Source of the DNA: Methanospirillum hungatei JF-1
Lineage (GTDB): Archaea; Halobacteriota; Methanomicrobia; Methanomicrobiales; Methanospirillaceae
Direction of reading: 5' to 3'
NCBI RefSeq assembly: GCF_000013445.1
Contig: NC_007796.1
Location: 2,454,936-2,518,935, forward strand
DNA length: 64,000 bases
Shown: one piece after another, positions 1-64,000 of the stretch
Layout: every line of letters begins with the position of its first letter
Numbering within the stretch: the first letter of the stretch is position 1
Program-made: the position numbers and the translations under genes
The notes under the pieces: generated by a model
Database searches by the model: none
What the model was told of the DNA's origin: nothing
Seen by the model: the letters and a program-made list of their open reading frames with translations, nothing else

Positions 1-278
1 AGTTTCGCAACTCCACTTACAACCTTTTTCTGACCAATATTCTCATCCCAGTGGAGAATCTGGCGGCTCAGGTTGGACGGATCTACCACATCCATGTCAA
101 CCAGAATAATATGTCCTACTCCGGCTACGGCAAGATATATGGCAATAGGACTCCCGAGACCTCCGGCACCAGCAACGAAGACAGTAGCAGATTTTAACCG
201 TTCCTGCCCTTCCAAACCAAATCCGGATATGAGCATCTGCCGGTGATATCGTTTTTCATCATAATCTGTAAGAACCAT
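1..278 (-). CDS. ThiF/MoeB/HesA-family E1-like adenylyltransferase (partial)
   Basis: This is the N-terminal 92 codons of a protein that continues beyond the left edge. The family adenylates the C-terminal glycine of ThiS/MoaD-type sulfur carriers so that sulfur can be loaded. The start reads MVLTDYDEKRYHRQM, and a glycine-rich nucleotide-binding loop, AGAGGLGSP, follows, then a DMDVVDPSNLSRQ stretch typical of the superfamily. The ATG at 278 is the natural start because the conserved YDEKRYHRQ begins right after it. Likely carrier partners in the window are the MoaD-like protein at 20.9 kb and the ThiS-like protein at 24.3 kb; which one it serves is not shown. The catalytic Cys and zinc site lie outside the window. 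Confidence 0.9.
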   Translation of the reverse strand, partial: MVLTDYDEKRYHRQMLISGFGLEGQERLKSATVFVAGAGGLGSPIAIYLAVAGVGHIILVDMDVVDPSNLSRQILHWDENIGQKKVVSGVAK

Positions 279-628
279 TCTCTCACGTTCATATTGGATT
301 GCTCATTGTTACATACACCAGGATTGAGGCAATTATTGCTGCTAAGTGAGAGATGCATGGTTGGCTGTTAAACATACCATATGATGGCGGATGTTGCCGC
401 AAAGAGACATGATTTATGTTTAATCACCATTTTCATAACAACTAATTCATTGATGTATTGCAAGATGGCGAAGCGGCCATGCGGCTGATTGAAGAACACC
501 ACACGCAGGATTATCCGGATATCGGCTTAAAATCTGACAATATCACACATAATTTCAGGTATTGGGATTTAGGCCAATTTTATTCGATATTCACTTACGT
601 ATTCAGGAAGTCACACCCGGAAAGATAT
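279..628. other. Intergenic region between divergent ThiF-like and ThiI genes
   Basis: This 350-base AT-rich stretch separates two divergently transcribed sulfur-transfer genes and should hold both promoters. An open frame extends upstream of ThiI to a TTG at 458, but its residues lack family similarity and the first ATG that opens a normal ThiI is at 629. I see no RNA gene or convincing operator. Confidence 0.4.
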
Positions 629-1738
629 ATGAAACCTGACATCTGGCTTATCCGATATTCTGAAATATTTTTGAAAAGCGAACCTGTTCGTCGTGTATGG
701 GAGGATCTCCTTATCCAAACACTCAAACAAAAATTACCGGATTGTAGCATATCAAAAACACGGGGAAGGATATGGATAACCGGTGATGTAGATCCTGAAG
801 CAATCGCTCATACTTTCGGGGTGTATTCCTTTTCTCCGTGTATCATGTTCCCCTTGTCAGATCTCAATGAAAGAGTTCTCACATATGTAAAAGAAACCGG
901 TTTCTCTGCATACAAAACGTTTGCATTACGGATTAACCGCTCAGGGACACACCCTTTTACATCACAGGATCTGGCCCGAACACTCGGAGCATCCATCCAA
1001 AAATCATGGCCATCTATTGCTGTTGACCTCACCAATCCGGAATATGAATTACATATTGAGGTCCGGGATGAACAGTGCTACCTGTATCAGGAGATCATAT
1101 CCGGTCCCGGGGGAATTCCGCAGGGAGCATCAGGCACTCTTGTCGCCCTGCATTCCGGAGGAATTGACTCGCCGGTTGCCATGTACATGATGATGAAACG
1201 GGGGACGATACTTCACCCGGTATACGTGAAAATCGCTCCATTTCATGATGATAGTTCTGAAGAACGGGCACATCTGATTGTAGAACATTTGAGGAAATAT
1301 CAGCCGGATCTAACCCTTGAGGTCATTGATGATGGGCATGTGTACGCTACCAGGATGGAACTGAAAAAACGGGACCTTGAAAAGTATGCCTGTGTTCTCT
1401 GCAAACGGCACCTGTACCGGATCGCCGAGCAAAAAGCACGCGCAATCGGGGCAAAAGGGATTGTCACCGGTGAGTCACTGGCACAGGTAGCTTCTCAGAC
1501 CCTTGATAACTTGTACGTCCTGGATGATGCGGTCTCAATGCCGGTATATCGTCCCCTCATTGGATTTGATAAAGAAGAGACCATAGCAGTCGCAAAAAAA
1601 ATCGGGACATATGATCTATCAGTCATGCAGGTTCCCAGCTGTTGCTGTGCCATTCCCTTTAAGCCGGCGACCACATCCCAGCGGGAAACGATATCTACCC
1701 TTGAAGAGGAACTAGCAAAAGGATCTCCAGCCAAATAA
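629..1738 (+). CDS. thiI: tRNA 4-thiouridine sulfurtransferase ThiI
   Basis: ThiI adenylates uridine 8 of tRNA and replaces its oxygen with sulfur. The 369-residue product starts MKPDIWLIRYSEIFLK, the usual ThiI opening, so I place the start at ATG 629 rather than the TTG further upstream. An N-terminal ferredoxin-like region and a THUMP domain (about residues 60-150) precede the PP-loop SGGIDS at residues 176-181. There is no rhodanese domain, as usual for archaeal ThiI. A CVLC pair and a CCC cluster near the C-terminus are candidate persulfide or Fe-S ligands; the CxxC matches the motif known to be essential in methanococcal ThiI. It is probably cotranscribed with the LarE-like gene 3 bases downstream. 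Confidence 0.9.
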   Translation: MKPDIWLIRYSEIFLKSEPVRRVWEDLLIQTLKQKLPDCSISKTRGRIWITGDVDPEAIAHTFGVYSFSPCIMFPLSDLNERVLTYVKETGFSAYKTFALRINRSGTHPFTSQDLARTLGASIQKSWPSIAVDLTNPEYELHIEVRDEQCYLYQEIISGPGGIPQGASGTLVALHSGGIDSPVAMYMMMKRGTILHPVYVKIAPFHDDSSEERAHLIVEHLRKYQPDLTLEVIDDGHVYATRMELKKRDLEKYACVLCKRHLYRIAEQKARAIGAKGIVTGESLAQVASQTLDNLYVLDDAVSMPVYRPLIGFDKEETIAVAKKIGTYDLSVMQVPSCCCAIPFKPATTSQRETISTLEEELAKGSPAK

Positions 1739-1741
1739 GGA

Positions 1742-2575
1742 ATGGAATATTCGGTGCATATTATGGACATAAATATAAAAATACAGGATTTGAAAAGCAT
1801 AATCAAAGAACATGCACCACTTCTCATCGCATACTCCGGCGGAGTTGACAGTACCCTACTTGCGGTTCTTACCAGGGAGACAATCGGAGCAGAGCATATG
1901 CATTGTGTACTGGTGGACGGACCGGAAGTACCCCGGAGAGCAGTGACAGCAGCAATAAACCAATCAGAATACCTGAAAATCCCTCTCACCGTCCGGGAAG
2001 GAGTGCCATTCTCCCGTGATTTACAAAAAACTAACCCACATGACCGTTGCAGGCATTGTAAACTGGGAACCTATACGATCCTCAAACAAATTGCTGACGA
2101 TACCGGCTGCACGTATATCGCAGATGGTGCGAATGCATCTGACTTAGGAGAACATCGTCCAGGGATTGAAGCGTTCAGTTCATGTGGTGTTATTCACCCA
2201 TTTATCATGGCAGGGATCACCAAACAGGATATCAGGGATATTGCCAAAAGCATGGATCTTCCATTCTGGGATAAACCATCTTCAGCCTGTCTTTATTCCC
2301 GGATCCCATACGGAGAAGAGATTACCGATGAAAAACTGCGTATGATAGAAAAGGGAGAGGAACTGCTCTCTGACATCGGAATCAGACAGGCGAGGGTCAG
2401 GCATCATGGATTAATTGTACGAATAGAGGTGCTACCTGAAGAGATGGAGAAGATCCTGATTCAAAAAGATACAGTACACACGTTTTTTCAAAATCTCGGG
2501 TTTTTATATGTCACCCTGGATCTGAAAGGATACCGTTCAGGAAGTATGGATGAGGTTCTCAAGCTCTCATCCTGA
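1742..2575 (+). CDS. larE: LarE-family ATP-dependent sulfur transferase
   Basis: LarE proteins are PP-loop sulfur-insertion enzymes, best known for thiolating the pyridinium precursor of the nickel-pincer cofactor of lactate racemase. The 277-residue protein has the PP-loop SGGVDS (residues 32-37), DGAN near 128-131, ERHRPG-like GEHRPG, and KPSSACLYSRIPYG around Cys183. Cys103 and Cys106 (RCRHCK) plus Cys183 give the three-cysteine pattern of LarE forms that use an Fe-S cluster to deliver sulfur rather than sacrificing a cysteine; that reading is inferred. No larA, larB or larC lies nearby, so the acceptor could be another molecule. An ATG at 1763 is an alternative start. Confidence 0.88.
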   Translation: MEYSVHIMDINIKIQDLKSIIKEHAPLLIAYSGGVDSTLLAVLTRETIGAEHMHCVLVDGPEVPRRAVTAAINQSEYLKIPLTVREGVPFSRDLQKTNPHDRCRHCKLGTYTILKQIADDTGCTYIADGANASDLGEHRPGIEAFSSCGVIHPFIMAGITKQDIRDIAKSMDLPFWDKPSSACLYSRIPYGEEITDEKLRMIEKGEELLSDIGIRQARVRHHGLIVRIEVLPEEMEKILIQKDTVHTFFQNLGFLYVTLDLKGYRSGSMDEVLKLSS

Positions 2576-2589
2576 ATAGTCAAAATGCT

Positions 2590-2904
2590 CTACTCCGGAA
2601 ATTTCTGTCGATTATAGGTAGTCAGAAGGTTTTCTATAAATTCTTCGGCGGATTTCAAATCCGAACTCTGGAAGGTAGTATAAAAGATAGAGTCTTCAGA
2701 CATACCTTTCAGAGTAAACCAATCTTCTTTTCGGAAAGTAAACATTAAAAGCCCTCCTAATTCTCTCTTGTCTATTTTTCCGAGCGTTTCCAGGATAGCA
2801 ATGAAGGGCTTGTCTACCGGATCACTCAAGGTATATTCATAGATACTAGATCCATCAGTACATTTTGAGGTTCGTTTCTTTTTTACAACATGCATAAATG
2901 GCAC
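2590..2904 (-). CDS. Small hypothetical protein
   Basis: I do not recognise this 104-residue protein. It has no signal peptide or membrane segment. It starts with a basic stretch (MHVVKKKRTSK) and ends with an acidic/amphipathic segment (SAEEFIENLLTTYNR). The composition is soluble and mixed alpha/beta, like a small PilZ- or heterocyst-type orphan, but no motif supports a function. It is transcribed convergently with larE, 14 bases from its stop, and away from the interrupted gene at 2937. Coding status rests on ordinary codon usage and the absence of a better frame. Confidence 0.55.
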   Translation of the reverse strand: MPFMHVVKKKRTSKCTDGSSIYEYTLSDPVDKPFIAILETLGKIDKRELGGLLMFTFRKEDWFTLKGMSEDSIFYTTFQSSDLKSAEEFIENLLTTYNRQKFPE

Positions 2905-2936
2905 CTGGCATTTTATGGATAAAGAATTGAAAGAAA

Positions 2937-3302
2937 ATGTTCACAATACTGACCAGGTATCATATATCATCACAGGACTATTCAAAATTCCCATGCGTGA
3001 ATTGTGATTATCATATTGATAATGAAGAGATAGAGGATTTTTACCGGAAGAGCCTCCTCCATCTTCTTCCATAAGATTCAGGTAATATTATTGATATTGA
3101 GGACGGAGGTGATTGTAAGGGTTTAATAACCGGGGCGTGGTACGAGTTATACGAGGATGCAGATCTCAATAAGGGTGACAAAACCCCCTGCCAAAGCATT
3201 ATGAGATATAATTATTCAACAGTATATTCCACGACGAAGTTCCCGGGGATAGGAGTACTGTGGATACCATATACCCGAAGAACTCCGGATTTTTTTTACT
3301 GA
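2937..3302 (+). pseudogene. Stop-interrupted small gene (one in-frame TAA)
   Basis: One frame from ATG 2937 encodes 45 codons, reaches TAA at 3072-3074, then continues open in the same frame for 75 more codons to TGA at 3300-3302. The first part includes a CVNC pair within FPCVNCDYHIDNEEIEDFY. The second part (GGDCKGLITGAWYELYEDAD, then KGDKTPCQSIMRY) has clear protein-like composition. The two halves being in frame on either side of a single stop suggests a gene broken by one nonsense mutation. I do not recognise the family. It could instead be two unrelated short frames. Confidence 0.4.
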
Positions 3303-3454
3303 ACCGGAATGGTTCAGGTCAATTCCATTCTCGTTTGTATGAGGCATACTCTTTCCTCATGTTCAATTCATGAATACATACAAGTATACCGCTGAGGTAA
3401 TAAATAATCGAAAACCGGCAGAATATACCACATCATCCCATAAAAATAAGAGGA

Positions 3455-3613
3455 TTAAATCATTTCAAAGACTTCTTTACCCTCCTGACAGAGCGGGCAG
3501 AGCCAGTCATCTGGGAGATCATCAAAGGCAGTACCTGGTTCAATACCATTATCCGGATCTCCTTTAGCGGGATCATATACATATCCGCATATCGAGCACT
3601 CATATGAATCCAT
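3455..3613 (-). CDS. Rubredoxin
   Basis: This 52-residue protein is a one-iron electron carrier. It contains both rubredoxin knuckles, [10 protein letters not shown] near the N-terminus and CPLC near the C-terminus, with the usual acidic surface and the GDPDNGI and WLCPLC landmarks. Its length matches the family. A Shine-Dalgarno GGAG lies in the last codons of the upstream gene, and the ATG follows that gene's stop by 5 bases, so the two are cotranscribed. It belongs to a three-gene unit with the cupin and a CxxC protein, next to Hcp, where rubredoxin may deliver electrons to an oxygen- or nitrogen-oxide-detoxifying enzyme. Confidence 0.93.
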
Positions 3614-3618
3614 TTCGT

Positions 3619-3900
3619 TTACTCCTTTATCTTCTGTGTTTTATATACCAATAGCAGGGCATCAGCATATTTCTCAGTCATCTTCGTCGGGATGTAGTTG
3701 AGCACTTTTGCTCGTTTCACCAGTTCATTCCTGATATCACTGTCACTTCCCAGATGAAGAGCTGCGACCTCATCGATAATAAAGTCAAGCTGGTTTATTC
3801 CCGTCGGCTTTCCATCCACCAGAATAGAGCCGATATTCGTGTCCTGAGGGACAATACCCCCACAGACCTTGCAATACACGCCATCCTTCTCGTCACTCAT
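3619..3900 (-). CDS. Conserved small CxxC protein
   Basis: This 93-residue protein begins with a single zinc- or redox-type knuckle, YCKVCG (near residues 9-14), followed by [12 protein letters not shown] and a helical C-terminal half. It resembles small archaeal proteins that accompany cupin and redox genes and that are sometimes loosely labelled as transcription factors; I cannot confirm any such role. Its start overlaps the end of the cupin gene by 4 bases (ATGA), and rubredoxin follows 5 bases after its stop, so the three form one operon. A lone CxxC gives half a zinc site, so it may dimerise or bind metal with another protein. Confidence 0.75.
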
Positions 3901-4277
3901 GATTCATTCTCCCGGATCATCGTCAGGGACATCTTGAACCTGGTTACAGCGCTCAGGGCGTGCGGAATCCCGGCCGGGAAGATTATCGTATCTCCTTCCT
4001 TCATCTGGTACGTCACACCCTGAACCCATACCTCACATTCACCGTCAAGAATGGTGACAACTGCATCAAACGGTGCGGTGTGTTCAGATAACCCTTCGTC
4101 CTCGTCAAATGAAAAGAGGGTAATGGATCCTGCCTTCGTATTTACGATCATCCGGCTGGCTACCGTTCCATTCTGGTAATCGACAAGATCTTTGAGGGTC
4201 AATACTTTTCCACGAAGCTCGTCACGCTTCTTACGGCTTTTATCCACTTTTTCCAAGGTATCTGCATTAAATTCCAT
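3897..4277 (-). CDS. Cupin-domain protein
   Basis: The 126-residue protein has a single cupin barrel. The two metal motifs are visible as GLSEHTAPFDAVVTILDGE and PAGIPHALSAV, so metal ligands of the small-cupin type are largely present. I prefer the ATG at 4277, which follows GGTGA by 5 bases, over a GTG at 4322 with no ribosome binding site. Substrate cannot be read from sequence; similar cupins often accompany Hcp or rubredoxin genes in anaerobes. It leads the cupin, CxxC protein and rubredoxin operon, and is separated from hcp by about 130 bases on the same strand. Confidence 0.82.
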   Translation of the reverse strand: MEFNADTLEKVDKSRKKRDELRGKVLTLKDLVDYQNGTVASRMIVNTKAGSITLFSFDEDEGLSEHTAPFDAVVTILDGECEVWVQGVTYQMKEGDTIIFPAGIPHALSAVTRFKMSLTMIRENES

Positions 4278-4409
4278 GATCTTCACCAGGGGAGAATAAT
4301 GAAGGTACTGACGTTCGGCCACTTATTCGTTTCAGCCAGGAGGAATCGGAGCATGATAATTATCCGCATTCCTTTCGATGAACGATATTGACCGTAGCCG
4401 TTATTGATA

Positions 4410-6026
4410 TCAGGCCAGAGCCATCCGCTTCATGTCCTCTTCGACAGTGCTGTTCTTTCTGATATTGAAGTTTTCAACCAGGACGTTTAGTACTCCCGGA
4501 GAGACAAAGCCGGGCAGTTTCGGACCGAGAGTGATGTTCTTTATCCCGAGGGAGAGTAGAGCAAGGAGGACAAGAACGGCCTTCTGTTCATACCAGGCAA
4601 TATTGAAGACCACAGGCAGTTCGTTGATACCAACCCCGAATGCCTCTGCCAGGGCCTTGGCGATGACCACCAGTGAGTAGCAGTCATTACACTGACCGGC
4701 GTCAATCACCCGGGGGATACCACCGATATCACCCAGATCCAGAGAATTATACCGGTACTTTGCACACCCGGCAGTCAGGATAACCGTGTCCTTTGGCAGG
4801 GCCTGTGCAAAATCCGTATAATACTGACGCTCAGACTGACGCCCGTCACATCCAGCCATCACCACGAACTTCTTGATATCTCCCTTCTTTACGGCATCAA
4901 TTACCGTTCCGGCAAGGGCAAGAACGGCTTCATGAGCACAGCCAGTGATGAGATCACGACCGTTGGTTTTGGCCGGCTCTGGGGGCTGGCATTTCTTAGC
5001 ATGGTCGATGATGGCAGAGAAGTCCTTGGATCCGTCTGCCTTCTTCGGGATGTATGTGATACCCGGATACCCTGCCGGACCGGTTGTGTATACCCGGCCT
5101 ATATATGAATCCCTGGGAGGAACGATACAGTTCGTTGTAACCAGGATCGGACCATGAAAGGTATCAAACTCTTCCTTCTGATGCCACCAGGATGATCCGT
5201 AGTTCCCGATCAAATGCGTGTACTTCTTGAATGCCGGGTATGCATGTGCAGGCAGCATCTCTCCATGCGTGTAGATATCAACCCCACTGTCCTTGGACTG
5301 CTCGAGGAGCTGCTCCATGTCACGAAGGTCATGTCCGGTGATAAGAATACCGGGATTTGTTCCAACCGTAGTCTTCACCGACGTTATCTCCGGATCTCCA
5401 TAGGTCTTCGTGTTCGCGGTATCAAGCAGGGCAAGTGTCTGAACGCCTATCTCCCCGCATTCGAGCACCATGGCGATCATTGCATCAACAGGAATATCCT
5501 GCAGGGTTGATGCCAGACCTTTCTGCATATAATCAGTTATTGCCTCGTCGGTAAATCCGAGCATCTCTGCATGGTGATAATATGCAGCAACTCCCTTTAG
5601 GCCAAAGACAACCAGAGCCCGGAGTGAATGCACATCATCATTTACATTGGCTAGTTCTGCAATTTCTCTCGCCTTTGCAGCAATGTCAGCATCACTCTTC
5701 GGGGTCCAGATGCAGGCATCAGGCTCGTTCTCTCCGGCTTTCGGGAGGGCATCCCGGATGGCGATGGCCTGGGTGATAAGCGCTTTAAGCCGTTCATCAT
5801 CAAAATTCGTATTCGTCAAGGTGGCAAAGAGTGCTTCGGTAATGAATACCCCTGCGTCTTTGTTTTCTGCTCCCTTCGCCCTGGCGGCTATGTTGCGAAC
5901 TGAAATCCCCTTACAAAGGTAGATGAGCACATCCTGCAATCCTGCAGTATGATCTTCCTTTCCACAGATCCCTTTCACCGTACACCCGGTCCCCCGGGCA
6001 GTCTCTTCACACTGGTAACAAAACAT
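4410..6026 (-). CDS. hcp: Hybrid cluster protein (hydroxylamine reductase)
   Basis: Hcp carries a conventional cubane and a hybrid Fe-S-O cluster. It reduces hydroxylamine in vitro and acts as a nitric oxide reductase or S-nitrosylase in bacteria. The 538-residue sequence starts with the N-terminal cluster motif C3-x2-C6-x8-C15-x5-C21 (MFCYQCEETARGTGC). Further family landmarks are HGEMLPAHAYP, VVTTNCIVPP-like TTNCIVPPRDSY, TAGCAKYRYN and DAGQCNDCYS. It is full length. A divergent HxlR regulator starts about 85 bases upstream, and rubredoxin and ferredoxin-like genes flank it, suggesting a cytoplasmic stress-detoxification unit. Confidence 0.96.
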   Translation of the reverse strand: MFCYQCEETARGTGCTVKGICGKEDHTAGLQDVLIYLCKGISVRNIAARAKGAENKDAGVFITEALFATLTNTNFDDERLKALITQAIAIRDALPKAGENEPDACIWTPKSDADIAAKAREIAELANVNDDVHSLRALVVFGLKGVAAYYHHAEMLGFTDEAITDYMQKGLASTLQDIPVDAMIAMVLECGEIGVQTLALLDTANTKTYGDPEITSVKTTVGTNPGILITGHDLRDMEQLLEQSKDSGVDIYTHGEMLPAHAYPAFKKYTHLIGNYGSSWWHQKEEFDTFHGPILVTTNCIVPPRDSYIGRVYTTGPAGYPGITYIPKKADGSKDFSAIIDHAKKCQPPEPAKTNGRDLITGCAHEAVLALAGTVIDAVKKGDIKKFVVMAGCDGRQSERQYYTDFAQALPKDTVILTAGCAKYRYNSLDLGDIGGIPRVIDAGQCNDCYSLVVIAKALAEAFGVGINELPVVFNIAWYEQKAVLVLLALLSLGIKNITLGPKLPGFVSPGVLNVLVENFNIRKNSTVEEDMKRMALA

Positions 6027-6111
6027 GGGTATCGTTCTCCTGTATCGAAATGCTACAAACTATCAATTGTATATCAACTTATTAATAGGTGCGAGTTTCA
6101 GAAAGTATACT

Positions 6112-6471
6112 GTGCATGAGATCTGTACAGTCAACATGACCGTGAAATACCTGCTTAAAAAATGGACCCTCCTTATCATCTTGGAACTGTATAAGGGTCA
6201 GAATTATACCCGCAGGTTTTCTGAATTAAAAGAGGCCCTCTCTGATATCACCCCGAAGATCCTGTCTGAACGGCTCAAAGAACTCGAAGATGAAGGTATT
6301 ATCACAAAGAAAGTAGATGCAACATCGTTTCCAGTCAGGTGTGAATACACCCTGACAGAGAGTGGTGCAGACCTTATCGAAGTAATCCGTGATATCAAAC
6401 GATGGGCCCTGAAATGGAAGATAGACAATATCCCCTGTGGTGAACAGGATTGCAGGAACTGTGTCCTCTAA
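6112..6471 (+). CDS. HxlR-family winged-helix regulator with Cys-rich tail
   Basis: The 119-residue protein has the HxlR fold: KKWTLLIILEL, RRFSELKEALSDITPKILSE as the recognition helix region, and an EYTLTESG wing. I choose GTG 6112 because it keeps the family's N-terminal cysteine (HEIC, Cys5); a longer frame reaches back to 6025 without family similarity. The C-terminus has Cys109, Cys114 and Cys117, absent from most HxlR proteins. It is divergent from hcp, so it probably controls hcp and itself. A thiol- or metal-based switch responding to reactive nitrogen or oxygen is plausible but inferred. Confidence 0.85.
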   Translation: MHEICTVNMTVKYLLKKWTLLIILELYKGQNYTRRFSELKEALSDITPKILSERLKELEDEGIITKKVDATSFPVRCEYTLTESGADLIEVIRDIKRWALKWKIDNIPCGEQDCRNCVL

Positions 6472-6507
6472 TCCCCCCGGAGGGATCGTTTCATTGGAAA
6501 GGAATAC

Positions 6508-6759
6508 GTGAAGATGATGATTCTGGATACATGTCCGGGAGTAAAGGACCTGAAGACTCCCACACTAACAATAAAGAAATGTCCGAAATGTGGAGAGGAA
6601 GTCGAGATTTTCTCTAATGACACCCAGGTTTCGTGTGAGACCTGTGGATTTGTCATCTACAATGACACGCTCTCCTGTATTCAGTGGTGTAATTATGCAA
6701 AAGAATGTGTCGGAGAAGAGATGTATAATGCATTTCATCAAAAAAAGGGAGGCAGATAA
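6508..6759 (+). CDS. Cys-rich small zinc-ribbon-like protein
   Basis: This 83-residue protein has a zinc-ribbon pattern, KKCPKCGEEVEIF and SCETCGFVIY, and then a second Cys array, SCIQWCNYAKECVGEE. Similar small proteins with a CIQWCxxAxxC tail occur beside Hcp and ferredoxin genes in other anaerobes and are sometimes mislabelled phosphohydrolases. The GTG start at 6508 has a strong GGAAAGGA upstream. It follows the HxlR gene by 36 bases on the same strand and may be cotranscribed with it. The total of nine cysteines suggests metal or Fe-S binding; its function is unknown. Confidence 0.8.
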   Translation: MKMMILDTCPGVKDLKTPTLTIKKCPKCGEEVEIFSNDTQVSCETCGFVIYNDTLSCIQWCNYAKECVGEEMYNAFHQKKGGR

Positions 6760-6942
6760 TTGATCGTTACTCTCCTGACTTCACATCATGCAGGCATTAG
6801 GGAGTGACACCAAAATCATAGGATATACCGGTTGAAAGGTAATATCCAAAAGGAAACTTCCTCCTTTTTGTACCTATAAATTGCATATACCATAGAAGGG
6901 GGCATAATTCCTGTGCCATGCGCCCCAGGAGAGGGAGGACAC

Positions 6943-7776
6943 ATGAAGCGAAAAATAATTTCTATTGACGAAGACGCCTGCACCGGCTGCGGTCAGTGTA
7001 TCCCTGACTGTCCGGAAGGAGCACTTCAGGTAATTGAAGGAAAGGCACGTCTCATTTCAGATCTTTTTTGTGATGGTCTGGGCGCCTGTATCGGTACATG
7101 TCCGGAAGGGGCCATCCGGGTGATCGAGCGGGAGGCAGAGTCATATGATGAAAGAGCAGTCATGCAGAATATCATCAAGCAGGGACCCGCAGTTATCGCT
7201 GCTCATCTGGACCATCTGCGATCCCATGGCGAGCATGAACTCTATCATCAGGCCATTGCTTACCTACAGGACCAGAAGATTCAGATACCGGACCATAATA
7301 CGCAACACGGTCCTCATCATGGGAATAGGGCAGGATGTCCGGGGGCTGCGATGCACACCATTCCACGACCTCATGAGAAAAAAGGCACACAAGCAGATGC
7401 GCGGGCAGAGTCAGAACTGCAGCAATGGCCGGTTCAACTCCGGCTGATACATCCTCATGCATCGTATTTTGATAATGCCGACCTTCTTATCGCAGCAGAT
7501 TGTGTTCCGTTTGCATATGCTGATTTTCATCGCGATTTTCTGAAAGGAAAGATCCTTCTCATATTCTGTCCGAAACTTGATGCGGACATTGACAAATATA
7601 TCGATAAACTTGCAGAGATATTCAGATTACACGCAATTCATTCAGTGACTATCGTGCACATGGAAGTCCCCTGCTGCAGCGGAGTCACCTCTGTCGTAAA
7701 CCAGGCAATACATCTTTCAGAGCAAAAGATACCGGTTGAGGAGATAACCATCACTATCAACGGGAACGTAAAGTGA
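6943..7776 (+). CDS. Ferredoxin-domain [4Fe-4S] protein
   Basis: The 277-residue cytoplasmic protein has an N-terminal ferredoxin domain with CTGCGQCIPDCPEGA and a second, variant motif CDGLGACIGTCPEGA, each likely to hold a [4Fe-4S] cluster. A His-rich middle (HNTQHGPHHGNR) and a C-terminal domain with DLLIAADCVPFAYADFH and VPCCSG follow. The start is ATG 6943, preceded by a strong AGGGAGGA; an upstream GTG frame lacks this. Proteins of this layout are widespread in anaerobes and often sit beside Hcp. An electron-transfer role for Hcp is inferred from neighbourhood only. Confidence 0.88.
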   Translation: MKRKIISIDEDACTGCGQCIPDCPEGALQVIEGKARLISDLFCDGLGACIGTCPEGAIRVIEREAESYDERAVMQNIIKQGPAVIAAHLDHLRSHGEHELYHQAIAYLQDQKIQIPDHNTQHGPHHGNRAGCPGAAMHTIPRPHEKKGTQADARAESELQQWPVQLRLIHPHASYFDNADLLIAADCVPFAYADFHRDFLKGKILLIFCPKLDADIDKYIDKLAEIFRLHAIHSVTIVHMEVPCCSGVTSVVNQAIHLSEQKIPVEEITITINGNVK

Positions 7777-7977
7777 GTTTCCCTGATTTACAAAACTATA
7801 ACAAAAGATGAGATCCCTCGGTAAAAAGGGCAAGTGCCATCTGAATGGGAACTTCCGGGCATCAAAGGACAAGAATGGCTTTTTTTTATACTCATGATAT
7901 ATCACGAATCAGGCGGAAGGTTTTCTCCCTCCCGACAGGTAGTACTCAGTAGTTCATGATGGTCAACAAGATAAAGA

Positions 7978-7991
7978 TTCACAATCGTGAA
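7978..7991. promoter_or_regulatory. Near-palindromic operator candidate TTCACAATCGTGAA
   Basis: A 14-base inverted repeat with one mismatched pair lies just before a TATA-like ACTATTTATT and 33 bases ahead of the winged-helix gene at 8024. It differs by one base from the perfect palindrome ahead of nadA at 17322. Its position is suited to blocking or recruiting TBP/TFB. The regulator is unknown. Confidence 0.4.
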
Positions 7992-8023
7992 ACTATTTAT
8001 TCTTGCGAGTCAGATAAATACCC

Positions 8024-8782
8024 ATGAAATTTCCTGCTCTCCTTCTGGTGGCATTTCTCCTCTCCTCTCAGATCTGGATAGCAGGCGGGCTACAACCCAC
8101 AGTATCTATCCAGCGAACAAATTGCTGCATGAATTCACCGTGTTCAGAAGCATCCGGACAGACAGCTTCTGGTACGGGACATTGTTCCTGCAATTCCATG
8201 CCCGCTTCGATGGCCCAGAATGCATGTTCCTGCATGCATCATCGGATGATGACATCCGCTCCGGGTGTACTCGAACGGGTCAGAACGTTTGTTGTCAGAG
8301 GGTATCGAAAAATCACTAAGAAAAATGTTCTTGATCATCCTGCTCGAAAACTTCTCTATGACCTGATACGAGATAACCCCGGACTTGAGCGAAAAGATCT
8401 GGTAAAACTGAGCGGATTGAATGAACATACGATCAAATATCACTTAGAACAGATTCAGAGTGCAGGTCAGATCTCTGTTTGCCTTGCAGGAAATAACAGG
8501 CATTATTTTGAGAATCATGGAACATATTCATCCCAGGAGCAACAGTTATTTTCCCGGTGTCATCAGGATGGACCGGGGCGTATCATACGGGTAGTCCGGG
8601 AAAACCCGGGAATAAACCGGGGGGATGTTGCAAAAGAACTGGGAGTATCAGGCCCGGTGATATCGAGGAGCATTCTTCCCCTGATACAGGCAGGCATCAT
8701 CAGGCAGGAGGCAGATGGAAAATACAGGAGATATTACCCAGGATGGGATGCACAAACCATCACTCATAATCTCAATTCCTGA
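8024..8782 (+). CDS. Tandem winged-helix protein with signal peptide and Cys-rich segment
   Basis: The 252-residue protein begins with a hydrophobic signal-like segment (residues 2-22). Then comes a segment with seven cysteines (34, 35, 40, 54, 56, 68, 70) plus His and Met, reminiscent of metal binding. Two winged-helix domains follow, about 105-165 (LVKLSGLNEHTIKYHLEQIQ) and 180-240 (VAKELGVSGPVISRSILPLI). No second membrane helix separates the outer-looking part from the DNA-binding part, so topology is puzzling. It may be a membrane-tethered metal or redox sensor controlling the export operon that starts at 8920. A palindrome lies in its promoter. Confidence 0.75.
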   Translation: MKFPALLLVAFLLSSQIWIAGGLQPTVSIQRTNCCMNSPCSEASGQTASGTGHCSCNSMPASMAQNACSCMHHRMMTSAPGVLERVRTFVVRGYRKITKKNVLDHPARKLLYDLIRDNPGLERKDLVKLSGLNEHTIKYHLEQIQSAGQISVCLAGNNRHYFENHGTYSSQEQQLFSRCHQDGPGRIIRVVRENPGINRGDVAKELGVSGPVISRSILPLIQAGIIRQEADGKYRRYYPGWDAQTITHNLNS

Positions 8783-8919
8783 CATTTTTTTCTTCATGTA
8801 GCTCTTCTGATTAGAACAGGTATATATTCACAATTCCAATGCTAACAATAGCGGACGGAGATGGATGAAAAACCCCATTTTCATCCGAATCATCCTTCGT
8901 ACTACAGGAGGAATGAATT

Positions 8920-9291
8920 ATGAAAAAATGTATGAAATATGCAACATTCGCTATATTTTTAATCCTTTGTCTGACAGGAATCGCTTTCGCAGAAACGATT
9001 GAGCAGAAAGATTCGAATCAGGTACAGATAGGGACCATTCTGGAAGATCCAGAAACCTATGTGGGACAAAACGTCACCTTTAATGGAACAATCTCATCAC
9101 AATGTGGATCAGGATGCTGGTTTATCATATCTGACGATACGGGAGATCTGTATGTAACCCTGCGGGCCAACAATTTTGTGATCCCCCCGGCTATGGGTAA
9201 AAAAGCCACGGTAATAGGCCAGGTTTCCATGAAAGGTGATGTCTATGTAACCGGGAGCCAGGTCATTATCGGGGATACCACCTATCCATGA
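8920..9291 (+). CDS. Secreted OB-fold protein
   Basis: This 123-residue protein has a signal peptide (MKKCMKYATFAIFLILCLTG, cleavage near AFA-ET) and a single OB-fold of the nucleic-acid-binding-like periplasmic type. Recognisable OB strands include VGQNVTFNGTI, WFIISDDTGDLYVTL and KKATVIGQVSMKGDVYV. A CGSGC motif in the first loop could bind metal or form a disulfide. A strong ribosome binding site (AGGAGG) precedes ATG 8920. Its stop overlaps the permease start by 4 bases, so it is probably an extracytoplasmic accessory of that transporter. Confidence 0.8.
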   Translation: MKKCMKYATFAIFLILCLTGIAFAETIEQKDSNQVQIGTILEDPETYVGQNVTFNGTISSQCGSGCWFIISDDTGDLYVTLRANNFVIPPAMGKKATVIGQVSMKGDVYVTGSQVIIGDTTYP

Positions 9292-10457
9292 ATCTTTTCA
9301 TTTTTGCTCTCCGGAACCTACAGCGCCGGAGGATACGAACCATCCTTACTATGGCCGGAATCGCTCTGGCTGTGGCGGTCCTGTTTTCCTTACTGGCATT
9401 CCAGGCTGGATATGAACAGGAACTTATGAAGGATGTGGACAGCCTCGGAATTCATATGCTCGCAGTCCCGAAAGGATGCCCCTATGAAGCAGCCAGCCTC
9501 ATCATGCATGGAGGAGTTATCCCCAAGTATCTGAATGAGTCAGACCTCTTACTGGTAAAAAATACTGAAGGAGTATCCCTCGCCACCCCGATGCTTCTCC
9601 ATCAGTTCATGGTAAACGGATCTCCCCACATTCTCTATGGGATCGTGGGATCAGAAATGCGGTCCATACGACCATACTGGAAGATTGAAGGGAGATTCTT
9701 CGAAGATAGCGAGCAGAAGGTGATGGTTGTCGGAAAAGGACTTGCTGAAAAAGAAGAACTAAAAGTCGGACAGATGCTTCCCTTTGGGCCAAAAAAAGAG
9801 CCGTTCGAGATCATCGGGATACTGGATGCATCCGGAGGACAGGAGGATGAGTTCCATTTTGTTCCACTCGATGAAGCACAGCGGGTATTTAGAAAAGAGG
9901 GGCAACTTACTACGATAGCCGTCCTCGCCGATGATATCGGAAGTTCCGGGATGGTAGCGGATAGAATTGAAGAGATCCCCGATATGCAGGTGGTCACGAT
10001 GACCCAGATTACCGGCACAATCCTCAATATCGTCGGGTCTGCCCGGACACTCCTGCTCTCAATGATTGTCGTAACCCTCGTGATCACCGCATTTGGAATC
10101 ACCAATACCTTGCTCATGTCGGTTCATGAACGGACAAAAGAATTCGGGATGCTCAAAGCAATTGGTGCCCGATCTCATGATATCATCAGGCTGGTTATAT
10201 TAGAGACATTGGTTGTAACCTTCCTCGGGGGTGTAGCGGGAGTTCTTCTTGCCTTGCTTGGAGGAGGGATTATTGAATCCTTCATCAGGGAAAACGTCCC
10301 TTATGCTCCTTCAGGTAGTCTGATTGCAGCAGATCCGGTTATGGCACTCCTCTGTATCGGACTATCAGTCATACTTGGACTGGTATGCAGTATGTATCCG
10401 GCGATTCGCTCTGCCAGACAATCACCTATGGAAGCCATGAGGAGTGAAATATCATGA
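9288..10457 (+). CDS. MacB/FtsX-type ABC transporter permease
   Basis: The 389-residue protein has the MacB/LolC layout: one N-terminal membrane helix (about 14-38), a large extracytoplasmic domain, and three C-terminal helices (about 255-280, 305-335, 350-375). Motifs LRNLQRRRIRTILTMAGIA and MSVHERTKEFGMLKAIGA are typical. Such systems act as mechanotransmitting exporters or lipoprotein-release machines. Start and stop overlap its neighbours by 4 bases each, giving a tightly coupled operon with the OB-fold protein and the ATPase. The substrate is unknown; a link to metal stress is suggested only by the Cys-rich regulator upstream. Confidence 0.92.
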   Translation: MNLFIFALRNLQRRRIRTILTMAGIALAVAVLFSLLAFQAGYEQELMKDVDSLGIHMLAVPKGCPYEAASLIMHGGVIPKYLNESDLLLVKNTEGVSLATPMLLHQFMVNGSPHILYGIVGSEMRSIRPYWKIEGRFFEDSEQKVMVVGKGLAEKEELKVGQMLPFGPKKEPFEIIGILDASGGQEDEFHFVPLDEAQRVFRKEGQLTTIAVLADDIGSSGMVADRIEEIPDMQVVTMTQITGTILNIVGSARTLLLSMIVVTLVITAFGITNTLLMSVHERTKEFGMLKAIGARSHDIIRLVILETLVVTFLGGVAGVLLALLGGGIIESFIRENVPYAPSGSLIAADPVMALLCIGLSVILGLVCSMYPAIRSARQSPMEAMRSEIS

Positions 10458-11146
10458 CCGTTATCGCAGTTTCTGATCTTGCCAAGGTGTACAAACGTGG
10501 TGCCGAAGAGGTGCATGCACTCCGGGGAGTCAGTCTCAGCGTGAATGCCGGAGAATTTGTATCGATAGTCGGGCCTTCCGGATCCGGAAAGACTGCACTC
10601 CTCAACCTGCTGGGCTGTCTTGATACACCAACCGGCGGAATTATCTCCATCAACGGAACCGATGTCACGACGCTTCCTGAAAGCCGGCGTGTCCTGATCA
10701 GGAGAGAACAGATAGGATTTGTGTTCCAGCAGTTCTTTCTCATCCCGACCCTGAATGCAAAGGAGAATATCCTCCTCCCGTTAACATTCAGTAAAAAGCA
10801 GGTTGATGAATCAAGAGCACGGGAGATTTTGGAGATGGTGGGACTATCACATAGGGAGAATCATCTTCCCCATGAACTCTCCGGCGGCGAGATGCAACGG
10901 GTGGCCATTGGAAGGGCATTGATCAATGATCCAAAGATCATTCTCGCTGATGAGCCTACCGGCAATCTTGACAGTCACACCGCTGAACAAATGTATGGGA
11001 TATTTGAGGAACTGGTGGAAAGAGGGTATACGGTTATAATTGTTACTCACAATACCGAGCTAGCCCATCGGGCACACCGGGTAATTCGTCTGCGGGATGG
11101 GCATTTAGAGCCGGATGAACCCTGTGTTTGTCAGGATAATACCTGA
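10454..11146 (+). CDS. LolD/MacB-type ABC transporter ATPase
   Basis: The 230-residue ATPase powers the adjacent permease. It shows Walker A GPSGSGKT, a Q-loop within QIGFVFQQF, signature LSGGEMQRV, Walker [14 protein letters not shown] and a switch His in IIVTHN. Length and motifs fit the LolD/MacB subfamily. The C-terminus ends in EPCVCQDNT, a small CVC extension of unclear meaning. Its start overlaps the permease stop by 4 bases. The operon ends here, with about 75 bases to the next, convergent gene. Confidence 0.95.
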
Positions 11147-11221
11147 CCAGATCCTTTCCTTTTCTTTATAACCGAATCTGCCCAGCAAAAAACTTGGAGG
11201 AAATGAAAGAAAGAAGGTGAG

Positions 11222-12214
11222 TTAAAAGTCAGCAAAGGGAGTCAGATCACATCCCGTGCAGGGAAGACACATCGTTTTTGCATGAAGGGGGGATATACCA
11301 TACCTGCTCATTTCAGCTTTTGCATGATAACCAAGACGGAGCAGGCGGTCTGCTGATGGTCTTTCTGCGCCCGGAATTGGACAGGACGGGTGAATCACTA
11401 CCGGGCGAAGAACCGGGATGACGCCTAAAGACGCAAGTTCTGAAACACCGGAGACGACCGTTTGATCATCTTCCCCAAGACCGATGATCATATTGGAACT
11501 CACATGATTTTTTCCAAATATACGAGCCGCATCTTTCAGCGCATTCAGAATATAATCCAGGTTTTGATCAGGACATATGGCAGGGAAGAGAGCTCGGTCC
11601 ATGGTTTCAACATTATATTTTACCTCATCAGCCCCCGCTGCATACATCCGTTCGGAACTGTCATGTGTCGGATACAAAGAAACCCCGATGGGAACATCAT
11701 ACTCTTTTCGAAGTATTTTAACAATCCCTTCCATCCTGGTGACTTCATGTTCAGGCGAGATCTCAATACCGGTGGTGAGAGAAATCGCCTGAAGGAACCC
11801 TCGTGAATTGACTTCATGGATAAGGCTGAAAACCTCTTCTGGTGACTTCACTGGTCCCTGGATTTGATGGACCGGACAGAATGCACACCGGAATATACAC
11901 CGCTCTGAAACGGTGATATATGCCTGATGAGGACAATGGGCACCAACAGGTTCTATGAAGCCCCGAGCAATAAAAAATCCCTCATGCTCGATAATAACTC
12001 CATCCCCATCCGATCTCATTAAAATAGGGCTGTTATCCCGAATTGATAGTCGTACCCGGCGCGAGTCAGCAGAAAAGAAGACAGATCTTCCTCCGGCACC
12101 CGGACCTGCAGTGGATCTCCCTACATACTCAGGACGTTCCAGGGCGGGATCCAGCCTGACTGAGCCGATACTGATTAATTTTGCTTTTATTTCTGCAGTA
12201 AATGAATCATCCAT
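11222..12214 (-). CDS. Radical SAM enzyme with C-terminal CxxCxxC
   Basis: The 330-residue enzyme has the radical SAM cluster motif CIFRCAFC (Cys106, 110, 113), which binds a [4Fe-4S] cluster and SAM. A BioB-like barrel follows (SLTTGIEISPEHE, VKYNVETMDRALF, IIGLGEDDQTVVSGV). A C-terminal CLPCTGC (Cys316, 319, 322) may bind an auxiliary cluster. ATG 12214, preceded by AGGTGA, is preferred over a GTG three codons upstream. It stands alone, convergent with the ABC operon. The reaction is unknown; a biotin-synthase-like or methanogen cofactor role is possible. Confidence 0.85.
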   Translation of the reverse strand: MDDSFTAEIKAKLISIGSVRLDPALERPEYVGRSTAGPGAGGRSVFFSADSRRVRLSIRDNSPILMRSDGDGVIIEHEGFFIARGFIEPVGAHCPHQAYITVSERCIFRCAFCPVHQIQGPVKSPEEVFSLIHEVNSRGFLQAISLTTGIEISPEHEVTRMEGIVKILRKEYDVPIGVSLYPTHDSSERMYAAGADEVKYNVETMDRALFPAICPDQNLDYILNALKDAARIFGKNHVSSNMIIGLGEDDQTVVSGVSELASLGVIPVLRPVVIHPSCPIPGAERPSADRLLRLGYHAKAEMSRYGISPLHAKTMCLPCTGCDLTPFADF

Positions 12215-12239
12215 ACCTTTCACCTGAAACTCAAGGCCC

Positions 12240-12265
12240 CTCTCATATCACTTTCGAGATGAGAG
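12240..12265. repeat. Inverted repeat upstream of the radical SAM gene
   Basis: Arms CTCTCAT (12240-12246) and ATGAGAG (12259-12265) flank a 12-base loop, about 25 bases upstream of the radical SAM start. It could be a leader hairpin or an operator. No T-run follows on either strand, which argues against a terminator. Confidence 0.35.
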
Positions 12266-12378
12266 ATTGGTATGTTGCCATATAAGGTAAGAATCAGGAA
12301 TGCGGCAAATCATGCCGGAACCTCTTTCAATCTACATTGTCGTGCGAAAAGAAAAAAAAGAATTTCAGCAGGGTTTTT

Positions 12379-12828
12379 TTAGGGAGCCATATATTCTTGT
12401 GGAGTGTCACCAGGCTCAATATCATTATTTTTTATCTTTTGGACCAGTATGTCAAAGTTCTGTATGATATTATCCTGACCGGTAAGATAGCGATCCCCCA
12501 TCAGGACAAATGGTACATGAACATGACCAAGAGATTTTTGCAATTGAGCAAATTTTTGTGCACTGGAGTTGTCTGAACCTATATTATAATAGGCTACAGA
12601 GATATCTGATGAATTGGATTCATACTGCTCAATAAATGGATGCACTACATTACATGACCCACAGGATGGATCATAGTAATATTCTACCTGAATTTTTTTC
12701 ACATTCTGATCCTGAGTACCTGCATCTATTCCATTGCTGGTCCCCGATAGAACGGTAACAAGCCCTCCAAAAACCAGTAAAAGTGCTACAATCACCGATA
12801 TCAGTAAATAATTTCTATTGATACTCAT
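12379..12828 (-). CDS. Membrane-anchored thioredoxin-like protein
   Basis: The 149-residue protein has an N-terminal membrane anchor (residues about 7-28) and an extracytoplasmic thioredoxin fold. The redox pair is CGSC (Cys56, Cys59) after VEYYYDPS, and a cis-proline is likely in VHVPFVLMGDRYLTG. I choose ATG 12828, preceded by GGAGAG, rather than the longer frame to 12867. It probably reduces or forms disulfides outside the membrane or delivers electrons to a partner. No DsbD-like partner is nearby. The gene stands alone, and a T-rich tract lies just after its stop. Confidence 0.85.
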   Translation of the reverse strand: MSINRNYLLISVIVALLLVFGGLVTVLSGTSNGIDAGTQDQNVKKIQVEYYYDPSCGSCNVVHPFIEQYESNSSDISVAYYNIGSDNSSAQKFAQLQKSLGHVHVPFVLMGDRYLTGQDNIIQNFDILVQKIKNNDIEPGDTPQEYMAP

Positions 12829-12978
12829 ATTCTCTCCATAGGTATAGTACAATCTGGTTATAATCACGAATTTAAAGGTTCTCTCATCAAAGGAGCTACA
12901 TGAGTATCATACCCGTATGTTTGAGTATGAGCGAAAACCTCTCAATAATCAGCAAAATTTAAAAATAGAGAAGGAGTA

Positions 12979-13479
12979 TCAGGCACCAGACCAGGTAAAT
13001 ATTTTCCAGTGGCCTGATTTTTTCGCAAATTTTCTCTGTTTTCGGCTTGTTTTTACCGAATTTGGATGTGACAGATGCTGATATACAAGGATTCCCCCGA
13101 TAAGTCCTGCAATGAGGACAAGGGAGGTGGAGATATCCCCATGAGCAATATCTGCAATGTCATACACCAGTATATGACGGATTACTTCTGCAATTCCTGC
13201 AAGGAATAGTACTTCAACTACGACCTTATGTGTCCTGAAAAAGACCTCAATAGTTTCAAGAAGCGCAATAGCGGTTGCGGCGTGGAAAAATGCACTATAA
13301 ATCTCTGATGAAGAGCTTGAGAGTGTTTCAGTCTGAATAGCATGAATCGTGCTTAATATCCCTTCATAAAGGAGAAATGCAGCGGTGATTCCCAGAATAC
13401 CTGCGCTTACCACGTAGAGAAGTACTGGTATTGATGATATGATGGTGCCGATTTTTTGATGATATACAGTTGTTTTCAT
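12979..13479 (-). CDS. PsiE-like membrane protein
   Basis: The 166-residue protein has four predicted membrane helices and the phosphate-starvation-inducible E (PsiE) pattern, with LLETIEVFFRTHKVVVEVLFLAGIAEVIRHILVYD as its core (conserved E, R and H residues in the membrane region). The C-terminal tail is basic. ATG 13479 has AGGA at good spacing, so the longer frame to 13506 is not preferred. The function of PsiE proteins is poorly defined. It reads away from a 500-base non-coding stretch. Confidence 0.75.
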   Translation of the reverse strand: MKTTVYHQKIGTIISSIPVLLYVVSAGILGITAAFLLYEGILSTIHAIQTETLSSSSSEIYSAFFHAATAIALLETIEVFFRTHKVVVEVLFLAGIAEVIRHILVYDIADIAHGDISTSLVLIAGLIGGILVYQHLSHPNSVKTSRKQRKFAKKSGHWKIFTWSGA

Positions 13480-13983
13480 GATTCGTTCCTGTTGTAAGGG
13501 ATCCATTGACCAGGATCAGGGTAATCAAAAGATGATGCGATGCACCGCTGTGCAAATTTTTCGAGAATTGTGAATTTAACAACAGGAACGCATTATACCT
13601 AAACGGAATAGTCCTGCCGGTACCTCTGACAGATACGTATTCCGAGAGACCGGTTTATGCCTGATATATGTCATATCTTTTCATTCCGAATAGTGTTCAC
13701 GATAACGTGAACCTTATAACCGTTTCGTCACCGAATAAAAATAATCTGATTTTCAGGCAAAAGATGCCAGTATTTTTCGTAATCCGAAGGAGAAAAACCA
13801 TTATATCAGGTTTTTTCAGCTTTCCATAAGATGAAACAGATGGGATGCCGTTGTCAGGATACCCTGCATTCCAAACAGTTATTCCAAACCCCAAGTCACT
13901 CTGCACGATAGTTTATCTCTGTGCCGACGTAATAAACAAACAAGAGATAAGAATACGCAAATTGAGGAGCTGAAAGACCTCTC
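13480..13983. other. 500-base non-coding stretch between divergent membrane protein genes
   Basis: No convincing gene is present. A short minus-strand frame at 13697-13906 has poor codon usage and no recognisable features. The stretch holds an inverted repeat with 7-base perfect arms at 13695-13712 beside a TATA-like CCTTATAACC, and a half-site AATTGTGAA near 13567. It may carry promoters for the PsiE-like and TRIC-like genes. Confidence 0.4.
13695..13712. promoter_or_regulatory. Inverted repeat GTTCACG-ATAA-CGTGAAC
   Basis: Perfect 7-base arms separated by 4 bases directly precede a TATA-like CTTATAACC on the plus strand. It resembles an operator for a dimeric regulator. The nearest plus-strand gene starts 270 bases away, so the target is uncertain. 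Confidence 0.35.
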
Positions 13984-14673
13984 ATGGAGCCTGAAATTAC
14001 CGACATGGTTCTTCTTTTTCAGACTGTCATACAATGGATTGCAATAATACTATCTGCCTCCACCGGTGTGTATGATGCACGGAAAAACGGGATGGACTAT
14101 TTTGGTGCTCTTGTCATAGCAGTGATAGTAGCAGTCGGTGGTGGAACGATCCGGGATCTGTTGCTCGACAGGTACCCTCTCTTCTGGCTGGCAGATCCAA
14201 TTTATCTTATCAGCATCTTCATCGTGGGGATAATTGGAATTATTCTCATTCCAATATCAAGAACTGATCTTCCCGGGGATCAGAAACATTCTTCTGGGTT
14301 TTTACAATCGATTGTCAGACTGATCTTTGGAACTTCAGGGACCTTTGCCTTTATTGATTCGTTCGCTCTTGGTATGTGGGCATACCTTGGCACCATGTAT
14401 GCACTTACCAGTGGAATACCACCCATTATTGCCCCCATCATGGGAGTAATCACCGCTTCTTTCGGAGGGGTGCTACGAGATATATTGTTTGCAAAAATTC
14501 CTGAACTCTTTAAACCAAGCCAGTTCTATGCTATAGCATCTTTTGCTGGTGCAACGGCATATGTGCTGATGTCCATGGAAGGGTTTTCAAGTACTGATGG
14601 ATTTATCGTATGTATGATAGTCACCGTTTTTGTGCGTATGACATCAATACGGTACAATATTACCAGTTTTTAA
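13984..14673 (+). CDS. TRIC/UPF0126-family channel
   Basis: This 229-residue membrane protein has seven predicted helices in two repeats, marked by GGGTIRDLLL (about 58-67) and GGVLRDILF (about 160-168). Prokaryotic TRIC proteins are trimeric monovalent cation channels related to the intracellular TRIC channels of animals. The repeated GGxxRD motifs are the family signature. A degenerate extension precedes the gene, and no operon partner is seen. The physiological ion in archaea is not established. Confidence 0.9.
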   Translation: MEPEITDMVLLFQTVIQWIAIILSASTGVYDARKNGMDYFGALVIAVIVAVGGGTIRDLLLDRYPLFWLADPIYLISIFIVGIIGIILIPISRTDLPGDQKHSSGFLQSIVRLIFGTSGTFAFIDSFALGMWAYLGTMYALTSGIPPIIAPIMGVITASFGGVLRDILFAKIPELFKPSQFYAIASFAGATAYVLMSMEGFSSTDGFIVCMIVTVFVRMTSIRYNITSF

Positions 14674-14765
14674 TTTGAAAGGCCTATACACCTATGAAAA
14701 GGAATAGATGTGGATGATCACTTTTCATCCAGATTCCCTTGGACCAAATCAACAATAATTTTTCC

Positions 14766-16238
14766 TCATTCACACCTCACAACCAGTCGGGATAACCGTT
14801 CTGCAGTAATTATACCAACAACCCGGTTTTCTTCATCAACCACAGGCAGGGCGGATATCCGGTTTTTTTGCATACGGTTTACTGCTTTACTGATATGTTC
14901 TCCTGGTGTTGCAGTAAGGACGGTCCTGGTCATGATATCTTCAAGAGTTTTCACATCCTGCGCCACTGACCGGGAGATATCCCAGGAAGTAACGATGCCG
15001 ACAAGTCTGCCATCTGACGAAACAATCGGAAGGTGATTCACTGCTTCAGCAATCATCAGAGCAGCTGCACCTTTAATGGTCACGGTCTCACGAACCGTTG
15101 GCACACTCCGGATCATCAGATCTGAAACAGTTAGGTGCGAGAGAAAACGCCCCAGAAGGTAATTCATCTGTCCTGACTCCAGTAGGAATGCATCATGCCC
15201 GTAATTGGATCGAATCTCACAGTATTCAACAGTTTTATCCAGCTGGGCCAGGGCGGATACAATCTCCCGTGAGAGATATGATGGATATAACCAGTCTGAA
15301 CTGACGGCGATCACCATGCATTTTGCTTTCATATCCTTAAACGCATCAATCAGTGAGCCATTCACCGTTAGATCAAAATAATCGACTGCTTTTGTAAGGT
15401 ACAGATACGAATTTGCATCAAATCGCTCAACAAACCGATCTCCCTGGTGATGAAGATAACTCTCTACTTGGAAGTCTGTCGTAAAATCATAACTATAAAC
15501 AGATTTTCCCAGTAAATCCCTGCCAAATTTCTGATGCATCGATTCATCTGAAAGGTATGTGATATGACCGATCATCCGTGCCAGTGCAAGACCTGAGGCT
15601 GGATACTCCTGATCATAATACTGGCCATTATTCCAGGATGGATCTGAACGAATCGCACACCTACCGACTTCATTGAAGGCTATCTGCTGTGGCGTTGAAT
15701 ACGCAGTACTTGCTATTACAACCACCCGGCTCACCATATCCGGATACGAAACGCTCCACTGCAGTGCCTGCATTCCACCCATAGAGCCTCCGGCAACAGC
15801 AAAGAGATTTGTGATTCCAAGATGATCTATCAGTTTTTTCTGGACCATCACCATATCGGCAATCGTAATAACCGGGAATGATACTCCGTATACCTTCCCG
15901 GTTTCAGGATTGACCGATGAAGGGCCAGTTGTCCCTTTGCATCCACCCAGGACATTTGAACAGATGATACAGAACCGATCTGTATCAAAAGCTTTTCCTG
16001 GACCAATAACCATCTCCCACCATCCGGGCTTTTCATCTCCTTCATGATACCCAGCGGCATGGGCATCACCAGTCAGAGCATGGCAGATAAGAATTGCATT
16101 TGAACGCTCCGGGTTGAGCGAGCCATATGTTTCATACGCAACCGTAACTGAAGGGAGAACAGCTCCGCTTTCAAGCATTAATGGTGAAGAGAATGTGTGA
16201 ACCTGAGTGTGTACAGTTCCAACTGAACCACGAATCAT
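14766..16238 (-). CDS. metX: Homoserine O-acetyltransferase with C-terminal CBS pair
   Basis: MetX transfers an acyl group from acyl-CoA to homoserine, committing it to methionine or homocysteine synthesis. Residues 1-370 form the alpha/beta-hydrolase domain with the nucleophile Ser152 in GGSMGGMQ, an Asp in SSDWLYPS and a His in [10 protein letters not shown]. Residues about 378-490 are two CBS domains ([19 protein letters not shown] and [20 protein letters not shown]), which usually bind adenosyl ligands such as SAM or ATP. The fusion suggests feedback control by a nucleotide. It is a known archaeal arrangement. An acetyl versus succinyl donor cannot be told from sequence alone. Confidence 0.92.
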
Positions 16239-16320
16239 AATACCATCCTATCTCCTTGAAAGGTCATCCCCGGCAGTAAAAAACAGGAATGATATCCAGC
16301 GATATTGTTCATTTTACCCC

Positions 16321-17313
16321 TCATTTCCGAATAATTATACCGGGCCCACTCTTCTTCATCTGTCGGCACGGGATATTTTTCTTTCTTCCTGATATCTGGA
16401 GCATTCGTTCAAGAGCTCCACGTGCCGTATAAATCAGAGATTTTTCCAGAGTAACTTCTCCAGCACCAGACAGGAGTGAATCTTTTACAGCATCCAGGGT
16501 TGTCTGTTTCATGGGGGTGCAGATCCCCCCGACAGCATAAAATCGCTTTTCAGGAATTTCACGCTTTAAACGTTCGATCATACCATTTTCAGTCCCGATG
16601 ATAAAAGTTTCTGCAGGATGATCCTGGCAGTATGCAATCATTCCACTTGTTGAACAGACTGCATCGGCGATATCAATTACTTCGGGTCTGCATTCCGGAT
16701 GGGCAATAAATGGGGCATTCCAATGAAATGCTCGCATATTATCTACCATTATCGGTGTAATCCGATCATGGACATAACAATTCCCTCTTCCGGGAATGAT
16801 TAATTTATCTGAAAACCGCTGGACGTAGGAGGCCAGATTTTGATCCGGAAGAAAAATAACCTGATCTGATGCACATGAACGGACTATCTCAATGGCATTC
16901 GCCGATGTGCAGCAGATATCTGACAGAGCTTTCGTGGATGCCGAGGTGTTGACATACGACACAACGTCGGCATCCGGGTACTGCTCTTTCAAAGAAAAAA
17001 TATCAGATTCAGATACCATATGTGCCATAGGACACTGAGTGTCTTCTGCCGGAAGGTATACTCTTGCATCCGGAGAGAGAATTTTTGCCGTCTCTGCCAT
17101 AAAATCAACACCACAAAAAATGATACATTCGGCCCGGGCATCACGGGCGGCAAGTGATAACTCAAGGGAATCTCCAATCTTATCTGCTATATCATAGATT
17201 TCAGGCCTTTGATAATTGTGTGCCAGAATAATTGCATCTTTTTCTCTTTTTAAGGCGGTAATATCCTCTTTGAGAGATTGGATTTCAGATTCTGTATGTC
17301 GAATATATGTCAT
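16321..17313 (-). CDS. nadA: Quinolinate synthase
   Basis: NadA condenses iminoaspartate with dihydroxyacetone phosphate to quinolinate, the first committed step to NAD. The 330-residue protein has three conserved Cys for its [4Fe-4S] cluster in FCGVDFMAE, GNCYVHDRI and GGICTPMK, plus ILAHNYQRPEI at the N-terminus. ATG 17313 gives the normal N-terminus; an upstream in-frame ATG at 17352 would put the start before the promoter palindrome. No nadB or nadC is nearby. A perfect 16-base palindrome eight bases upstream of the start suggests repression by a NAD-responsive or other regulator. Confidence 0.95.
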   Translation of the reverse strand: MTYIRHTESEIQSLKEDITALKREKDAIILAHNYQRPEIYDIADKIGDSLELSLAARDARAECIIFCGVDFMAETAKILSPDARVYLPAEDTQCPMAHMVSESDIFSLKEQYPDADVVSYVNTSASTKALSDICCTSANAIEIVRSCASDQVIFLPDQNLASYVQRFSDKLIIPGRGNCYVHDRITPIMVDNMRAFHWNAPFIAHPECRPEVIDIADAVCSTSGMIAYCQDHPAETFIIGTENGMIERLKREIPEKRFYAVGGICTPMKQTTLDAVKDSLLSGAGEVTLEKSLIYTARGALERMLQISGRKKNIPCRQMKKSGPGIIIRK

Positions 17314-17321
17314 TTCCCTAT

Positions 17322-17337
17322 TTTCACAATTGTGAAA
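17322..17337. promoter_or_regulatory. Perfect 16-bp palindrome upstream of nadA
   Basis: TTTCACAATTGTGAAA is a perfect palindrome placed 8 bases ahead of the nadA start codon and about 100 bases ahead of the divergent SufS-like gene. Its location and symmetry fit an operator for a dimeric regulator. A close match lies at 7978-7991. The regulator is not identified. Confidence 0.55.
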
Positions 17338-17433
17338 TATGTTGGATGCCATATATCATAAATACTCTTGACCAGTATAGATCCATATACTGGGATCCTA
17401 AAATAGTGCAAATAAGGACACGTTTAGAGAGAT

Positions 17434-18615
17434 ATGAATATACAGACGATTCGGGAAGATATACCGCTCACTCGGGATCTTATTTATTTTGATAATGCAT
17501 CTACCAGCCTGATGCCATCATCAGTAACGCGGATTATGGAGGATTATGAGACTTCATTCAGATCAAATGTAGGAAGAGGGGTTCACCGTCTCTCCCAGGT
17601 GAGTTCACAACTCTATTGGGATGCACATGAGAAGGTAAAAGCATTCATTGGTGGAACAGACGGGGTTAGTATTTTTGGAAAAAACTGCACTGAAGGGATA
17701 AACCAGGTCGCGTATGGCCTCCGACTGAATCCGGGGGATCATGTAATCACATCAGTCCTGGAGCATCATTCCAACATACTCCCATGGATGCACCTGCGAA
17801 AACAGGGTATCAGCGTGGACTTTGTCAGGCCTGATGCAGAGGGATATCTGCACCCCCAGTCCTTTTCAGAACTCATTCAAAAGGAGACCAGACTTATTAC
17901 CTTCACCCACGTTTCAAATGTAACAGGAACCATCCAGCCGGCAAAAGAGATATGTTCTATCTCTCATGACCATGATATAAAAACCCTGCTAGACGGTGCA
18001 CAGTCCGTACCCCATATTCCGGTTGACGTATCAGATATTGGGTGCGATTATCTCTCATTCTCCGGCCATAAGATGCTTGGGCCAACCGGAACTGGTGTCC
18101 TCTGGATGAAAGAGCCAGACCTGGAACCATTTATTCTGGGTGGCGGGAGCATCAAATCGGTAACGACCAGCGAATACACGTTGGAAGACGGTTATATGAA
18201 ATATGAAGCAGGTACCCCTCACATAACCGGAGCAGTGGGCCTTCGAGAAGCCATAAGAATTCTAAACCATGTTGGGATGAGATCTGTTCAGGAACATGAA
18301 TTATCCCTGACACGGGATATAATACACGGGCTTTCTCATATACCCGGAGTTACATTGTACGGACCAAAAGGAACAGACTCACGTCTTGGTGTTGTCTCTT
18401 TTACTATCGAGGGTCAGCATCCGCATGAATCAGCCCATCTGCTGGATGATCAATATGACATCATGGTTCGATCCGGTCATCATTGCTGTATGCCATTGAT
18501 GGATCATTTCGCGATCCCGGATGGAACGGTCAGGGCAAGCCTGTATCTCTATAATACAAGAGAAGAAGTTAAAAAATTTCTAGAAGCGGTGACAGAAATC
18601 TCGGAGGGTATCTGA
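17434..18615 (+). CDS. SufS-like cysteine desulfurase
   Basis: Class V aminotransferase-fold desulfurase that releases sulfur from cysteine as an enzyme persulfide. The 393-residue protein has IYFDNASTSLMPSSV at the N-terminus, PLP-binding Lys213 in SFSGHKMLGPTGTG, and the catalytic-loop Cys351 in VRSGHHCCMP, which is the group II (SufS) type. It is closely similar to the C-terminal domain of the fusion at 32.4 kb, sharing RSNVGRGVHR and EKV-AFIG. The fdhD gene begins 2 bases after its stop, so it is probably the dedicated sulfur donor for FdhD. It is divergent from nadA. Confidence 0.93.
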   Translation: MNIQTIREDIPLTRDLIYFDNASTSLMPSSVTRIMEDYETSFRSNVGRGVHRLSQVSSQLYWDAHEKVKAFIGGTDGVSIFGKNCTEGINQVAYGLRLNPGDHVITSVLEHHSNILPWMHLRKQGISVDFVRPDAEGYLHPQSFSELIQKETRLITFTHVSNVTGTIQPAKEICSISHDHDIKTLLDGAQSVPHIPVDVSDIGCDYLSFSGHKMLGPTGTGVLWMKEPDLEPFILGGGSIKSVTTSEYTLEDGYMKYEAGTPHITGAVGLREAIRILNHVGMRSVQEHELSLTRDIIHGLSHIPGVTLYGPKGTDSRLGVVSFTIEGQHPHESAHLLDDQYDIMVRSGHHCCMPLMDHFAIPDGTVRASLYLYNTREEVKKFLEAVTEISEGI

Positions 18616-18617
18616 AT

Positions 18618-19382
18618 ATGTATGAAATACTTCCCTGTTATGGAGAAGAGGATGGCGTTTACACAGCACGGACTCATGAAGTGATTATTGAAGAGCGGTA
18701 TACCATCTGGGTCAATGGCAGGAAGATCCTGAACGCCATGACCAGTCCGACCAGGCTTGAGGAATTTGTCATTGGGTATCTGGTGACGGAAGGAATCATC
18801 TCTCACTGCCAGGAGATTGACTCACTGCAGATTGAAGGAAACCAGATCAGAGTACTCACCATTCACCGGGCACACATCCGCAGTGGAACTAAGACGGTCC
18901 TCTCAGGATGCGGGGGAGACAGTTCATACCTTGATCCGGCCAGGCTCCCGGACATCACTTCAGATTTTCAGATATCCGGAGAGAGAATTCATGCGACAAT
19001 AAAAAAAATTCTGGATTCAGACCTTCACCGGTTGACAGGGGGTATTCATGTAGTCGGACTTGCCGGTATTGATGGAGTCCATACCGTTGCAGAAGATATT
19101 GGTAGACATAATGCTCTTGACCGGGTGATAGGCTATGCCCTGCAGCATGACATTGACTTATCACACTGTTATGCAGTAATATCAGGGCGGATATCTTCAG
19201 AGATGGCACGAAAATGCCTGGTCGCGAACATCCCGCTTATCGTATCCAGGGGAGCGACAACAACCCTCGCCATCCATCTTGCACAGGGCAAAGGACTTAC
19301 CATCATCGGATTTGTCCGGGGAAGAAAAATGAACATCTATACACATCCGGAACGGATACCCGGGATAGAAATCGTTAAATAA
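18618..19382 (+). CDS. fdhD: FdhD, formate dehydrogenase sulfurtransferase
   Basis: FdhD passes sulfur from a desulfurase to the molybdenum/tungsten cofactor of formate dehydrogenase, an essential enzyme for formate-using methanogens. The 254-residue protein has DIGRHNALDRVIGYAL and GRISSEMARKCLVANIPLIVSRGA, the family core. The usual CxxC sulfur-shuttling pair is reduced to a single Cys98 in LSGCGGDSS. It is cotranscribed with the SufS-like gene 2 bases upstream, making the supply of sulfur direct. No formate dehydrogenase subunits are in the window. Confidence 0.93.
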   Translation: MYEILPCYGEEDGVYTARTHEVIIEERYTIWVNGRKILNAMTSPTRLEEFVIGYLVTEGIISHCQEIDSLQIEGNQIRVLTIHRAHIRSGTKTVLSGCGGDSSYLDPARLPDITSDFQISGERIHATIKKILDSDLHRLTGGIHVVGLAGIDGVHTVAEDIGRHNALDRVIGYALQHDIDLSHCYAVISGRISSEMARKCLVANIPLIVSRGATTTLAIHLAQGKGLTIIGFVRGRKMNIYTHPERIPGIEIVK

Positions 19383-19388
19383 AAAAAT

Positions 19389-20387
19389 TTAGGAATTGAG
19401 TGCATTCCAGAAGGTCAAATCAAAGAGAGCTTCCTCACTGACCTCACACTTCAGGTAACCGAGTTCACTCTGCTGTTTTGCAAACGTACCAACAGATGAA
19501 GTGATCTTTGTCGGATCGATCTCAAAGGAACCATCCCACTCGTCGAGTGACTGGATTACGGCCTTTGGATCAATACTGGTCAGTGCCTGCATATGTTCAG
19601 CAGCCTCATCCGGATGCTCATTATTATACTCAGTTGCCTTCAGATGCAGACGAAGAACTTCCTGAACAATATCCGGATGATTCCGTATCATATCACCACT
19701 TGCGACCAGCACACAACAGGAATGCCCTTTCTCCATTTCACCAGAATGGACAATTATCCTGCCTACATTCTCTTTTTCAATGGTCACCGGTGCCGGATGG
19801 GGAAGAAATACCGCGTCAACCTGTCCAGCAAGAATTGCAGTCGTCGCATCCCCTGGTCCCATTGCTTTTATGTCAACATCTTTGACAGGATCAATATTGT
19901 TGGCCTGCAGCCATTCCCGAAGAATCGTATCCTGGATAGTACCTGCAGGGAATGTCGCTATCTTTTTGCCTTTCAGATCCTCCGGCTTTTCATAGGGTAG
20001 ATCCTTTTTCATAACCAGATCTGAGCCCTGGGTATTTGCAGATGCGATGATCTTCGCATCAAGTCCATTCGATACTGCGGTCACAAAAGGAGCAGAACCG
20101 ACATATGCAAAGTCAAGATCTCCGGCAAGCATTGCCTGCATTTCAGGTGCACCAGTCGGGAAATTAAAAACTTTGATATCTGATACCCCGATTGGAGAGA
20201 GAGTTTCATTGTACCAGCCTTTCTGGTACGCAGTCATGAAAGCCAGCTGATGAGTGCTCGGCTGGTATCCAATGGAGACGGTACTTTTTTCTTGTGATTC
20301 AGCAAACACTGAAACAGTCAGAGAGGTCAGAATAAGACCAAAAACTGACAGAATAAAAAACATTTTCATGCAAAACGTATGTGTCAT
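19389..20387 (-). CDS. NitT/TauT-type ABC transporter substrate-binding protein
   Basis: The 332-residue protein has a signal peptide (MKMFFILSVFGLILTSL, cleavage near VFAES) and the SsuA/TauA/NrtA fold. Landmarks are IGYQPSTHQLAFMTAYQKGWY, FPTGAPEMQAMLAGDLDFAYVG and GKKIATFPAGTIQDTILREWL. Family members bind sulfonates, taurine, nitrate or thiamin precursors. No permease or ATPase adjoins it, so it depends on a transporter elsewhere. Given the sulfur-rich neighbourhood, an organosulfur ligand is an attractive guess, not a demonstrated one. ATG 20387 follows GGAG by 8 bases. It is convergent with fdhD. Confidence 0.88.
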   Translation of the reverse strand: MTHTFCMKMFFILSVFGLILTSLTVSVFAESQEKSTVSIGYQPSTHQLAFMTAYQKGWYNETLSPIGVSDIKVFNFPTGAPEMQAMLAGDLDFAYVGSAPFVTAVSNGLDAKIIASANTQGSDLVMKKDLPYEKPEDLKGKKIATFPAGTIQDTILREWLQANNIDPVKDVDIKAMGPGDATTAILAGQVDAVFLPHPAPVTIEKENVGRIIVHSGEMEKGHSCCVLVASGDMIRNHPDIVQEVLRLHLKATEYNNEHPDEAAEHMQALTSIDPKAVIQSLDEWDGSFEIDPTKITSSVGTFAKQQSELGYLKCEVSEEALFDLTFWNALNS

Positions 20388-20872
20388 CAGAACACTCCTG
20401 TAGTCCCATATTCGCAGAACGATTATTTAAAAAGTCATCAATAGGCAAACCATATTTTCCTAATTGTGTTAAGAATATTTGTAGTAAATGACTCAATGTA
20501 TTTTTATTGATGGATTTTGTACACAAAATAGGCAATACCTGCCTGAACCAAAGAATATTCGAGCATCATACCACCTACCTATTGCATATTACGGACTGCC
20601 AGTGAAAGAAATTTCATTCATGGAGATCCTGAAGAGAAAAGTTATGCCGTTCATGAACGAACCCTCCTGTAACCGTTACAAATTTACACATGAATCTGGA
20701 AATTATCGGTATCATGAAAAAATTAAGGAGAATTTCTGATCCCTTTCCATAAAAACCCCAAAATCTGAAGGAACCCTATAAAGGAAATTTTTCAGTACAT
20801 CTACCCCGATCAGGGCATGAGAGAGACATGTCAGGTAATATGCTGGCAGAATTTACTTAGAAAGGAGAAGAT
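20388..20872. other. Non-coding stretch upstream of moaD
   Basis: These 485 bases separate the divergent substrate-binding protein gene and moaD. A plus-strand frame at 20488-20739 has unconvincing composition. A TATA-like CTATAAA lies at 20776-20782, which would start a transcript near 20805 and leave a roughly 70-base leader before moaD, with AAAGGAG as its ribosome binding site. Confidence 0.4.
20776..20782 (+). promoter_or_regulatory. TATA-like box for moaD operon
   Basis: CTATAAA is followed by AT-rich sequence and lies about 90 bases ahead of moaD. It is the only clear TATA candidate in the stretch before the moaD, moaE, class V aminotransferase and small-protein operon. Confidence 0.4.
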
Positions 20873-21151
20873 ATGAAAATTCGTTATCAGACATATGCAC
20901 GATTTGTTGAATTCTTTGGAAAAGAAGGCGACATTGAAGTTATACCAGGAACAACAGTCCAGGGATTTCTCGAACTCCTTACCGGGGAGGATGAAAAGAA
21001 ACAATCCCTGCTCTTTGATGAGAACGGAACAGTAAGAAGGTATGTAATTATACTCAAAAACAAAGACCGAATCCTGAACGAAGAGACTGATTCTACAGAC
21101 CTTCAGGATGGGGATGAACTCATAATCTACCCACCTGTTTCCGGAGGCTAA
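20873..21151 (+). CDS. MoaD-family sulfur carrier
   Basis: The 92-residue beta-grasp protein ends in PPVSGG, the di-glycine tail that is adenylated and thiocarboxylated for sulfur transfer. It starts MKIRYQTYARFVEFFGKEG. AAAGGAG precedes its ATG. The moaE gene starts at the very next base after its stop, so the two form the molybdopterin synthase. A dedicated E1 is not adjacent, though a ThiF/MoeB-like one lies at the left edge of the window. The molybdenum or tungsten cofactor is needed for formate dehydrogenase and formylmethanofuran dehydrogenase. Confidence 0.9.
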   Translation: MKIRYQTYARFVEFFGKEGDIEVIPGTTVQGFLELLTGEDEKKQSLLFDENGTVRRYVIILKNKDRILNEETDSTDLQDGDELIIYPPVSGG

Positions 21152-21550
21152 ATGATATTCATCCAGAAAGAACCAATAGACACCTCACACCTGTTTGATC
21201 TTATCTCCCCAGAGACAGGAGCTTTGGTCCTCTTTGCCGGAACAGTCCGGGCTGATGGAATGGATCATCTCCTGTTTGAAACGGATATTGATGAGGCTGA
21301 AAAAGAACTTGGAATCATTGTGAAAGAGGCTGATTCAAGGTGGGGCCCTATTCGTGCACAGGTGACTCACCGGTATGGACGGATGCACATAGGCGAGGTA
21401 ATTGTCCTGATAGCTGTCGCAGCAGGCCACCGGAATGAAGCATTTTTAGCGGCACGATATATCATTGATGAATTAAAAACCCGGGTGCCAATCTGGAAAG
21501 CAGACGTCTTCAACGACAAGGTCGCATGGATACATGGAGAAAAAGAATAA
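21152..21550 (+). CDS. moaE: Molybdopterin synthase catalytic subunit MoaE
   Basis: MoaE inserts the two dithiolene sulfurs carried by MoaD into the pterin precursor. The 132-residue protein has LFAGTVR, AVAAGHRNEAFLAARYIIDELKTRVPIWKAD and the conserved Lys in PIWK. It begins at the base after moaD's stop and overlaps the next gene by 17 bases. Coexpression with a desulfurase homologue suggests a direct sulfur supply. Confidence 0.94.
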   Translation: MIFIQKEPIDTSHLFDLISPETGALVLFAGTVRADGMDHLLFETDIDEAEKELGIIVKEADSRWGPIRAQVTHRYGRMHIGEVIVLIAVAAGHRNEAFLAARYIIDELKTRVPIWKADVFNDKVAWIHGEKE

Positions 21551-22706
21551 TCCTGATACCATTCAGAATTCAATAATTTATGCGAATAATGCTGCAACTA
21601 CCTGGCCAAAACCACCATCAGTATTAGTCGCGGTATCACAGGCAGCAGCCGGACCCTATCTTGAACAGGGAAGAACCACCTTACAGGATGTACCCGACTA
21701 CCTGTTCGAAACACGAAGAAAACTTGCCAACTTTTTCAATACCAGCGATCCTGATGCATATGTATTTACCGCAAATGCCACCGATTCACTCAATCTCCTT
21801 ATTCACGGATTTGCTGCACAGGAGAAAGAAGCATTTCATGTCATTACCACGTCATTTGAGCATAATTCGGTAATCCGCCCTTTGTATGAATTGCAAAAGA
21901 CGGGCAGGATCTCGGTGACGGTCATTCCTCCGAATGCAGAAGGGGTAATCGATCCTGACGACGTGAGCGGGGCTATACGGGATGATACAAAACTTGGGAT
22001 CATCTCTCATGCAGGAAATGTAATCGGAACGGTCCAGAATATCAAAGAAATCTCCCGCATCATGGATGAAGCAGACACTTTTTCCATAATTGACGGAGCG
22101 CAGAGTGCCGGGCAGATCCCGGTCGATCTCTCAAGGACAGTGTGTGATGCATTTGTCTTTACCGGCCATAAGTATCTTTTTGGAGTTCCAGGAACCGGGG
22201 GGTTCTTTCTCAAACGTCCAGACAAGATTTCCCCGGTACGACAGGGAGGGACCGGCACAGATTCTTCCTCACCAGTTCAGCCGGAATCAATGCCTGAACG
22301 ATTTGAAGCCGGAACACCAAACTTCCCCGGCATAGCAGGACTCGCAGCGGGGATTACATTTGTTCATGACATCGGGATAGACACCATACAAAAGAAGTCT
22401 ATGGGAATGATCTCTGACCTGATTCAGCAGCTGCAGGAGATCAAAGGAGTATCCTTACTCCATGAAAACCCGCAGACCCCCCTTGTTTCGTTTCAGATTC
22501 CCGGGCTCGATCCTGATGATATCGGGTACATCCTTGCAAAAGCATACCGGATCATCTCAAGAAGTGGCCTGCACTGTGCACCGTGGATTCACTCCCGCCT
22601 TACAGAGGGAAAAGGGGCGGTGCGTATCAGTTTGTCATACATGAACACCTTTGAGGAGTGTACTCAGATCGCTGATGCAATAAACGCACTATGCCAGTCA
22701 GTATAA
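21534..22706 (+). CDS. Cysteine-desulfurase-like class V aminotransferase
   Basis: The 390-residue protein begins IIYANNAATTWPKP and has PLP-binding Lys213 in FTGHKYLFGVPGTGG and a candidate catalytic Cys348 in SRSGLHCAP. It is a group II-like desulfurase related to a family often found beside sulfur-transfer genes. It overlaps moaE by 17 bases and the small protein downstream by 16, so translational coupling is likely. Probable role: sulfur donor for MoaD thiocarboxylation. The sequence is clearly distinct from the SufS-like proteins at 17.4 and 32.4 kb. Confidence 0.88.
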   Translation: MEKKNNPDTIQNSIIYANNAATTWPKPPSVLVAVSQAAAGPYLEQGRTTLQDVPDYLFETRRKLANFFNTSDPDAYVFTANATDSLNLLIHGFAAQEKEAFHVITTSFEHNSVIRPLYELQKTGRISVTVIPPNAEGVIDPDDVSGAIRDDTKLGIISHAGNVIGTVQNIKEISRIMDEADTFSIIDGAQSAGQIPVDLSRTVCDAFVFTGHKYLFGVPGTGGFFLKRPDKISPVRQGGTGTDSSSPVQPESMPERFEAGTPNFPGIAGLAAGITFVHDIGIDTIQKKSMGMISDLIQQLQEIKGVSLLHENPQTPLVSFQIPGLDPDDIGYILAKAYRIISRSGLHCAPWIHSRLTEGKGAVRISLSYMNTFEECTQIADAINALCQSV

Positions 22707-23023
22707 CATACCGGGCAATAACGGCAACATGCACCCAGGGAATTTTCAGATATATATTTCATGTAGATCAGAAACCCGATTCGGATTTTATTCAGTTTCT
22801 GGTTGATACCAAAAAAGCTACCATATATACAATCGGTCCGTCAACCTTTTTCAGGGTCGATTCATCCTCGTCATTATCCATCCAAGGAATGGTTCATGAT
22901 CCGGATATCATCATATCAACAAGGTTGTCAGAAAAAGAGGTAAAAGAATTTCTTTCCACCCTTTATTCGGAATATGAGGGACATATCAGTGAATCAGGAA
23001 AGGAGGAGCAGTCAGGAAGATGA
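22691..23023 (+). CDS. Small protein in the moaDE operon
   Basis: I do not recognise this 110-residue protein. It overlaps the upstream desulfurase gene by 16 bases, so it is almost certainly cotranscribed. It has one Cys (TATCTQG), a central FHVDQKPDSDFIQFLVDTK region and an acidic C-terminus, and lacks a signal peptide or membrane segment. It may be an accessory of the molybdopterin sulfur path. Confidence 0.6.
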   Translation: MPVSITYRAITATCTQGIFRYIFHVDQKPDSDFIQFLVDTKKATIYTIGPSTFFRVDSSSSLSIQGMVHDPDIIISTRLSEKEVKEFLSTLYSEYEGHISESGKEEQSGR

Positions 23024-23096
23024 TCCACCCATAATGACGGTATATGGATCTATGTCAGAATATAGTTCGGTATAAGGAAAGCAATTATATCCATTT

Positions 23097-24080
23097 TTAC
23101 AATTTTTTTTCAAATACCGAACTGAATTCCGCATTTTCTTGAGAGATCTTCCAGTCCCAGGGATCATGAATAATGGTTATCTCAACATCAGAAACCCAGG
23201 GAATGAGGCGTACCCGTGCTGAAGCCTGGTCTATGAGATAGTCCTGAAGTGGACATGCATCGCAGTTAATTTCCATTTCTATCTTAACCAGTGTGTCTGT
23301 TATCGTAATTGATCTGATCAGATCAACATCCACGATATTATGCCCGATTTCAGGATCAATTACCTGCCTTAATGCATTCAGAACTTCAGAATCCCTATCT
23401 CCGGAGATTTTCAGTTCTGCTCCGCCTTTCAACAACGCATTCTCCCGCTCCAGCCTGAATATGCGGCCCTCAAGTGCCTGCTGCCGCTCAAGCAATCTGC
23501 TGATAACCCGGAGGGTCGGATCAGGCATAGCAGAATCGCGAATGTTGTCCTGAGTCGTGTACTTCTCGAGACCGGCAATACGCCCAGGAACCCCGACTAC
23601 AGTAGCACCTGGAGGTACATCCCGGACAACGACTGCACCCGCACCAATCTTTGCATATTCTCCCACATAAATCGGCCCTAGAACGGAGGCACCAGAACCG
23701 ATAACCACCCCTTTGCCTATTGTGGGGTGACGTTTTACATTTTTCAGTGCAGTTCCACCAAGAACTACCCCCATGTAAATAAGAACATCATCACCAACTT
23801 CAGCCGTTTCCCCAATCACCACACCCATCCCATGATCTATTACCACCCGTCTGCCAATAATGGCACCAGGGTGAATCTCAATCCCGGTAAAAAAGCGGGC
23901 AATATGTGACAGGAACCGCCCGGTCAGAAACCAGTCATGAATCCAGGCCTTATGAGCGATACGGTGGAGCAATAATGCATGGAGTCCCGGATAACAGAGG
24001 AGAATCTCAACAACACTTTTGGCAGCCGGATCTTTTGATATAATCGCTTGAATGTCTTCACGTAAATGAGATAATACCAT
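23097..24080 (-). CDS. cysE: Serine O-acetyltransferase fused to a MIP18/DUF59 domain
   Basis: Residues 1-180 are CysE: a helical N-terminus and a left-handed beta-helix with IDHGMGVVIGETAEVGDDVLIY, GGTALKNVKRHPTIG and VPPGATVVGVPGR, which makes O-acetylserine for cysteine synthesis. A coiled-coil linker (186-217) leads to residues 229-306, a MIP18/DUF59 (SufT-like) domain with IDPEIGHNIVDVDLI and Cys273/Cys276 in CDACPLQ, normally involved in Fe-S cluster assembly. Bacterial CysE of this type is about 220 residues; this one has 327. The fusion ties cysteine synthesis to Fe-S assembly. Confidence 0.9.
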   Translation of the reverse strand: MVLSHLREDIQAIISKDPAAKSVVEILLCYPGLHALLLHRIAHKAWIHDWFLTGRFLSHIARFFTGIEIHPGAIIGRRVVIDHGMGVVIGETAEVGDDVLIYMGVVLGGTALKNVKRHPTIGKGVVIGSGASVLGPIYVGEYAKIGAGAVVVRDVPPGATVVGVPGRIAGLEKYTTQDNIRDSAMPDPTLRVISRLLERQQALEGRIFRLERENALLKGGAELKISGDRDSEVLNALRQVIDPEIGHNIVDVDLIRSITITDTLVKIEMEINCDACPLQDYLIDQASARVRLIPWVSDVEITIIHDPWDWKISQENAEFSSVFEKKL

Positions 24081-24187
24081 CCGTACGTTCCATCTGATGA
24101 ATACTACTGTTGCTTTTCAGATTATTTATTCATGGAGGAACAGGCAAACTTTTGATTTTTTTTTTTCGTGAAAACATCAGAAAAATT

Positions 24188-24195
24188 TTTATAAA
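24188..24195. promoter_or_regulatory. TATA-like box TTTATAAA
   Basis: A near-palindromic TATA element lies in the 234-base gap between cysE and the ThiS-like gene. On the plus strand it would give a leader of about 95 bases before 24315; on the minus strand it sits about 110 bases ahead of cysE. Orientation is undecided. Confidence 0.35.
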
Positions 24196-24314
24196 CGAAC
24201 GGGTTTTCACAAAATATACTGTATGATGATATACATAAGCCAATGAAATTCTGGATCAATAATTTTGCCGGCATCATCAAACCTATCATACATAACACCA
24301 AAACTAATTCATGA

Positions 24315-24509
24315 ATGAAACTTATGCTCCCGGATCAATCAGTGATTGAGGTAAAGGTCGAGGGAAGAACAATCGAGACGATACTAAATAGCCAGGGCAT
24401 TGATCCGCTGACGACATTGATTTCACGGGAGGACGAGATCATCCCGGAAGATGCCATCCCCGATGAGGAGGATGTCATAAGAGTCATTCGGATCTCCCAT
24501 GGCGGATAA
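24315..24509 (+). CDS. ThiS/MoaD-like small sulfur carrier
   Basis: This 64-residue beta-grasp protein ends in ISHGG, the thiocarboxylatable di-glycine. It overlaps the next gene by 11 bases, where GGCGGATAA carries both the last glycines and the beginning of the thiolase. That arrangement, plus the archaeal SAMP/Urm1-type chemistry, suggests that it carries sulfur to the Ncs6-like enzyme. The protein is short, so the identification rests on the fold pattern, the tail and the neighbourhood. Confidence 0.82.
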   Translation: MKLMLPDQSVIEVKVEGRTIETILNSQGIDPLTTLISREDEIIPEDAIPDEEDVIRVIRISHGG

Positions 24510-25428
24510 AAAGATACACTGCGAAAAGTGCGAAAAGCCCGCAGTCTACCTTGACCGGGAGCGGGAAATTCATCTCTGCAGTGACCACCTGAAAGAATCT
24601 GTAGAGAATGAAGTGCGAAGGTACTTGATAACGAAAAGACTCCCAAAGACACTCGGGGTTGCCTTTTCAGGAGGGAAAGACAGTACCGCCTTACTCAAAG
24701 TGTTGAGTGAAATCAGGAGTGAATTCCCCAGTAGTATCATCGCACTAACCGTTGATGAAGGAATAGAGGGATATCGTCAGGATACAATCCGGGCAGCCAC
24801 AGAAACATGTCTGACACTTAGGATACCCCATGAGATCATCAGGTTTCAGGACCTGTATGGACACTCTCTGGATCATTTGGTATCAGGATCAGAGCGAAAT
24901 GCCTGCACCATCTGTGGAATCCTTCGCCGTCGGGCACTTGAAGTTCTGGCGCAAAAACATAAGATCACTATGATTGCGACCGGACATAACCAGGATGACC
25001 ATGCCCAGACCACCGTGATGAATGCCATTTCAGGAGATGTGAGAAAGATCTTTACCGGATATGAACCCTCCTCGTGGTACGCACAACGAATCAAACCATT
25101 TGCCAGGGTGAGCGAGAAAGAAGTAACTCTCTACGCTCTCCTGAGCGGATTATTTAAAGATCTGTCGGAGTGCCCATATGCAGTATCTTCACTTCGGGGA
25201 GAGGTCAGAACACTCCTGTACCAGTATGAACAAAAACATCCAGGAGCAATGAGAAATGCTGCCCGGTGTGAAGAAGAGATCAGGGAAAGATTAGGAGAAA
25301 TCTACCAACAGGAAGCATATAAGACCTGTTCAATCTGTGGGTGGCCGGGTTCGGGAACCATCTGCCAGGTGTGTATGGTTCTCGGCAAGGATACTCACCT
25401 TCAAAATCCTATGACGAAAGAAAAATAA
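24499..25428 (+). CDS. Ncs6/TtuA-family tRNA thiolation enzyme
   Basis: Members adenylate a tRNA uridine (position 34 or 54) and replace oxygen with sulfur delivered by a ubiquitin-like carrier. The 309-residue protein has an N-terminal zinc finger (Cys8, Cys11, Cys27, His30), PP-loop SGGKDST (57-63), a central CTICG, TGHNQDDHAQT and a C-terminal zinc finger (CSICGWPGSGTICQVC). The central Cys and zinc-finger pattern matches the Fe-S-dependent TtuA/Ncs6 group. It overlaps its likely carrier by 11 bases and precedes NifS and IscU. Confidence 0.92.
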   Translation: MADKKIHCEKCEKPAVYLDREREIHLCSDHLKESVENEVRRYLITKRLPKTLGVAFSGGKDSTALLKVLSEIRSEFPSSIIALTVDEGIEGYRQDTIRAATETCLTLRIPHEIIRFQDLYGHSLDHLVSGSERNACTICGILRRRALEVLAQKHKITMIATGHNQDDHAQTTVMNAISGDVRKIFTGYEPSSWYAQRIKPFARVSEKEVTLYALLSGLFKDLSECPYAVSSLRGEVRTLLYQYEQKHPGAMRNAARCEEEIRERLGEIYQQEAYKTCSICGWPGSGTICQVCMVLGKDTHLQNPMTKEK

Positions 25429-25487
25429 GCAGTATCATTGCAGATACACCTCATCTACTATCAGTACATACATATATTCACGATACC

Positions 25488-26684
25488 ATGGCCAGTCAAA
25501 AGAGCATTTACATGGATCACAGTGCCACTACTGCCACTGATTCAGCAGTTGTAGAGGCCATGCTCCCTTGGTTCTCGATCAATTATGGAAATCCCTCTTC
25601 CCTGTACCGTCTTGCACGAGAATCCAAAGCCGCGATCGAGGATGCACGAAAAAAGGTTGCAAACGCCATCGGAGCGAAATCTGAAGAGATATACTTTACC
25701 TCCGGAGGGACCGAATCAGATAACTGGGCACTAAAAGGTACTGCATTTGCCCTTCAAAAGAAAGGAAACCATATCATCACTTCTGCTATTGAGCACCATG
25801 CAATCCTGCATACCTGCCAATATCTCGAGAAACATGGCTTTCAGGTCACCTATCTTCCGGTTGACGAGTTCGGACAGGTCCGTATAGAGGATCTCAGGGC
25901 AGCGATCACTGATAAGACCATTCTGGTCTCGGTGATGTTTGCCAATAATGAGATCGGCACCATTCAGCCCATTCCGGAGATCGGAGCGTTCTGCAGAGAA
26001 CGGGGCATTCTTTTCCATACCGATGCAGTCCAGGTGATTGGCAATCTCCCTGTTGATGTTGCAGCGATGAACATTGATCTGTTATCACTCTCTGCTCACA
26101 AGTTTTACGGGCCAAAAGGAATAGGAGCGCTCTATATCAGGAAAGGAGTCCGTATCGATAATTACCTTCATGGAGGCGGACAGGAACACAGGAAACGGGC
26201 AGGTACAGAAAATGTTCCCGGGATTGTAGGTCTTGGCGTTGCAATCCAGAAAGCAGTTATGGATCTGGATGTAAAAACATCACGGATACGAGCCCTTCGC
26301 GATACGTTACTCGATCGGATTCTCCATGAGATTCCAAATACCCGTCTGAACGGGCACCGGACCATGCGACTCCCAGGGAACTTGAACGTCAGCTTTGAGT
26401 TTATCGAGGGTGAATCATTATTGCTACTCCTTGACCATGCCGGTATCGCTGCATCGACCGGTAGTGCCTGTTCCTCAGGATCACTTGAGCCCTCACATGT
26501 ATTACTCGCGATAGGTCTCCCGGCAGAGGTTGCCCATGGGTCCCTGCGGCTCACCCTTGGAGTGCAAAATACAGAAGAGGACGTGAGCTACGCATGTGAT
26601 GAAATTAAAAAAGCGGTCGAACGTTTGAGAGCGATGTCACCACTCTATGCTGATTACCTGAAAAAGAGGTCATGCAATGTATAG
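25488..26684 (+). CDS. nifS: NifS/IscS-type cysteine desulfurase
   Basis: The 398-residue enzyme makes persulfide sulfur for Fe-S clusters and tRNA thiolation. Features are IYMDHSATTATDSAVV, YFTSGGTESDNWAL, PLP Lys205 in SAHKFYGPKG and the mobile catalytic loop Cys328 in STGSACSSGSLEPSHV (group I, NifS/IscS type). I start at ATG 25488; the frame extends back to 25341, inside the Ncs6-like gene, and ATG 25512 is also possible. It overlaps IscU by 8 bases, making a standard desulfurase-scaffold pair downstream of a thiolation pair. Confidence 0.95.
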   Translation: MASQKSIYMDHSATTATDSAVVEAMLPWFSINYGNPSSLYRLARESKAAIEDARKKVANAIGAKSEEIYFTSGGTESDNWALKGTAFALQKKGNHIITSAIEHHAILHTCQYLEKHGFQVTYLPVDEFGQVRIEDLRAAITDKTILVSVMFANNEIGTIQPIPEIGAFCRERGILFHTDAVQVIGNLPVDVAAMNIDLLSLSAHKFYGPKGIGALYIRKGVRIDNYLHGGGQEHRKRAGTENVPGIVGLGVAIQKAVMDLDVKTSRIRALRDTLLDRILHEIPNTRLNGHRTMRLPGNLNVSFEFIEGESLLLLLDHAGIAASTGSACSSGSLEPSHVLLAIGLPAEVAHGSLRLTLGVQNTEEDVSYACDEIKKAVERLRAMSPLYADYLKKRSCNV

Positions 26685-27108
26685 CGAAAAAGTAATGGAC
26701 CATTTCATGAACCCCCGCAACCAGGGGGAGATACCAGACGCAGACGGTGTCGGAGAAGTAGGAAATCCCACTTGTGGGGATATTATGCGAATTTTTCTCA
26801 CGGTGAAGGATAATATCATCACCGATGTAAAATTCCAGACCTTTGGGTGTGGAGCAGCAGTTGCATCAAGCAGTATGGCAACCGAACTAATCAAGGGGAA
26901 AACCCTTGAAGAAGCCTGGGAAGTATCTAATAAAGCAGTTGCCGAGGCACTTGAGGGACTTCCTCCGATCAAGATGCATTGTTCAGTTCTTGCAGAAGAA
27001 GGTATTCACAAAGCCATCAACGATTACCGGATAAAGAACGGATTGGAACCCTGGGAAGAAAAAGGTGGGCATACCCACAGTCATGATGACCTGGCCTGTG
27101 AGGAGTAA
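26677..27108 (+). CDS. iscU: IscU/NifU-type Fe-S scaffold
   Basis: This 143-residue scaffold assembles [2Fe-2S] or [4Fe-4S] clusters from NifS-derived sulfur. The three ligand cysteines are in NPTCGD, FGCGAAVASSS and KMHCSVLAEEG. The C-terminus carries a GGHTHSHDDLACEE extension with His, Asp and an extra Cys, possibly a metal tag. It overlaps nifS by 8 bases. The gene ends just before a convergent ATPase, and no hscA or fdx follows. Confidence 0.95.
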   Translation: MYSEKVMDHFMNPRNQGEIPDADGVGEVGNPTCGDIMRIFLTVKDNIITDVKFQTFGCGAAVASSSMATELIKGKTLEEAWEVSNKAVAEALEGLPPIKMHCSVLAEEGIHKAINDYRIKNGLEPWEEKGGHTHSHDDLACEE

Positions 27109-27115
27109 CCCGATA

Positions 27116-28411
27116 TCATTTTTTTAGCATTTCTGCATATTCGAACGCAGGCATTACCTGGATGATCTTATCATCCACCTCTAACTGTTCTGAATCATTC
27201 ATAGTGAGAATATATCCGGGAACTCCGGGGTGTGAATCCATGGCCTCGATTAATCCACGAATTTCACGATTTCGTACTTCAGAATTTTCCAAAGATGTAC
27301 ATACCTGAATGGCGCTAACAATCCGATGATTCTCCTGGATTAAAAAATCACATTCATATCGTACCCGGTGATAAAAAACAGAAGACTCTTTCTTGCGGAT
27401 AAGTGTAGTAAATACGTAATTTTCCAGAATTTTTCCGGCATTCTCTGAAAATTTAAATGATACTGCATTTATCAGACCCGTATCAATACAATAGAGTTTT
27501 TTCATATTGTAAAGTTGCTTCTTTACTGAAGGATCATATTTCAGAACCGGATAGAGGAGATATGCATCATAGGCACATTCAATATACTCACGTACCGTAT
27601 CCGTTGAGATTCCAATCTGTTCACCAAGCCGTGTATATGAAAGCAGATTTCCAGTGTTGGAGATGAGAAAATAGAGGAGATCCACAAGATATGCAGGACT
27701 CCTGATGTTATGTGCCATCATAATGTCCTTGAGATAGATAGTTTCGTAATACGATGTGAGCAGATCATGTCGAAGAGAGATATCTGATTCCACGGTGATC
27801 CGGGGAAATCCCCCATACTTCAGATAATGTTCAAAAAGTTGGTTCTTCCTGGTAATACTTACCCTTGTTTCTCCCAGAAATGAGAGATACTCTTCAAAAG
27901 AAAGTGGATATACAGTAATTGAAAGATACCGGCCAGATATCTTCGTTGCCAGATTTCTCTTCAAAAGAGAGGAGGTGGAACTGGTGAGAGTCCATTTAAT
28001 TTGAGGTTTTGTATCATATGAAACCTTTATTGACCCTACCCATTCTTCATAATTCTGTATTTCATCAATAAAGATAAAATAATGGGGTTTATTTATTTTT
28101 TCAAGGTATTCTTCAATGAGTTCATTGAGAAAACCTGGATCATGCATCCATCCGGTGAAGAGTGGTTCATCGAGATTTATATAAAGTATTGAATCAGGAT
28201 CAGTTCCCTGATGTATGAGGTGCTCCACCATCTGGAACATCATGGTGGATTTTCCGCTCCTTCTGACTCCCTGAATAAACAAAATTTCTCTTGCATCAAG
28301 ATACCGGATTAATTCAGGATATGAACCGAGCCGGTTCTGTCCCGTGTTATAGGTACGTCCAAACCACCAGGGATTCTGTCTATCGAGGACTGCCTGGATT
28401 CTTCGATCCAT
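27116..28411 (-). CDS. Archaeal AAA ATPase with DUF4143-type C-terminus
   Basis: The 431-residue protein has Walker A GVRRSGKST (about 48-56), Walker B YFIFIDEIQNYE, a winged-helix segment (SYTRLGEQIGISTDTVREYIE), and a C-terminal nuclease-like half with ECDFLIQE. This AAA-like group is abundant in archaea and bacteria, often in multiple copies, and its role is not settled; some members belong to toxin or defence systems. It is a stand-alone gene convergent with IscU. Three TAATCGA copies lie upstream. Confidence 0.85.
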   Translation of the reverse strand: MDRRIQAVLDRQNPWWFGRTYNTGQNRLGSYPELIRYLDAREILFIQGVRRSGKSTMMFQMVEHLIHQGTDPDSILYINLDEPLFTGWMHDPGFLNELIEEYLEKINKPHYFIFIDEIQNYEEWVGSIKVSYDTKPQIKWTLTSSTSSLLKRNLATKISGRYLSITVYPLSFEEYLSFLGETRVSITRKNQLFEHYLKYGGFPRITVESDISLRHDLLTSYYETIYLKDIMMAHNIRSPAYLVDLLYFLISNTGNLLSYTRLGEQIGISTDTVREYIECAYDAYLLYPVLKYDPSVKKQLYNMKKLYCIDTGLINAVSFKFSENAGKILENYVFTTLIRKKESSVFYHRVRYECDFLIQENHRIVSAIQVCTSLENSEVRNREIRGLIEAMDSHPGVPGYILTMNDSEQLEVDDKIIQVMPAFEYAEMLKK

Positions 28412-28421
28412 TTGTTAGATA

Positions 28422-28492
28422 TAATCGATGATTTATGATAAAATAATCGATTACACCAGACGATTTTAAAATAAATCAACAATCATAATCGA
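28422..28492. promoter_or_regulatory. Three direct TAATCGA copies upstream of ATPase gene
   Basis: TAATCGA occurs at 28422, 28444 and 28486, with spacings of 22 and 42 bases, close to two and four helical turns. The last copy is part of ATCATAATCGAG at 28482-28493, which recurs at 32287-32298 ahead of the second ATPase gene. It looks like a regulator-binding array for the gene that starts at 28411. Confidence 0.35.
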
Positions 28493-28517
28493 GGATTTCA
28501 TATCAGTAAAACAAAAA

Positions 28518-29918
28518 TTAATCAGATCGGACATTTCCCCTGACCATCGAGAAGTATATCCCGATAAAACACATCACAGAAAAGACCATAAATCCGATAT
28601 TCATCGCAATCATGAGCTCATCTGTCATATCCGGAGTAATGTCTACTTTCCCCACCACTACGGCGATTATCATCATCGCTATTCCCATCGAGAGCATCTG
28701 CCCGAGCAGCCGCATCGTTCCCAACGTCCCGGATGCGATGCCATAATATCGCTTTTCCACCGAACTCATGATTGCATTGGTATTTGGAGATGAGAAGAGA
28801 GCAAAACCAAACCCGAGAACCGCCAGGATTACCATAAGCCAAATCGTGGAAGTATCTGGAGAGAGAAAACTTAAGGAGACGAGTCCCACAGCAATGATCC
28901 CCATGCCCAGAGATGATATTTTCGCAGGTTCAATCCTATCTGAAAGACTACCGGCATATGATGAGAAGATTGCCTGCACTACCGGCTGGGTGACAAGAAT
29001 AAACCCGGCCTCCTGCGGGTCGAAACCCCTGATGTATTGTAAATATAAGCTGAGAAAGAACGTTATCGCGAAAGTTGAGCCGTAATTTATCAGAGCAGCA
29101 ACATTTGAGCAGGCAAACACCCGGTTTGTTCTGAACATGGACACACGAATCAGCGGATACCGTTCCCGGTGCTCAAGCCAGATAAAGAGTGCGAGCAGGA
29201 TGATTCCCAATCCAAGAGCAAAAAATCCAGCGACCTGGGGGATCTCGGAAAAACCGATCATCACCGCAGTAAGGCTGCTACCATAGATGAGAGCCCCTTT
29301 CAAATCAAACCGCTCACCAGCTGCATCAGCCCACTCTCCTTTTAGATAGAAGAGGATAAGGGCAATGATAAGGATGCCTATCGGCACATTAATGAGGAAG
29401 ATACTCTTCCATCCGAATTCATCGGTCAGAAAGCCTCCGATAAAGGGGCCTGCAGAAAGACCGATGTACACTGATGTGGTGTAGATCCCAAGAGCCTGGC
29501 CCCGTCGTGTGGGTTCGGTCACAGATGTCAGAATAGCCACGGCGGTTCCAAAGATCATCGAAGCCCCAACACCCTGAATCAGGCGGAAGCTGATGAGCAT
29601 AAGAGACGAAGCTGAGAAGATCATCCCCATGGAGGAAAGGGTAAAGAGGATTACCCCACCGGTCAGGATCTTCTTTCTCCCAAAGATATCACCAATTCTC
29701 CCAAACGGAACAAGGAAGGCCGCTGATGCCAGAAGATAGGCACTGCTGACCCAGCTTAATTCAATCGCATCAAGAGAGAACTCACCGGCAATCGTCGGAA
29801 GGGCAATATTTACTGCAGATAGATCAAATGGGGTTAAAAACCCACAGCATACAGCGATAATAAGGGTACTGAGGGAGATGCCAGGGACCTTCATTGAGGA
29901 ATGAAGATATTCCCCCAT
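28518..29918 (-). CDS. MFS drug-efflux-type transporter (DHA2 family)
   Basis: The 466-residue protein has fourteen or so membrane helices and the DHA2 motifs DLSAVNIALPTIAGEF (helix 1), GRIGDIFGRKKIL (loop 2-3) and GTAVAILTSVTEPTRRGQALGIY. It is similar to EmrB/QacA-type proton-coupled exporters. The likely start is ATG 29918; an ATG at 29894 is an alternative. ThiM begins upstream on the same strand, 36 bases away, but a functional link is not evident. Confidence 0.9.
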   Translation of the reverse strand: MGEYLHSSMKVPGISLSTLIIAVCCGFLTPFDLSAVNIALPTIAGEFSLDAIELSWVSSAYLLASAAFLVPFGRIGDIFGRKKILTGGVILFTLSSMGMIFSASSLMLISFRLIQGVGASMIFGTAVAILTSVTEPTRRGQALGIYTTSVYIGLSAGPFIGGFLTDEFGWKSIFLINVPIGILIIALILFYLKGEWADAAGERFDLKGALIYGSSLTAVMIGFSEIPQVAGFFALGLGIILLALFIWLEHRERYPLIRVSMFRTNRVFACSNVAALINYGSTFAITFFLSLYLQYIRGFDPQEAGFILVTQPVVQAIFSSYAGSLSDRIEPAKISSLGMGIIAVGLVSLSFLSPDTSTIWLMVILAVLGFGFALFSSPNTNAIMSSVEKRYYGIASGTLGTMRLLGQMLSMGIAMMIIAVVVGKVDITPDMTDELMIAMNIGFMVFSVMCFIGIYFSMVRGNVRSD

Positions 29919-29954
29919 CACCCATGAAGGTTGTGTAACCAGATCCTTTTGTTT

Positions 29955-30749
29955 TTACACTGACCGAATCCGGCCATACCGGTCAACATCGTCCGACCTG
30001 ACTGATGCCATGCTGTCAAAGAGACGGCATTTAAAAGAACCTGGGCCTGCAGCATCCACAGCAGCCCGCTCCCCGGCAATCCCAAACGCAGAAACCCCTG
30101 TAGCGGATGCAGAGAGATAGTCCTGTGTGACTGCCGCACAGGAACCGATAACCGATGCAGCCATGCATCCTGTCCCGGAGATTCGTCCCATATATGGGTG
30201 TCCGTTCTCACAGAGAAGAGTCCGGGAACCATCGCTGATGATGTCAATGGGACCACTCATAACGACGGTGCATGAAAGTCGCTCTGCAAGACCACAGGTG
30301 ATTTCAGTTGGATCACCGTTCACTCCTCCGGAATCTACTCCACGAACCTGTGCCTGTTTTCCGGCAAGGGTCCCAATCTCTCCGGCATTGCCCTTAAGAA
30401 CCGAGATGGACAACTCCTGGATCATTCTCTGGGCGGTTTTCGTCCGTAAACTGGTTGCTCCAGCACCGACCGGATCGAGAATGATAGGAATACCATACTT
30501 TTCTGCGGCTTTTGCTGCGATAAACATCCGGTCAATCTGGAGGGTATCAAGGGTGCCGATATTCAGAACGAGGGCTCCTGCAAGTGCAACCATCTCCCCA
30601 ACCTCTTCTTCTGCATGGGCCATGACCGGTGAAGCGCCTATGCAGAGGGTGATATTGGCACAGTCATTCACCGTGACATAGTTTGTCATATGGTGGACAA
30701 GGGGCGTTTTTTCCCGGATGTCGGTAAGTATTGATCCAAAAAGTGTCAT
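29955..30749 (-). CDS. thiM: Hydroxyethylthiazole kinase ThiM
   Basis: ThiM phosphorylates 4-methyl-5-hydroxyethylthiazole in thiamin salvage. From ATG 30749 the protein has 264 residues, the usual length, and starts right before [24 protein letters not shown]. Other landmarks are [25 protein letters not shown] and [15 protein letters not shown] with the catalytic Cys. A longer frame to 30974 gives no family similarity and overlaps the upstream ATPase, so I reject it. ThiE and ThiD are not in the window. Confidence 0.93.
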
Positions 30750-30888
30750 AAAAAAATCCAGTATTTCTGGATAAGTCTGCATTGTACGATAAATTATTTT
30801 GTAATCCGGCAGATGGGAAATGCATACTCCATCAGGGGATATTTCGTCTTCCCGGTGATATCTGGTATCAAGACATATGGAGAGTGCT

Positions 30889-32280
30889 TCATGAATAAAC
30901 GAGTTTTTCAAGCATATCAAGATCCATGAATAATACGTTTTTCTCATCACCGACAGATGAGAAAGACCTGGCAATGATCATAAACATCTCATTCCGCTTC
31001 TTTTCTTTCCATGTTATAAGACCGGCTTTATGCTTCAGGTCAAAAGCCACCTTTTTTCCATTAACATTATCCTGCCATTTTACCTCACAAAACAGAACGG
31101 ATGAATCTGTTTCAGAAATACCAACAATATCAATCTCTTCTCCTTTATGCCACCATCTTTTCACTGAAGAAAATACACAGTGAAAAGGAAGTTTTCCTGC
31201 ACCATTCAGATAAAACAACAGGTCAATAACCATTCGTTCAAATAACGAACCTGTGTACTGTGCAAGATAGGGAGTAATACTCTCTGTCAAAATCTGTTCT
31301 GCAGATCCACTTTCAGCACGTTCCAGGTTAGGAAATATAAATCTGAACCAGAACGAAAACAAATTGTCCCTGAAGAAATAACGACCTCTCCTACTCCTTT
31401 CATCCTCAAATGCAGGGACTTCTTTCCATATGATGTCCAGATCAATAAGTGTTGCAAGATACCGGTTGACCGTACCTTTCTGTATACCGGTATCATTGGT
31501 AATCAGATGTTGAGTATTATTTCCCCGTGAGATGGAGAGCAGGATTGAAAAATAATATCGTGGTTCCACAAGTTCCATCCGGAGAAGAAATTCAACCTCT
31601 CTGAACAGATATGAAAGTGGATTGAGCAGATTTTTCTCGATAGAATCCTCAATGGTTTCACTGGTATCCACACTCAGTATGTAGGCAGGAGTACCTCCAT
31701 ACACCGCATAATACTCAACCGCTTTTCTGAAATCCTGAAATATTGGTAGTACTTCATGAAACCGGAATGACCTGAGTAAAAGTTGTCCGGTTCTTCTTCC
31801 AAATAAGGGACTCCGATATGAAAGAACCTCATCTTCCATCATTCCAATCGATGAACCGGATAAAATCAGGAAAATACGGGTTTTTCGCAGTCTATTGTCC
31901 CAATGATACTGGAGTATCGAGAGGATTGATCTATCTTCTTTTACCAGATAGGGAAATTCATCTATTGCCAGAATGAACCGATTTGTCGAGCGGGATGCAA
32001 GATATTCAAAGACTGAATCCCAGGATATGAAACCATTTTTTCCAATAAATGGATCCTCAAAAAATTCGCAAAACGCCTCTGCGAATTGTTCTAACTGATA
32101 TTTTCGTGAACCCTCACGAATCTGAATGCGCAGTCCCGTATTCTGACGGATAAATTCATTGATAAGTTCACTTTTTCCGACTCTTCTCCTCCCATAGATG
32201 ATAAAAAACTCAGAACGTGGACCGATGAAACGATCGTTGAGCTCAGCCAGTTCTGTTTTCCTATCGAAAAAAGTGTACAT
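30889..32280 (-). CDS. Archaeal ATPase with DUF234-type C-terminus
   Basis: The 463-residue protein begins [20 protein letters not shown] and has Walker [11 protein letters not shown], Walker [12 protein letters not shown], a winged-helix stretch ([24 protein letters not shown]) and a C-terminal nuclease-like half with [17 protein letters not shown]. It belongs to the archaeal ATPase/DUF234 family, common and multi-copy in methanogens, and of unclear role. The C-terminal ExK-type motif (EVKW) hints at a restriction-nuclease fold. An ATCATAATCGAG motif lies 7 bases upstream. Confidence 0.87.
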
Positions 32281-32286
32281 TACATT

Positions 32287-32298
32287 ATCATAATCGAG
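32287..32298. promoter_or_regulatory. ATCATAATCGAG motif shared with second ATPase promoter
   Basis: This 12-base sequence is identical to the one at 28482-28493 and lies immediately upstream of the DUF234 ATPase start, in the divergent region shared with the fusion gene. Confidence 0.3.
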
Positions 32299-32377
32299 AG
32301 TACACTAATATCTTTTGTGCCAGGCTCGTTTATCACTGACAGGTATCTTATCTTCTCACCCCCTATTATTCAATGAA

Positions 32378-35035
32378 ATGCACGAGCCGGCTGTGAAAAA
32401 AACACTGTACTGGTGTGAACACTGCAATGTTCCCCTGATCGGACGAACCTGCAGCTGCGGCAATGAAGCAAAAACCATCCCTCTCCTTCAGCCCTATGAT
32501 CTCCGGCCTGCTCTCTCGGCTGATCGGGATCACATCATCCACTTATTAACATCCCAATACGGCGACATTCCTGTCCCGAAAGTAATTCTGTTAAATAAGA
32601 CCGGGGGATATGATCGTGCAGAACTTGTTATCATCAATGGGCAGCGGTTTGGCTGGTTTACGTTTGATCCGGTGACAAAAACCTATTCACTTGATATCAC
32701 CCCTGAAGCTCTGCCATTTCTGGTCCCCCACATAACAAAAGGAATCATTGACCTGACTGCTCATATCGATCTGAAGGCTGAAAAAGGGAGAATCGGCGGA
32801 AAACGATTCCCCCTGAAAGAACCGGTCCCGGATGGATCAGTCATTGTCACGGCAAATGGGAAGTACGGGACAGCCATTGTGAAAGAGGGATATATCAAAG
32901 TAAAAGAACTCCTCCCGATTACCCCCTCCACCTATCCGGACCCTGACTGGGAAGCGGTCATTACTCACAATACGTATCATCTGAAGAACCTGGAGCGGAA
33001 CGCGGTCAGGACCATTAAAAGTCACATGAAAGACCGGCCCACGGTCAATGTATCGTTTTCCGGTGGAAAGGACAGCACGGCAGTTCTTCACCTGGCACGA
33101 AAAGCCGGAGTGGAGAAGGCATTTTTTATCGATACCGGACTTGAGTTCCCCGAAACCATCCGATTCATCGAGGAGCAGGGGGTTGAGATCATCAGGAAGG
33201 GTGGTGACTTCTGGCAGGCGGTGGAGAAAGCAGGACCCCCTGGCAAGGACAACCGGTGGTGTTGTAAACTTCTCAAATTACACCCACTAAAGATATATCT
33301 TGCAGACACCGGCCCCTGTGTCACCATTCAGGGAAACCGCTGGTATGAGTCATGGAACCGGGCCGGTCTTGATGAGACCAGTCAGAATCCGGCAAATCCC
33401 CTGCAGCTGAATATATCCCCCATCCGGAGCTGGAGGGCCTTTGAAGTATTCCTCTATCTCTGGTGGCGGAAGATCCCATTAAACCCCCTGTATGAACGAG
33501 GGATTGAGCGAATCGGGTGTTATCTCTGTCCTGCCATGCTTGAAAGTGAATATGACTCTATCCGAAAGACACATCCGGATTTCACCGAGCGGTGGGATGC
33601 ATTTCTTCAGAGGTGGGCTGACAAGAAACAGATGCCGGACGCCTATACTGACTGGGGTCTGTGGCGATGGCGGGCACTCCCTCCTAAGATGCGTGAGTTA
33701 TGCAGGAACATGGGAGTCCATGTCAATAATGATTTCACCCTGGCACCAACGAAGGAGAGAAAGAAGAAGCAGCAAAGCCAGAACGGCTCTCCTATAGAGC
33801 AGAAGAGAGCAGAAGTAGGACTGGAGTTGGATGATCTAATCCGTGCAATCAGGCATGATTATCCCATCCTTGGAGATGTCGTATACCTGGATAATGCTGC
33901 GACCAGTTGTTCGCCTGAACCGGTTGTTGAGGCCATGGTTGAATTTGAGCACCGGTACAGGTCAAATGTCGGAAGAGGGGTTCATCGGTTTACCCGGATA
34001 GCGACCCAGCGGTACTGGCATGCCCATGAAAAGGTAGCCGAATTCATCGGGGCACAGGGCGGCATTACGGTCTTTACAAAAAATACCACCGAAGCGATAA
34101 ACATGGTCGCTCATGGCCTCAGCTGGACTCCTGGTAACCGGGTTGTCACGACCATCCTTGAACATCACTCAAACCTCCTGCCCTGGAGATCACTTGAGAA
34201 GCAGGGTGTCACCCTTGATATCGTCGGCATACGTCCGGATTATTCCCTGGACATGGATGCATTCCGGAAGATGCTGGAAAAACCGGTCAGACTTGTGGCA
34301 ATTACCCAGGCATCAAATGTTCTCGGCATCATTACCCCGGTGCATGAGATAGCTGCCTTGTGCAGGGAAAAAGGAGTGCTTCTTCTCATCGACGGAGCTC
34401 AGGCAGCCCCCCATATGCCGGTGAATGTATCGTCAATCGGATGTGATTTCTACTGCTTTTCCGGGCATAAACTAGGCGGGCCGACCGGGACTGGTGTTCT
34501 CTGGATGAAAGAACCCCTACTGACTCCCCTGATGCAGGGGGGTGGAACCGTTGAATCGGTTACCGGTGACGATGTTGTACTGATACAGGGTTATGAGCAA
34601 TACGAAGCGGGTACACCCAACATCGCCGGAGGCATCGGATTAGGCGTTGCAGTTGATTACCTCAGGAAAATCGGGATGGACACGATCCATTCCCATGAAG
34701 AAGATCTTACCAGCCGCCTGATTGAAGGCCTCCATACCATCGAGAGAGTCCGGGTATATGCATCAGGAAACCCCGAAACCAGAATAGGGGTTGTTTCATT
34801 CACCGTTGAAGAGATGCATCCCCATGAGATAGCTCAACGACTGGATGAGCATGATATTCTGGTCAGGTCAGGACATCACTGCTGCCAGCCGCTGATGAAT
34901 GCCCTGAATCTGCCAGATGGAACGGTTCGGGTCAGTATTGCACATTACAATACCAGAGAGGAGATCGATCTCTTCCTTGCTACTCTGAAAGAGATTATCG
35001 CCGGTTCTTCACCAGGTAATCCGCTCAGGTCGTGA
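32378..35035 (+). CDS. Fusion of [4Fe-4S] PAPS/APS-reductase-like PP-loop protein and SufS-like desulfurase
   Basis: This 885-residue protein starts at ATG 32378 (a TTG at 32315 gives a longer, less likely frame). Order: zinc ribbon (Cys13, 16, 25, 27); a PUA-like region (about 45-180); PP-loop SFSGGKDST (Ser228) with WCCKLLKLHPL and, 84 residues later, CYLC, the CC-x80-CxxC arrangement of [4Fe-4S] APS reductases; a Lys/Gln-rich linker (about 455-482); and a SufS-like domain (485-885) with PLP Lys698 and Cys835. The N-terminal part alone occurs widely in archaea; the desulfurase fusion is striking. A plausible role is direct sulfur handover from cysteine to a PP-loop-activated RNA or metabolite. 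A divergent fdhD lies at its 3' end. Confidence 0.88.
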   Translation: MHEPAVKKTLYWCEHCNVPLIGRTCSCGNEAKTIPLLQPYDLRPALSADRDHIIHLLTSQYGDIPVPKVILLNKTGGYDRAELVIINGQRFGWFTFDPVTKTYSLDITPEALPFLVPHITKGIIDLTAHIDLKAEKGRIGGKRFPLKEPVPDGSVIVTANGKYGTAIVKEGYIKVKELLPITPSTYPDPDWEAVITHNTYHLKNLERNAVRTIKSHMKDRPTVNVSFSGGKDSTAVLHLARKAGVEKAFFIDTGLEFPETIRFIEEQGVEIIRKGGDFWQAVEKAGPPGKDNRWCCKLLKLHPLKIYLADTGPCVTIQGNRWYESWNRAGLDETSQNPANPLQLNISPIRSWRAFEVFLYLWWRKIPLNPLYERGIERIGCYLCPAMLESEYDSIRKTHPDFTERWDAFLQRWADKKQMPDAYTDWGLWRWRALPPKMRELCRNMGVHVNNDFTLAPTKERKKKQQSQNGSPIEQKRAEVGLELDDLIRAIRHDYPILGDVVYLDNAATSCSPEPVVEAMVEFEHRYRSNVGRGVHRFTRIATQRYWHAHEKVAEFIGAQGGITVFTKNTTEAINMVAHGLSWTPGNRVVTTILEHHSNLLPWRSLEKQGVTLDIVGIRPDYSLDMDAFRKMLEKPVRLVAITQASNVLGIITPVHEIAALCREKGVLLLIDGAQAAPHMPVNVSSIGCDFYCFSGHKLGGPTGTGVLWMKEPLLTPLMQGGGTVESVTGDDVVLIQGYEQYEAGTPNIAGGIGLGVAVDYLRKIGMDTIHSHEEDLTSRLIEGLHTIERVRVYASGNPETRIGVVSFTVEEMHPHEIAQRLDEHDILVRSGHHCCQPLMNALNLPDGTVRVSIAHYNTREEIDLFLATLKEIIAGSSPGNPLRS

Positions 35036-35749
35036 TAGTATCAATAATCGGGTATCCTGTATGATACCAATACATAGCCCGTTTTTCTGACCTATTTGAG
35101 CCGCAAGACGTGTGCAATGTCCGGTCGTGAGGAGAACCGGGATCCCGGCCATCAGGCATTTTCGGACGGTTTCAGAAGTTACGGTATGTGAACAGAGACA
35201 ATAGGTTGATGAGAAATCAATTTTTCCGATGAGTCCTGCGCCAATCATCCGGTCTGTCACCTGATCATCGCCGATATCCTGCCGGAACATGAGGCATTGA
35301 GGAGGCCGGTATAGAGCTGATACAACCAGGCCCGGTTGTCTCTCCTCATTGGCCATGAAATGAGCGATTGTGGGTGCAATGGTTGAAGCAGGGATGGTAA
35401 AGGTCCCAGTCAGAACAGGAAGTTTACCAGGATCGATATACGAGACAGCACCGCCGCATCCGGATAGAATTGTTTTTTTCGGGCCGGGGCTTGAGAATAT
35501 ATTTGTCGTGAGAACACTGGCACGGTTTTTTTCAACCCGTATTGACTCAATTTCATCGGCGGTTTTGATATACTGCTCAGTAAAGAGATAACCGGTCACA
35601 TATTCACGGATGTTTCCGGAACCAAGAAGAACTGTTGAGATATGCCTGCCATTGATGAATATCGCAACCGGTTCCTCATCACACAAAAGTGAAGCAGCAT
35701 CCTTCGGGGAACCGGACAGATGCTCTGATGAGAGATCAAGAATTTTCAT
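35009..35749 (-). CDS. Divergent FdhD paralogue
   Basis: The 246-residue protein is similar to the FdhD at 18.6 kb in layout and carries the same single Cys98 in ILSGCGGAVSY. It lacks the family's GRHNALDK: the region reads DIGDDQVTDRMIG. Near the C-terminus it has GIPVLLTTGHCTRLAAQ. Loss of that motif points to a changed partner or function. Its stop region overlaps the end of the desulfurase fusion by 27 bases, tail to tail, so the pair may interfere at the RNA level. It lies next to a SufS-like domain, as does the first FdhD. Confidence 0.85.
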   Translation of the reverse strand: MKILDLSSEHLSGSPKDAASLLCDEEPVAIFINGRHISTVLLGSGNIREYVTGYLFTEQYIKTADEIESIRVEKNRASVLTTNIFSSPGPKKTILSGCGGAVSYIDPGKLPVLTGTFTIPASTIAPTIAHFMANEERQPGLVVSALYRPPQCLMFRQDIGDDQVTDRMIGAGLIGKIDFSSTYCLCSHTVTSETVRKCLMAGIPVLLTTGHCTRLAAQIGQKNGLCIGIIQDTRLLILSRPERITW

Positions 35750-35807
35750 AGACGGATGGAACTTTAAGTAATCTGCATATTATATCCAGATAACAGAATA
35801 TAAACTC

Positions 35808-36338
35808 ATGGAGTACCAAATCATGGGTATGATCAGTCATTCCTGCCTTTCAAGGCTGATGTTTGGAATCATCGCCGTTCTTATCATCCTAATCTCCCTC
35901 TCGTCACCATCTGTTGGCATTTCTCATCCTGCCAATGTATCTGATCCCGATCTCCAAATCATTTCAATCAATATTCCACCGGAAGAAAGAACGGTGTATC
36001 CCGGAGTTACTATCCATCCGATCATAACAGTTTATAATAAAAACAACCAGACTGATATGAAAAATTCGATTCTGCTCTCTGCAACGCTTGGGCCGGCCAC
36101 CCTTCTTCAGAATAATACCTATCTGGATGCTCCGGGGGATGGAGAGAGCAGGGAGTACCGCATACCTTTTATGGTCCCGTTTATTCAGCCCGGAACATAC
36201 GCCCTGACTATCAGTGGAGAGCAGAAATTACGTGATGGAAACAAGGGGATCTTGTTTGGAAGTATGAAATCAAAAACGATGATAGAGGTGAAACAACCAA
36301 GACCAGAGACCGGGAAAAAGATGTGTAATTGCAGATAG
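35808..36338 (+). CDS. Secreted CARDB-like protein
   Basis: This 176-residue protein has a signal peptide or anchor (MFGIIAVLIILISLSS) and an Ig-like, CARDB-type domain with PEERTVYPGVTIHPIITVYNK and EYRIPFMVPFIQPGTYALTISG. It ends in MCNCR. Such domains build the extracellular faces of archaeal membrane proteins, including the three kinase-like proteins next door. It is convergent with the TPR protein (2 bases between stops), and may be part of the same signalling assembly. Starts at 35808, 35823 and 35829 are all possible. Confidence 0.65.
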   Translation: MEYQIMGMISHSCLSRLMFGIIAVLIILISLSSPSVGISHPANVSDPDLQIISINIPPEERTVYPGVTIHPIITVYNKNNQTDMKNSILLSATLGPATLLQNNTYLDAPGDGESREYRIPFMVPFIQPGTYALTISGEQKLRDGNKGILFGSMKSKTMIEVKQPRPETGKKMCNCR

Positions 36339-36339
36339 G

Positions 36340-37464
36340 TTATCTGAAAATTTTATCCCTGAAATAAAAAATACCAAAGATACCGAGAGCAGTGAGTATA
36401 TATAACTCCGGATGGCTGAATAGAAAAGAGAGATCCGACGTTTTATCCTGTTGATAGTATGTATACTCTCTCTTTAATCTCTCTAAAAGATTCGTCTGAT
36501 CCGGAGTGAGAGCTGATTTTGGGATAGAATCAAGAGTCTCTTTTGCTTTCGCCATCTTTCCCTGACGCATCCGTGCCTCAGCAAGACCCAGGGAAGCGTC
36601 AATATTTTTCGGATCGAACGAGAGGCTATTTTGAAACGATTCTTCTGCATGTCTATAGTCCTGTAATTTGGAATATAACTCGCCCATATAACTGTACACC
36701 AGAGGATCATTACCGGAAAATTTCAGCCCTTCAAGTTCCTGAATGGCTTTATCCGGCATATTCAGGGTAGAGAATGCACGAGACCTCTTCTTTCGAAGAC
36801 CATCAGACATTCCCGGATCTGTTTCATTTTGAAGGGAACGATTCCAGGCATCAAGCGCAGAATGAAAATCCCCTTTTGCCCGGTAGGCATCACCTGTTTT
36901 TCTGGAATAAGTAGGATTTCCGGGATCAATCTGTTCTGCAAGGAGATAAGATTGAAGAGCTGCATCATACTTTCCTGATTCCATGAACCGATCCCCTTCT
37001 CTTTCCAATTGCACAGGATCTGAAATGACCACGTATCCGGGATCAGATCCCTGATGGTGAGAGACTATGCTTTCACCGTTATTGGCATCAACCGGATATT
37101 TTATCCGCTCAGCACCAAACAACTCACGGACTTCTGATAAAGGAGGAGAAGATGAGTCATCACAGGCATCAGGATTGAGAAGGCATCTCCCGGTTTTAAA
37201 GGCATCTTCAGCCTCCATATCTCTCCCCATGTCAGCCAGGACTGTACCCTTCCAGAGCCATCCATAGGGCCAGGAAGGATCAGTCAGAACTACCGATTCA
37301 AATAACTGAAGAGCAGTGTCCCGATCACCGGAGTTATACATATCAACACCTTCGGCAAGTAATTTTTCAATTTCAGCGGGTGATGCAGAAGCCCCGGATA
37401 CGAGGAGAAAAATAATACAGAGAATCGAAAGAGTGACCGGTGAAACGTTCCCATTAAGAATCAT
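36340..37464 (-). CDS. Secreted TPR protein with C-terminal anchor
   Basis: The 374-residue protein has an N-terminal signal (LSILCIIFLLVSGASA), TPR units at about 30-100 and 160-330 (NSGDRDTALQLFESVVLTDP, DAALQSYLLAEQIDPGNP, RHAEESFQNSLSFDPKN) and a single membrane helix near the C-terminus (LYILTALGIFGIFYF). The TPRs face out of the cytoplasm if the signal is cleaved. It is the last gene of a four-gene operon, 6 bases after the third kinase-like gene, and may be a scaffold for them. Confidence 0.85.
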   Translation of the reverse strand: MILNGNVSPVTLSILCIIFLLVSGASASPAEIEKLLAEGVDMYNSGDRDTALQLFESVVLTDPSWPYGWLWKGTVLADMGRDMEAEDAFKTGRCLLNPDACDDSSSPPLSEVRELFGAERIKYPVDANNGESIVSHHQGSDPGYVVISDPVQLEREGDRFMESGKYDAALQSYLLAEQIDPGNPTYSRKTGDAYRAKGDFHSALDAWNRSLQNETDPGMSDGLRKKRSRAFSTLNMPDKAIQELEGLKFSGNDPLVYSYMGELYSKLQDYRHAEESFQNSLSFDPKNIDASLGLAEARMRQGKMAKAKETLDSIPKSALTPDQTNLLERLKREYTYYQQDKTSDLSFLFSHPELYILTALGIFGIFYFRDKIFR

Positions 37465-37470
37465 ATATCA

Positions 37471-39960
37471 TTATTTTTTAAATGTTTGTAACAAAGTATC
37501 AATTTCATGAATCATTTCCCGAATATCTCCATACCGTTCATTTTTATCAATATGCACGGATTTTTTAATAATCGGATCATACACTCCATAATCTGACCGA
37601 AAATGTGAGGGAAGTGAACTTATGCTTTCAAAACAATTGAGAACCTGTCCTGATAAAAGATAATAAAAGATCGCCCCTACCTGATAGATATCCGTCTTTT
37701 TACCAGGATTGCCAAATTTTTCAGGATTCCTCTGCTCAGGGGCAATAACCCAGCAATCATCAGGAATGCCAGACTGAATCAACGCAGAAGTATCAAACCC
37801 AGATATTTTCGGTTGTAATCCATCATCAAGAAAGATGACAGAGGGCTCAAGAAGGTAGTGTCGGACACCCTGTCGATGTATGTAATCAATCCCTTCTGCA
37901 AGCCCCCGAACAATACGAAGTGCAGCCCTCGCGGGTATGGGCACTTTCAGATCTGCCAGCGAATAGATCCTCTTTTTCGATTGTATTGCACCGGATGGAA
38001 GATCAAATTCCAGGAAATAAACAGGATCACGTTCCCAGAACTTGATCTGCATAATATTCATATGCTTAAGTGACCGCCACGCCTGTATCTGTAATTCAAC
38101 CTGAGAGGCAGGGATTACCCCGGAATCAAGAACCCTGACAGCAACTTCTATATTATCAGCAGCCCGGAGAGCCCGGTACATAATACCAAGCCTATCTGTT
38201 GAGATCAATGCAGATGGTTTGTAGATGGGCAGTAAAGAGTCTGGAAATCCTGTCAAAGAGGGAGAGAGAGATACCTGAGTGGCATTGCCTTCCTGTGCAT
38301 CCACCTTTCTCTTTACATCAGGCTCATGGTCACGTATGTCAGATGAATCCATGGTATTAACTTCTGAAGAAGAATCCATCTTCCTCTTAATCAGATCCCG
38401 ATACCGCTTGAGGGTACCATCATCATTCCCCAAATCGATCTGCTGGTTAAACCATTCCAGGGATTCTGAGTACTTTTTGGAGAAGAATAGAAATATCCCC
38501 TTATTGTAAGGGATCTTCACCGACAGCGGGAAGGAATATTCATTTTCAGTCAGGATACGTAATTTTTTGTATACCGATAGTTCATCCGAATCAGGAACGT
38601 CCATTACCAATTCGATACCCCGCTCTTCTCCTGATGCAAGAAGGATTGAATCTGCTTCAAGAGGAAAGGGATTATTATTTTTTATCTTGAGTATTGCAAT
38701 GATATTCCCTTTTTTCTGAATGAAGCGTTCAAAAAACCATGACAGATCGAGGTCTCTGGGCATGATACGATACTGAAGGTGAATTACCCGGCTTTTTTCT
38801 TTTCCGTTCCCATCAATATACGAAACCGCCTGGGATACCTCACAATCTCCGGGATCATCATCAAATATCTCCCGAAAAACAATCCTGCATACTCCGGGTT
38901 CAATCCGAATCGTATCAACAACAATTGGTTTTGTCCCCATGTTTGTAATTTTCAATTTGAGTGATTTTTTATCTCCCTGTTTAAATAGTCCTGCAACAGG
39001 GTCAAACCTCACATCATCAGATGATATTCTTCTTCGTGTTTCGATTGCAAAATCCCGGCCACTCTCCTTCTGAACAGAGGAGGGAAGGACATGTGAAACC
39101 ACGAATTTTATCCTTTTGATCTCACCAGAAATAACCACAATCGAAATTACCGCTACCGTCGTCAGCGTAATAATTACCCCGAGGATGATGAAAAAATTAG
39201 ATAAGATCAAAGTCAGGACGGGATTGGAGTTTTCCAGTAAGAGTGATTCTTTTGTTTCAATCAAAACCCCTGACTTTTCCGGACTATAGGTGATTGAATG
39301 GATGGAATTCGGTTTTACCTCGATATCGCTCTCCATCACACCTTCTTTTCCTTTAACCACAACATGATGAATGCCCACTGGAATATGAGGAAGAGTTAAC
39401 GGGGTCAGACCTGCAGGCATACCATCAAGTTCAACAGGTACATGAAGTGGCCCTGCAGTAACCTGTATACTACCGGAATTCTGATCATTATGTGGCAATC
39501 CCGTGGTAATTTCCATTGAGAGGAACACTGGATCTGAAATCCTGTTCGTTTTCCCGCTTGGTAACAATCGAACAACAGCAAAGGCGAGTTTTACCTGACC
39601 GACATTATGCGCTGATATGAGAAAAGGGAACTGGTAACTCTGCCCGGTATGAACCCGGGATCCTTTCGGTAACAGTTGTAACGGTGGATCAACGGTGATA
39701 AGGTTTGAATCCCCAGAATATTCGACACCTATCTTTTCAACATCATGTTCCCAGGCAGTCATACCCGTATTACGAAACTCAACCATGTATTGGCCATTCT
39801 GACCTGGATACATTACATCAGGAATACTGTCTGAAGAATACTCTCCGCCCTGAAACGTAATACCAGATATTGAACCCTGATCAACACAACAGACAGGGGT
39901 AATAATTAAAAAAGATATAAAAATGAAGAACAATAGAATAAAAAACGAATGGGAACTCAT
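37471..39960 (-). CDS. Membrane-anchored PEGA protein with degenerate kinase-like domain (paralogue 1)
   Basis: The 829-residue protein has a signal peptide; a repeated extracellular domain (SDSIPDVMYPGQ, FRNTGMTAWE); a PEGA domain (GSIQVTAGPLHVPVELDG); a membrane helix near 250-275; an Ig-like and helical cytoplasmic part; and a kinase-fold domain (about 600-829). APEQRNPEKFG and TDIYQVGAIFYYLLSG are kinase-typical, but HRD is replaced by HYL (701-703), DFG by GFD (721-723), and the beta-3 Lys by Arg (VAVRVL). It is predicted to be catalytically inactive. It overlaps paralogue 2 by 4 bases. Confidence 0.85.
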   Translation of the reverse strand: MSSHSFFILLFFIFISFLIITPVCCVDQGSISGITFQGGEYSSDSIPDVMYPGQNGQYMVEFRNTGMTAWEHDVEKIGVEYSGDSNLITVDPPLQLLPKGSRVHTGQSYQFPFLISAHNVGQVKLAFAVVRLLPSGKTNRISDPVFLSMEITTGLPHNDQNSGSIQVTAGPLHVPVELDGMPAGLTPLTLPHIPVGIHHVVVKGKEGVMESDIEVKPNSIHSITYSPEKSGVLIETKESLLLENSNPVLTLILSNFFIILGVIITLTTVAVISIVVISGEIKRIKFVVSHVLPSSVQKESGRDFAIETRRRISSDDVRFDPVAGLFKQGDKKSLKLKITNMGTKPIVVDTIRIEPGVCRIVFREIFDDDPGDCEVSQAVSYIDGNGKEKSRVIHLQYRIMPRDLDLSWFFERFIQKKGNIIAILKIKNNNPFPLEADSILLASGEERGIELVMDVPDSDELSVYKKLRILTENEYSFPLSVKIPYNKGIFLFFSKKYSESLEWFNQQIDLGNDDGTLKRYRDLIKRKMDSSSEVNTMDSSDIRDHEPDVKRKVDAQEGNATQVSLSPSLTGFPDSLLPIYKPSALISTDRLGIMYRALRAADNIEVAVRVLDSGVIPASQVELQIQAWRSLKHMNIMQIKFWERDPVYFLEFDLPSGAIQSKKRIYSLADLKVPIPARAALRIVRGLAEGIDYIHRQGVRHYLLEPSVIFLDDGLQPKISGFDTSALIQSGIPDDCWVIAPEQRNPEKFGNPGKKTDIYQVGAIFYYLLSGQVLNCFESISSLPSHFRSDYGVYDPIIKKSVHIDKNERYGDIREMIHEIDTLLQTFKK

Positions 39961-42452
39961 GCATCATCACCGGATAGTGCCATACCTTCTTTTATATAAA
40001 AATCAGGTATTATTCCCTTCAGATCATCTAAAAATGCCTCAACTGAAGCATACCGATCCTTTTTAAAACGGGCTGTAAGTTTCTTTAACAATGGAATATA
40101 CAATTCAAAAGAGGGATCAGAAGTCACATTATCCATTGTCATTGAAATAATCTCATCCGCAGATTCTCCCTTTTCCATTATCCGGCCGGTCATCAGCCAG
40201 AGCCATATTACTCCCAATTGGTATATATCCGTTCTTTTTCCGGGTTTGCCAAAAAAGGAAGGGTCCACCTGTTCTGGTGCACAGACAAAAAATTCCTCAA
40301 CCCCGCCTCCTCCCGCACTTCGAAGTGATTCACGGATAAGACCAGATATTTTAGGATTCAATGGCTCATCCAGAAGAATATATTTTGGTGAGAGATGGTA
40401 ATGACGGACACCTTGCCGGTGAAGATATGCAAGCCCTTCTGCAATCTTTTCAATCAGCAGGGAAGAGACATGATTGGGGAGCGGGACTGGTAAATCTGAT
40501 ACCCTCATATATTGTTTATCTTCATACCACCCTCCGGAGACAAATTCAAGTTCCAGCATAACAACCGGATAAAATTCTGCTTTATACATCCGGAGCACAT
40601 AGGGATGACGAAGTTGATAGAGAAGAGAGATTTCAGTGAATAACGATGAGCCGATTTTTTCAATGGTTCGGGGAATTTTAAGAGCACGTAAATCACCGGT
40701 GTCATTTTTCCGGACCAGGATTACCGTAGCAAACGGATCATCTCCCAGAACACGGATAGGAGTATACCGGTCAGATAATTCATCAGGATATCCGGAAATT
40801 TTAATTACAGCATCTGAACCAGCTTTGTCCTTTTTTCGTGCTGCTTTATCCTGAATTTGATTCAGAGCATTCAGGGCAGCTTCATGTTCAGGATCCAAGA
40901 CCAGGATCTCTTGCAAAACTGACTGTGCCTCTTCTTCCAGACCCCAATTTAAAAGGATTTGAGCCTGTTGAAATAATCCGTCAACATTGTCCGGGTGTGT
41001 CACCAGTAATGCTCTAAAATACTCATATGCCTTTTCAACCACTCCCCGTGCAAGTAACGCAATCCCCCGGTTATATGGGATAATAATATTTTTAAAGAAC
41101 TCTGAACCCTCTGCAAAAATACGAAGTGAAATAATTGTATCAGGTTCATCATTCGTTGGTTCACTGATTTCAACAGGTACTATCCCGAATCCACCAGGAC
41201 TGATAGTGTGATCCTCTACCGATACCGGAACAGAAGAATGATTTGATACTCCAATGCTCGCTGTTGCAGAACCGGGCCGGGTTGTTAAATCCCGAAACTG
41301 GAAATCCACATCATCTTTTATAGTATCTGGTTTTGTTGGTTTTGAGGAGGGTTTCGGTTTTGAGGAATCTTTAGTAGAATTTTTCTTTTCAATTCCTTTT
41401 GAGGATTTTTTTCTTGAAATATGACCGGTTCCAGATCGATCAGATACTTTGCCATATACGCCATGAGAGATATCAGATGATGATGACAATCCTTCAAATA
41501 ATGGTTTTTTGCTATGTATTTTATCCAGTAGATCTTTTTCTTTTTTTGACCGCTCTTTTTCAGGGTCCTCTTCATCCTCCTTATCTTCTTTTTTCTTTCT
41601 ATCCTTTTCGGTTCGGTTTCGTTTTCTCAGTCCATACATACCAACACCGATACACGCAAGAAGGATCAATGAAATTATAATTATCAATGGAACATTCACT
41701 TCAATATATCCGATAAGGGTCCCGTCAGATACCGGCCCTGCCCTTTTCTTTGTAACAACCGGGATTTTTTCATCACCTCTCACGAGAAGACGTGTCATAA
41801 CTCCCCGTTCCACATCAACCGAAAACGTTCGCTCAAAGGTATCATTCTTTACCCGTATCATATACTGACCTGGTTTCACATCAGCAATTATCGCAGGGAC
41901 ATTTCCCATAAATGCTGAATCAAGGTAAACATCCAGATCCAGTACCGGGCTTTCTACAAAGATCGACCCATTTACCGGTGATGAGATCCCGTCGGTTGGG
42001 ACAATAGTCACATGCTTTACAAACACTTCGGTTATCTTCTGGTCACCGGTTGCTGACCGCATGACAACCGAGAAGGAGAGATCATAAGAACCCGGAGTCC
42101 CCACCGGGAGGAGGGTAAATCCAAAAGTTGCATGTTTACCGGGGGTAATATTCAGATCACGGGAGATCTCCACAAAAGAGGGGACAGCAGTAACTTTTGT
42201 CATATCACCTTCATAGAGGAGGCCAATCCGCCTCATTTCATCCTGCCAGCTGACAAGACCAGTGTTCCGGAATGTAACCAGAACAGGATATGAATGACCT
42301 GGGAGTAAGGTATCGGGGATGGTATCTGATATGTACGAAGGTCCAAAGCCGGGAGATATCACCCACTGTTCTTGTGCATAAACCGGGGATAATATCACTG
42401 AAATGACAAGGAGAATGAATAGTATGATAGGGACCATTCGTACCAGGCTCAA
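39957..42452 (-). CDS. Membrane-anchored PEGA protein with degenerate kinase-like domain (paralogue 2)
   Basis: The 831-residue protein has a signal peptide, the shared outer domain (SDTIPDTLLPGHSYPV, FRNTGLVSWQ), a PEGA domain (GSIFVESPVLDLDVYLDS), a membrane helix (VPLIIIISLILLACIGVGMY), a long charged Lys/Glu linker and an SSKPKPSSKP stretch, TPR units (EKAYEYFRALLVTHPDN) and a C-terminal kinase fold. Lys592 (RALKIP) and a helix-C Glu are kept, but HRD is HYH (684-686) and DFG is GLI (704-706). APEQVDPSFFG and TDIYQLGVIWLWLMTG remain. It is probably a pseudokinase that may still bind nucleotide. It overlaps paralogue 1 by 4 bases. Confidence 0.87.
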   Translation of the reverse strand: MSLVRMVPIILFILLVISVILSPVYAQEQWVISPGFGPSYISDTIPDTLLPGHSYPVLVTFRNTGLVSWQDEMRRIGLLYEGDMTKVTAVPSFVEISRDLNITPGKHATFGFTLLPVGTPGSYDLSFSVVMRSATGDQKITEVFVKHVTIVPTDGISSPVNGSIFVESPVLDLDVYLDSAFMGNVPAIIADVKPGQYMIRVKNDTFERTFSVDVERGVMTRLLVRGDEKIPVVTKKRAGPVSDGTLIGYIEVNVPLIIIISLILLACIGVGMYGLRKRNRTEKDRKKKEDKEDEEDPEKERSKKEKDLLDKIHSKKPLFEGLSSSSDISHGVYGKVSDRSGTGHISRKKSSKGIEKKNSTKDSSKPKPSSKPTKPDTIKDDVDFQFRDLTTRPGSATASIGVSNHSSVPVSVEDHTISPGGFGIVPVEISEPTNDEPDTIISLRIFAEGSEFFKNIIIPYNRGIALLARGVVEKAYEYFRALLVTHPDNVDGLFQQAQILLNWGLEEEAQSVLQEILVLDPEHEAALNALNQIQDKAARKKDKAGSDAVIKISGYPDELSDRYTPIRVLGDDPFATVILVRKNDTGDLRALKIPRTIEKIGSSLFTEISLLYQLRHPYVLRMYKAEFYPVVMLELEFVSGGWYEDKQYMRVSDLPVPLPNHVSSLLIEKIAEGLAYLHRQGVRHYHLSPKYILLDEPLNPKISGLIRESLRSAGGGGVEEFFVCAPEQVDPSFFGKPGKRTDIYQLGVIWLWLMTGRIMEKGESADEIISMTMDNVTSDPSFELYIPLLKKLTARFKKDRYASVEAFLDDLKGIIPDFYIKEGMALSGDDA

Positions 42453-42490
42453 AGAATCAGATATACGTACAGCCTATTTATACTACCGGT

Positions 42491-44536
42491 TTAGGCCTTT
42501 CTGACGCTATCGAGATCTTTGATAAATTCATCCATCAGATAATACCGACCGGATTTTTTTCGTGATAACATCCGCACAATGATAGGATCATACTTCTCAA
42601 GACTTTTCCTGAAAGCGGATGGTAAAATCAGTTCATCTGCATGATCCTCAAACGTTCCTTCATGCCCTGATTTTTGAAATGCTTCAGGACTATACGGGAG
42701 ATACCCGGTCAGAAGTTCATAAAAAATTACTCCCAACTGGTAGATATCCGTTCTTCGCCCGGGATTTCCATACTTTTGTTCATCCCTCTGCTCAGGTGTA
42801 ATAAATGCCGCGGTAGCCCCTCTGACATCAGAATCCTTAACAGAAAATCCGAGTTCATTCCTTCCCCTGGCAAAACCGGAGACCTTTGCGCGAAGTTTTG
42901 GGGTCAGGAGAATATCTCCGGACTGGAGATGATAATGCCTGACACCAACATCATGGGCATATTTCAACCCTTCTGCGATATCACGGACAAGGGATACGGC
43001 ATATTGTTCCCGGATAGGTTTTGGAAGACCGTTCAGGGATGTATGAACCATCCCCTTGTATGATACCCCGTCAAGGTACTCATTTTCAAGATAGGACATA
43101 TCATCCAGAAATTCAGATTTGAAAAGATGCACAATGTTCGGATGACGAAGGGATCGCCAGACCGCTGACTCTTTCTGAAGAATCTCACTCCCAGGCTGTT
43201 TTGAGTGTCCAACCTTGAGTGCCCGGACATCACCGCTTTCTTTTTTCCTCACCTTATAGACACGGGCATAGGTATCATCCCCGGCAACACCCAGTGGTTC
43301 ATACCGGTCCCGAAGAGCGTGGGGGAACCCATATATCCCTTCAATCTCCCGTCCTTCCTGGTCAGGGTCCTCGACATCTGGCAATGATTCATCTTCTTCA
43401 GTCTCTATGGGCTTTCTTTCAGAACTCTCCCCATCACGCCGGATTTTTCGATCACGGACACTTTTCCGGGTTCCTGATTCTGAACCGGCAGTTTTTCCTT
43501 GTTCCCGTCTGCGATCACCATCAGCACCACCTGATGCATCCGCACCACCACCGGTACTTTCTCCTCTCCCATCTTTACTTAATCCCCTCTGGAATCTGCT
43601 CTTCCCATCAGCGTATGGAGCGAGCAGAATGAGGGGCCTTGTATACCGTCTTACCGGATGGTGCTCAGGAATTCTCTTCGTATCCATCATGATGACCTGA
43701 AATCCGAAAAACAGAATGATGATGCTGATGATGATGAGAGAAATATTATCAAGGAGCCATCCAAGCGGGGTAAACTTCAGGAGTTGCTCAGTTGATACCA
43801 CTGGTTTTTCAGATGTAGTCAGATCAACGGTAACTCTGCTGACTGATCCTGGTTCAACCCGTACCTGCGCCCATTTTCGGCCATAATCTGGATGAGAGAC
43901 GGTAATCTCATACTGAGCAGGGTTCAGATCAGGCAACGTGAGAGGAGTTTTCCCTTTCTCTTCACTGCCCATACTGACCATGGCTCCGGTTGGGTTAGAT
44001 TGAATAATAATTGAACCCACATTCCCGGATGAGACCCCCTCTTTTGGGATAACAATGATCTTTTTGGTAAAACCATTCGGAAAAGGCGTATATTTATCCT
44101 CACCCTTTCTTGTTGACATTGAAAAACTGAGCTCATATTCACCAGGTTTATCCGGAGGGGTCAGAACAAAGGGAAATGAGATCTCTTCCTGTGTTGCTAC
44201 TTTCATCCCAGCTGGAATAGGAGAGAAAACCGGGTCCACGGTGATGGATGACTGTAATCCCTGGTAGAGGAGACCGAATTTTTCAACCCCCCATTCCCAT
44301 GAGACCATCCCGTTATTCTGAAATGAGATTACCACCGGATATGATGAACCGGCCTCAAGTGAGGATGGTATGGTGTCTGATACATAATCTCCTTTATAAT
44401 AACCGACACCCGATGTCCCGCCCATACCAAAGAGATCATCCGCAGCATACACACCTGGAACCATGAAAACCAGAAGAGTAAGAAAGATGGGGCCAGCCAT
44501 ACTCATATTCATCCAATTCTGGTTTGTTCCACTCAT
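42491..44536 (-). CDS. Membrane-anchored PEGA protein with degenerate kinase-like domain (paralogue 3)
   Basis: The 681-residue protein is the first gene of the operon. It has a signal peptide, the shared outer domain (SDTIPSSLEAGSSYPV, FQNNGMVSWE), a PEGA domain (GSIIIQSNPTGAMVSMGS), a membrane helix (ISLIIISIIILFFGFQVI), a Ser/Glu/Asp-rich linker and a kinase fold. Lys441 (RALKVG) and the helix-C Glu (QKESAVWRSLRH) are present. The catalytic loop reads HYH (534-536) and DFG is GFA (554-556). ITPEQRDEQKYG and TDIYQLGVIFYELLTGYLPY are conserved. It lacks TPRs, unlike paralogue 2. A 38-base gap separates it from paralogue 2. Confidence 0.87.
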   Translation of the reverse strand: MSGTNQNWMNMSMAGPIFLTLLVFMVPGVYAADDLFGMGGTSGVGYYKGDYVSDTIPSSLEAGSSYPVVISFQNNGMVSWEWGVEKFGLLYQGLQSSITVDPVFSPIPAGMKVATQEEISFPFVLTPPDKPGEYELSFSMSTRKGEDKYTPFPNGFTKKIIVIPKEGVSSGNVGSIIIQSNPTGAMVSMGSEEKGKTPLTLPDLNPAQYEITVSHPDYGRKWAQVRVEPGSVSRVTVDLTTSEKPVVSTEQLLKFTPLGWLLDNISLIIISIIILFFGFQVIMMDTKRIPEHHPVRRYTRPLILLAPYADGKSRFQRGLSKDGRGESTGGGADASGGADGDRRREQGKTAGSESGTRKSVRDRKIRRDGESSERKPIETEEDESLPDVEDPDQEGREIEGIYGFPHALRDRYEPLGVAGDDTYARVYKVRKKESGDVRALKVGHSKQPGSEILQKESAVWRSLRHPNIVHLFKSEFLDDMSYLENEYLDGVSYKGMVHTSLNGLPKPIREQYAVSLVRDIAEGLKYAHDVGVRHYHLQSGDILLTPKLRAKVSGFARGRNELGFSVKDSDVRGATAAFITPEQRDEQKYGNPGRRTDIYQLGVIFYELLTGYLPYSPEAFQKSGHEGTFEDHADELILPSAFRKSLEKYDPIIVRMLSRKKSGRYYLMDEFIKDLDSVRKA

Positions 44537-44599
44537 ACCAGGTACTCCGTGTATAGTCCGGGGAAATGTATAAACAATTCTTAGACCTATGATTCAAAA

Positions 44600-45952
44600 A
44601 TGCATCCATCTCATTTTCTTAGACCTGATATAGAAACGATGAAGTATCCTGATTTAGAGGCACTCATCGACGAGCGGATACAGTATACGGTTCATTATGC
44701 TGCAGAACACTCCCCTTTTTATAAAAAATTCTTTCAGGAACACAATATCAGCCCTGATGACATCAAAAGTCATGAAGATCTCCTCGAACTCCCGGTTATA
44801 AGCGGACAGGTGATCCGGGAAAATCAGCCGCCGGTCACGAGCGATTTCATGTTTAAAAGCCTTGACTGGAAAGACATCTATACCATCCATGAAACGAGCG
44901 GAACAAGTGGCACTCCGAAGAGTTTCTTCCTCTCCTGGGATGACTGGAAACGGTATGCAGAAAAGTATGCCCGCATCTTTGTATCCCAGGGATTTACAGC
45001 AGAAGACCGGATGATCATCTGTGCAAGTTATGGGATGAATGTGGGAGCAAACACCATGACGCTTGCAGCCCGTGAAGTTGGTATGAGTATCATCCCCACC
45101 GGTAAGTGTACGTTCCCGATACGGCTCATCCAGTCCTATCAGCCGACAGGAATTGTAGGGAGCGTCTTTAAATTTTTACGACTGGCGCGACGGATGAAAG
45201 CGGAGGGAATGGATCCGGCAGATTCCAGTATCCGAAGGCTTGTCGTCGGCGGGGAGAGTTTTGCCGATGAATCCAGAAATTACGTCAAAGAACTCTATGA
45301 CTGTGAGGTCTATAACAGTTATGGGAGCACGGAAGGGACCATGTGCGGAGAGTGCCAGGCTGTTGCCGGTCTCCATGTTCCGGAGGATATTGTCCATCTG
45401 GATATCCATGATCCCAGGCACCAGCGTTTTCTCCCAGATGGTGAAGAGGGACATATTGTTCTAACGACGCTCCTAAAACCCGGAGAGCGATGCGGATCGC
45501 TTCTCATCAATTATGATACGGATGATACCACAAAAGTTATCAGCAGAAGCAGGTGCCCATGCGGACGAACTCATATGAGAATTCTGAATCCCTGGCGGGA
45601 AGCAGAGACCATCCAGATCTTTGAAGTTCCGATTAACCGGATAGACATCGAACGTGCTGTTTTCCAGCCTGAAAACCTGCCATCACTCACCGGAGAGTAC
45701 GAAGCATTTGTGTATGGCGAAGAAGAGAATGAGATAACGCTCCGGATATCGGTTGAAGCTGAAGACAAGGATGCATGTAGCATTCATGATATCACCGATG
45801 TGATCACCGGGACAATCCTGAAATACAAACCAGAACTTATCGGGAGTTATGATGACGGGATATTCCAGATACTCGTCCATATCACAGGCCCGGGAGGACT
45901 GGAGCTTCATCATATCAGAGGAAGACCAAAACGGCTTATTGACAGAAGATGA
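44600..45952 (+). CDS. Coenzyme F390 synthetase-like adenylate-forming enzyme (PaaK family)
   Basis: The 450-residue protein belongs to the phenylacetate-CoA ligase/F390 synthetase group. It has ETSGTSGTPKSFFLSW (adenylate-binding), NSYGSTEGTMCGECQ and YDTDDTTKV. In methanogens, F390 synthetases adenylate or guanylate oxidised coenzyme F420 under oxidative stress, possibly as a redox signal. A PaaK-type acyl-CoA ligase is the alternative. A Cys-rich stretch (SRCPCGRTH) may bind zinc. It is divergent from the kinase-like operon, starting 63 bases from it. Confidence 0.82.
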   Translation: MHPSHFLRPDIETMKYPDLEALIDERIQYTVHYAAEHSPFYKKFFQEHNISPDDIKSHEDLLELPVISGQVIRENQPPVTSDFMFKSLDWKDIYTIHETSGTSGTPKSFFLSWDDWKRYAEKYARIFVSQGFTAEDRMIICASYGMNVGANTMTLAAREVGMSIIPTGKCTFPIRLIQSYQPTGIVGSVFKFLRLARRMKAEGMDPADSSIRRLVVGGESFADESRNYVKELYDCEVYNSYGSTEGTMCGECQAVAGLHVPEDIVHLDIHDPRHQRFLPDGEEGHIVLTTLLKPGERCGSLLINYDTDDTTKVISRSRCPCGRTHMRILNPWREAETIQIFEVPINRIDIERAVFQPENLPSLTGEYEAFVYGEEENEITLRISVEAEDKDACSIHDITDVITGTILKYKPELIGSYDDGIFQILVHITGPGGLELHHIRGRPKRLIDRR

Positions 45953-45969
45953 AAAAGAAAAAAAGAACT

Positions 45970-46506
45970 TTATTCACTTTTTTGCAGAGTCTGAATCGCA
46001 GAAGAGACAATAATTGCCAGTTGTTCCACGGTCCACATTTCAGTATCCAGCACCAGATGGTAGGGACTGAGTGATCCGATATCAATATCATAATATTGCT
46101 GATACCGGAGGGCTTCACATGCCTCCCGCTCTTTTGTTGCCTGCATGGCTGCTGTGAGGTCAGAAAACTGATCCCGGTCAAATATTCGTCTGACCCTGCA
46201 CTCAAGCGAGGCTTTCAGCCAGATCTTCAGGTCTGCCTCCTGAATCATCCAGCCGGACAATCTTCCTTCTGCAATAATATGAGTATTTGAAAGGGCTATC
46301 TCCCGTTGACGCTCATCGATCAGTTTATCTACCGAGGGATCCTCCTCACAGAATGACCCAAACTCAGCCAAAGTCAGGCCCCGCTCCCGTGCCATCTGTC
46401 TGAAGACTTCTCCTGCAGAGATGACATCCAGCCGGTGCATCTCGGCAAGATGATACGTGAGTGAGGTCGTTCCGCTCCCAGGAAGACCACTGATCGTAAT
46501 GCGCAT
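45970..46506 (-). CDS. cmk: Cytidylate kinase
   Basis: The 178-residue enzyme phosphorylates CMP and dCMP. It starts with the P-loop ISGLPGSGTTSL and has ISAGEVFRQMARERG and EGRLSGWM. It is the last gene of the ribosomal superoperon, overlapping the DUF106 gene by 1 base (stop/start), which is the normal archaeal position. A minus-strand T-rich run of about 17 bases follows the stop (45951-45967), suited to an archaeal terminator. Confidence 0.94.
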   Translation of the reverse strand: MRITISGLPGSGTTSLTYHLAEMHRLDVISAGEVFRQMARERGLTLAEFGSFCEEDPSVDKLIDERQREIALSNTHIIAEGRLSGWMIQEADLKIWLKASLECRVRRIFDRDQFSDLTAAMQATKEREACEALRYQQYYDIDIGSLSPYHLVLDTEMWTVEQLAIIVSSAIQTLQKSE

Positions 46507-47111
46507 TACAAACCCCCAATATCAAGTGCCTTTCTGATAACCTGTGACAATGTGATCGAACAAAGCATGTACCATATGATCCATGCAGGGGCAGGACCAA
46601 GGATGAGATCGGTCAGATGAACAAGTCCAAAGAAGGGCATGTTTATCATGGCATCAAAATGATTGAGGCGGAATATGAGCCAGAAGAATATCGGAAGGGT
46701 GATAACCATGATATACCCCATAGGTTTGAACTGAGCCTGGCTCATCTCCATCTGTTCCTGCATCATCCTGGAGCGTTTGGCTTCGAGTTTTTTTATCTGC
46801 TTCTCATCTTTTGAGAGCATTGCTTCCCGGTATTCTTTTTGGAACTCTTTCATCCGGTTCTGCGTCTGTTTCATCTTTTTATAATCGATGGTATACTTCT
46901 GGATGATTGACGAGTAAAAACCGGTCATTGCGGAGAGAATGATGATCACAATGTAAAAAGGAATATGGAATGTGTCCACAAGCGGCCCGAGGACAACGTT
47001 GAGTGAGGTTCCAAGTCCATTACGGACGGCCTCAATGCTGGCAATAAATAAAAGCCCCATAGCCAGAATCAGGGGCATCATACTCATGGTTGCTGACTGC
47101 GATCCTGCCAT
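46506..47111 (-). CDS. DUF106/EMC3-family membrane protein (YidC-like)
   Basis: The 201-residue protein has three or four membrane helices and a cytoplasmic coiled coil (QKYTIDYKKMKQTQNRMKEF, AKRSRMMQEQMEMSQ). It belongs to the archaeal Oxa1/YidC/EMC3 superfamily (DUF106), proposed to insert small membrane proteins. Its location between secY/adk and cmk in the ribosomal superoperon is standard and fits a role near the translocon. It starts 6 bases after the adk stop. Confidence 0.92.
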   Translation of the reverse strand: MAGSQSATMSMMPLILAMGLLFIASIEAVRNGLGTSLNVVLGPLVDTFHIPFYIVIIILSAMTGFYSSIIQKYTIDYKKMKQTQNRMKEFQKEYREAMLSKDEKQIKKLEAKRSRMMQEQMEMSQAQFKPMGYIMVITLPIFFWLIFRLNHFDAMINMPFFGLVHLTDLILGPAPAWIIWYMLCSITLSQVIRKALDIGGL

Positions 47112-47116
47112 GACGT

Positions 47117-47689
47117 TTACCTGAGCACCTGAACCATCTCTTCTACTGCCTTTTCAAGCAGGAAGTCAGGGTTCTTAATATATCGAACGGTGCAGCCGGT
47201 CAGCATGGCATACGATGCTGCCACTGCACGGTTGAAATCCTGATGATCCTGAATATCCTGGTACCCTTCGATATCACGGATTCGGGAGGTATCAGATAAT
47301 CTGCGCTTTAAGATCTGATCAGAATCAGTCTCAACAAGGATTATTAAATCAGGTTTTAACTCTTTCAGAACCCATTCAGGAAGACCTGCAAGGAATCCTA
47401 CCGGAGTTTTTACTGAAGCATGAGTATCGATGATAATGTTACCATCGATCCGGGCGATCGCCTGTGAAGCAAGTTGCTGAAGCCGTTTCTGAGAATTTTT
47501 GTCTAGCTTCCGCATCTCATCACGGTCTTTGACAATATTCTCCTTTTGCGCAACTTCAAACATAAAAGTGCCAAAATTTATGCTCTGATATGGGACTCCT
47601 TCTTCTTCAAGCCGTCTGATTGACTCGGTAATGACCGAGGTCTTGCCGACCCCGGGCACTCCAGTAATGATGACTTTCTTCCCGGTCAT
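47117..47689 (-). CDS. adkA: Archaeal adenylate kinase
   Basis: The 190-residue enzyme converts AMP plus ATP to two ADP. It has the P-loop ITGVPGVGKTSV and is of the archaeal, trimeric AdkA type. ATG 47689 is the right start; the longer frame to 47827 overlaps secY and has no family similarity. Thirteen bases separate it from the SecY stop. Its place in the operon is the archaeal norm. Confidence 0.94.
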   Translation of the reverse strand: MTGKKVIITGVPGVGKTSVITESIRRLEEEGVPYQSINFGTFMFEVAQKENIVKDRDEMRKLDKNSQKRLQQLASQAIARIDGNIIIDTHASVKTPVGFLAGLPEWVLKELKPDLIILVETDSDQILKRRLSDTSRIRDIEGYQDIQDHQDFNRAVAASYAMLTGCTVRYIKNPDFLLEKAVEEMVQVLR

Positions 47690-47702
47690 ACTGGTTTCTC
47701 TT

Positions 47703-49142
47703 TTATTCCTTACCAAAGAATGTTCGCATAAACGGATACATCTCCATGATCTGTTCACTGGCGATCTGTTCGTAGAGCCGATAGGTAATTGAAACGGTAA
47801 GCAGCAGACCGGTACCGGAAACAGCACCTATCACACCAAAGAGGTTGGCTACTACCGACATTATTCCAATAAAAACCCCACCAATAACCGTTACACGGGG
47901 AATATACCGGTCAAGAACCTTCTCAAGAACAGCCGGGTTTCTCCGGTATCCGGGGATGGACATTCCGGAGAGCTGAATCTGACGGGCAACTGCCTTTGAG
48001 TCAAGACCTGCAGTCTTCACCCAGAACAGAGCGAAGATAGCTCCTCCGACGACCATAATGGTGGTATCAATACCAAGTCTTATCAGAACTTCCCATGGAG
48101 CATGCCCACCGACATAACTTGGCATCCACCACATCCAGTCAGACGGATGATTGATCGGGGCAAGATACCACATCAGGCCACCAGTCGGAGTCTGACCTTC
48201 AAAGGTTCCGAAGATAGTAATACCGATATTGTTCAGGAATAATCCAATCATCTGTACGTTGGCCTGCAGAACACGGACAAGAATCATCGGAAGCACACTG
48301 GCGTAGATGAGTTTGACCGGGAACCGGGCCCTGGCACCACGAACCTGGGTGTGTGCGAGAGGGATCTCAACCCTGGTGGATTCCACATACACAATCAGAA
48401 TGAAGATTGCAATGGTAGTGATGAATGCTATGAGATCGGTTCCGAAGTACTGGATGAAATTCGCCCCGTCAAGGACGACTGCAAACAGTCGGGGGAAAAA
48501 TCCGACCGGATACATATCATTCACAGGAGCCCAGTTTATGAACCCGTTAATGATTGCTTCAGAGATACCGGCTATGATGAACAGTCCGACACCAGAGCCG
48601 ATACCCCATTTGGTAACCACTTCATCCATCAGGAAGATGAGGACACCACCAATACATATCTGTATAAAGATGAGGATCGCTAAAACCCCGCTGTTCCCTC
48701 CGAATAATGCCGAAGCGATAGCCGGGTCAGGTTTTAAGAATCCTCCGACGATCATGGGCAGGGCTTCAACCACGATCATGATGAAAATCATGAGTTTCTG
48801 AAGACCCATGTACTGGATCTGGCCCCTGATTTCTGAAGTGTCAATGTGAATAAGGTCAGCACCTTTGAGGAGCTGAAGAACGATTGAAGCGGTAACAATA
48901 GGACCGATTCCTAAGTGGACAATCGAACCGCTTGAACCGGCAAGCAGAGCACGGAAGTACTGGAACATATCCTGTGATTCAGGAGAAAGCCCGAAAACAG
49001 GAATATTCGTGAGAGCAAAATATAAAATTAAAATTGCTGCTGTCCAGGCAAGTTTGTTCTTAAAATGAACATGGCCTTCTGGCGTTTTGACTGCCGGCAT
49101 TTTGGCCAGAATTGGCTCCATCCGGTCGAGTATCTCACCCAT
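47703..49142 (-). CDS. secY: Preprotein translocase subunit SecY
   Basis: SecY forms the protein-conducting channel of the cell membrane. The 479-residue protein has ten predicted helices, the plug region and archaeal loops such as GSIVHLGIGPIVTASIVLQLLKG and PIPGYRRNPAVLEKVLDRYIPR-like GMSIPGYRRNPAV. It follows rpl15 in the usual order and is 22 bases from it. SecE and SecG/Sec61beta are not in the window. Confidence 0.97.
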   Translation of the reverse strand: MGEILDRMEPILAKMPAVKTPEGHVHFKNKLAWTAAILILYFALTNIPVFGLSPESQDMFQYFRALLAGSSGSIVHLGIGPIVTASIVLQLLKGADLIHIDTSEIRGQIQYMGLQKLMIFIMIVVEALPMIVGGFLKPDPAIASALFGGNSGVLAILIFIQICIGGVLIFLMDEVVTKWGIGSGVGLFIIAGISEAIINGFINWAPVNDMYPVGFFPRLFAVVLDGANFIQYFGTDLIAFITTIAIFILIVYVESTRVEIPLAHTQVRGARARFPVKLIYASVLPMILVRVLQANVQMIGLFLNNIGITIFGTFEGQTPTGGLMWYLAPINHPSDWMWWMPSYVGGHAPWEVLIRLGIDTTIMVVGGAIFALFWVKTAGLDSKAVARQIQLSGMSIPGYRRNPAVLEKVLDRYIPRVTVIGGVFIGIMSVVANLFGVIGAVSGTGLLLTVSITYRLYEQIASEQIMEMYPFMRTFFGKE

Positions 49143-49164
49143 TCAGAACCTCCCTGGGATCAAA

Positions 49165-49596
49165 TCAGGAGAGCAGGGCGTGACCGCCCTTCGCCTCGAT
49201 CTTCTGGATCGCAGACTGGGAGAACGCCTCTGCAGTAATATTCATCTTGCTGGTGACCTGACCACCACCAAGAACCTTCTCAATTCCTATATCTGCTGCA
49301 TTGAGAACGATTGCATCGCCGTCCCGGGTTGCTGTCCCCTGCTCAAGAAGTGACGGGAGAATCTGATCAATCTGGCCGATATCCAGAACATTTCCGGTCA
49401 TGGATGTCCGGTGATGGTGCTTAAATCCACAGGTACCATAGGTCCAGTTTGCATGGACGACTCCACGGACAAACTTGTGATCTCTGCTTCCTCCTCTTCC
49501 ACGGCCACCACGGTTTCCTGCTCCACGGCGGTTTTTGTGGGTTCCACCACCACAGGTTCTGGAACCCCGGTACTTGGAACGCTTATTTACTGGCAT
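49165..49596 (-). CDS. rpl15: Ribosomal protein uL15
   Basis: The 143-residue large-subunit protein has the Gly/Arg-rich N-terminus (YRGSRTCGGGTHKNRRGAG) that lines rRNA, and a C-terminal TSKMNITAEAFSQSAIQKIE segment. It lies between L30 and SecY, as in other archaea, 5 bases from rpl30. Confidence 0.96.
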   Translation of the reverse strand: MPVNKRSKYRGSRTCGGGTHKNRRGAGNRGGRGRGGSRDHKFVRGVVHANWTYGTCGFKHHHRTSMTGNVLDIGQIDQILPSLLEQGTATRDGDAIVLNAADIGIEKVLGGGQVTSKMNITAEAFSQSAIQKIEAKGGHALLS

Positions 49597-49601
49597 TGCA
49601 A

Positions 49602-50066
49602 TTACCTCATTTTATAGAGGAGATCATTGATATTCTCCCCGTGATAGCCCAGCGAACCACCCTGCTGGACAGTCCTCTTCGTGGTCTTATACCCCTTCCG
49701 TGGCGGGTGAAGACGGAGTACCGGTTTGAGACCCGGAACATCGGTCAGTCGTGCCTGCCCACCGGCAAGTGCTGCTGCAAAGTCTGAAATTCCACTGTAC
49801 TGGGAATTTTCCTTGACATACTCATCGGTAAGACGAATATCTCCGACAAGACGTCCACGGTTTACAAGCAGCTCCTCAAGGGTTTTTGCATCCACTTCAC
49901 CATATGCAATGAAATCCTTGACTTTCCGGATCATACCAACGTATGCCGGGGTGTCAGGGATCAGAACACAATGGTTGATGTGATGCAGACGGAGCATCTT
50001 GAGCGTGTCTTTGATCTCACGACGGGTCTTGACCGTTCCGCGGACCTGTACAACCGCATACATCAC
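49602..50066 (-). CDS. rpl30: Ribosomal protein uL30
   Basis: The 154-residue archaeal form is longer than bacterial L30, with the same core ([34 protein letters not shown]) and a C-terminal extension ending [12 protein letters not shown]. It overlaps the rps5 stop by 4 bases. Confidence 0.96.
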
Positions 50067-50680
50067 TCCATTCCCCCAAGACGAATCATATTCGTTGCTT
50101 TCAGTGCATTGAAGGTTGCCTTTGCATAATTGATGGTTGTCCGGGTCTGTCCCTGGGTCTGTGCCCAGACATCACGGATACCTGCAAGTTCAAGCACTTT
50201 CTTACCGATATCTCCGGTAACAAGGCCGATACCCTGTGGTGCCGGACGGAGTGTGACACGGACACTACCAGCATCGCCGGTGACCAGCATCGGAATTGAG
50301 TGCGGATTGCTGCATCCACATTCCCATGAACCACAGCCACGGCGGACTTTAACCAGGTTGATTTTGGCGCTTACGATGGCCTTCTTAATGGCATCACCGA
50401 CCTGAGCGTCTTTTCCCTGTCCGAATCCGATGTATCCGTCGCGGTTTCCGACAACCACAACTGCTCTGAATTTTACCCGGCGACCAGAGTCGGTCATCCG
50501 CTGTACCATATTGATGTCGAGCACCTCATCGACGAGGTCCGGGAGGAATGCATCAACGATCTCAGGTTCCTTGATGGGTTTCCCGCTGCTGAGTATCTCG
50601 TCAATACTCTTTATCTCCCCTGCCTGAACCATACGTCCAAGGCCGGTCAGGGGCACCCATTCTGACTTGTCAAATGCCAT
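50063..50680 (-). CDS. rps5: Ribosomal protein uS5
   Basis: The 205-residue small-subunit protein has the S5 double-stranded RNA fold ([33 protein letters not shown]) and the archaeal C-terminus. It contributes to decoding accuracy. It is 1 base from rpl18 and overlaps rpl30 by 4 bases. Confidence 0.97.
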
Positions 50681-50681
50681 A

Positions 50682-51209
50682 TCAGTTCAGCTCCCCCATG
50701 ATAGCGTCAACCGTCGCTGCAACGTTTGCAGGAAGATTGCCTGCCCGGTCCGGAGCATATTCTGCAATGTGTTCTCCTTTGCATCGCTCATCTGCCGGAA
50801 GGATCTCCTCATTGTGAGGAATATCAAACCCGGCCTCCACTGCACCTTTCAGGGCTGCAAATACCCGGGCACCCGGGGTTGCACGGTGAAGACCAATGTC
50901 TAGAATGGCTCCTTCCTGACCTGCCTTTAATGCCCGGACTGCGAGAAGCATACCGGTAAGATAGGCTGCAGGGGTGTTGTTTAAGGATCCTTCATATCCG
51001 AACTTCCGAAGTTCTGAAGAGTTCGCTGCAACATGAGTCCTGTCTCCTTCCATGTGTGCAGTGATAATCTGACAAATGATGTGCCGGTTGGTCTTTCGAA
51101 CAACCATACGTGGCTTTGTTGCTACAACAAGCCTTGTCCGGGCATGATAATTGGTTCTTCCTTCACGCCGACGGCGGAATGCTACAAAGTAGCGTGGGCC
51201 TGTTGCCAT
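50682..51209 (-). CDS. rpl18: Ribosomal protein uL18
   Basis: The 175-residue 5S rRNA-binding protein has [27 protein letters not shown] and is of archaeal/eukaryotic length. Its start shares a base with the eL19 stop (position 51209), suggesting tight translational coupling. Confidence 0.97.
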
Positions 51210-51655
51210 TACTGTTCCCTCCAGATCTCAATCTGTGCTTTCATGTGGGAAACAGTTCTGAACTGTCCTCCGGCAGCACGGCGGTAAAACTTCCGGTAAA
51301 CTGACCGGTCAATATCTCCGGTCTCACGAAGTTCACGGAGTACACGACGCTGAGCACGAATACGCTGAATCCAGCGGTCTTTACTATTAGTACGTGATCC
51401 TGCGGCTCCTTTCCTGCGACCCGGCCCCTTACAATGACCATAACTGCGCTTGGCCATCTGTGCACGGGCTCTGCCACGGGAGTTTCCCCGCTTCTGATGG
51501 GCTGCAATAGCACCATCCTGGATCAGGTTTCTGATGTCTTCCCGTGAGATCGCCTGCTGAATTTCGGTGAGCTTTTCAGGGTTGAACCATACACGATTCA
51601 CACCACATCCAAGAACATCAGCAGCGAGGCGTCTCTGACCAGAAATCTGACTCAT
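51209..51655 (-). CDS. rpl19e: Ribosomal protein eL19
   Basis: The 148-residue archaeal/eukaryotic-specific large-subunit protein has [19 protein letters not shown] and a strongly basic middle ([19 protein letters not shown]). It begins right after rpl32e. Confidence 0.97.
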
Positions 51656-52105
51656 TTACTCTTCCTCCTCGTTACGTTCCTCTTCAGGTGCAGCCTTCTC
51701 TGGAGATGCGTTCTTGTGTCCCGGATGACTTGCATCTTTCCAGTTCAGTATACGGATATTCAGTTCGGCTGCTTTGTTCTGCACCACTTCACGCTTCTTG
51801 CGGCCTACCGTTGCAGCAATCCGGATGGCATGGGTGATTGGATCTACTCCTTCCAAGTCATTCAGATTGAATACACGAACTTCCTTCAGACCACACGGGT
51901 GCATACCTCTGACAGCAAGCGGACTTCCATACCCGGGGGTTGGATGCGGACCTTTTGCCTTCCGCTGTTTGCGCTGTTTGCTGTGCAGACCACGGGGGCG
52001 TCGCCATGAATCGCTGATGGTCTTCTTCTTGTCTACACCTTCACGTTTGAAGCGTGCATCTTTTGATTTCCGGACCTTCAGAAGCCGGCGGATTTCATCT
52101 GCCAT
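51656..52105 (-). CDS. rpl32e: Ribosomal protein eL32
   Basis: The 149-residue archaeal/eukaryotic-specific protein has SWRRPRGLHSKQRKQRKAKG and PTPGYGSPLAVRGMHPCGL. The C-terminus is acidic (EKAAPEEERNEEEE), an extension common in this family. Its start touches the rpl6 stop. Confidence 0.97.
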   Translation of the reverse strand: MADEIRRLLKVRKSKDARFKREGVDKKKTISDSWRRPRGLHSKQRKQRKAKGPHPTPGYGSPLAVRGMHPCGLKEVRVFNLNDLEGVDPITHAIRIAATVGRKKREVVQNKAAELNIRILNWKDASHPGHKNASPEKAAPEEERNEEEE

Positions 52106-52635
52106 TACTGCTCACTCCGTGATACAATGTATATGCCATCCTGGAATACACGGGGATCCCGGTCCCGGATACGGGTTGCACGTTCGATGTTTGCTGCAGT
52201 CGAACCGACAACTTCCTTGTCAATACCGGTTACCGTGACCTCATCACTTCCGACTTTTACCGTAGTTCCCGGAAGAATTCGTGCAGAACGGGGATATTTT
52301 TCTCCAAGGAAATTTACTATCTCAAGGGTCTCTCCAACAACCTTGATCTGGATTGGAAAGTGACTGTACACAACTTTCATACTGTACAGATAACCCTTGG
52401 TTACTCCCGTGCACATGTTTGAGCAGTGACTTGCAAGTGTCCCTACCATTGAAGTGACTGCCTTCTTTTGTGATTCGGTGGTGAACCGGACATCTTCAGA
52501 GCCAATGGTGATCTCAATACCCGGATACCACATATCACGCTGAAGATTCCCTTTGGGTCCTTTCACATGAAGGACGGTCCCGTCCATCGTGACAGAAACC
52601 CCTGAGGGGATGGATACTACTCTCTCAACGGTCAT
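52105..52635 (-). CDS. rpl6: Ribosomal protein uL6
   Basis: The 176-residue protein has two L6 repeats, with VSVTMDGTVLHVKGPKGNLQRD and EKYPRSARILPGTTVKVG. It binds near the sarcin-ricin loop region of 23S rRNA. It is 8 bases downstream of rps8. Confidence 0.97.
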   Translation of the reverse strand: MTVERVVSIPSGVSVTMDGTVLHVKGPKGNLQRDMWYPGIEITIGSEDVRFTTESQKKAVTSMVGTLASHCSNMCTGVTKGYLYSMKVVYSHFPIQIKVVGETLEIVNFLGEKYPRSARILPGTTVKVGSDEVTVTGIDKEVVGSTAANIERATRIRDRDPRVFQDGIYIVSRSEQ

Positions 52636-52643
52636 TCTTTCCC

Positions 52644-53036
52644 TCAGTATACATATCCGAGCAGTTCACCGCCGACTCCATTCCGACGGGCATCATGATG
52701 TCCCATGACTCCTTTTGATGTGGAGATCATGAGCATGCCGATATTCTTGGACGGGAGGTACAGCTGTTCCCAGTATTCCATCTCATCAAGGGAGACAGAG
52801 TAACGGGGAGAGATACAACCGCACTTATTGATCAATCCTGACATGACCACTTTGAACTGGCCACCACGTCCATCTTCTATCCGGGTATATTCCTTGATAT
52901 ATCCGGCTTCCTTCATAATGCGGAGGAGCTCACCAATCAGCCTGCCTGCTGGCTGGACAATACATTCTGCCCGGCCGGTGTCAGAGGCATTCTTCAGCGT
53001 GCTCATAGCATCCGCCACTGTATTCAGTCTTGCCAT
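52644..53036 (-). CDS. rps8: Ribosomal protein uS8
   Basis: The 130-residue protein has [20 protein letters not shown] and the C-terminal [24 protein letters not shown] typical of archaeal S8, which binds helix 21 of 16S rRNA. It follows rps14 by 10 bases. Confidence 0.97.
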
Positions 53037-53046
53037 GAAACTCCCC

Positions 53047-53217
53047 TCAGTTCAGTTTTTTAAAGCCCATTTTCGGTGCCCATTCGCGGAAACACTGTCT
53101 GCAGAAGAAGATATTGTATCTGCGGACAAGTCCCTGTTTCCGGCCGCAAAGCAGACATTCGTGGGAACCACGACCAAAAATCTTGGTCCGTTCTTTCCCA
53201 GCCTTAATATTGGCCAT
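53047..53217 (-). CDS. rps14: Ribosomal protein uS14, zinc-binding form
   Basis: This 56-residue protein has two CxxC knuckles, [14 protein letters not shown] and [14 protein letters not shown], forming a zinc site, and the C-terminal GFKKLN. Its start and the rpl5 stop overlap as TAATG. It lies at its standard position between rpl5 and rps8. Its length matches archaeal S14. Confidence 0.97.
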
Positions 53218-53723
53218 TACTGTACCTCCACATTATAGCGATCCTTGAGGAAGAGCTTCGCATCTTCAACAGTGACCAGCTGCTTGAGGGGCAGCTTCTT
53301 CTGCTGGATGTGTCGTCTTGCAATCCGGACACCATTTCTTTTAAGAACAACGGTAACATCAAGGCCAAAGATACCGACTTTTGGATCATAACTCTGACCA
53401 GGATAATCTGTGTGTTCTTCAATACCAAAGGAAAAGTTACCCTGTTTGTCAAAGGCGCGGGAATTTATTTTATTCTCAACGATCTTAATCGAAGTTTCAA
53501 GGAACTTTTCTGCAGCCTCTCCCCTGAGAGTAACCCGGCAGCTTATGGGTGCACCCTTCCGGATACCAAATGCCGGAAGAGTCTGCTTTGCAACACTCCG
53601 GACCGGAGTATTTCCGGTGATCTCGGAGATGATACGCTCGGCATTGACCAGTTTGTCACCAGCTTCACCAACACCCATGTGAACAACAACCTTGTCTACA
53701 GCTACTGAACGATTTGGGTTCAT
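53217..53723 (-). CDS. rpl5: Ribosomal protein uL5
   Basis: The 168-residue 5S rRNA-binding protein has [25 protein letters not shown] and [26 protein letters not shown]. It overlaps rps4e by 4 bases. Confidence 0.97.
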
Positions 53724-54445
53724 TCCTCAATCCCCCAGCGATCAATTGCGGGTGACTCCCGGCCGACCATGACGACATACTCGTCAATGGTTTCAAAGGA
53801 CTCACCAGAACTTTCATCCTTCAGGATGACACGGTTTGGAAGGCTGCCCGGAACCGGGATATGCTCAATAATTCTGCCGACAACACCGGAGTGTTTTCCA
53901 CCGATGATCATTGCCATATTACCGGGCTGGAATGGGAAGTGATCGATGATCTCGTTCTTCTGCCCTTCCTTCAGGGAGAGAACAATTGAATCACCTGATT
54001 TGTACTGCTTGTCTGTCAGAACATTTGATCCGTCTCGAAGATTCAGCTGAATTCTGCCACCTTTTACGATGGTCTTGTTGGTGATCTTCACAAGGCGTGA
54101 GGATGCTGCATCTTCATCGATCGGGATGGTTACATGACGTCCCTTCTTGTCACGAAGGATGCGGTAGTGTTTCCCGCTCTTCGGTATGGAAACGATGTCA
54201 AAGATGCCGATTCCCATATCCGGGTGCCGTACCGGTCTGCCATTTACGATAATCTCACGCTCACGAAGAACGTGTTTTGCTTCCTTCATGTTCCGGACGA
54301 TGCCCATCTGGTCACGTGCCCAGACAACAATCGGAAGTGCATTTTTGTTATGCGGGCCCGGGGAGGTCTTTGTGACAAACTTATCAGTCTTTCGTGGAAT
54401 TCCCCATGACTTTGGTGATACAACCCGCTTGAGGTGATGTCCCAT
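53720..54445 (-). CDS. rps4e: Ribosomal protein eS4
   Basis: The 241-residue protein has an N-terminal S4-like RNA-binding region (REREIIVNGRPVRHPDMGIGIFDIV), a KOW-like domain (MAMIIGGKHSGVVGRIIEH) and the family C-terminus. It is specific to archaea and eukaryotes. It follows rpl24 by 2 bases. Confidence 0.97.
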   Translation of the reverse strand: MGHHLKRVVSPKSWGIPRKTDKFVTKTSPGPHNKNALPIVVWARDQMGIVRNMKEAKHVLREREIIVNGRPVRHPDMGIGIFDIVSIPKSGKHYRILRDKKGRHVTIPIDEDAASSRLVKITNKTIVKGGRIQLNLRDGSNVLTDKQYKSGDSIVLSLKEGQKNEIIDHFPFQPGNMAMIIGGKHSGVVGRIIEHIPVPGSLPNRVILKDESSGESFETIDEYVVMVGRESPAIDRWGIEE

Positions 54446-54447
54446 AT

Positions 54448-54810
54448 TTACTCACCACTCAGTTTCTGTTCACGTCGCTTGTCCTCAAGATTCAGATCGG
54501 TTATCATCACATTCGATGGATCAACCGGACGGGGAACTTCTGTACCGTCTGCCTTCTTGACTGATACTCCATCAACCACAATGCGTGCATCTCTGGTGAT
54601 GACATAGTCAACCAGTCCTTCAGTTCCGGCATGATCCCCACGAAGAACCTTTACTGTGTCGCCTTTGATAACGCGGATGCTCCGGCGCTTGTACTTCCCC
54701 TGCAGTTCCTTGGAAAGGGCTGCATGCAGGAGTGAGCCACGCATATGATGCGGAGCATTGTACCGGGCTTTTCTCTGTTTTCTGGGTTGACTGCTAATTA
54801 CTCGTACCAT
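54448..54810 (-). CDS. rpl24: Ribosomal protein uL24
   Basis: The 120-residue protein has [20 protein letters not shown] and a KOW motif ([21 protein letters not shown]). I start at ATG 54810 because the frame upstream to 54876 overlaps rpl14 and carries no L24 residues. The stop lies 2 bases from rps4e. Confidence 0.96.
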
Positions 54811-54820
54811 GCACCTGTCC

Positions 54821-55219
54821 TCACACAATAATGGTGGCCATAGAGCCGATACGGGGGTACCGGATTGCGACTTCACGGGCTACCGGGCCTTTTATTTCAG
54901 TTCCCCTTGGTTCGTTCTTGTCATCGACAACAACGACTGCATTATCCTCAAAGCTGAGACGAAGACCACTTGGACGGCGAATCTCTTTCTTCTGACGGAT
55001 AACGACAGCACGGACAAGTTTTCTCCGCATGTCAGGGGTTCCCTTCTTTACTGAGACGGTTGCAATATCGGCAAGACCGAGCTTGGGCTGACGACGACGG
55101 ACACCATGGTATCCGAAGACAGACACAACCTGAACAACACGTGCTCCGGTGTTGTCTGCACAGGTGAGCTTTGTTCCGGTACTGACTGCACGGGGGACCT
55201 TTATCCCAAGACCCTTCAT
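54821..55219 (-). CDS. rpl14: Ribosomal protein uL14
   Basis: The 132-residue protein has [20 protein letters not shown] and [21 protein letters not shown], the L14 core that contacts the small subunit at a bridge. It overlaps rps17 by 4 bases. Confidence 0.97.
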
Positions 55220-55542
55220 GCCCGGTTCACCTCAACAACTACGTAGGTTTTTGTCTTGGAGAGCGGTCTGCACTCTGCTATACTAACCATGTCACCAACC
55301 CGTGCATGCAGGCATGGGGGATTGTGTGCATGGATTTTTGAACTCCGTTTCTCGTATCGCTGATATTTTCTGACAAAATGGAGGTAGTCCCGCTGAACTA
55401 CAACCGATCCTGTCATCTTATCGCTCACGACCTTGCCGGTGATCACCTGGCCGCGCACCGGCAAGGTGCCGTGAAACGGGCAGTTTACGTCACTGCAGTC
55501 CTTTTCCGGGACCGGGACGTTTAATCCGATATCTCTTGCCAT
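55216..55542 (-). CDS. rps17: Ribosomal protein uS17
   Basis: The 108-residue archaeal S17 has [27 protein letters not shown]-type OB-fold core and ends [13 protein letters not shown]. The N-terminal extension with a Cys pair (DCSDVNC) is typical of archaeal S17. It is 9 bases downstream of rnp1. Confidence 0.97.
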
Positions 55543-55551
55543 TATGAGCCT

Positions 55552-55827
55552 CTATCTCTTGATTCGCATGTTGATGCGTTTCTCAGGTGCCATGTCGAGC
55601 ACCGCACCGGTTACATCCACACGTTTTCCTGAAGGAAGGGTGAACCGGAAGATTACTCCCTTTTTTGCCACCTTTTTCACTCCGGTCCCGGTTTTTACAA
55701 AGACCATATGTCTGGTCTCACGAACAACCAGGCCGGAGATTCCGTTCAGGTACTGATTTTGTGCTTGTTCCACCCTGACATCCAGTCCGGTCAGTTCATG
55801 CCGGAGGATGTTCTGCGGGGTGATCAT
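55552..55827 (-). CDS. rnp1: Ribonuclease P protein component 1 (Rpp29)
   Basis: The 91-residue protein is the archaeal Pop4/Rpp29 subunit of RNase P, which matures tRNA 5' ends. It has GISGLVVRETRHMVFVKT and PSGKRVDVTGAVLDMAPEKR. It overlaps rpl29 by 4 bases, its usual archaeal place. The translation factor eIF1/SUI1, which lies beside rnp1 in many archaea, is absent here. Confidence 0.95.
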   Translation of the reverse strand: MITPQNILRHELTGLDVRVEQAQNQYLNGISGLVVRETRHMVFVKTGTGVKKVAKKGVIFRFTLPSGKRVDVTGAVLDMAPEKRINMRIKR

Positions 55828-56027
55828 GCATGCATTCTACGGTTCTGCTCGGTTTTCATCCGGGCGATGGTCCGGCGGATTTCACGAATCCGACCTGCAT
55901 TTTCCGTGGAACCTCCGGCACTGACTTTTCCATGGTATTGGATCAGTTCCATCCGGAGTTTGTCAACCTGTTCAACAAGTTCTACATCAGAGAGCTGTGA
56001 AACATCCCGTGCACGGAAGATTGCCAT
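55824..56027 (-). CDS. rpl29: Ribosomal protein uL29
   Basis: The 67-residue protein is an L29 helical hairpin with MAIFRARDVSQLSDVELVEQ and AGRIREIRRTIARMKTEQNR. It lines the polypeptide exit and docks chaperones and SRP. It begins directly after the rps3 stop. Confidence 0.96.
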   Translation of the reverse strand: MAIFRARDVSQLSDVELVEQVDKLRMELIQYHGKVSAGGSTENAGRIREIRRTIARMKTEQNRRMHA

Positions 56028-56741
56028 TTACTCTTCCTCCATGAAGTCATCAGGCTCATTGACGATTGCATCAAGATCCAGATCTTCCTCGTCATATTCA
56101 GAGGGGATTCTGGTGATATGAGCCATATTCCGCTGTTTCTTGGTGACTGCTGCAGTAACCTCGAAGTGGTCAGGAAGCTGTGCACCCGGTGGAATAAGGC
56201 GGACCTGAACACCAATGACACCCAGTTTCTTGATAGCAACTGCGTATCCCTTGTCAACCAGTGTGTTCACCGGATCACCGGAATGCTTGATGTATCCTTC
56301 AGTGAACTTCTGAACACGACCACGTGCTCCGGTAAGCTTACCGGATATGACAACCTCACATCCGAGTGCGCCGGAATCCATAATACGGCGGAGTGTTGAA
56401 GACCCTGCCTTTCTGAAATACCAGCCGCGTTCAAGAGCACTTGCGAGCCGCTCAGCCATTATCTGTGCATTCAGGTTAGGATTGTCAACCTGCTGAACCT
56501 CAATCTGGGGAGATTCGACGCCATATGTAGTTGCAAGATCCTGCGTCAGGGTTCTGACAACCTTTCCGCCTTTACCGATAACAATACCCGGCTTTTCAGC
56601 AAAGATCGTCACCTGAGTTCCGAGAGGGGTCCGGATAAGATCCATGCCACCATATCCTGCACGTTTCAGTTCATGACCAAGGTGCCTTTCAACACGGACT
56701 TTCCTGACACCGTCTGCAACAAATTTTCGTTCTACTGCCAC
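56028..56741 (-). CDS. rps3: Ribosomal protein uS3
   Basis: The 237-residue protein has a KH domain ([22 protein letters not shown]) and an acidic archaeal C-terminus ([19 protein letters not shown]). I start at GTG 56741 ([11 protein letters not shown]), which follows GGAGG by 9 bases; the frame to 56777 has no such site. It begins 4 bases after the rpl22 stop. Confidence 0.95.
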
Positions 56742-56745
56742 ACTA

Positions 56746-57210
56746 TCAAGCCTCCTGCTCGCGGACGACCAGCTCAATATTCACCGTCTGGCGGTCTTTC
56801 GGAGTTGCACGTCCCATTGCACGTGGCATAAAACTCCTTCTTCTGATGCCGCGGTTTGCAGATACATGGACGATCCTGAGCTGATCCCCTTCAAGTCCGT
56901 TGTATTCTGCATTCTTGCGGACATTGTTCAGCAGCCGGAGATAGACGCGGCTTGCTTTCTGTGGGTACCGGCCGGCATCCCAGCCGACAAGACCCTTCCG
57001 GTGAGGAACATTCCGGTTAAACCGCTTGAACGGAATTGGTTTCTGAAGTGCAACGACACCCTCAAGGTATGCAGCTGCATCATCAAGCTTCATGCCCCTG
57101 ATAAAACCTGCAATTTCAATTGCATGCTTTGGGGAGATCGGAGCTTCGTTCACGCGTCCCCGGGCAATATCCTTCCCGGTTACCTGGTTTGAATAATCAA
57201 ATCTGGCCAT
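56746..57210 (-). CDS. rpl22: Ribosomal protein uL22
   Basis: The 154-residue archaeal L22 has [45 protein letters not shown] and [24 protein letters not shown]. The ATG at 57210 (MARFDYSNQ) matches the family N-terminus; an in-frame ATG 3 codons earlier is less likely. It is close after rps19. Confidence 0.96.
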
Positions 57211-57215
57211 ATTCA

Positions 57216-57629
57216 TCACTTCAGCGGAACGAACTTACTCGACCTGGTTGCACCAATACCGGCTGAACCGTGGGTAACCCGCCTTCTGGTTAATGCAAAC
57301 TCTCCAAGATAATGAAACACTGATTCCGGCTGGAGTTCTACGCGGATAAACTCCTTCCCATTGTAGATCTCAATTTCACGACCGATCATCTCAGGGAGAA
57401 TGATCATATCGCGCTGGTGAGTTCTGATTCTCGATCCATTGCTGCGGATATCAGAGAGGAGTTTCTCTTCACCGATAGTCCAGCCACGGAGAACTTTACG
57501 CCGTGCACGGGAGGGCATGACAGGAAGCAGGTCCTCCAGACTCATTGCACGGAGTTCGTCGATCTTGTAGCCATGGTAGGTAAATTCCTCCTTCCGTCGT
57601 GGCAGTTTCTTCTGTACCTTCTTTGCCAT
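57216..57629 (-). CDS. rps19: Ribosomal protein uS19
   Basis: The 137-residue protein has [23 protein letters not shown] and [21 protein letters not shown], ending [15 protein letters not shown] 57629 follows GGAGGTGA by 5 bases and is preferred to a GTG three codons upstream. Confidence 0.97.
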
Positions 57630-57634
57630 CCCGT

Positions 57635-58345
57635 TCACCTCCTTCCAGTCCGCCGGGCAGCGATATGTCCAACCTTTCTACCCGGAGAGGTTCCACGGCT
57701 CACCGTCTTTGGTCTGCCAGCGTGCTGATGCCCTCCACCACCGAATGGATGGTCGATGACGTTCATGGCGAAACCTCTGACACGTGGCCAGTTGCTTGCA
57801 GTATTCTTCATCTTGTGGTACTTCTTACCGGCCTTTACGAACGGCTTTTCACTGCGTCCGCCACCAGCAACAATGCCAATGGTTGCACGGCACTGACCGT
57901 TGAACCATTTTGTTGAGCCACTTGGCATACGGACTGCAACACGTCCTTCCATCTTGTCAGTAACGGTTGCCTGCACACCACTTGCACGGACAAACTTGCC
58001 ACCGTCATTTGGATAGGCTTCAATATTGCATACTGAAGACCCGGTCGGTATTTCCTGAAGAGGAAGAGTGTTCCCGTTTCTGATCTCTGCATCAGCTCCC
58101 CAGGTCAGCACATCTCCGATACCCATACCCTCAGTGACCAGGACGTAGGTGTTTTCCCCGTCTGGAACGTCGACCAGGGCGATCGGGGTGTGACGTGCAG
58201 GGTCATGTTCAATATCGATGATCTTGTAGCTGACGGTCTCCCCTGCGCGACCCAGGTGTTTCAATGCTGCTTTGTACCGGTGTGAGGGTGCACGATATGT
58301 CGGGCCACCATGTCCACGACTCTGTGTAGTAATTCTATGTCCCAT
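57635..58345 (-). CDS. rpl2: Ribosomal protein uL2
   Basis: The 236-residue protein has [20 protein letters not shown] and the conserved [21 protein letters not shown] loop with the His near the peptidyl transferase centre. It is essential for subunit joining. It is 9 bases from rpl23 and just precedes rps19. Confidence 0.97.
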
Positions 58346-58354
58346 GCTGGCACC

Positions 58355-58603
58355 TCACATGATTCCAAGCCGGCTGAGAATCTCTTCAGCAGCTTTCGGG
58401 TTTGAAAAACTCACCATTGCTTTTTTCTCTCCCCGGTTGTTCATCAGGGTCCGGACACGGGTAACCGGCTGATCAAACATCTTCTCAATGGCTACCTTGA
58501 TCTGGCCCTTGGATGCTTTCCGGTCAACAATAAACTGCAGCTGACCGTCACGCTCAACGATCATGCTCGCCTTTTCTGTTGCATATGGATATTTCAGTAT
58601 CAT
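58355..58603 (-). CDS. rpl23: Ribosomal protein uL23
   Basis: The 82-residue archaeal L23 has LKYPYATEKASMIVERDGQLQF and VTRVRTLMNNRGEKKAMVSF. It sits at the exit tunnel and contacts SRP and Sec. Its start touches the rpl4 stop. Confidence 0.97.
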   Translation of the reverse strand: MILKYPYATEKASMIVERDGQLQFIVDRKASKGQIKVAIEKMFDQPVTRVRTLMNNRGEKKAMVSFSNPKAAEEILSRLGIM

Positions 58604-59352
58604 TACTGCTCGCCTCCGAGTTTTCTGACTGCATCTTCAGTCCAGAGGGTAAGGCGGGCTGAATGCGTACCTGGTGCCAGAAGTTCAACATTCAGGTTGT
58701 CAACAAGGCACACATCCACTCCGGCAAGATTTCTTGCTGCACGGAGCCGTTCTTTTCCGGTAACGATAAGAAGACTCTTTCGCTGTTTATACCGGCGGCC
58801 ACGAAGCTTTCCACGACCTGCACGAACTTTTCGGGAGCGTTCTGCACGCTCAACATCCCCGTAAACACCAACGGCACGGAGTGCTGCGATTACTTCCTTT
58901 GTCTTCTTCAGGGATTCAAAGTCGCCGGAAAGGACATAGGGAAGTGAACCGGTGAATACATGACCCCGGGAACGGACCAGTTCGGGAGATATCGTTGCGG
59001 CTATTGCAGAGTTAAGAGCTTTTCGTTTCTCTTTCTGGTTGATGTTCCGAATCAGAACCTTCTCAACTTTTGGCGGATGTGCTTCACGTCCACCTTTTGC
59101 CTGTGGGACTTTTGCTGCGCGAGAACTGTTTTTCAGACGCGGAACATGTGATACACCACGACCACTCCCCCAGCCGACTGCTGAGGCAGTAATTCCTGCA
59201 TACACATATGCTCCGTGTGGCTGATAACGCCGGCTCTGCTGGGCGATTACCGCTTTTTTGATAAGATCAGGGCGAAATTCCGAGCTGAAGACCGGAGGAA
59301 GTTCAATCTCGTGTGCCACAGATCCGGTAAGTGTCAATACCTGTGCTTTCAT
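58603..59352 (-). CDS. rpl4: Ribosomal protein uL4
   Basis: The 249-residue protein has the extended tunnel loop ([20 protein letters not shown]) and [21 protein letters not shown]-like C-terminus ([16 protein letters not shown]). It is of archaeal/eukaryotic length. It begins 5 bases after rpl3. Confidence 0.97.
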
Positions 59353-59357
59353 CTACT

Positions 59358-60371
59358 TCACCCCTGCTTGGACTCCAGGCTGATAAACCCGATAGTTGGC
59401 TCACGAATCTTGTGTTCTCCGAGGCGCATTGCATGCCGGATACGGACAAGACGCTTTGAAGGTCCGGGAACAGAACCCTTGATGAGAACATACCGTGCCC
59501 GCACTTCTCCGTAATTAATGAAACCGCCTTCCGGCGTGATTTCTGCTCCATCTTCTCCGATTTTAAGAAGGCGTTTGTTAAACTCAGTTCTCTGATGGTA
59601 TCCCATCTGACCCATCATCGGAACCTGCCAACGGACATGGTGCGGAGTCCATGGTCCAAGAGTTCCAACATGCCGCTCCTTCTTTCCACGGGAGTGCTTT
59701 CTCTTCCGAAGGTGAACACCCCAGCGCTTTACCGGACCCTGGGTTCCTTTTCCTTTCGTGATGGCAGTTACATCAGTATACTGACCGACTTTGAAGAGTG
59801 AACGGATATCAAAGTCCTTTCCAAGCATGGAGAGACCATATTCAAACCGCTCTGTCATGGAACCACCATCAATGCGGGTTTCCATGAGGTCCGGAACTTT
59901 CTTTGGAACACCGGTAAGAACGGAAGGACGAGTATACGTCAGCGCGACGACATCCACAATTTTGTCTGCTTCAAGTGCTTCGCGGATCTTCTTCTCTGCC
60001 TCTTCGCGTTTGTAGTTCTTTGAAAGGTTCAGTCTCCGGCTCAGTTCCTTGTCAAAGGAGTCAGCCCAGACTTCCGTCAGAACGTGGTTTCCATAGGTAT
60101 CATGGCGATAGACACGGATTGCGGCAACTCGCATATCCGGAACTTCGATGACCGTAACCGGTACCATGATATCTTTTCCCTCATTCGGGCTGTGGGCATG
60201 GTCATCGACCATAATGACATGAGTCATACCCACTTTGTATCCTGCAAAGCCCTGGAGTGCAGGTTCTCCCTGGTACGCGGGCCACGCATGATATTTTGGA
60301 ACCGGGCTTTTTGCCCTCTTCCTCGGGCTGTATGCCAGAGAACCCATGCGAGGTCTGTGAATTGTTGGCAT
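59358..60371 (-). CDS. rpl3: Ribosomal protein uL3
   Basis: The 337-residue protein opens the superoperon with [20 protein letters not shown] and has the conserved [20 protein letters not shown] and [13 protein letters not shown] loop near the peptidyl transferase centre. A weak GAAGGA lies about 15 bases before the start, and a small upstream frame ends right before it. Confidence 0.97.
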
Positions 60372-60374
60372 GTA

Positions 60375-60569
60375 TCAATCAGTCCTTCTTTTCTGTATCT
60401 GGGGACACACCAGAATTCCGGTATGCTTCGATGCAGGAAAGAGACACGGGACATGAGCTGTATATGCGCTTTCGCCATAACTGCTGCATGCCGGACATAC
60501 GATCAGATCTCTTCCTACCTCATGGAGTTCCGTTTCGGATGTGCAGAATACTGCCAGAATGATCCTCAC
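60375..60569 (-). CDS. Possible small Cys-containing protein upstream of rpl3
   Basis: A GTG-started frame of 64 residues ends 3 bases before rpl3. It has IVCPACSSYGE and CLFPASK and ILVCPQ, giving five cysteines. I cannot tell whether it is translated; the plus strand has an equally open frame here. Low-confidence call based on position and the Cys pattern. Confidence 0.3.
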   Translation of the reverse strand: MRIILAVFCTSETELHEVGRDLIVCPACSSYGESAYTAHVPCLFPASKHTGILVCPQIQKRRTD

Positions 60570-60618
60570 ATGTGTAGACAGATCGGATTTGTATCATCCA
60601 GCGACCGGTCTCTCGTAA

Positions 60619-60666
60619 GATGCGTGATACTTCGGCTTATCCTGAAACCAGGATCCGGGCCGCATC
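60619..60666. repeat. Nested inverted repeats in the rpl3 leader
   Basis: Outer arms GATGCG (60619-60624) and CGCATC (60661-60666) enclose inner arms ATCCTG (60639-60644) and CAGGAT (60649-60654) around a four-base loop. On transcription in either direction this would fold into a stable hairpin. Confidence 0.4.
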
Positions 60667-60773
60667 GTCCACCCTTGCCGACATCACATCCCACTCTATC
60701 AGCCCATTGCAATTAAAGCAATTTTTGACCGCTTCATAGCTAAAAGAAGCCAGAATCAGTACATTCAGACAGT

Positions 60774-60791
60774 CAGGGAATCAAATCCCTG
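60774..60791. repeat. Hairpin CAGGGA-TCCCTG at the start of the rpl3 leader
   Basis: Six-base perfect arms with a 6-base loop (ATCAAA) lie about 10-25 bases downstream of the predicted transcription start on the minus strand. It could be a leader structure; it resembles a tRNA T-arm superficially, but no cloverleaf surrounds it. Confidence 0.35.
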
Positions 60792-60826
60792 CTATCGAGG
60801 CTTCCCTAATATTCATCAAAATGAGG

Positions 60827-60832
60827 TATAAA
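60827..60832 (-). promoter_or_regulatory. TATA-like box for the ribosomal operon leader
   Basis: On the minus strand the sequence reads AAATCTTTATACC, with a purine-rich BRE-like start. It lies just after the tfx stop and is the best promoter candidate for the rpl3 operon. Confidence 0.4.
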
Positions 60833-60845
60833 GATTTGGCTGTTA

Positions 60846-61250
60846 TTATTCAAAGTAGAGGTCACCATCATCTTTCAGGTACACCTCAATTTTTTCCCTG
60901 ACCAGCCGGGATTTATTTTTTTCAGGGATTTCTTCACGAATACGGTTCATCAGCTGAATATTATCATACCGGACCTTTATCCCCAGTTTTTCAGCTTCGT
61001 TATAGATCTTCTTTGAAGCCTCAAAAAGGTCAGAACCCTTATCTATTGTACAGAGATGGCGTGCATCCAGGCTGTAAAAAAAATCCAGAGTCTCACGCGC
61101 CCGCTTGATATTCTCCATCGCAGACTTCTCTATAGTGCAGATATTTGCCTTTGAAGTCCGGATAATATCAGCAATCTGCTGCTGGGTAAGACCAGATCTT
61201 CGGTACCTGAGTACCTCCTTCTGCCGGTCTGTAAGTAACCCTTCTTTCAT
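60846..61250 (-). CDS. tfx: Tfx-family DNA-binding protein
   Basis: Tfx of Methanothermobacter binds downstream of the fmdECB promoter (molybdenum formylmethanofuran dehydrogenase). The 134-residue protein has the characteristic N-terminal helix-turn-helix LTDRQKEVLRYRRSGLTQQQIADIIRTSKANICTIE and a basic C-terminal half ending in DDGDLYFE. It reads away from mtd and towards the ribosomal operon. Regulation of mtd or fmd by it is plausible but inferred from the known homologue and adjacency. Confidence 0.9.
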   Translation of the reverse strand: MKEGLLTDRQKEVLRYRRSGLTQQQIADIIRTSKANICTIEKSAMENIKRARETLDFFYSLDARHLCTIDKGSDLFEASKKIYNEAEKLGIKVRYDNIQLMNRIREEIPEKNKSRLVREKIEVYLKDDGDLYFE

Positions 61251-61392
61251 AAATTCAGTTGATCACTAAAAATTTAAACTGGTTTCGTTAACCTGCTCAA
61301 TAATAAACAAATGTTAATCCAAACATCCCTTCCTTTTTAAATAAAATATAACACGCGCCATATGAGGTATTTTGGTAAAAATCGATTTCACA

Positions 61393-61402
61393 ATATTTAT
61401 TA
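61393..61402 (+). promoter_or_regulatory. TATA-like element for mtd
   Basis: ATATTTATTA lies in an AT-rich stretch about 45 bases ahead of the mtd start, within the 194-base gap between tfx and mtd. A half-site TTTCACAATA overlaps it, sharing a half with the nadA palindrome. Weak call. Confidence 0.3.
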
Positions 61403-61444
61403 TGATATTTTGTCAAAGTATCGTTGAACACACGAAGGTGTAGT

Positions 61445-62287
61445 ATGGTTGTAAAAGTAGGAATTGCAAAACTCGGAAATATTGCCAGCGGCGTTATGGC
61501 AGAACTTCTCCTCGATGAGCGTGCAGACCGTGAAGATATGCAGACCTTCATGGCAACATCCGGTACCAAGCTTCAGCCTGAAGATATCGACCGTGTTGTT
61601 ACCAACATGAAGGCATGGGGTCCGGACTTCTGCATTGTCGTCTCACCAAACGGAGTTCTCCCAGGTCCAAAGGGCGCACGTGAAGCACTTGCAGCTGCAG
61701 GTATCCCATGTGTTGTCATTACCGACGATATCACCACCAAGAAGGAAGAATGGGAAGCACTGAAGGCAAGCGAATTTGGATACGTCATCATGAAGGGTGA
61801 CTCCATGATTGGTGCACGCCGTGAATTCCTTGACCCCATCGAAATGGCTGACTACAACGGAAACCTCATCAAAGTACTCTCCATTACCGGAGCATTCCGC
61901 AAACTTCAGGTTGCCCTCGATGAAGTCATCGACCAGGTAAAAGCAGGAAAGAAGGGCAAGGACCTTGCACTCCCCAAGCTCGTCATGACATCAGACAAGG
62001 CTGTTGAAGGCGAATTCAGCAACCCATATGCATATGCCAAGGCCCGTGCAGCATACGAAATCGCGCAGGCAGTAGCCGGTGTCAATGTCAAGGGTTGTTT
62101 CATGACCAAGGGCTTTGAGAACTACACCCCAATCGTTGCATCCGCACATGAGATGATGCGCCAGGCAATGCTCCTCTGTGAAGAAGCACGCGAGATGGAA
62201 AAGGCAACTGACGCTGTCATCCGCAAGCCGCACAAGAACGATGGAACCCGGGTTGCAAAGAAGACCCTCATCAGCAAACCAGAGTAA
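61445..62287 (+). CDS. mtd: F420-dependent methylenetetrahydromethanopterin dehydrogenase
   Basis: Mtd reduces methenyl-tetrahydromethanopterin to the methylene form with F420H2, a central step of methanogenesis in the cytoplasm. The 280-residue protein starts [28 protein letters not shown] and has [23 protein letters not shown]. Length and sequence fit hydrogenotrophic methanogens. ATG 61445 is preceded by GGTG at good spacing. Codon use is strongly biased to frequent codons, as expected for an abundant enzyme. A terminator follows. Confidence 0.98.
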
Positions 62288-62291
62288 ATTA

Positions 62292-62313
62292 AACCCTTAC
62301 GGGTTCTTTTTTT
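62292..62313 (+). terminator. mtd terminator hairpin
   Basis: Arms AACCC and GGGTT with loop TTAC are followed by CTTTTTTT, directly after the mtd stop. It lies between mtd and the convergent GalT-like gene. Confidence 0.75.
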
Positions 62314-62320
62314 CCCTGAT

Positions 62321-63253
62321 TTACGCACCATTATTCGTACGCCACAGCCCACCGAGATCTTCCGGTAAAGTCAGAATGACCGGTTCAAGATGAAGTTTTT
62401 CCATAAAAGCCGTGTCAGATGTTGAAAGCGAATTGGGATTTATGCGTGCTATGAGAATGGCAAATGCAGAAAAAAAGTTACGTTGATTCTCCTGCCCGAA
62501 GAAAACAGACAAATTCCAAGCCCCATGACCGATATCCTGATAGAAATCAAGAACACGGACGAGGTCATCAGAAAATGAACGAACCGATTTTTTAAAATCT
62601 GACACGGTTACACCAGGAAGGACACACCGTATCTCCTTTTCTCCGACCGGAACAGGATGAGCATACCAGAAAAGATTCAATCCATCCAGAAATCGTTTCG
62701 AGGTTACTTCATGCGAACAGAGATCAGACCACCAGGAACGGGCATGCTTCTGAAAATAATCCCGTGAACCCTCGAGATACTTCATCGGAAGAGTATCAGG
62801 AACAGGATCAGCAAGACCCTGGAGATGAGGGTGAGGAAGTGATGCACCGGCGGAGGGGAGAAAATTCCAGTTTATTGAGACATATCCGGATCGATTTTCC
62901 AGGATCTGTATCTGGGCCATGAGCGCATCATGAATCTGATCACAGGTGAAGGAGCGGACCTGGTGCTCCCTGGTCATCACAGTGACAATGTGATATGATG
63001 CGAAGGGATAGAGGTTCGGGAATGTTATGCTCTCACCAATAATCAGGCGGGAACCATCAGGAAACACCGGCGTTACTTCAGTTACAAGACCCTGACAAAA
63101 GGGACACCCTTCTGAAGAATAAACCGGAATATCTGGGACTCCGATACCGCGTTTCAAGCGCTCCGGACAGATGCGTGATCTCATACCGGTGAGAGAATCA
63201 GTCCTGAACTCAATAAATCCGCTATCGTGTTCATGGCGACTGGTCAGAAACAT
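62321..63253 (-). CDS. Galactose-1-phosphate uridylyltransferase-like (HIT superfamily)
   Basis: The 310-residue protein has a Cys50-Pro-Phe-Cys53 zinc pair (EGCPFCQG) and the HPHLQ motif at 141-145, whose middle His is the nucleotidylation nucleophile. Family members exchange UMP between hexose-1-phosphate and UDP-sugars. Its exact sugar substrate is unknown; it may act in cell-surface glycan or nucleotide-sugar supply. It is a single gene convergent with mtd. Confidence 0.88.
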   Translation of the reverse strand: MFLTSRHEHDSGFIEFRTDSLTGMRSRICPERLKRGIGVPDIPVYSSEGCPFCQGLVTEVTPVFPDGSRLIIGESITFPNLYPFASYHIVTVMTREHQVRSFTCDQIHDALMAQIQILENRSGYVSINWNFLPSAGASLPHPHLQGLADPVPDTLPMKYLEGSRDYFQKHARSWWSDLCSHEVTSKRFLDGLNLFWYAHPVPVGEKEIRCVLPGVTVSDFKKSVRSFSDDLVRVLDFYQDIGHGAWNLSVFFGQENQRNFFSAFAILIARINPNSLSTSDTAFMEKLHLEPVILTLPEDLGGLWRTNNGA

Positions 63254-63398
63254 TTCATCTTCCCAATATCCCCTATGAGGATATCAGTTTTACCCTGATC
63301 CAGGAGCCGAGTACATATTCAGCACAATGAATTTTCAAAGAATTATCTAACGATACAGACAGGCACAGGGCGATTAAAAAAAGATATGGTATATGATT

Positions 63399-64000
63399 TT
63401 ACACGACGTATTTGCCGAGAAGACGGATGGAGTTTACCATATCCGGACCAAGTGGTGAACCAAAGATGATCTGGGTAACACCGGATTTTAACAGGTCCTC
63501 ACACTTTTGCTTGACAGTGTCCGGATTTCCTGCAATGGTAAATGCGTCAATAGTTGCATCATCGACATTCTCACCTGCGGTCTTAAAATCAAACTTTGCA
63601 AGTGCTGCTTTTATGTTGGCAACCTTGGCAAGATCGAGTCCATGACGCTGGAGGAGAGGTTCTGGTGAACCGGCGGCGATGAAGGCGGCAACAATCTTTG
63701 CTGCGTTCCGTGCCTTCTTCTCGTTCATGTCGATAGACATTGCAGTGTATGCACCAATGTCAAAGCCCTTCTTGCCTACCTTCTCACAGGCTGCCTTGAT
63801 AATTGGGATGGCAACGTCGAAGTCCTTCGGGTTGGATGCGTTAATCAGGGCACCGTCTCCGATGGTTCCGGCAAGTTCGAGAACTTTTGGCCCCTGGGCC
63901 CCGATATAGACTGGAATTCCCTTCTTTCCAGGAAGGCTGACACCGGTGAGCTTTGCGCCATCGTAGTCAAAGAACTTCATCCCACTCTTCTTTACTTCTT
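63399..64000 (-). CDS. mer: F420-dependent methylenetetrahydromethanopterin reductase (partial, 5' end beyond window)
   Basis: Mer reduces methylene- to methyl-tetrahydromethanopterin with F420H2. About 200 C-terminal codons are present, with VYIGAQGPKVLELAGTIGDGALI and AGNPDTVKQKCEDLLKSGVTQIIFGSPLG, typical of the luciferase-like bacterial-monooxygenase fold. The gene continues to the right. It lies close to mtd, whose product makes its substrate. The Cys-containing EDLLKSG region is normal for the family. Confidence 0.97.
   Translation of the reverse strand, partial: EVKKSGMKFFDYDGAKLTGVSLPGKKGIPVYIGAQGPKVLELAGTIGDGALINASNPKDFDVAIPIIKAACEKVGKKGFDIGAYTAMSIDMNEKKARNAAKIVAAFIAAGSPEPLLQRHGLDLAKVANIKAALAKFDFKTAGENVDDATIDAFTIAGNPDTVKQKCEDLLKSGVTQIIFGSPLGPDMVNSIRLLGKYVV

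Follow-up and report, generated by a model that had tools for sequence, protein, structure and literature searches.

A PP-loop protein fused to a SufS-like cysteine desulfurase in Methanospirillum hungatei and its order: a probable sulfurtransferase

Does an archaeal protein that joins a domain of the PAPS reductase family to a cysteine desulfurase serve sulfate assimilation, as its published label proposes, or does it pass the sulfur of cysteine to another substrate, and if so, to which? The question is raised by a gene of Methanospirillum hungatei JF-1, located in the window analysed here (a stretch of 64,000 nucleotides), in a host genome that forms a single contig of 3,544,738 bases. The original prediction described the product as a single chain made of a zinc ribbon, a PUA-like region, a PP-loop with an Fe-S signature, and a complete SufS-type desulfurase, and suggested that it could be an undescribed RNA- or cofactor-thiolating machine.

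Architecture, conservation and spread of the fusion

The features of the gene, in window positions, are:

32378-35035, + strand: whole fusion gene (zinc ribbon, PUA-type module, PP-loop/Fe-S domain, SufS domain), 885 aa
32402-32482, + strand: zinc ribbon CxxC...CxC (Cys 13, 16, 25 and 27), residues 9-35, invariant in 25 fusions
32483-32923, + strand: pre-PUA and PUA-type fold over residues 36-182, including an invariant R138-x-GGK142 motif (AlphaFold2 model compared with PDB structures)
32945-33757, + strand: PP-loop/PAPS_reduct domain, residues 190-460 (Pfam PF01507; 2goy, E 4e-9)
33059-33076, + strand: PP-loop motif SGGKDS (228-233), ATP pyrophosphatase type (motif conservation)
33260-33265, + strand: putative Fe-S cysteines C295-C296, invariant in 25 fusions
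33518-33529, + strand: putative Fe-S cysteines C381-x-x-C384, invariant in 25 fusions
33758-33826, + strand: low-confidence linker, residues 461-483 (pLDDT <50 at 461-482), differing widely in length between species
33827-35011, + strand: SufS-type cysteine desulfurase domain, residues 484-878 (NCBIfam; Foldseek to 1t3i)
34469-34471, + strand: PLP lysine Lys698, kept in 24 of 25 fusions
34880-34882, + strand: persulfide cysteine Cys835 in RSGHHCCQP, kept in 22 of 25 fusions

The open reading frame runs from an ATG at 32378 to a stop codon at 35033-35035 with no internal stop, and its orthologues share the same initial Met; an alternative upstream TTG (32315) is possible and unconserved. The claim of a single-chain fusion holds, in that the 885 codons are unbroken and Pfam domains are found in both halves, namely PAPS_reduct (PF01507) at residues 223-386 (E 2.6e-36) and Aminotran_5 at residues 502-866 (E 1.5e-120). 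Among NCBIfam models, the N half matches best PRK13795, a 'hypothetical protein' family (NF010366), at 392.9 bits, below the curated equivalog cut-off of 745, and the C half falls in the SufS subfamily with a TIGR01979 score of 412.9 bits, below the curated cut-off of 475.1, so that it is termed SufS-like. The C half has the SufS fold, with a Foldseek TM of 0.92 to SufS (1t3i) over about 400 residues, and contains both the PLP lysine and a persulfide cysteine in the RxGxHC context; Lys698, Cys835, and the CC pair followed 84 residues later by CxxC are all present as first described. In the full-length model (pLDDT 87.4, pTM 0.77) the domains are individually confident and residues 461-482 of the linker are disordered, a feature that would allow contact between the two active sites, which is a permissive property rather than a demonstration of such contact.

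The 'PUA-like' front end finds no Pfam PUA match in the fusion at E values up to 10; its fold is nevertheless borne out by structure prediction. The AlphaFold2 model of residues 1-209 (pLDDT 90.8) retrieves PH0734.1 at rank 1 and AF0587 at rank 2 in Foldseek, and Nip7 as the best match in VIA-align (122 residues, rmsd 3.4, with Z 8.1, a lone Z near 8 being weak proof), along with RsmF, MCT-1, eIF2D and APE0525. All named chains among the top 14 structural matches are proteins that we take to be of the PUA type, and the 14 include three unnamed chains from pre-60S particles, probably Nip7. Another PP-loop protein encoded by M. hungatei (L003, paralogue B) carries a genuine Pfam PUA domain (E 2e-20) on the same PP-loop domain, and compared with it the PUA sequence motif of the fusion has decayed. 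The predicted fold thus supports the term 'PUA-like', a statement about architecture rather than a demonstration of RNA binding.

Both active sites are conserved across Methanomicrobiales. The zinc-ribbon cysteines, SGGKDS, C295-C296 and C381/C384 are kept in all 25 full-length fusions in which conservation was scored, and in a wider set of 81 homologues of the N half, the SGGKDS motif and the CC/CxxC set each occur in 80. The desulfurase residues show a few exceptions among the 25, with Lys replaced by Arg and Cys by Asp in one genome (G002) and Cys replaced by Gly in two others (G121 and G168). The concern that catalytic residues might be lost in relatives is therefore answered only in part: both sites are conserved order-wide, but Cys835 is gone in these genomes. 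Three fusion loci (L047, L062 and L068) lack Cys835, the first of them Lys698 as well, and appear to be pseudo-desulfurases kept in frame.

One unbroken match over both halves is found in at least 118 of 199 Methanomicrobiales genomes, as a row count of the search, and a form with a longer linker in at least 8 further genomes; hosts include Methanospirillum, Methanoculleus, Methanoregula, Methanocalculus, Methanocorpusculum, Methanofollis and Methanolinea. Among the best 80 named loci, 67 are fused and only 5 are unfused without a contig end as the cause. At an M. hungatei isolate locus (L119), the N half is 97% identical. An assembly join or frameshift between the halves, a possibility that had been raised, is excluded by this recurrence of the intact fusion.

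Sulfate reduction or sulfur transfer

The protein cannot be called undescribed. A cysteine desulfurase domain at the C terminus had been noted by Yu et al. 2018 (PMC6286981) in proteins that they named, by clustering, putative APS/PAPS reductases; these have the same architecture and, to judge from how they are described and from their length of up to 896 aa, are probably the same proteins. A literature search on archaeal PAPS reductases with PUA domains, or on the fusion under other names, returned nothing beyond that paper.

The proposal of Yu et al. 2018, extended to an added SufS half that handles cysteine sulfur, would make the N half an assimilatory APS/PAPS reductase. It has in its favour the PF01507 domain, the APS-reductase-like Fe-S cysteines, and M. 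jannaschii homologues reported to reduce APS or PAPS (PMC10322725, PMC6286981), the activity of MJ0973 having a low Vmax and kcat (PMC3448663). The fusion, however, occurs without sulfate activation, without the catalytic cysteine and without the reductase-type loop. The M. hungatei genome contains no ATP sulfurylase, no CysD and no credible APS kinase (threshold E <1e-20), and its only two PF01507 proteins are the fusion and L003, neither of which is CysD. Across the order, ATP sulfurylase is absent in 118 of 119 genomes (present in one) and a credible APS kinase occurs in 5 of 119, leaving nearly all of these genomes with no source of APS or PAPS; APS_kinase matches at E ~1e-4, seen in most genomes, were set aside as noise from partial P-loop matches. 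A C-terminal ECGLH cysteine is present in none of the 81 homologues. In the alignment to the APS reductase 2goy, the phosphate loop reads SGGKDS, the ATP type, in the fusion versus SGAED in 2goy, and the PUA-type module is likewise left without a role in such a reductase. C442 was considered as a reductase cysteine and rejected, being missing in an unfused protein of the A' group (L198) and in paralogue B.

The APS/PAPS reductase label thus fits badly and is contradicted by the genomes, and the idea that the N-terminal part is solely an assimilatory reductase, which the original prediction had named as fatal to itself, runs against the missing sulfate activation, the ATP-type loop and the lack of the ECGLH cysteine. 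We regard that assignment as unlikely, and it is quite probable that the protein is a sulfurtransferase rather than a sulfate reductase. If so, a large archaeal family now labelled as sulfate-assimilation reductases would be a sulfurtransferase family. Within the archaeal 'PAPS reductase family' PRK13795/PRK08557 (NF010366, NF006327), the zinc ribbon, PUA-type region, PP-loop and CC/CxxC set align across the N half; outside the order, members carry a ferredoxin-type C-terminal domain where the fusion has SufS.

These orthologues from outside the order, in which a C-terminal dicluster ferredoxin follows the N half and several of which adjoin SudA/SudB-like (NfnAB-type) genes, could also suggest a redox enzyme using sulfide or polysulfide, with the ferredoxin tail and SufS as alternative suppliers of electrons or reduced sulfur. 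An ATP-type PP-loop and a PUA-type fold are unexplained by a purely redox role, and we hold this reading to be very improbable.

Origin of the fusion and its genomic neighbourhood

How the two halves came together can be traced in their trees. In the tree of N halves, the branches that split off ahead of the fused genes are the A' genes, which are unfused, an unfused pair (L063/L064) and an adjacent-gene form (L065); some five unfused lineages are nested within the fused part. A search for the two parts as adjacent genes had been suggested, and they do occur so at L065 and L075, where the N half and SufS are neighbouring same-strand genes. In the tree of SufS sequences, the fused and the adjacent forms fall into one clade (99/96), next to standalone SufS. 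Together, these sequence comparisons indicate a single origin of the fusion from an operon stage, with the N-half gene followed by sufS, and several later losses of the SufS half; an operon form preceding one fusion event ties the two halves by gene fusion. About five lineages have an N half without SufS, and these losses, together with those of Cys835, argue that the desulfurase is a losable accessory and not obligate. The unfused A' copies (L189-L205) lie beside grpE-dnaK-dnaJ in three families, with purH on the opposite side in L198.

The following neighbours of the fusion bear on the role of its C half:

35009-35749, - strand: FdhD2, a divergent FdhD paralogue, convergent and overlapping with the fusion (TIGR00129, E 1.8e-22, below cut-off)
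17434-18615, + strand: standalone SufS paralogue, sharing 50% identity with the C half
18618-19382, + strand: FdhD1, directly after the standalone SufS (profile match)

Of the 12 standalone SufS loci in the same SufS clade, 11 have fdhD as the next gene, an arrangement also seen in the window (17434-19382), and the SufS half appears to derive from such a sufS-fdhD operon; the fusion would then illustrate how a desulfurase left an fdhD operon and joined a PP-loop enzyme. Among 99 fused genes, 36 have an fdhD no more than two genes away, as against 0 among 34 unfused genes; the relatives compared are not independent, and these counts are not a significance test. The placement of fdhD varies, being convergent, downstream on the same strand (with 1-17 bp overlaps in one clade) or upstream on the same strand, and this variety suggests a retained linkage. 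FdhD2 itself scores far below the FdhD cut-off; in Methanospirillum its RHNALDRVIG motif is lost and the GCGG cysteine is kept.

The linkage admits a reading in which two separate jobs are merely tied together, SufS acting as the desulfurase for FdhD, in the sulfuration of the Mo/W cofactor of formate dehydrogenase and perhaps of formylmethanofuran dehydrogenase, and the N half being an enzyme of greater age that modifies RNA or a cofactor without drawing on SufS sulfur. The standalone sufS-fdhD pairs, the neighbour counts with their several orientations and overlaps, and the existence elsewhere of an N half without SufS all favour it. Against this, a fusion that has remained stable over six families after an operon form suggests a joint function, and many fusions have no fdhD nearby; the two-job arrangement is in our estimate rather unlikely, if worth keeping in view.

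A second neighbour is thiM. It comes immediately after 22 of 99 fused genes, in most cases with thiE behind it and largely within a single clade (Methanoregula and its kin), and the window too has a thiM close to the fusion. The PP-loop enzyme ThiI acts in both RNA and thiazole pathways, and by this precedent the fusion might thiolate not RNA but a small molecule or a carrier, for instance to supply the thiazole of thiamin. The largely single-clade occurrence, the gaps of mostly 60-160 bp, and the nature of ThiM and ThiE as salvage and coupling enzymes needing no sulfur donor weaken this idea, which also leaves the PUA-type module unexplained, and we consider it improbable.

Proposed function and comparison with known systems

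The reading that we prefer, held with about even confidence, is that of a PP-loop sulfurtransferase with ThiI/TtcA/DndC-like chemistry and its own covalently attached desulfurase, with RNA as the likeliest substrate and FdhD as a probable further recipient of sulfur from the SufS half. The SufS half would first strip sulfur from L-cysteine via PLP on Lys698, leaving a persulfide on Cys835. ATP bound at SGGKDS would then allow the PP-loop half to adenylate a substrate carbonyl presented by the zinc-ribbon/PUA module, most likely on a nucleobase of a structured RNA. Finally, the Cys835 sulfur would cross the flexible linker, either directly or via the putative Fe-S site of C295/C296/C381/C384, to yield a thionucleoside. 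A supply of sulfur to FdhD by the SufS half is probable because of the apparent sufS-fdhD operon ancestry.

Support for a PP-loop sulfurtransferase comes from the near-universal SGGKDS and CC/CxxC motifs and the missing ECGLH, from the PUA-type fold and the true PUA domain of L003, from the near absence of sulfate activation in the order and of CysD among the PF01507 proteins of M. hungatei, and from the operon form (L065) that preceded a fusion of single origin. In 27 of 60 near-complete genomes, moreover, the fusion is the sole close SufS relative. A dedicated desulfurase is known to pass sulfur straight to a PP-loop thiolase in the YrvO-MnmA and NifZ-ThiI pairs of B. subtilis (PMC5372739), and thionucleosides at unusual positions, s2C17 and s2U33, have been reported in methanogen tRNA (PMC7668247). 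Several observations count against the sulfurtransferase with a built-in donor. The donor seems dispensable, given N halves without SufS in the A' clade and several fused-clade lineages and the 12 of 60 genomes without any close SufS; a few fusions lack Cys835, and the PUA motif is more degenerate than in the paralogue; should the four Fe-S cysteines all be cluster ligands, the N half would have no invariant free cysteine left as a relay; and the neighbours are fdhD and thiM-thiE with no RNA genes. RNA is the likeliest, though unproven, substrate on the strength of fold and PP-loop chemistry.

By analogy, the parts match those of PP-loop thiolases, with an ATP loop, a putative Fe-S site, an RNA-type module and a sulfur donor. 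DndA and DndC pair a cysteine desulfurase with a PP-loop Fe-S protein of the PAPS reductase family. They are separate proteins that act on DNA, whereas the fusion is one chain with a desulfurase of the SufS class and a PUA-type module. The DndC profile gives weak matches, far below cut-off, in relatives. The tRNA thiolases TtcA, TtuA and NcsA likewise combine an ATP PP-loop with an Fe-S site; theirs are three-cysteine sites associated with different RNA-binding parts, in contrast to the four-cysteine CC/CxxC set and PUA-type module of the fusion. ThiI with IscS or NifZ similarly unites an RNA-binding module, a PP-loop and a sulfur donor, the donor being sometimes encoded next door (PMC5372739), but ThiI has a THUMP domain and belongs to another PP-loop subfamily, and the fusion shows no Pfam match to THUMP (PF02926) or the ThiI ATP domain (PF02568).

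In methanogens, sulfide is thought to be used and desulfurases are often missing (PMC5372739). A self-contained, cysteine-driven enzyme for RNA thiolation, producing an archaeal thionucleoside such as tRNA s2C17 or s2U33, or one at an rRNA site, in organisms whose general donor is believed to be sulfide, is possible but less likely than not, and the link to s2C17 and s2U33 is hypothetical. If the protein is a sulfurtransferase, the question of the thiolation donor in methanogens would become testable with one purified protein. A replacement of ThiI by the fusion was considered and rejected, since ThiI scores above cut-off in 55 of 60 genomes and M. hungatei has two true copies, the second in the window (458-1738, + strand) and the other at G000:C1:88983-90074.

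The surroundings are rich in sulfur-mobilisation genes. An island at 14766-35749 encodes MetX-CBS, NadA, the sufS-fdhD pair, MoaD, MoaE, a CsdA-like desulfurase, a CysE-like protein, an NcsA-like protein, IscS, IscU, ThiM, the fusion and the second FdhD, with four class-V desulfurase-type genes in 18 kb. Within it, three successive overlapping genes (24499-27108) encode an NcsA-like PP-loop protein, IscS and IscU and constitute a second PP-loop and desulfurase pairing, here as separate genes, and the CysE-like hexapeptide acyltransferase (23097-24080, - strand) is fused to an FeS_assembly_P (MIP18-type) domain. On the other side of the fusion, a tandem pair of large, related proteins, each with a protein-kinase domain at its C terminus (37471-42452, - strand), is conserved beside it in the genus.

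Follow-up and report, generated by a model that had tools for sequence, protein, structure and literature searches.

Three tandem receptor-shaped proteins with catalytically degenerate kinase domains in Methanospirillum hungatei JF-1

Three adjacent genes of Methanospirillum hungatei JF-1 (here K1, K2 and K3) encode membrane-anchored proteins with degenerate kinase domains, as was originally predicted and is now confirmed by Pkinase profile matches, transmembrane layout and a structural model of K1. Judged from sequence, they are likely to be single-pass, receptor-shaped pseudokinases that descend from an active archaeal receptor Ser/Thr kinase and act by binding. The window analysed is a 64,000 nt stretch of DNA, positions 2,454,936–2,518,935 of the single 3,544,738-base contig.

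K1 (42491–44536, 681 aa), K2 (39957–42452, 831 aa, starting at TTG or at an ATG five codons on), K3 (37471–39960, 829 aa) and a TPR gene (36340–37464, 374 aa) lie in this order, head to tail, on the minus strand of the window. K2 and K3 overlap by 4 bases, and 6 bases separate K3 from the TPR gene. A TATA-like stretch 5′ of K2, recognised by eye, may be an internal promoter. The neighbours examined around the cluster are housekeeping genes. Upstream, the gene for coenzyme F390 synthetase (TIGR03335; 44600–45952, plus strand) is divergent from K1 at a distance of 63 bases, and it adjoins K1 in five of the eight genus genomes in which that flank is readable. Downstream, a gene convergent with the cluster (35808–36338, plus strand) specifies a small secreted protein that is Ig-like by eye and has a C-terminal CNCR; an NCBIfam search with it gave no match, and its homologue adjoins the cluster in nine of the ten genus genomes with a readable flank. 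It is a possible extracellular partner of the cluster.

A search with K1 at 1e-40 matched 16 of 232 genomes of the order: 12 of the genus, one of a sister genus (G017, locus L057) and three that carry intact kinases only. K1 is present in 11 of the 12 genus genomes (the remaining one being 75% complete), K2 in all 12 and K3 in nine, and K1 has the widest range seen. The sister-genus genome carries K1 alone, in the same place beside secY-adk-DUF106-cmk, the position next to secY-adk-cmk being kept even there. The TPR gene was found in six of the ten genus genomes with a readable downstream flank, and two of these ten lack K3. In G002 and G010 both K3 and the TPR gene are absent, the gene after K2 being the homologue of the convergent 35808–36338, and in G003 and G004 no TPR gene follows K3; the contigs of G006 and G011 end within K2 and K3, respectively. 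K1 and K2 are the core of the cluster in the genus, and K3 and the TPR gene are accessory. The proposal that the TPR gene shares an operon with the kinases fits the tight packing in the window, but with four of ten genomes lacking it the gene is not a constant partner.

In the genomes searched, the family was seen only in Methanospirillum and the one sister-genus genome. Among 231 order genomes, none showed an intact orthologue with the same Ig-PEGA ectodomain; ectodomain matches beyond the genus and G017 cover either the Ig or the PEGA part, never both in full. Across 392 genomes of the phylum (E 1e-36), the kinases read outside the family were all intact, at a cut-off that distant pseudokinases would escape.

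The three proteins share one plan: an N-terminal signal or anchor, an Ig-like domain, a PEGA domain, a single transmembrane helix (TM) with basic residues behind it, a linker and, at the C-terminus, the kinase domain. The predicted ectodomain-TM-kinase layout is thus borne out by domain matches and the K1 model. In K1 the Ig-like domain spans residues ~49–163, PEGA 174–241, the TM 265–283, a disordered linker 296–400 and the pseudokinase 403–678. K2 has its TM at 254–272, a basic linker, a beta-sandwich with TPR-like helices at 382–546 and the pseudokinase at ~556–815. In K3 the PEGA domain is weak, the TM lies at 258–276, and a K2-like cytoplasmic region precedes the pseudokinase (~578–825). 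The beta-rich stretch and short TPR-like helices before the kinase are predicted by a model in K2 (a weaker model than that of K1, mean pLDDT 68, pTM 0.36) and by alignment in K3. Between two M. hungatei genomes (K2 against L029 6939–9443), the identity of K2 is 94% for the ectodomain and 92% for the kinase but falls to 56% for the linker and 52% for the beta-sandwich/TPR stretch, a pattern such as the replacement of an internal segment would leave.

All three proteins match Pkinase (PF00069) above the Pfam cut-off of 31.7 bits, with 82.6 bits for K1 (E = 3.9e-23), 60.4 for K2 (2.3e-16) and 47.6 for K3 (1.8e-12). The K1 model (mean pLDDT 72, pTM 0.55) has a kinase fold, residues 404–680 aligning with PknB at Z 25.7 and rmsd 2.5 over 237 residues (27% identity). 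Membership of the protein kinase superfamily is supported by the profile for all three domains and by the predicted fold for K1. PEGA (PF08308, cut-off 20.8 bits) was assigned to all three proteins in the original prediction; K1 (47.1 bits, E = 2.2e-12) and K2 (22.8 bits, 8.8e-5) lie above the cut-off, and K3 (19.2 bits, 1.2e-3) falls below it. Eight of ten ectodomains match the NBR1 Ig profile (PF16158) at E up to 1 (best 2.6e-5), the Ig-like domain of window K1 scoring 19.6 bits, a weak likeness below the cut-off of 28. A profile search of PDB sequences with the ectodomain gave no match, and in whole-model fold searches of K1 the matches were all taken up by kinases. An Ig-like domain resembling the one in the K ectodomains also forms the C-terminus of a secreted protein, beta-helix-like by eye, encoded at L141 336–1739 (plus strand; 2727835–2729238 of the same genome).

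The TPR protein had been proposed as a partner. Each of the six orthologues examined has a signal at the N-terminus and, at the C-terminus, a hydrophobic, TM-like stretch that ends in a basic tail, so the TPR repeats are predicted to lie outside the cell and not inside. If it is a partner at all, it would therefore act on the ectodomains.

Many archaeal surface proteins carry Ig-like and PEGA domains, and this, with the narrow range of the family (Methanospirillum plus one sister-genus genome), would also suit a role in envelope assembly in place of sensing. The ectodomains would then dock parts of the S-layer or sheath and the pseudokinase would recruit assembly proteins, like EssB/YukC of type VII secretion. 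Methanospirillum is sheathed according to passages of PMC11576556, and EssB is a membrane pseudokinase scaffold according to part of the text of PMC12599244. However, passages of PMC11576556 credit Methanolinea, too, with sheath proteins, yet no full-length K1 was found in it in the order search; the portion available of the same paper, on the M. hungatei envelope, names none of K1–K3 or the TPR protein; and the neighbours of the cluster are housekeeping genes. We regard a role in envelope assembly as rather unlikely.

The HRD motif is replaced by HYH in K1 (residues 534–536; 42929–42937, minus strand) and K2 (684–686; 40395–40403, minus strand) and by HYL in K3 (701–703; 37852–37860, minus strand), while DFG is replaced by GFA (554–556; 42869–42877), GLI (704–706; 40335–40343) and GFD (721–723; 37792–37800), respectively, again on the minus strand. 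Aligning the three domains with intact kinases from this genome and from the order set the register; the HRD substitutions fall exactly at the residues named in the original prediction, which also gave GFA, GLI and GFD for DFG. The catalytic loops read HYHLQSGD, HYHLSPKY and HYLLEPSV. The ATP-binding Lys of VAIK, said to be kept in two proteins and replaced by Arg in one, is indeed K, K and R in K1, K2 and K3 of the window. The TPEQ/APEQ and TDIYQ(L/V)G motifs are present as described; APEQ and TDIYQ are the usual forms among intact kinases of this order, so they are inherited and not distinctive.

The losses extend to every readable orthologous domain (K2_L027, which ends before the catalytic loop, was left out of the motif counts). 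Both Asps are absent in 12/12 K1, 11/11 K2 and 8/8 K3 domains, and the pair that defines an active Hanks-type kinase (HRD Asp plus DFG Asp) occurs in 0 of 31. The HRD Asp is H in all 12 K1 and all 11 K2 domains and L in all eight K3 domains, the DFG Asp is G in all 31, and the catalytic-loop Lys is replaced by Q(H) in K1, S in K2 and E(D) in K3. The VAIK Lys and the alpha-C Glu are both retained in 23/23 K1 and K2 domains. In K3 the VAIK position is Arg in five of eight domains and Lys in three, and the alpha-C Glu is absent. A pseudokinase lacks one or more of the VAIK Lys, HRD Asp and DFG Asp, as defined in part of the text of PMC12599244; two of the three are lost in K1 and K2, and all three in window K3.

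Among the other kinase domains of the order and phylum, 82 of 83 keep both Asps: 54/54 of the distinct domains that match next best within the order and genus (from a 56-row control, the second copies L013 and L014 left out) and 28/29 from the phylum and genus (from a 36-row control, the second copies L128–L134 left out). Kept in nearly all of these and absent in all 31 family domains, the two Asps were not lost by chance. The single exception is an M. stamsii protein of at least 1858 residues (L143 3–5576, minus strand, in G009) with HGN for HRD and DFG intact, whose domains by eye are kinase-ATPase-GAF-histidine kinase-receiver. By the Pfam cut-off, K1–K3 make up three of the six kinase domains of this archaeon. 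An intact kinase of the same genome is encoded at 358301–359077.

From kinase biochemistry, ordinary Mg-dependent phosphotransfer is very unlikely in a domain without both Asps. K1 and K2 might still be unorthodox active kinases or transferases that hold ATP by the Lys-Glu pair and catalyse with residues recruited from elsewhere in the pocket; CASK is a metal-independent kinase, and SelO and SidJ carry out other chemistry. The pair itself is invariant in both, the loop Asn position of K1 is D or N in 12/12, an invariant Glu follows the DFG position at +7 in K1 and +4 in K2, and K3 has an Asp two residues after it. The activation segment of K1 is poorly predicted (pLDDT <50 at 558–560 and 568–573), so a compensating acid might lie there. 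In favour, too, part of the text of PMC12599244 describes pseudokinase folds with other chemistry; against, the SelO and SidJ described there keep the first Asp of DFG. The acids sit at differing positions in the three paralogues, so the alignment gives no replacement shared by K1, K2 and K3, the check that the original prediction had put forward as its own possible refutation. With both canonical Asps and the loop Lys gone in all, and K3 without Lys and Glu, we consider an active enzyme improbable. Migrated catalytic residues were rejected as an explanation on the alignment, though structurally they might still occur.

Alignment and structure prediction, suggested at the outset as checks, thus agree on lost Asps within a kinase fold (the latter from the K1 model), and the relatives with intact HRD and DFG that were also to be sought exist, at 34–40% identity to the K1 domain. 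In a maximum-likelihood tree of 85 domains (K2_L027, L013 and L014 left out; the program infers no root), all 31 degenerate domains group in a single clade with support of 99/100 against the 54 intact ones, as expected of a pseudokinase family of shared ancestry. Support was 98 in a quick tree with the Gly loop, VAIK, alpha-C Glu, HRD and DFG columns dropped (L036 also excluded), and 100 in a third, likewise quick, tree, built from selected rows and including, from across the phylum, the closest intact relatives in other families. K1, K2 and K3 each form one group; K2 and K3 join at only 89/65, a node flagged as a meeting of long branches. The exact intact sister of the clade was looked for in all three trees and was not settled.

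The dN/dS of the K1 domain is 0.033–0.164 (seven pairs), that of an intact kinase of the same genus 0.052–0.132 (five computable of seven pairs), and, where computable, that of K2 0.13–0.21 and of K3 0.10–0.20, with dS near saturation in most pairs. By these estimates the K1 domain is as constrained as the true kinase. Conservation is higher in the 12 catalytic-motif columns than over the whole domain (0.94 against 0.76 in K1, 0.92 against 0.72 in K2, 0.80 against 0.65 in K3), suggesting a selected role for the pseudo-active site, though the fold alone may also explain it. K3 changes at a higher rate and two genomes lack it, as four lack the TPR gene, but that K1–K3 are functionless kinases decaying towards loss is very hard to maintain with K1 in 11/12 and K2 in 12/12 genus genomes, low dN/dS and fixed replacement residues, and pseudogene decay of K1 and K2 is contradicted by this selection. 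Because both Asps are gone in all members, which form one clade in which K1 is constrained, a single loss followed by duplication and maintained function is suggested; the simplest history is one loss before duplication.

K1–K3 thus probably transmit or organise signals through binding and not through phosphorylation. In the lineage of Methanospirillum, the catalytic Asp, the catalytic-loop Lys and the metal-binding Asp would have disappeared from a K1-like ancestor before the gene was duplicated. The Ig-like/PEGA ectodomain would lie in the space under the S-layer and sheath, the TM would carry a signal inward, and the cytoplasmic pseudokinase would scaffold or allosterically regulate other proteins, possibly an intact kinase of the genome. 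The proteins may, as originally proposed, form a receptor complex. With the beta3 Lys-alphaC Glu pair still in place, K1 and K2 could bind nucleotide without metal, and pseudokinases that bind ATP without Mg are known (part of the text of PMC8141879), so nucleotide may serve as a conformational ligand or structural switch. K3, without the pair, would be a pure binding module. More tentatively, a duplicated binding-only receptor with a K1-K2 core and optional K3 and TPR protein may couple the sheathed surface to the cytoplasm, its pseudo-active site having a selected function of its own and its origin being independent of the eukaryotic receptor pseudokinases.

Much work has been done on eukaryotic pseudokinases, and a small number have been described from bacteria. 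Passages of a 2021 review (PMC8141879) place pseudokinases in every domain of life. No description of an archaeal pseudokinase was found in titles and abstracts of the open-licence literature, the portions available of PMC2875224 and PMC2447325 have no bearing on the family, and a search of expression literature by guessed locus tags gave nothing on K1–K3 or the TPR gene. As far as could be searched, the kind is known, and the archaeal receptor form, the restriction to a genus and sister genus, and the intact controls are new. With a receptor-shaped family traced to one loss, intact relatives in the same genomes as controls, a culturable host and half of its kinase domains in this family, the role of dead kinases in archaeal signalling becomes directly testable.

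K1–K3 fit no other named family tested beyond the kinase and PEGA domains. PADLOC matches to the anti-phage kinase systems PD-T4-6 and mad6, which call for system context besides a kinase domain, cover the kinase domain only; the neighbours examined, outside that scan, are housekeeping genes. The PASTA-type receptor Ser/Thr kinases (PknB/Stk1/StkP) share the kinase fold and the one TM between ectodomain and kinase, but in K1–K3 the kinase is C-terminal (the opposite order), Ig-like and PEGA domains stand in place of PASTA, and the catalytic residues are gone; K1 scores 94.3 against the NCBIfam PknB_PASTA model (NF033483), whose cut-off is 450. HER3 is a receptor pseudokinase, and such receptors of animals and plants have an ectodomain-TM-pseudokinase plan. 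K1–K3 resemble them in plan, with other ectodomains. Bacterial EssB/YukC and MviN are likewise membrane-anchored pseudokinases with degraded motifs, EssB being a scaffold (passages of PMC12599244), but EssB has a reduced activation loop where that of K1 is full-length, and MviN/ActPs3 has an activation-loop deletion and a TM after the kinase, where K1 has its TM before. The K1 loop equals or exceeds in length those of intact relatives and the loops of K2 and K3 are ~5–6 residues shorter, unlike the deletion of ActPs3/MviN. The best sequence relatives outside the family are intact archaeal receptor kinases with HHD/HRD-LKPLN loops, found in other families of the phylum and, within the order, in G041, G112 and G121. 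L145, L148, L149 and L151, from another archaeal family, carry two or three large intact kinases in tandem, several of them receptor-shaped; these are among the closest intact relatives of K1. All the intact relatives examined keep both Asps, and propellers, TPR or other repeats make up their outer parts, with PEGA in one, but most have the ectodomain-TM-kinase layout of K1–K3, and this common layout suggests that the family takes its input at the surface, with binding as its output.
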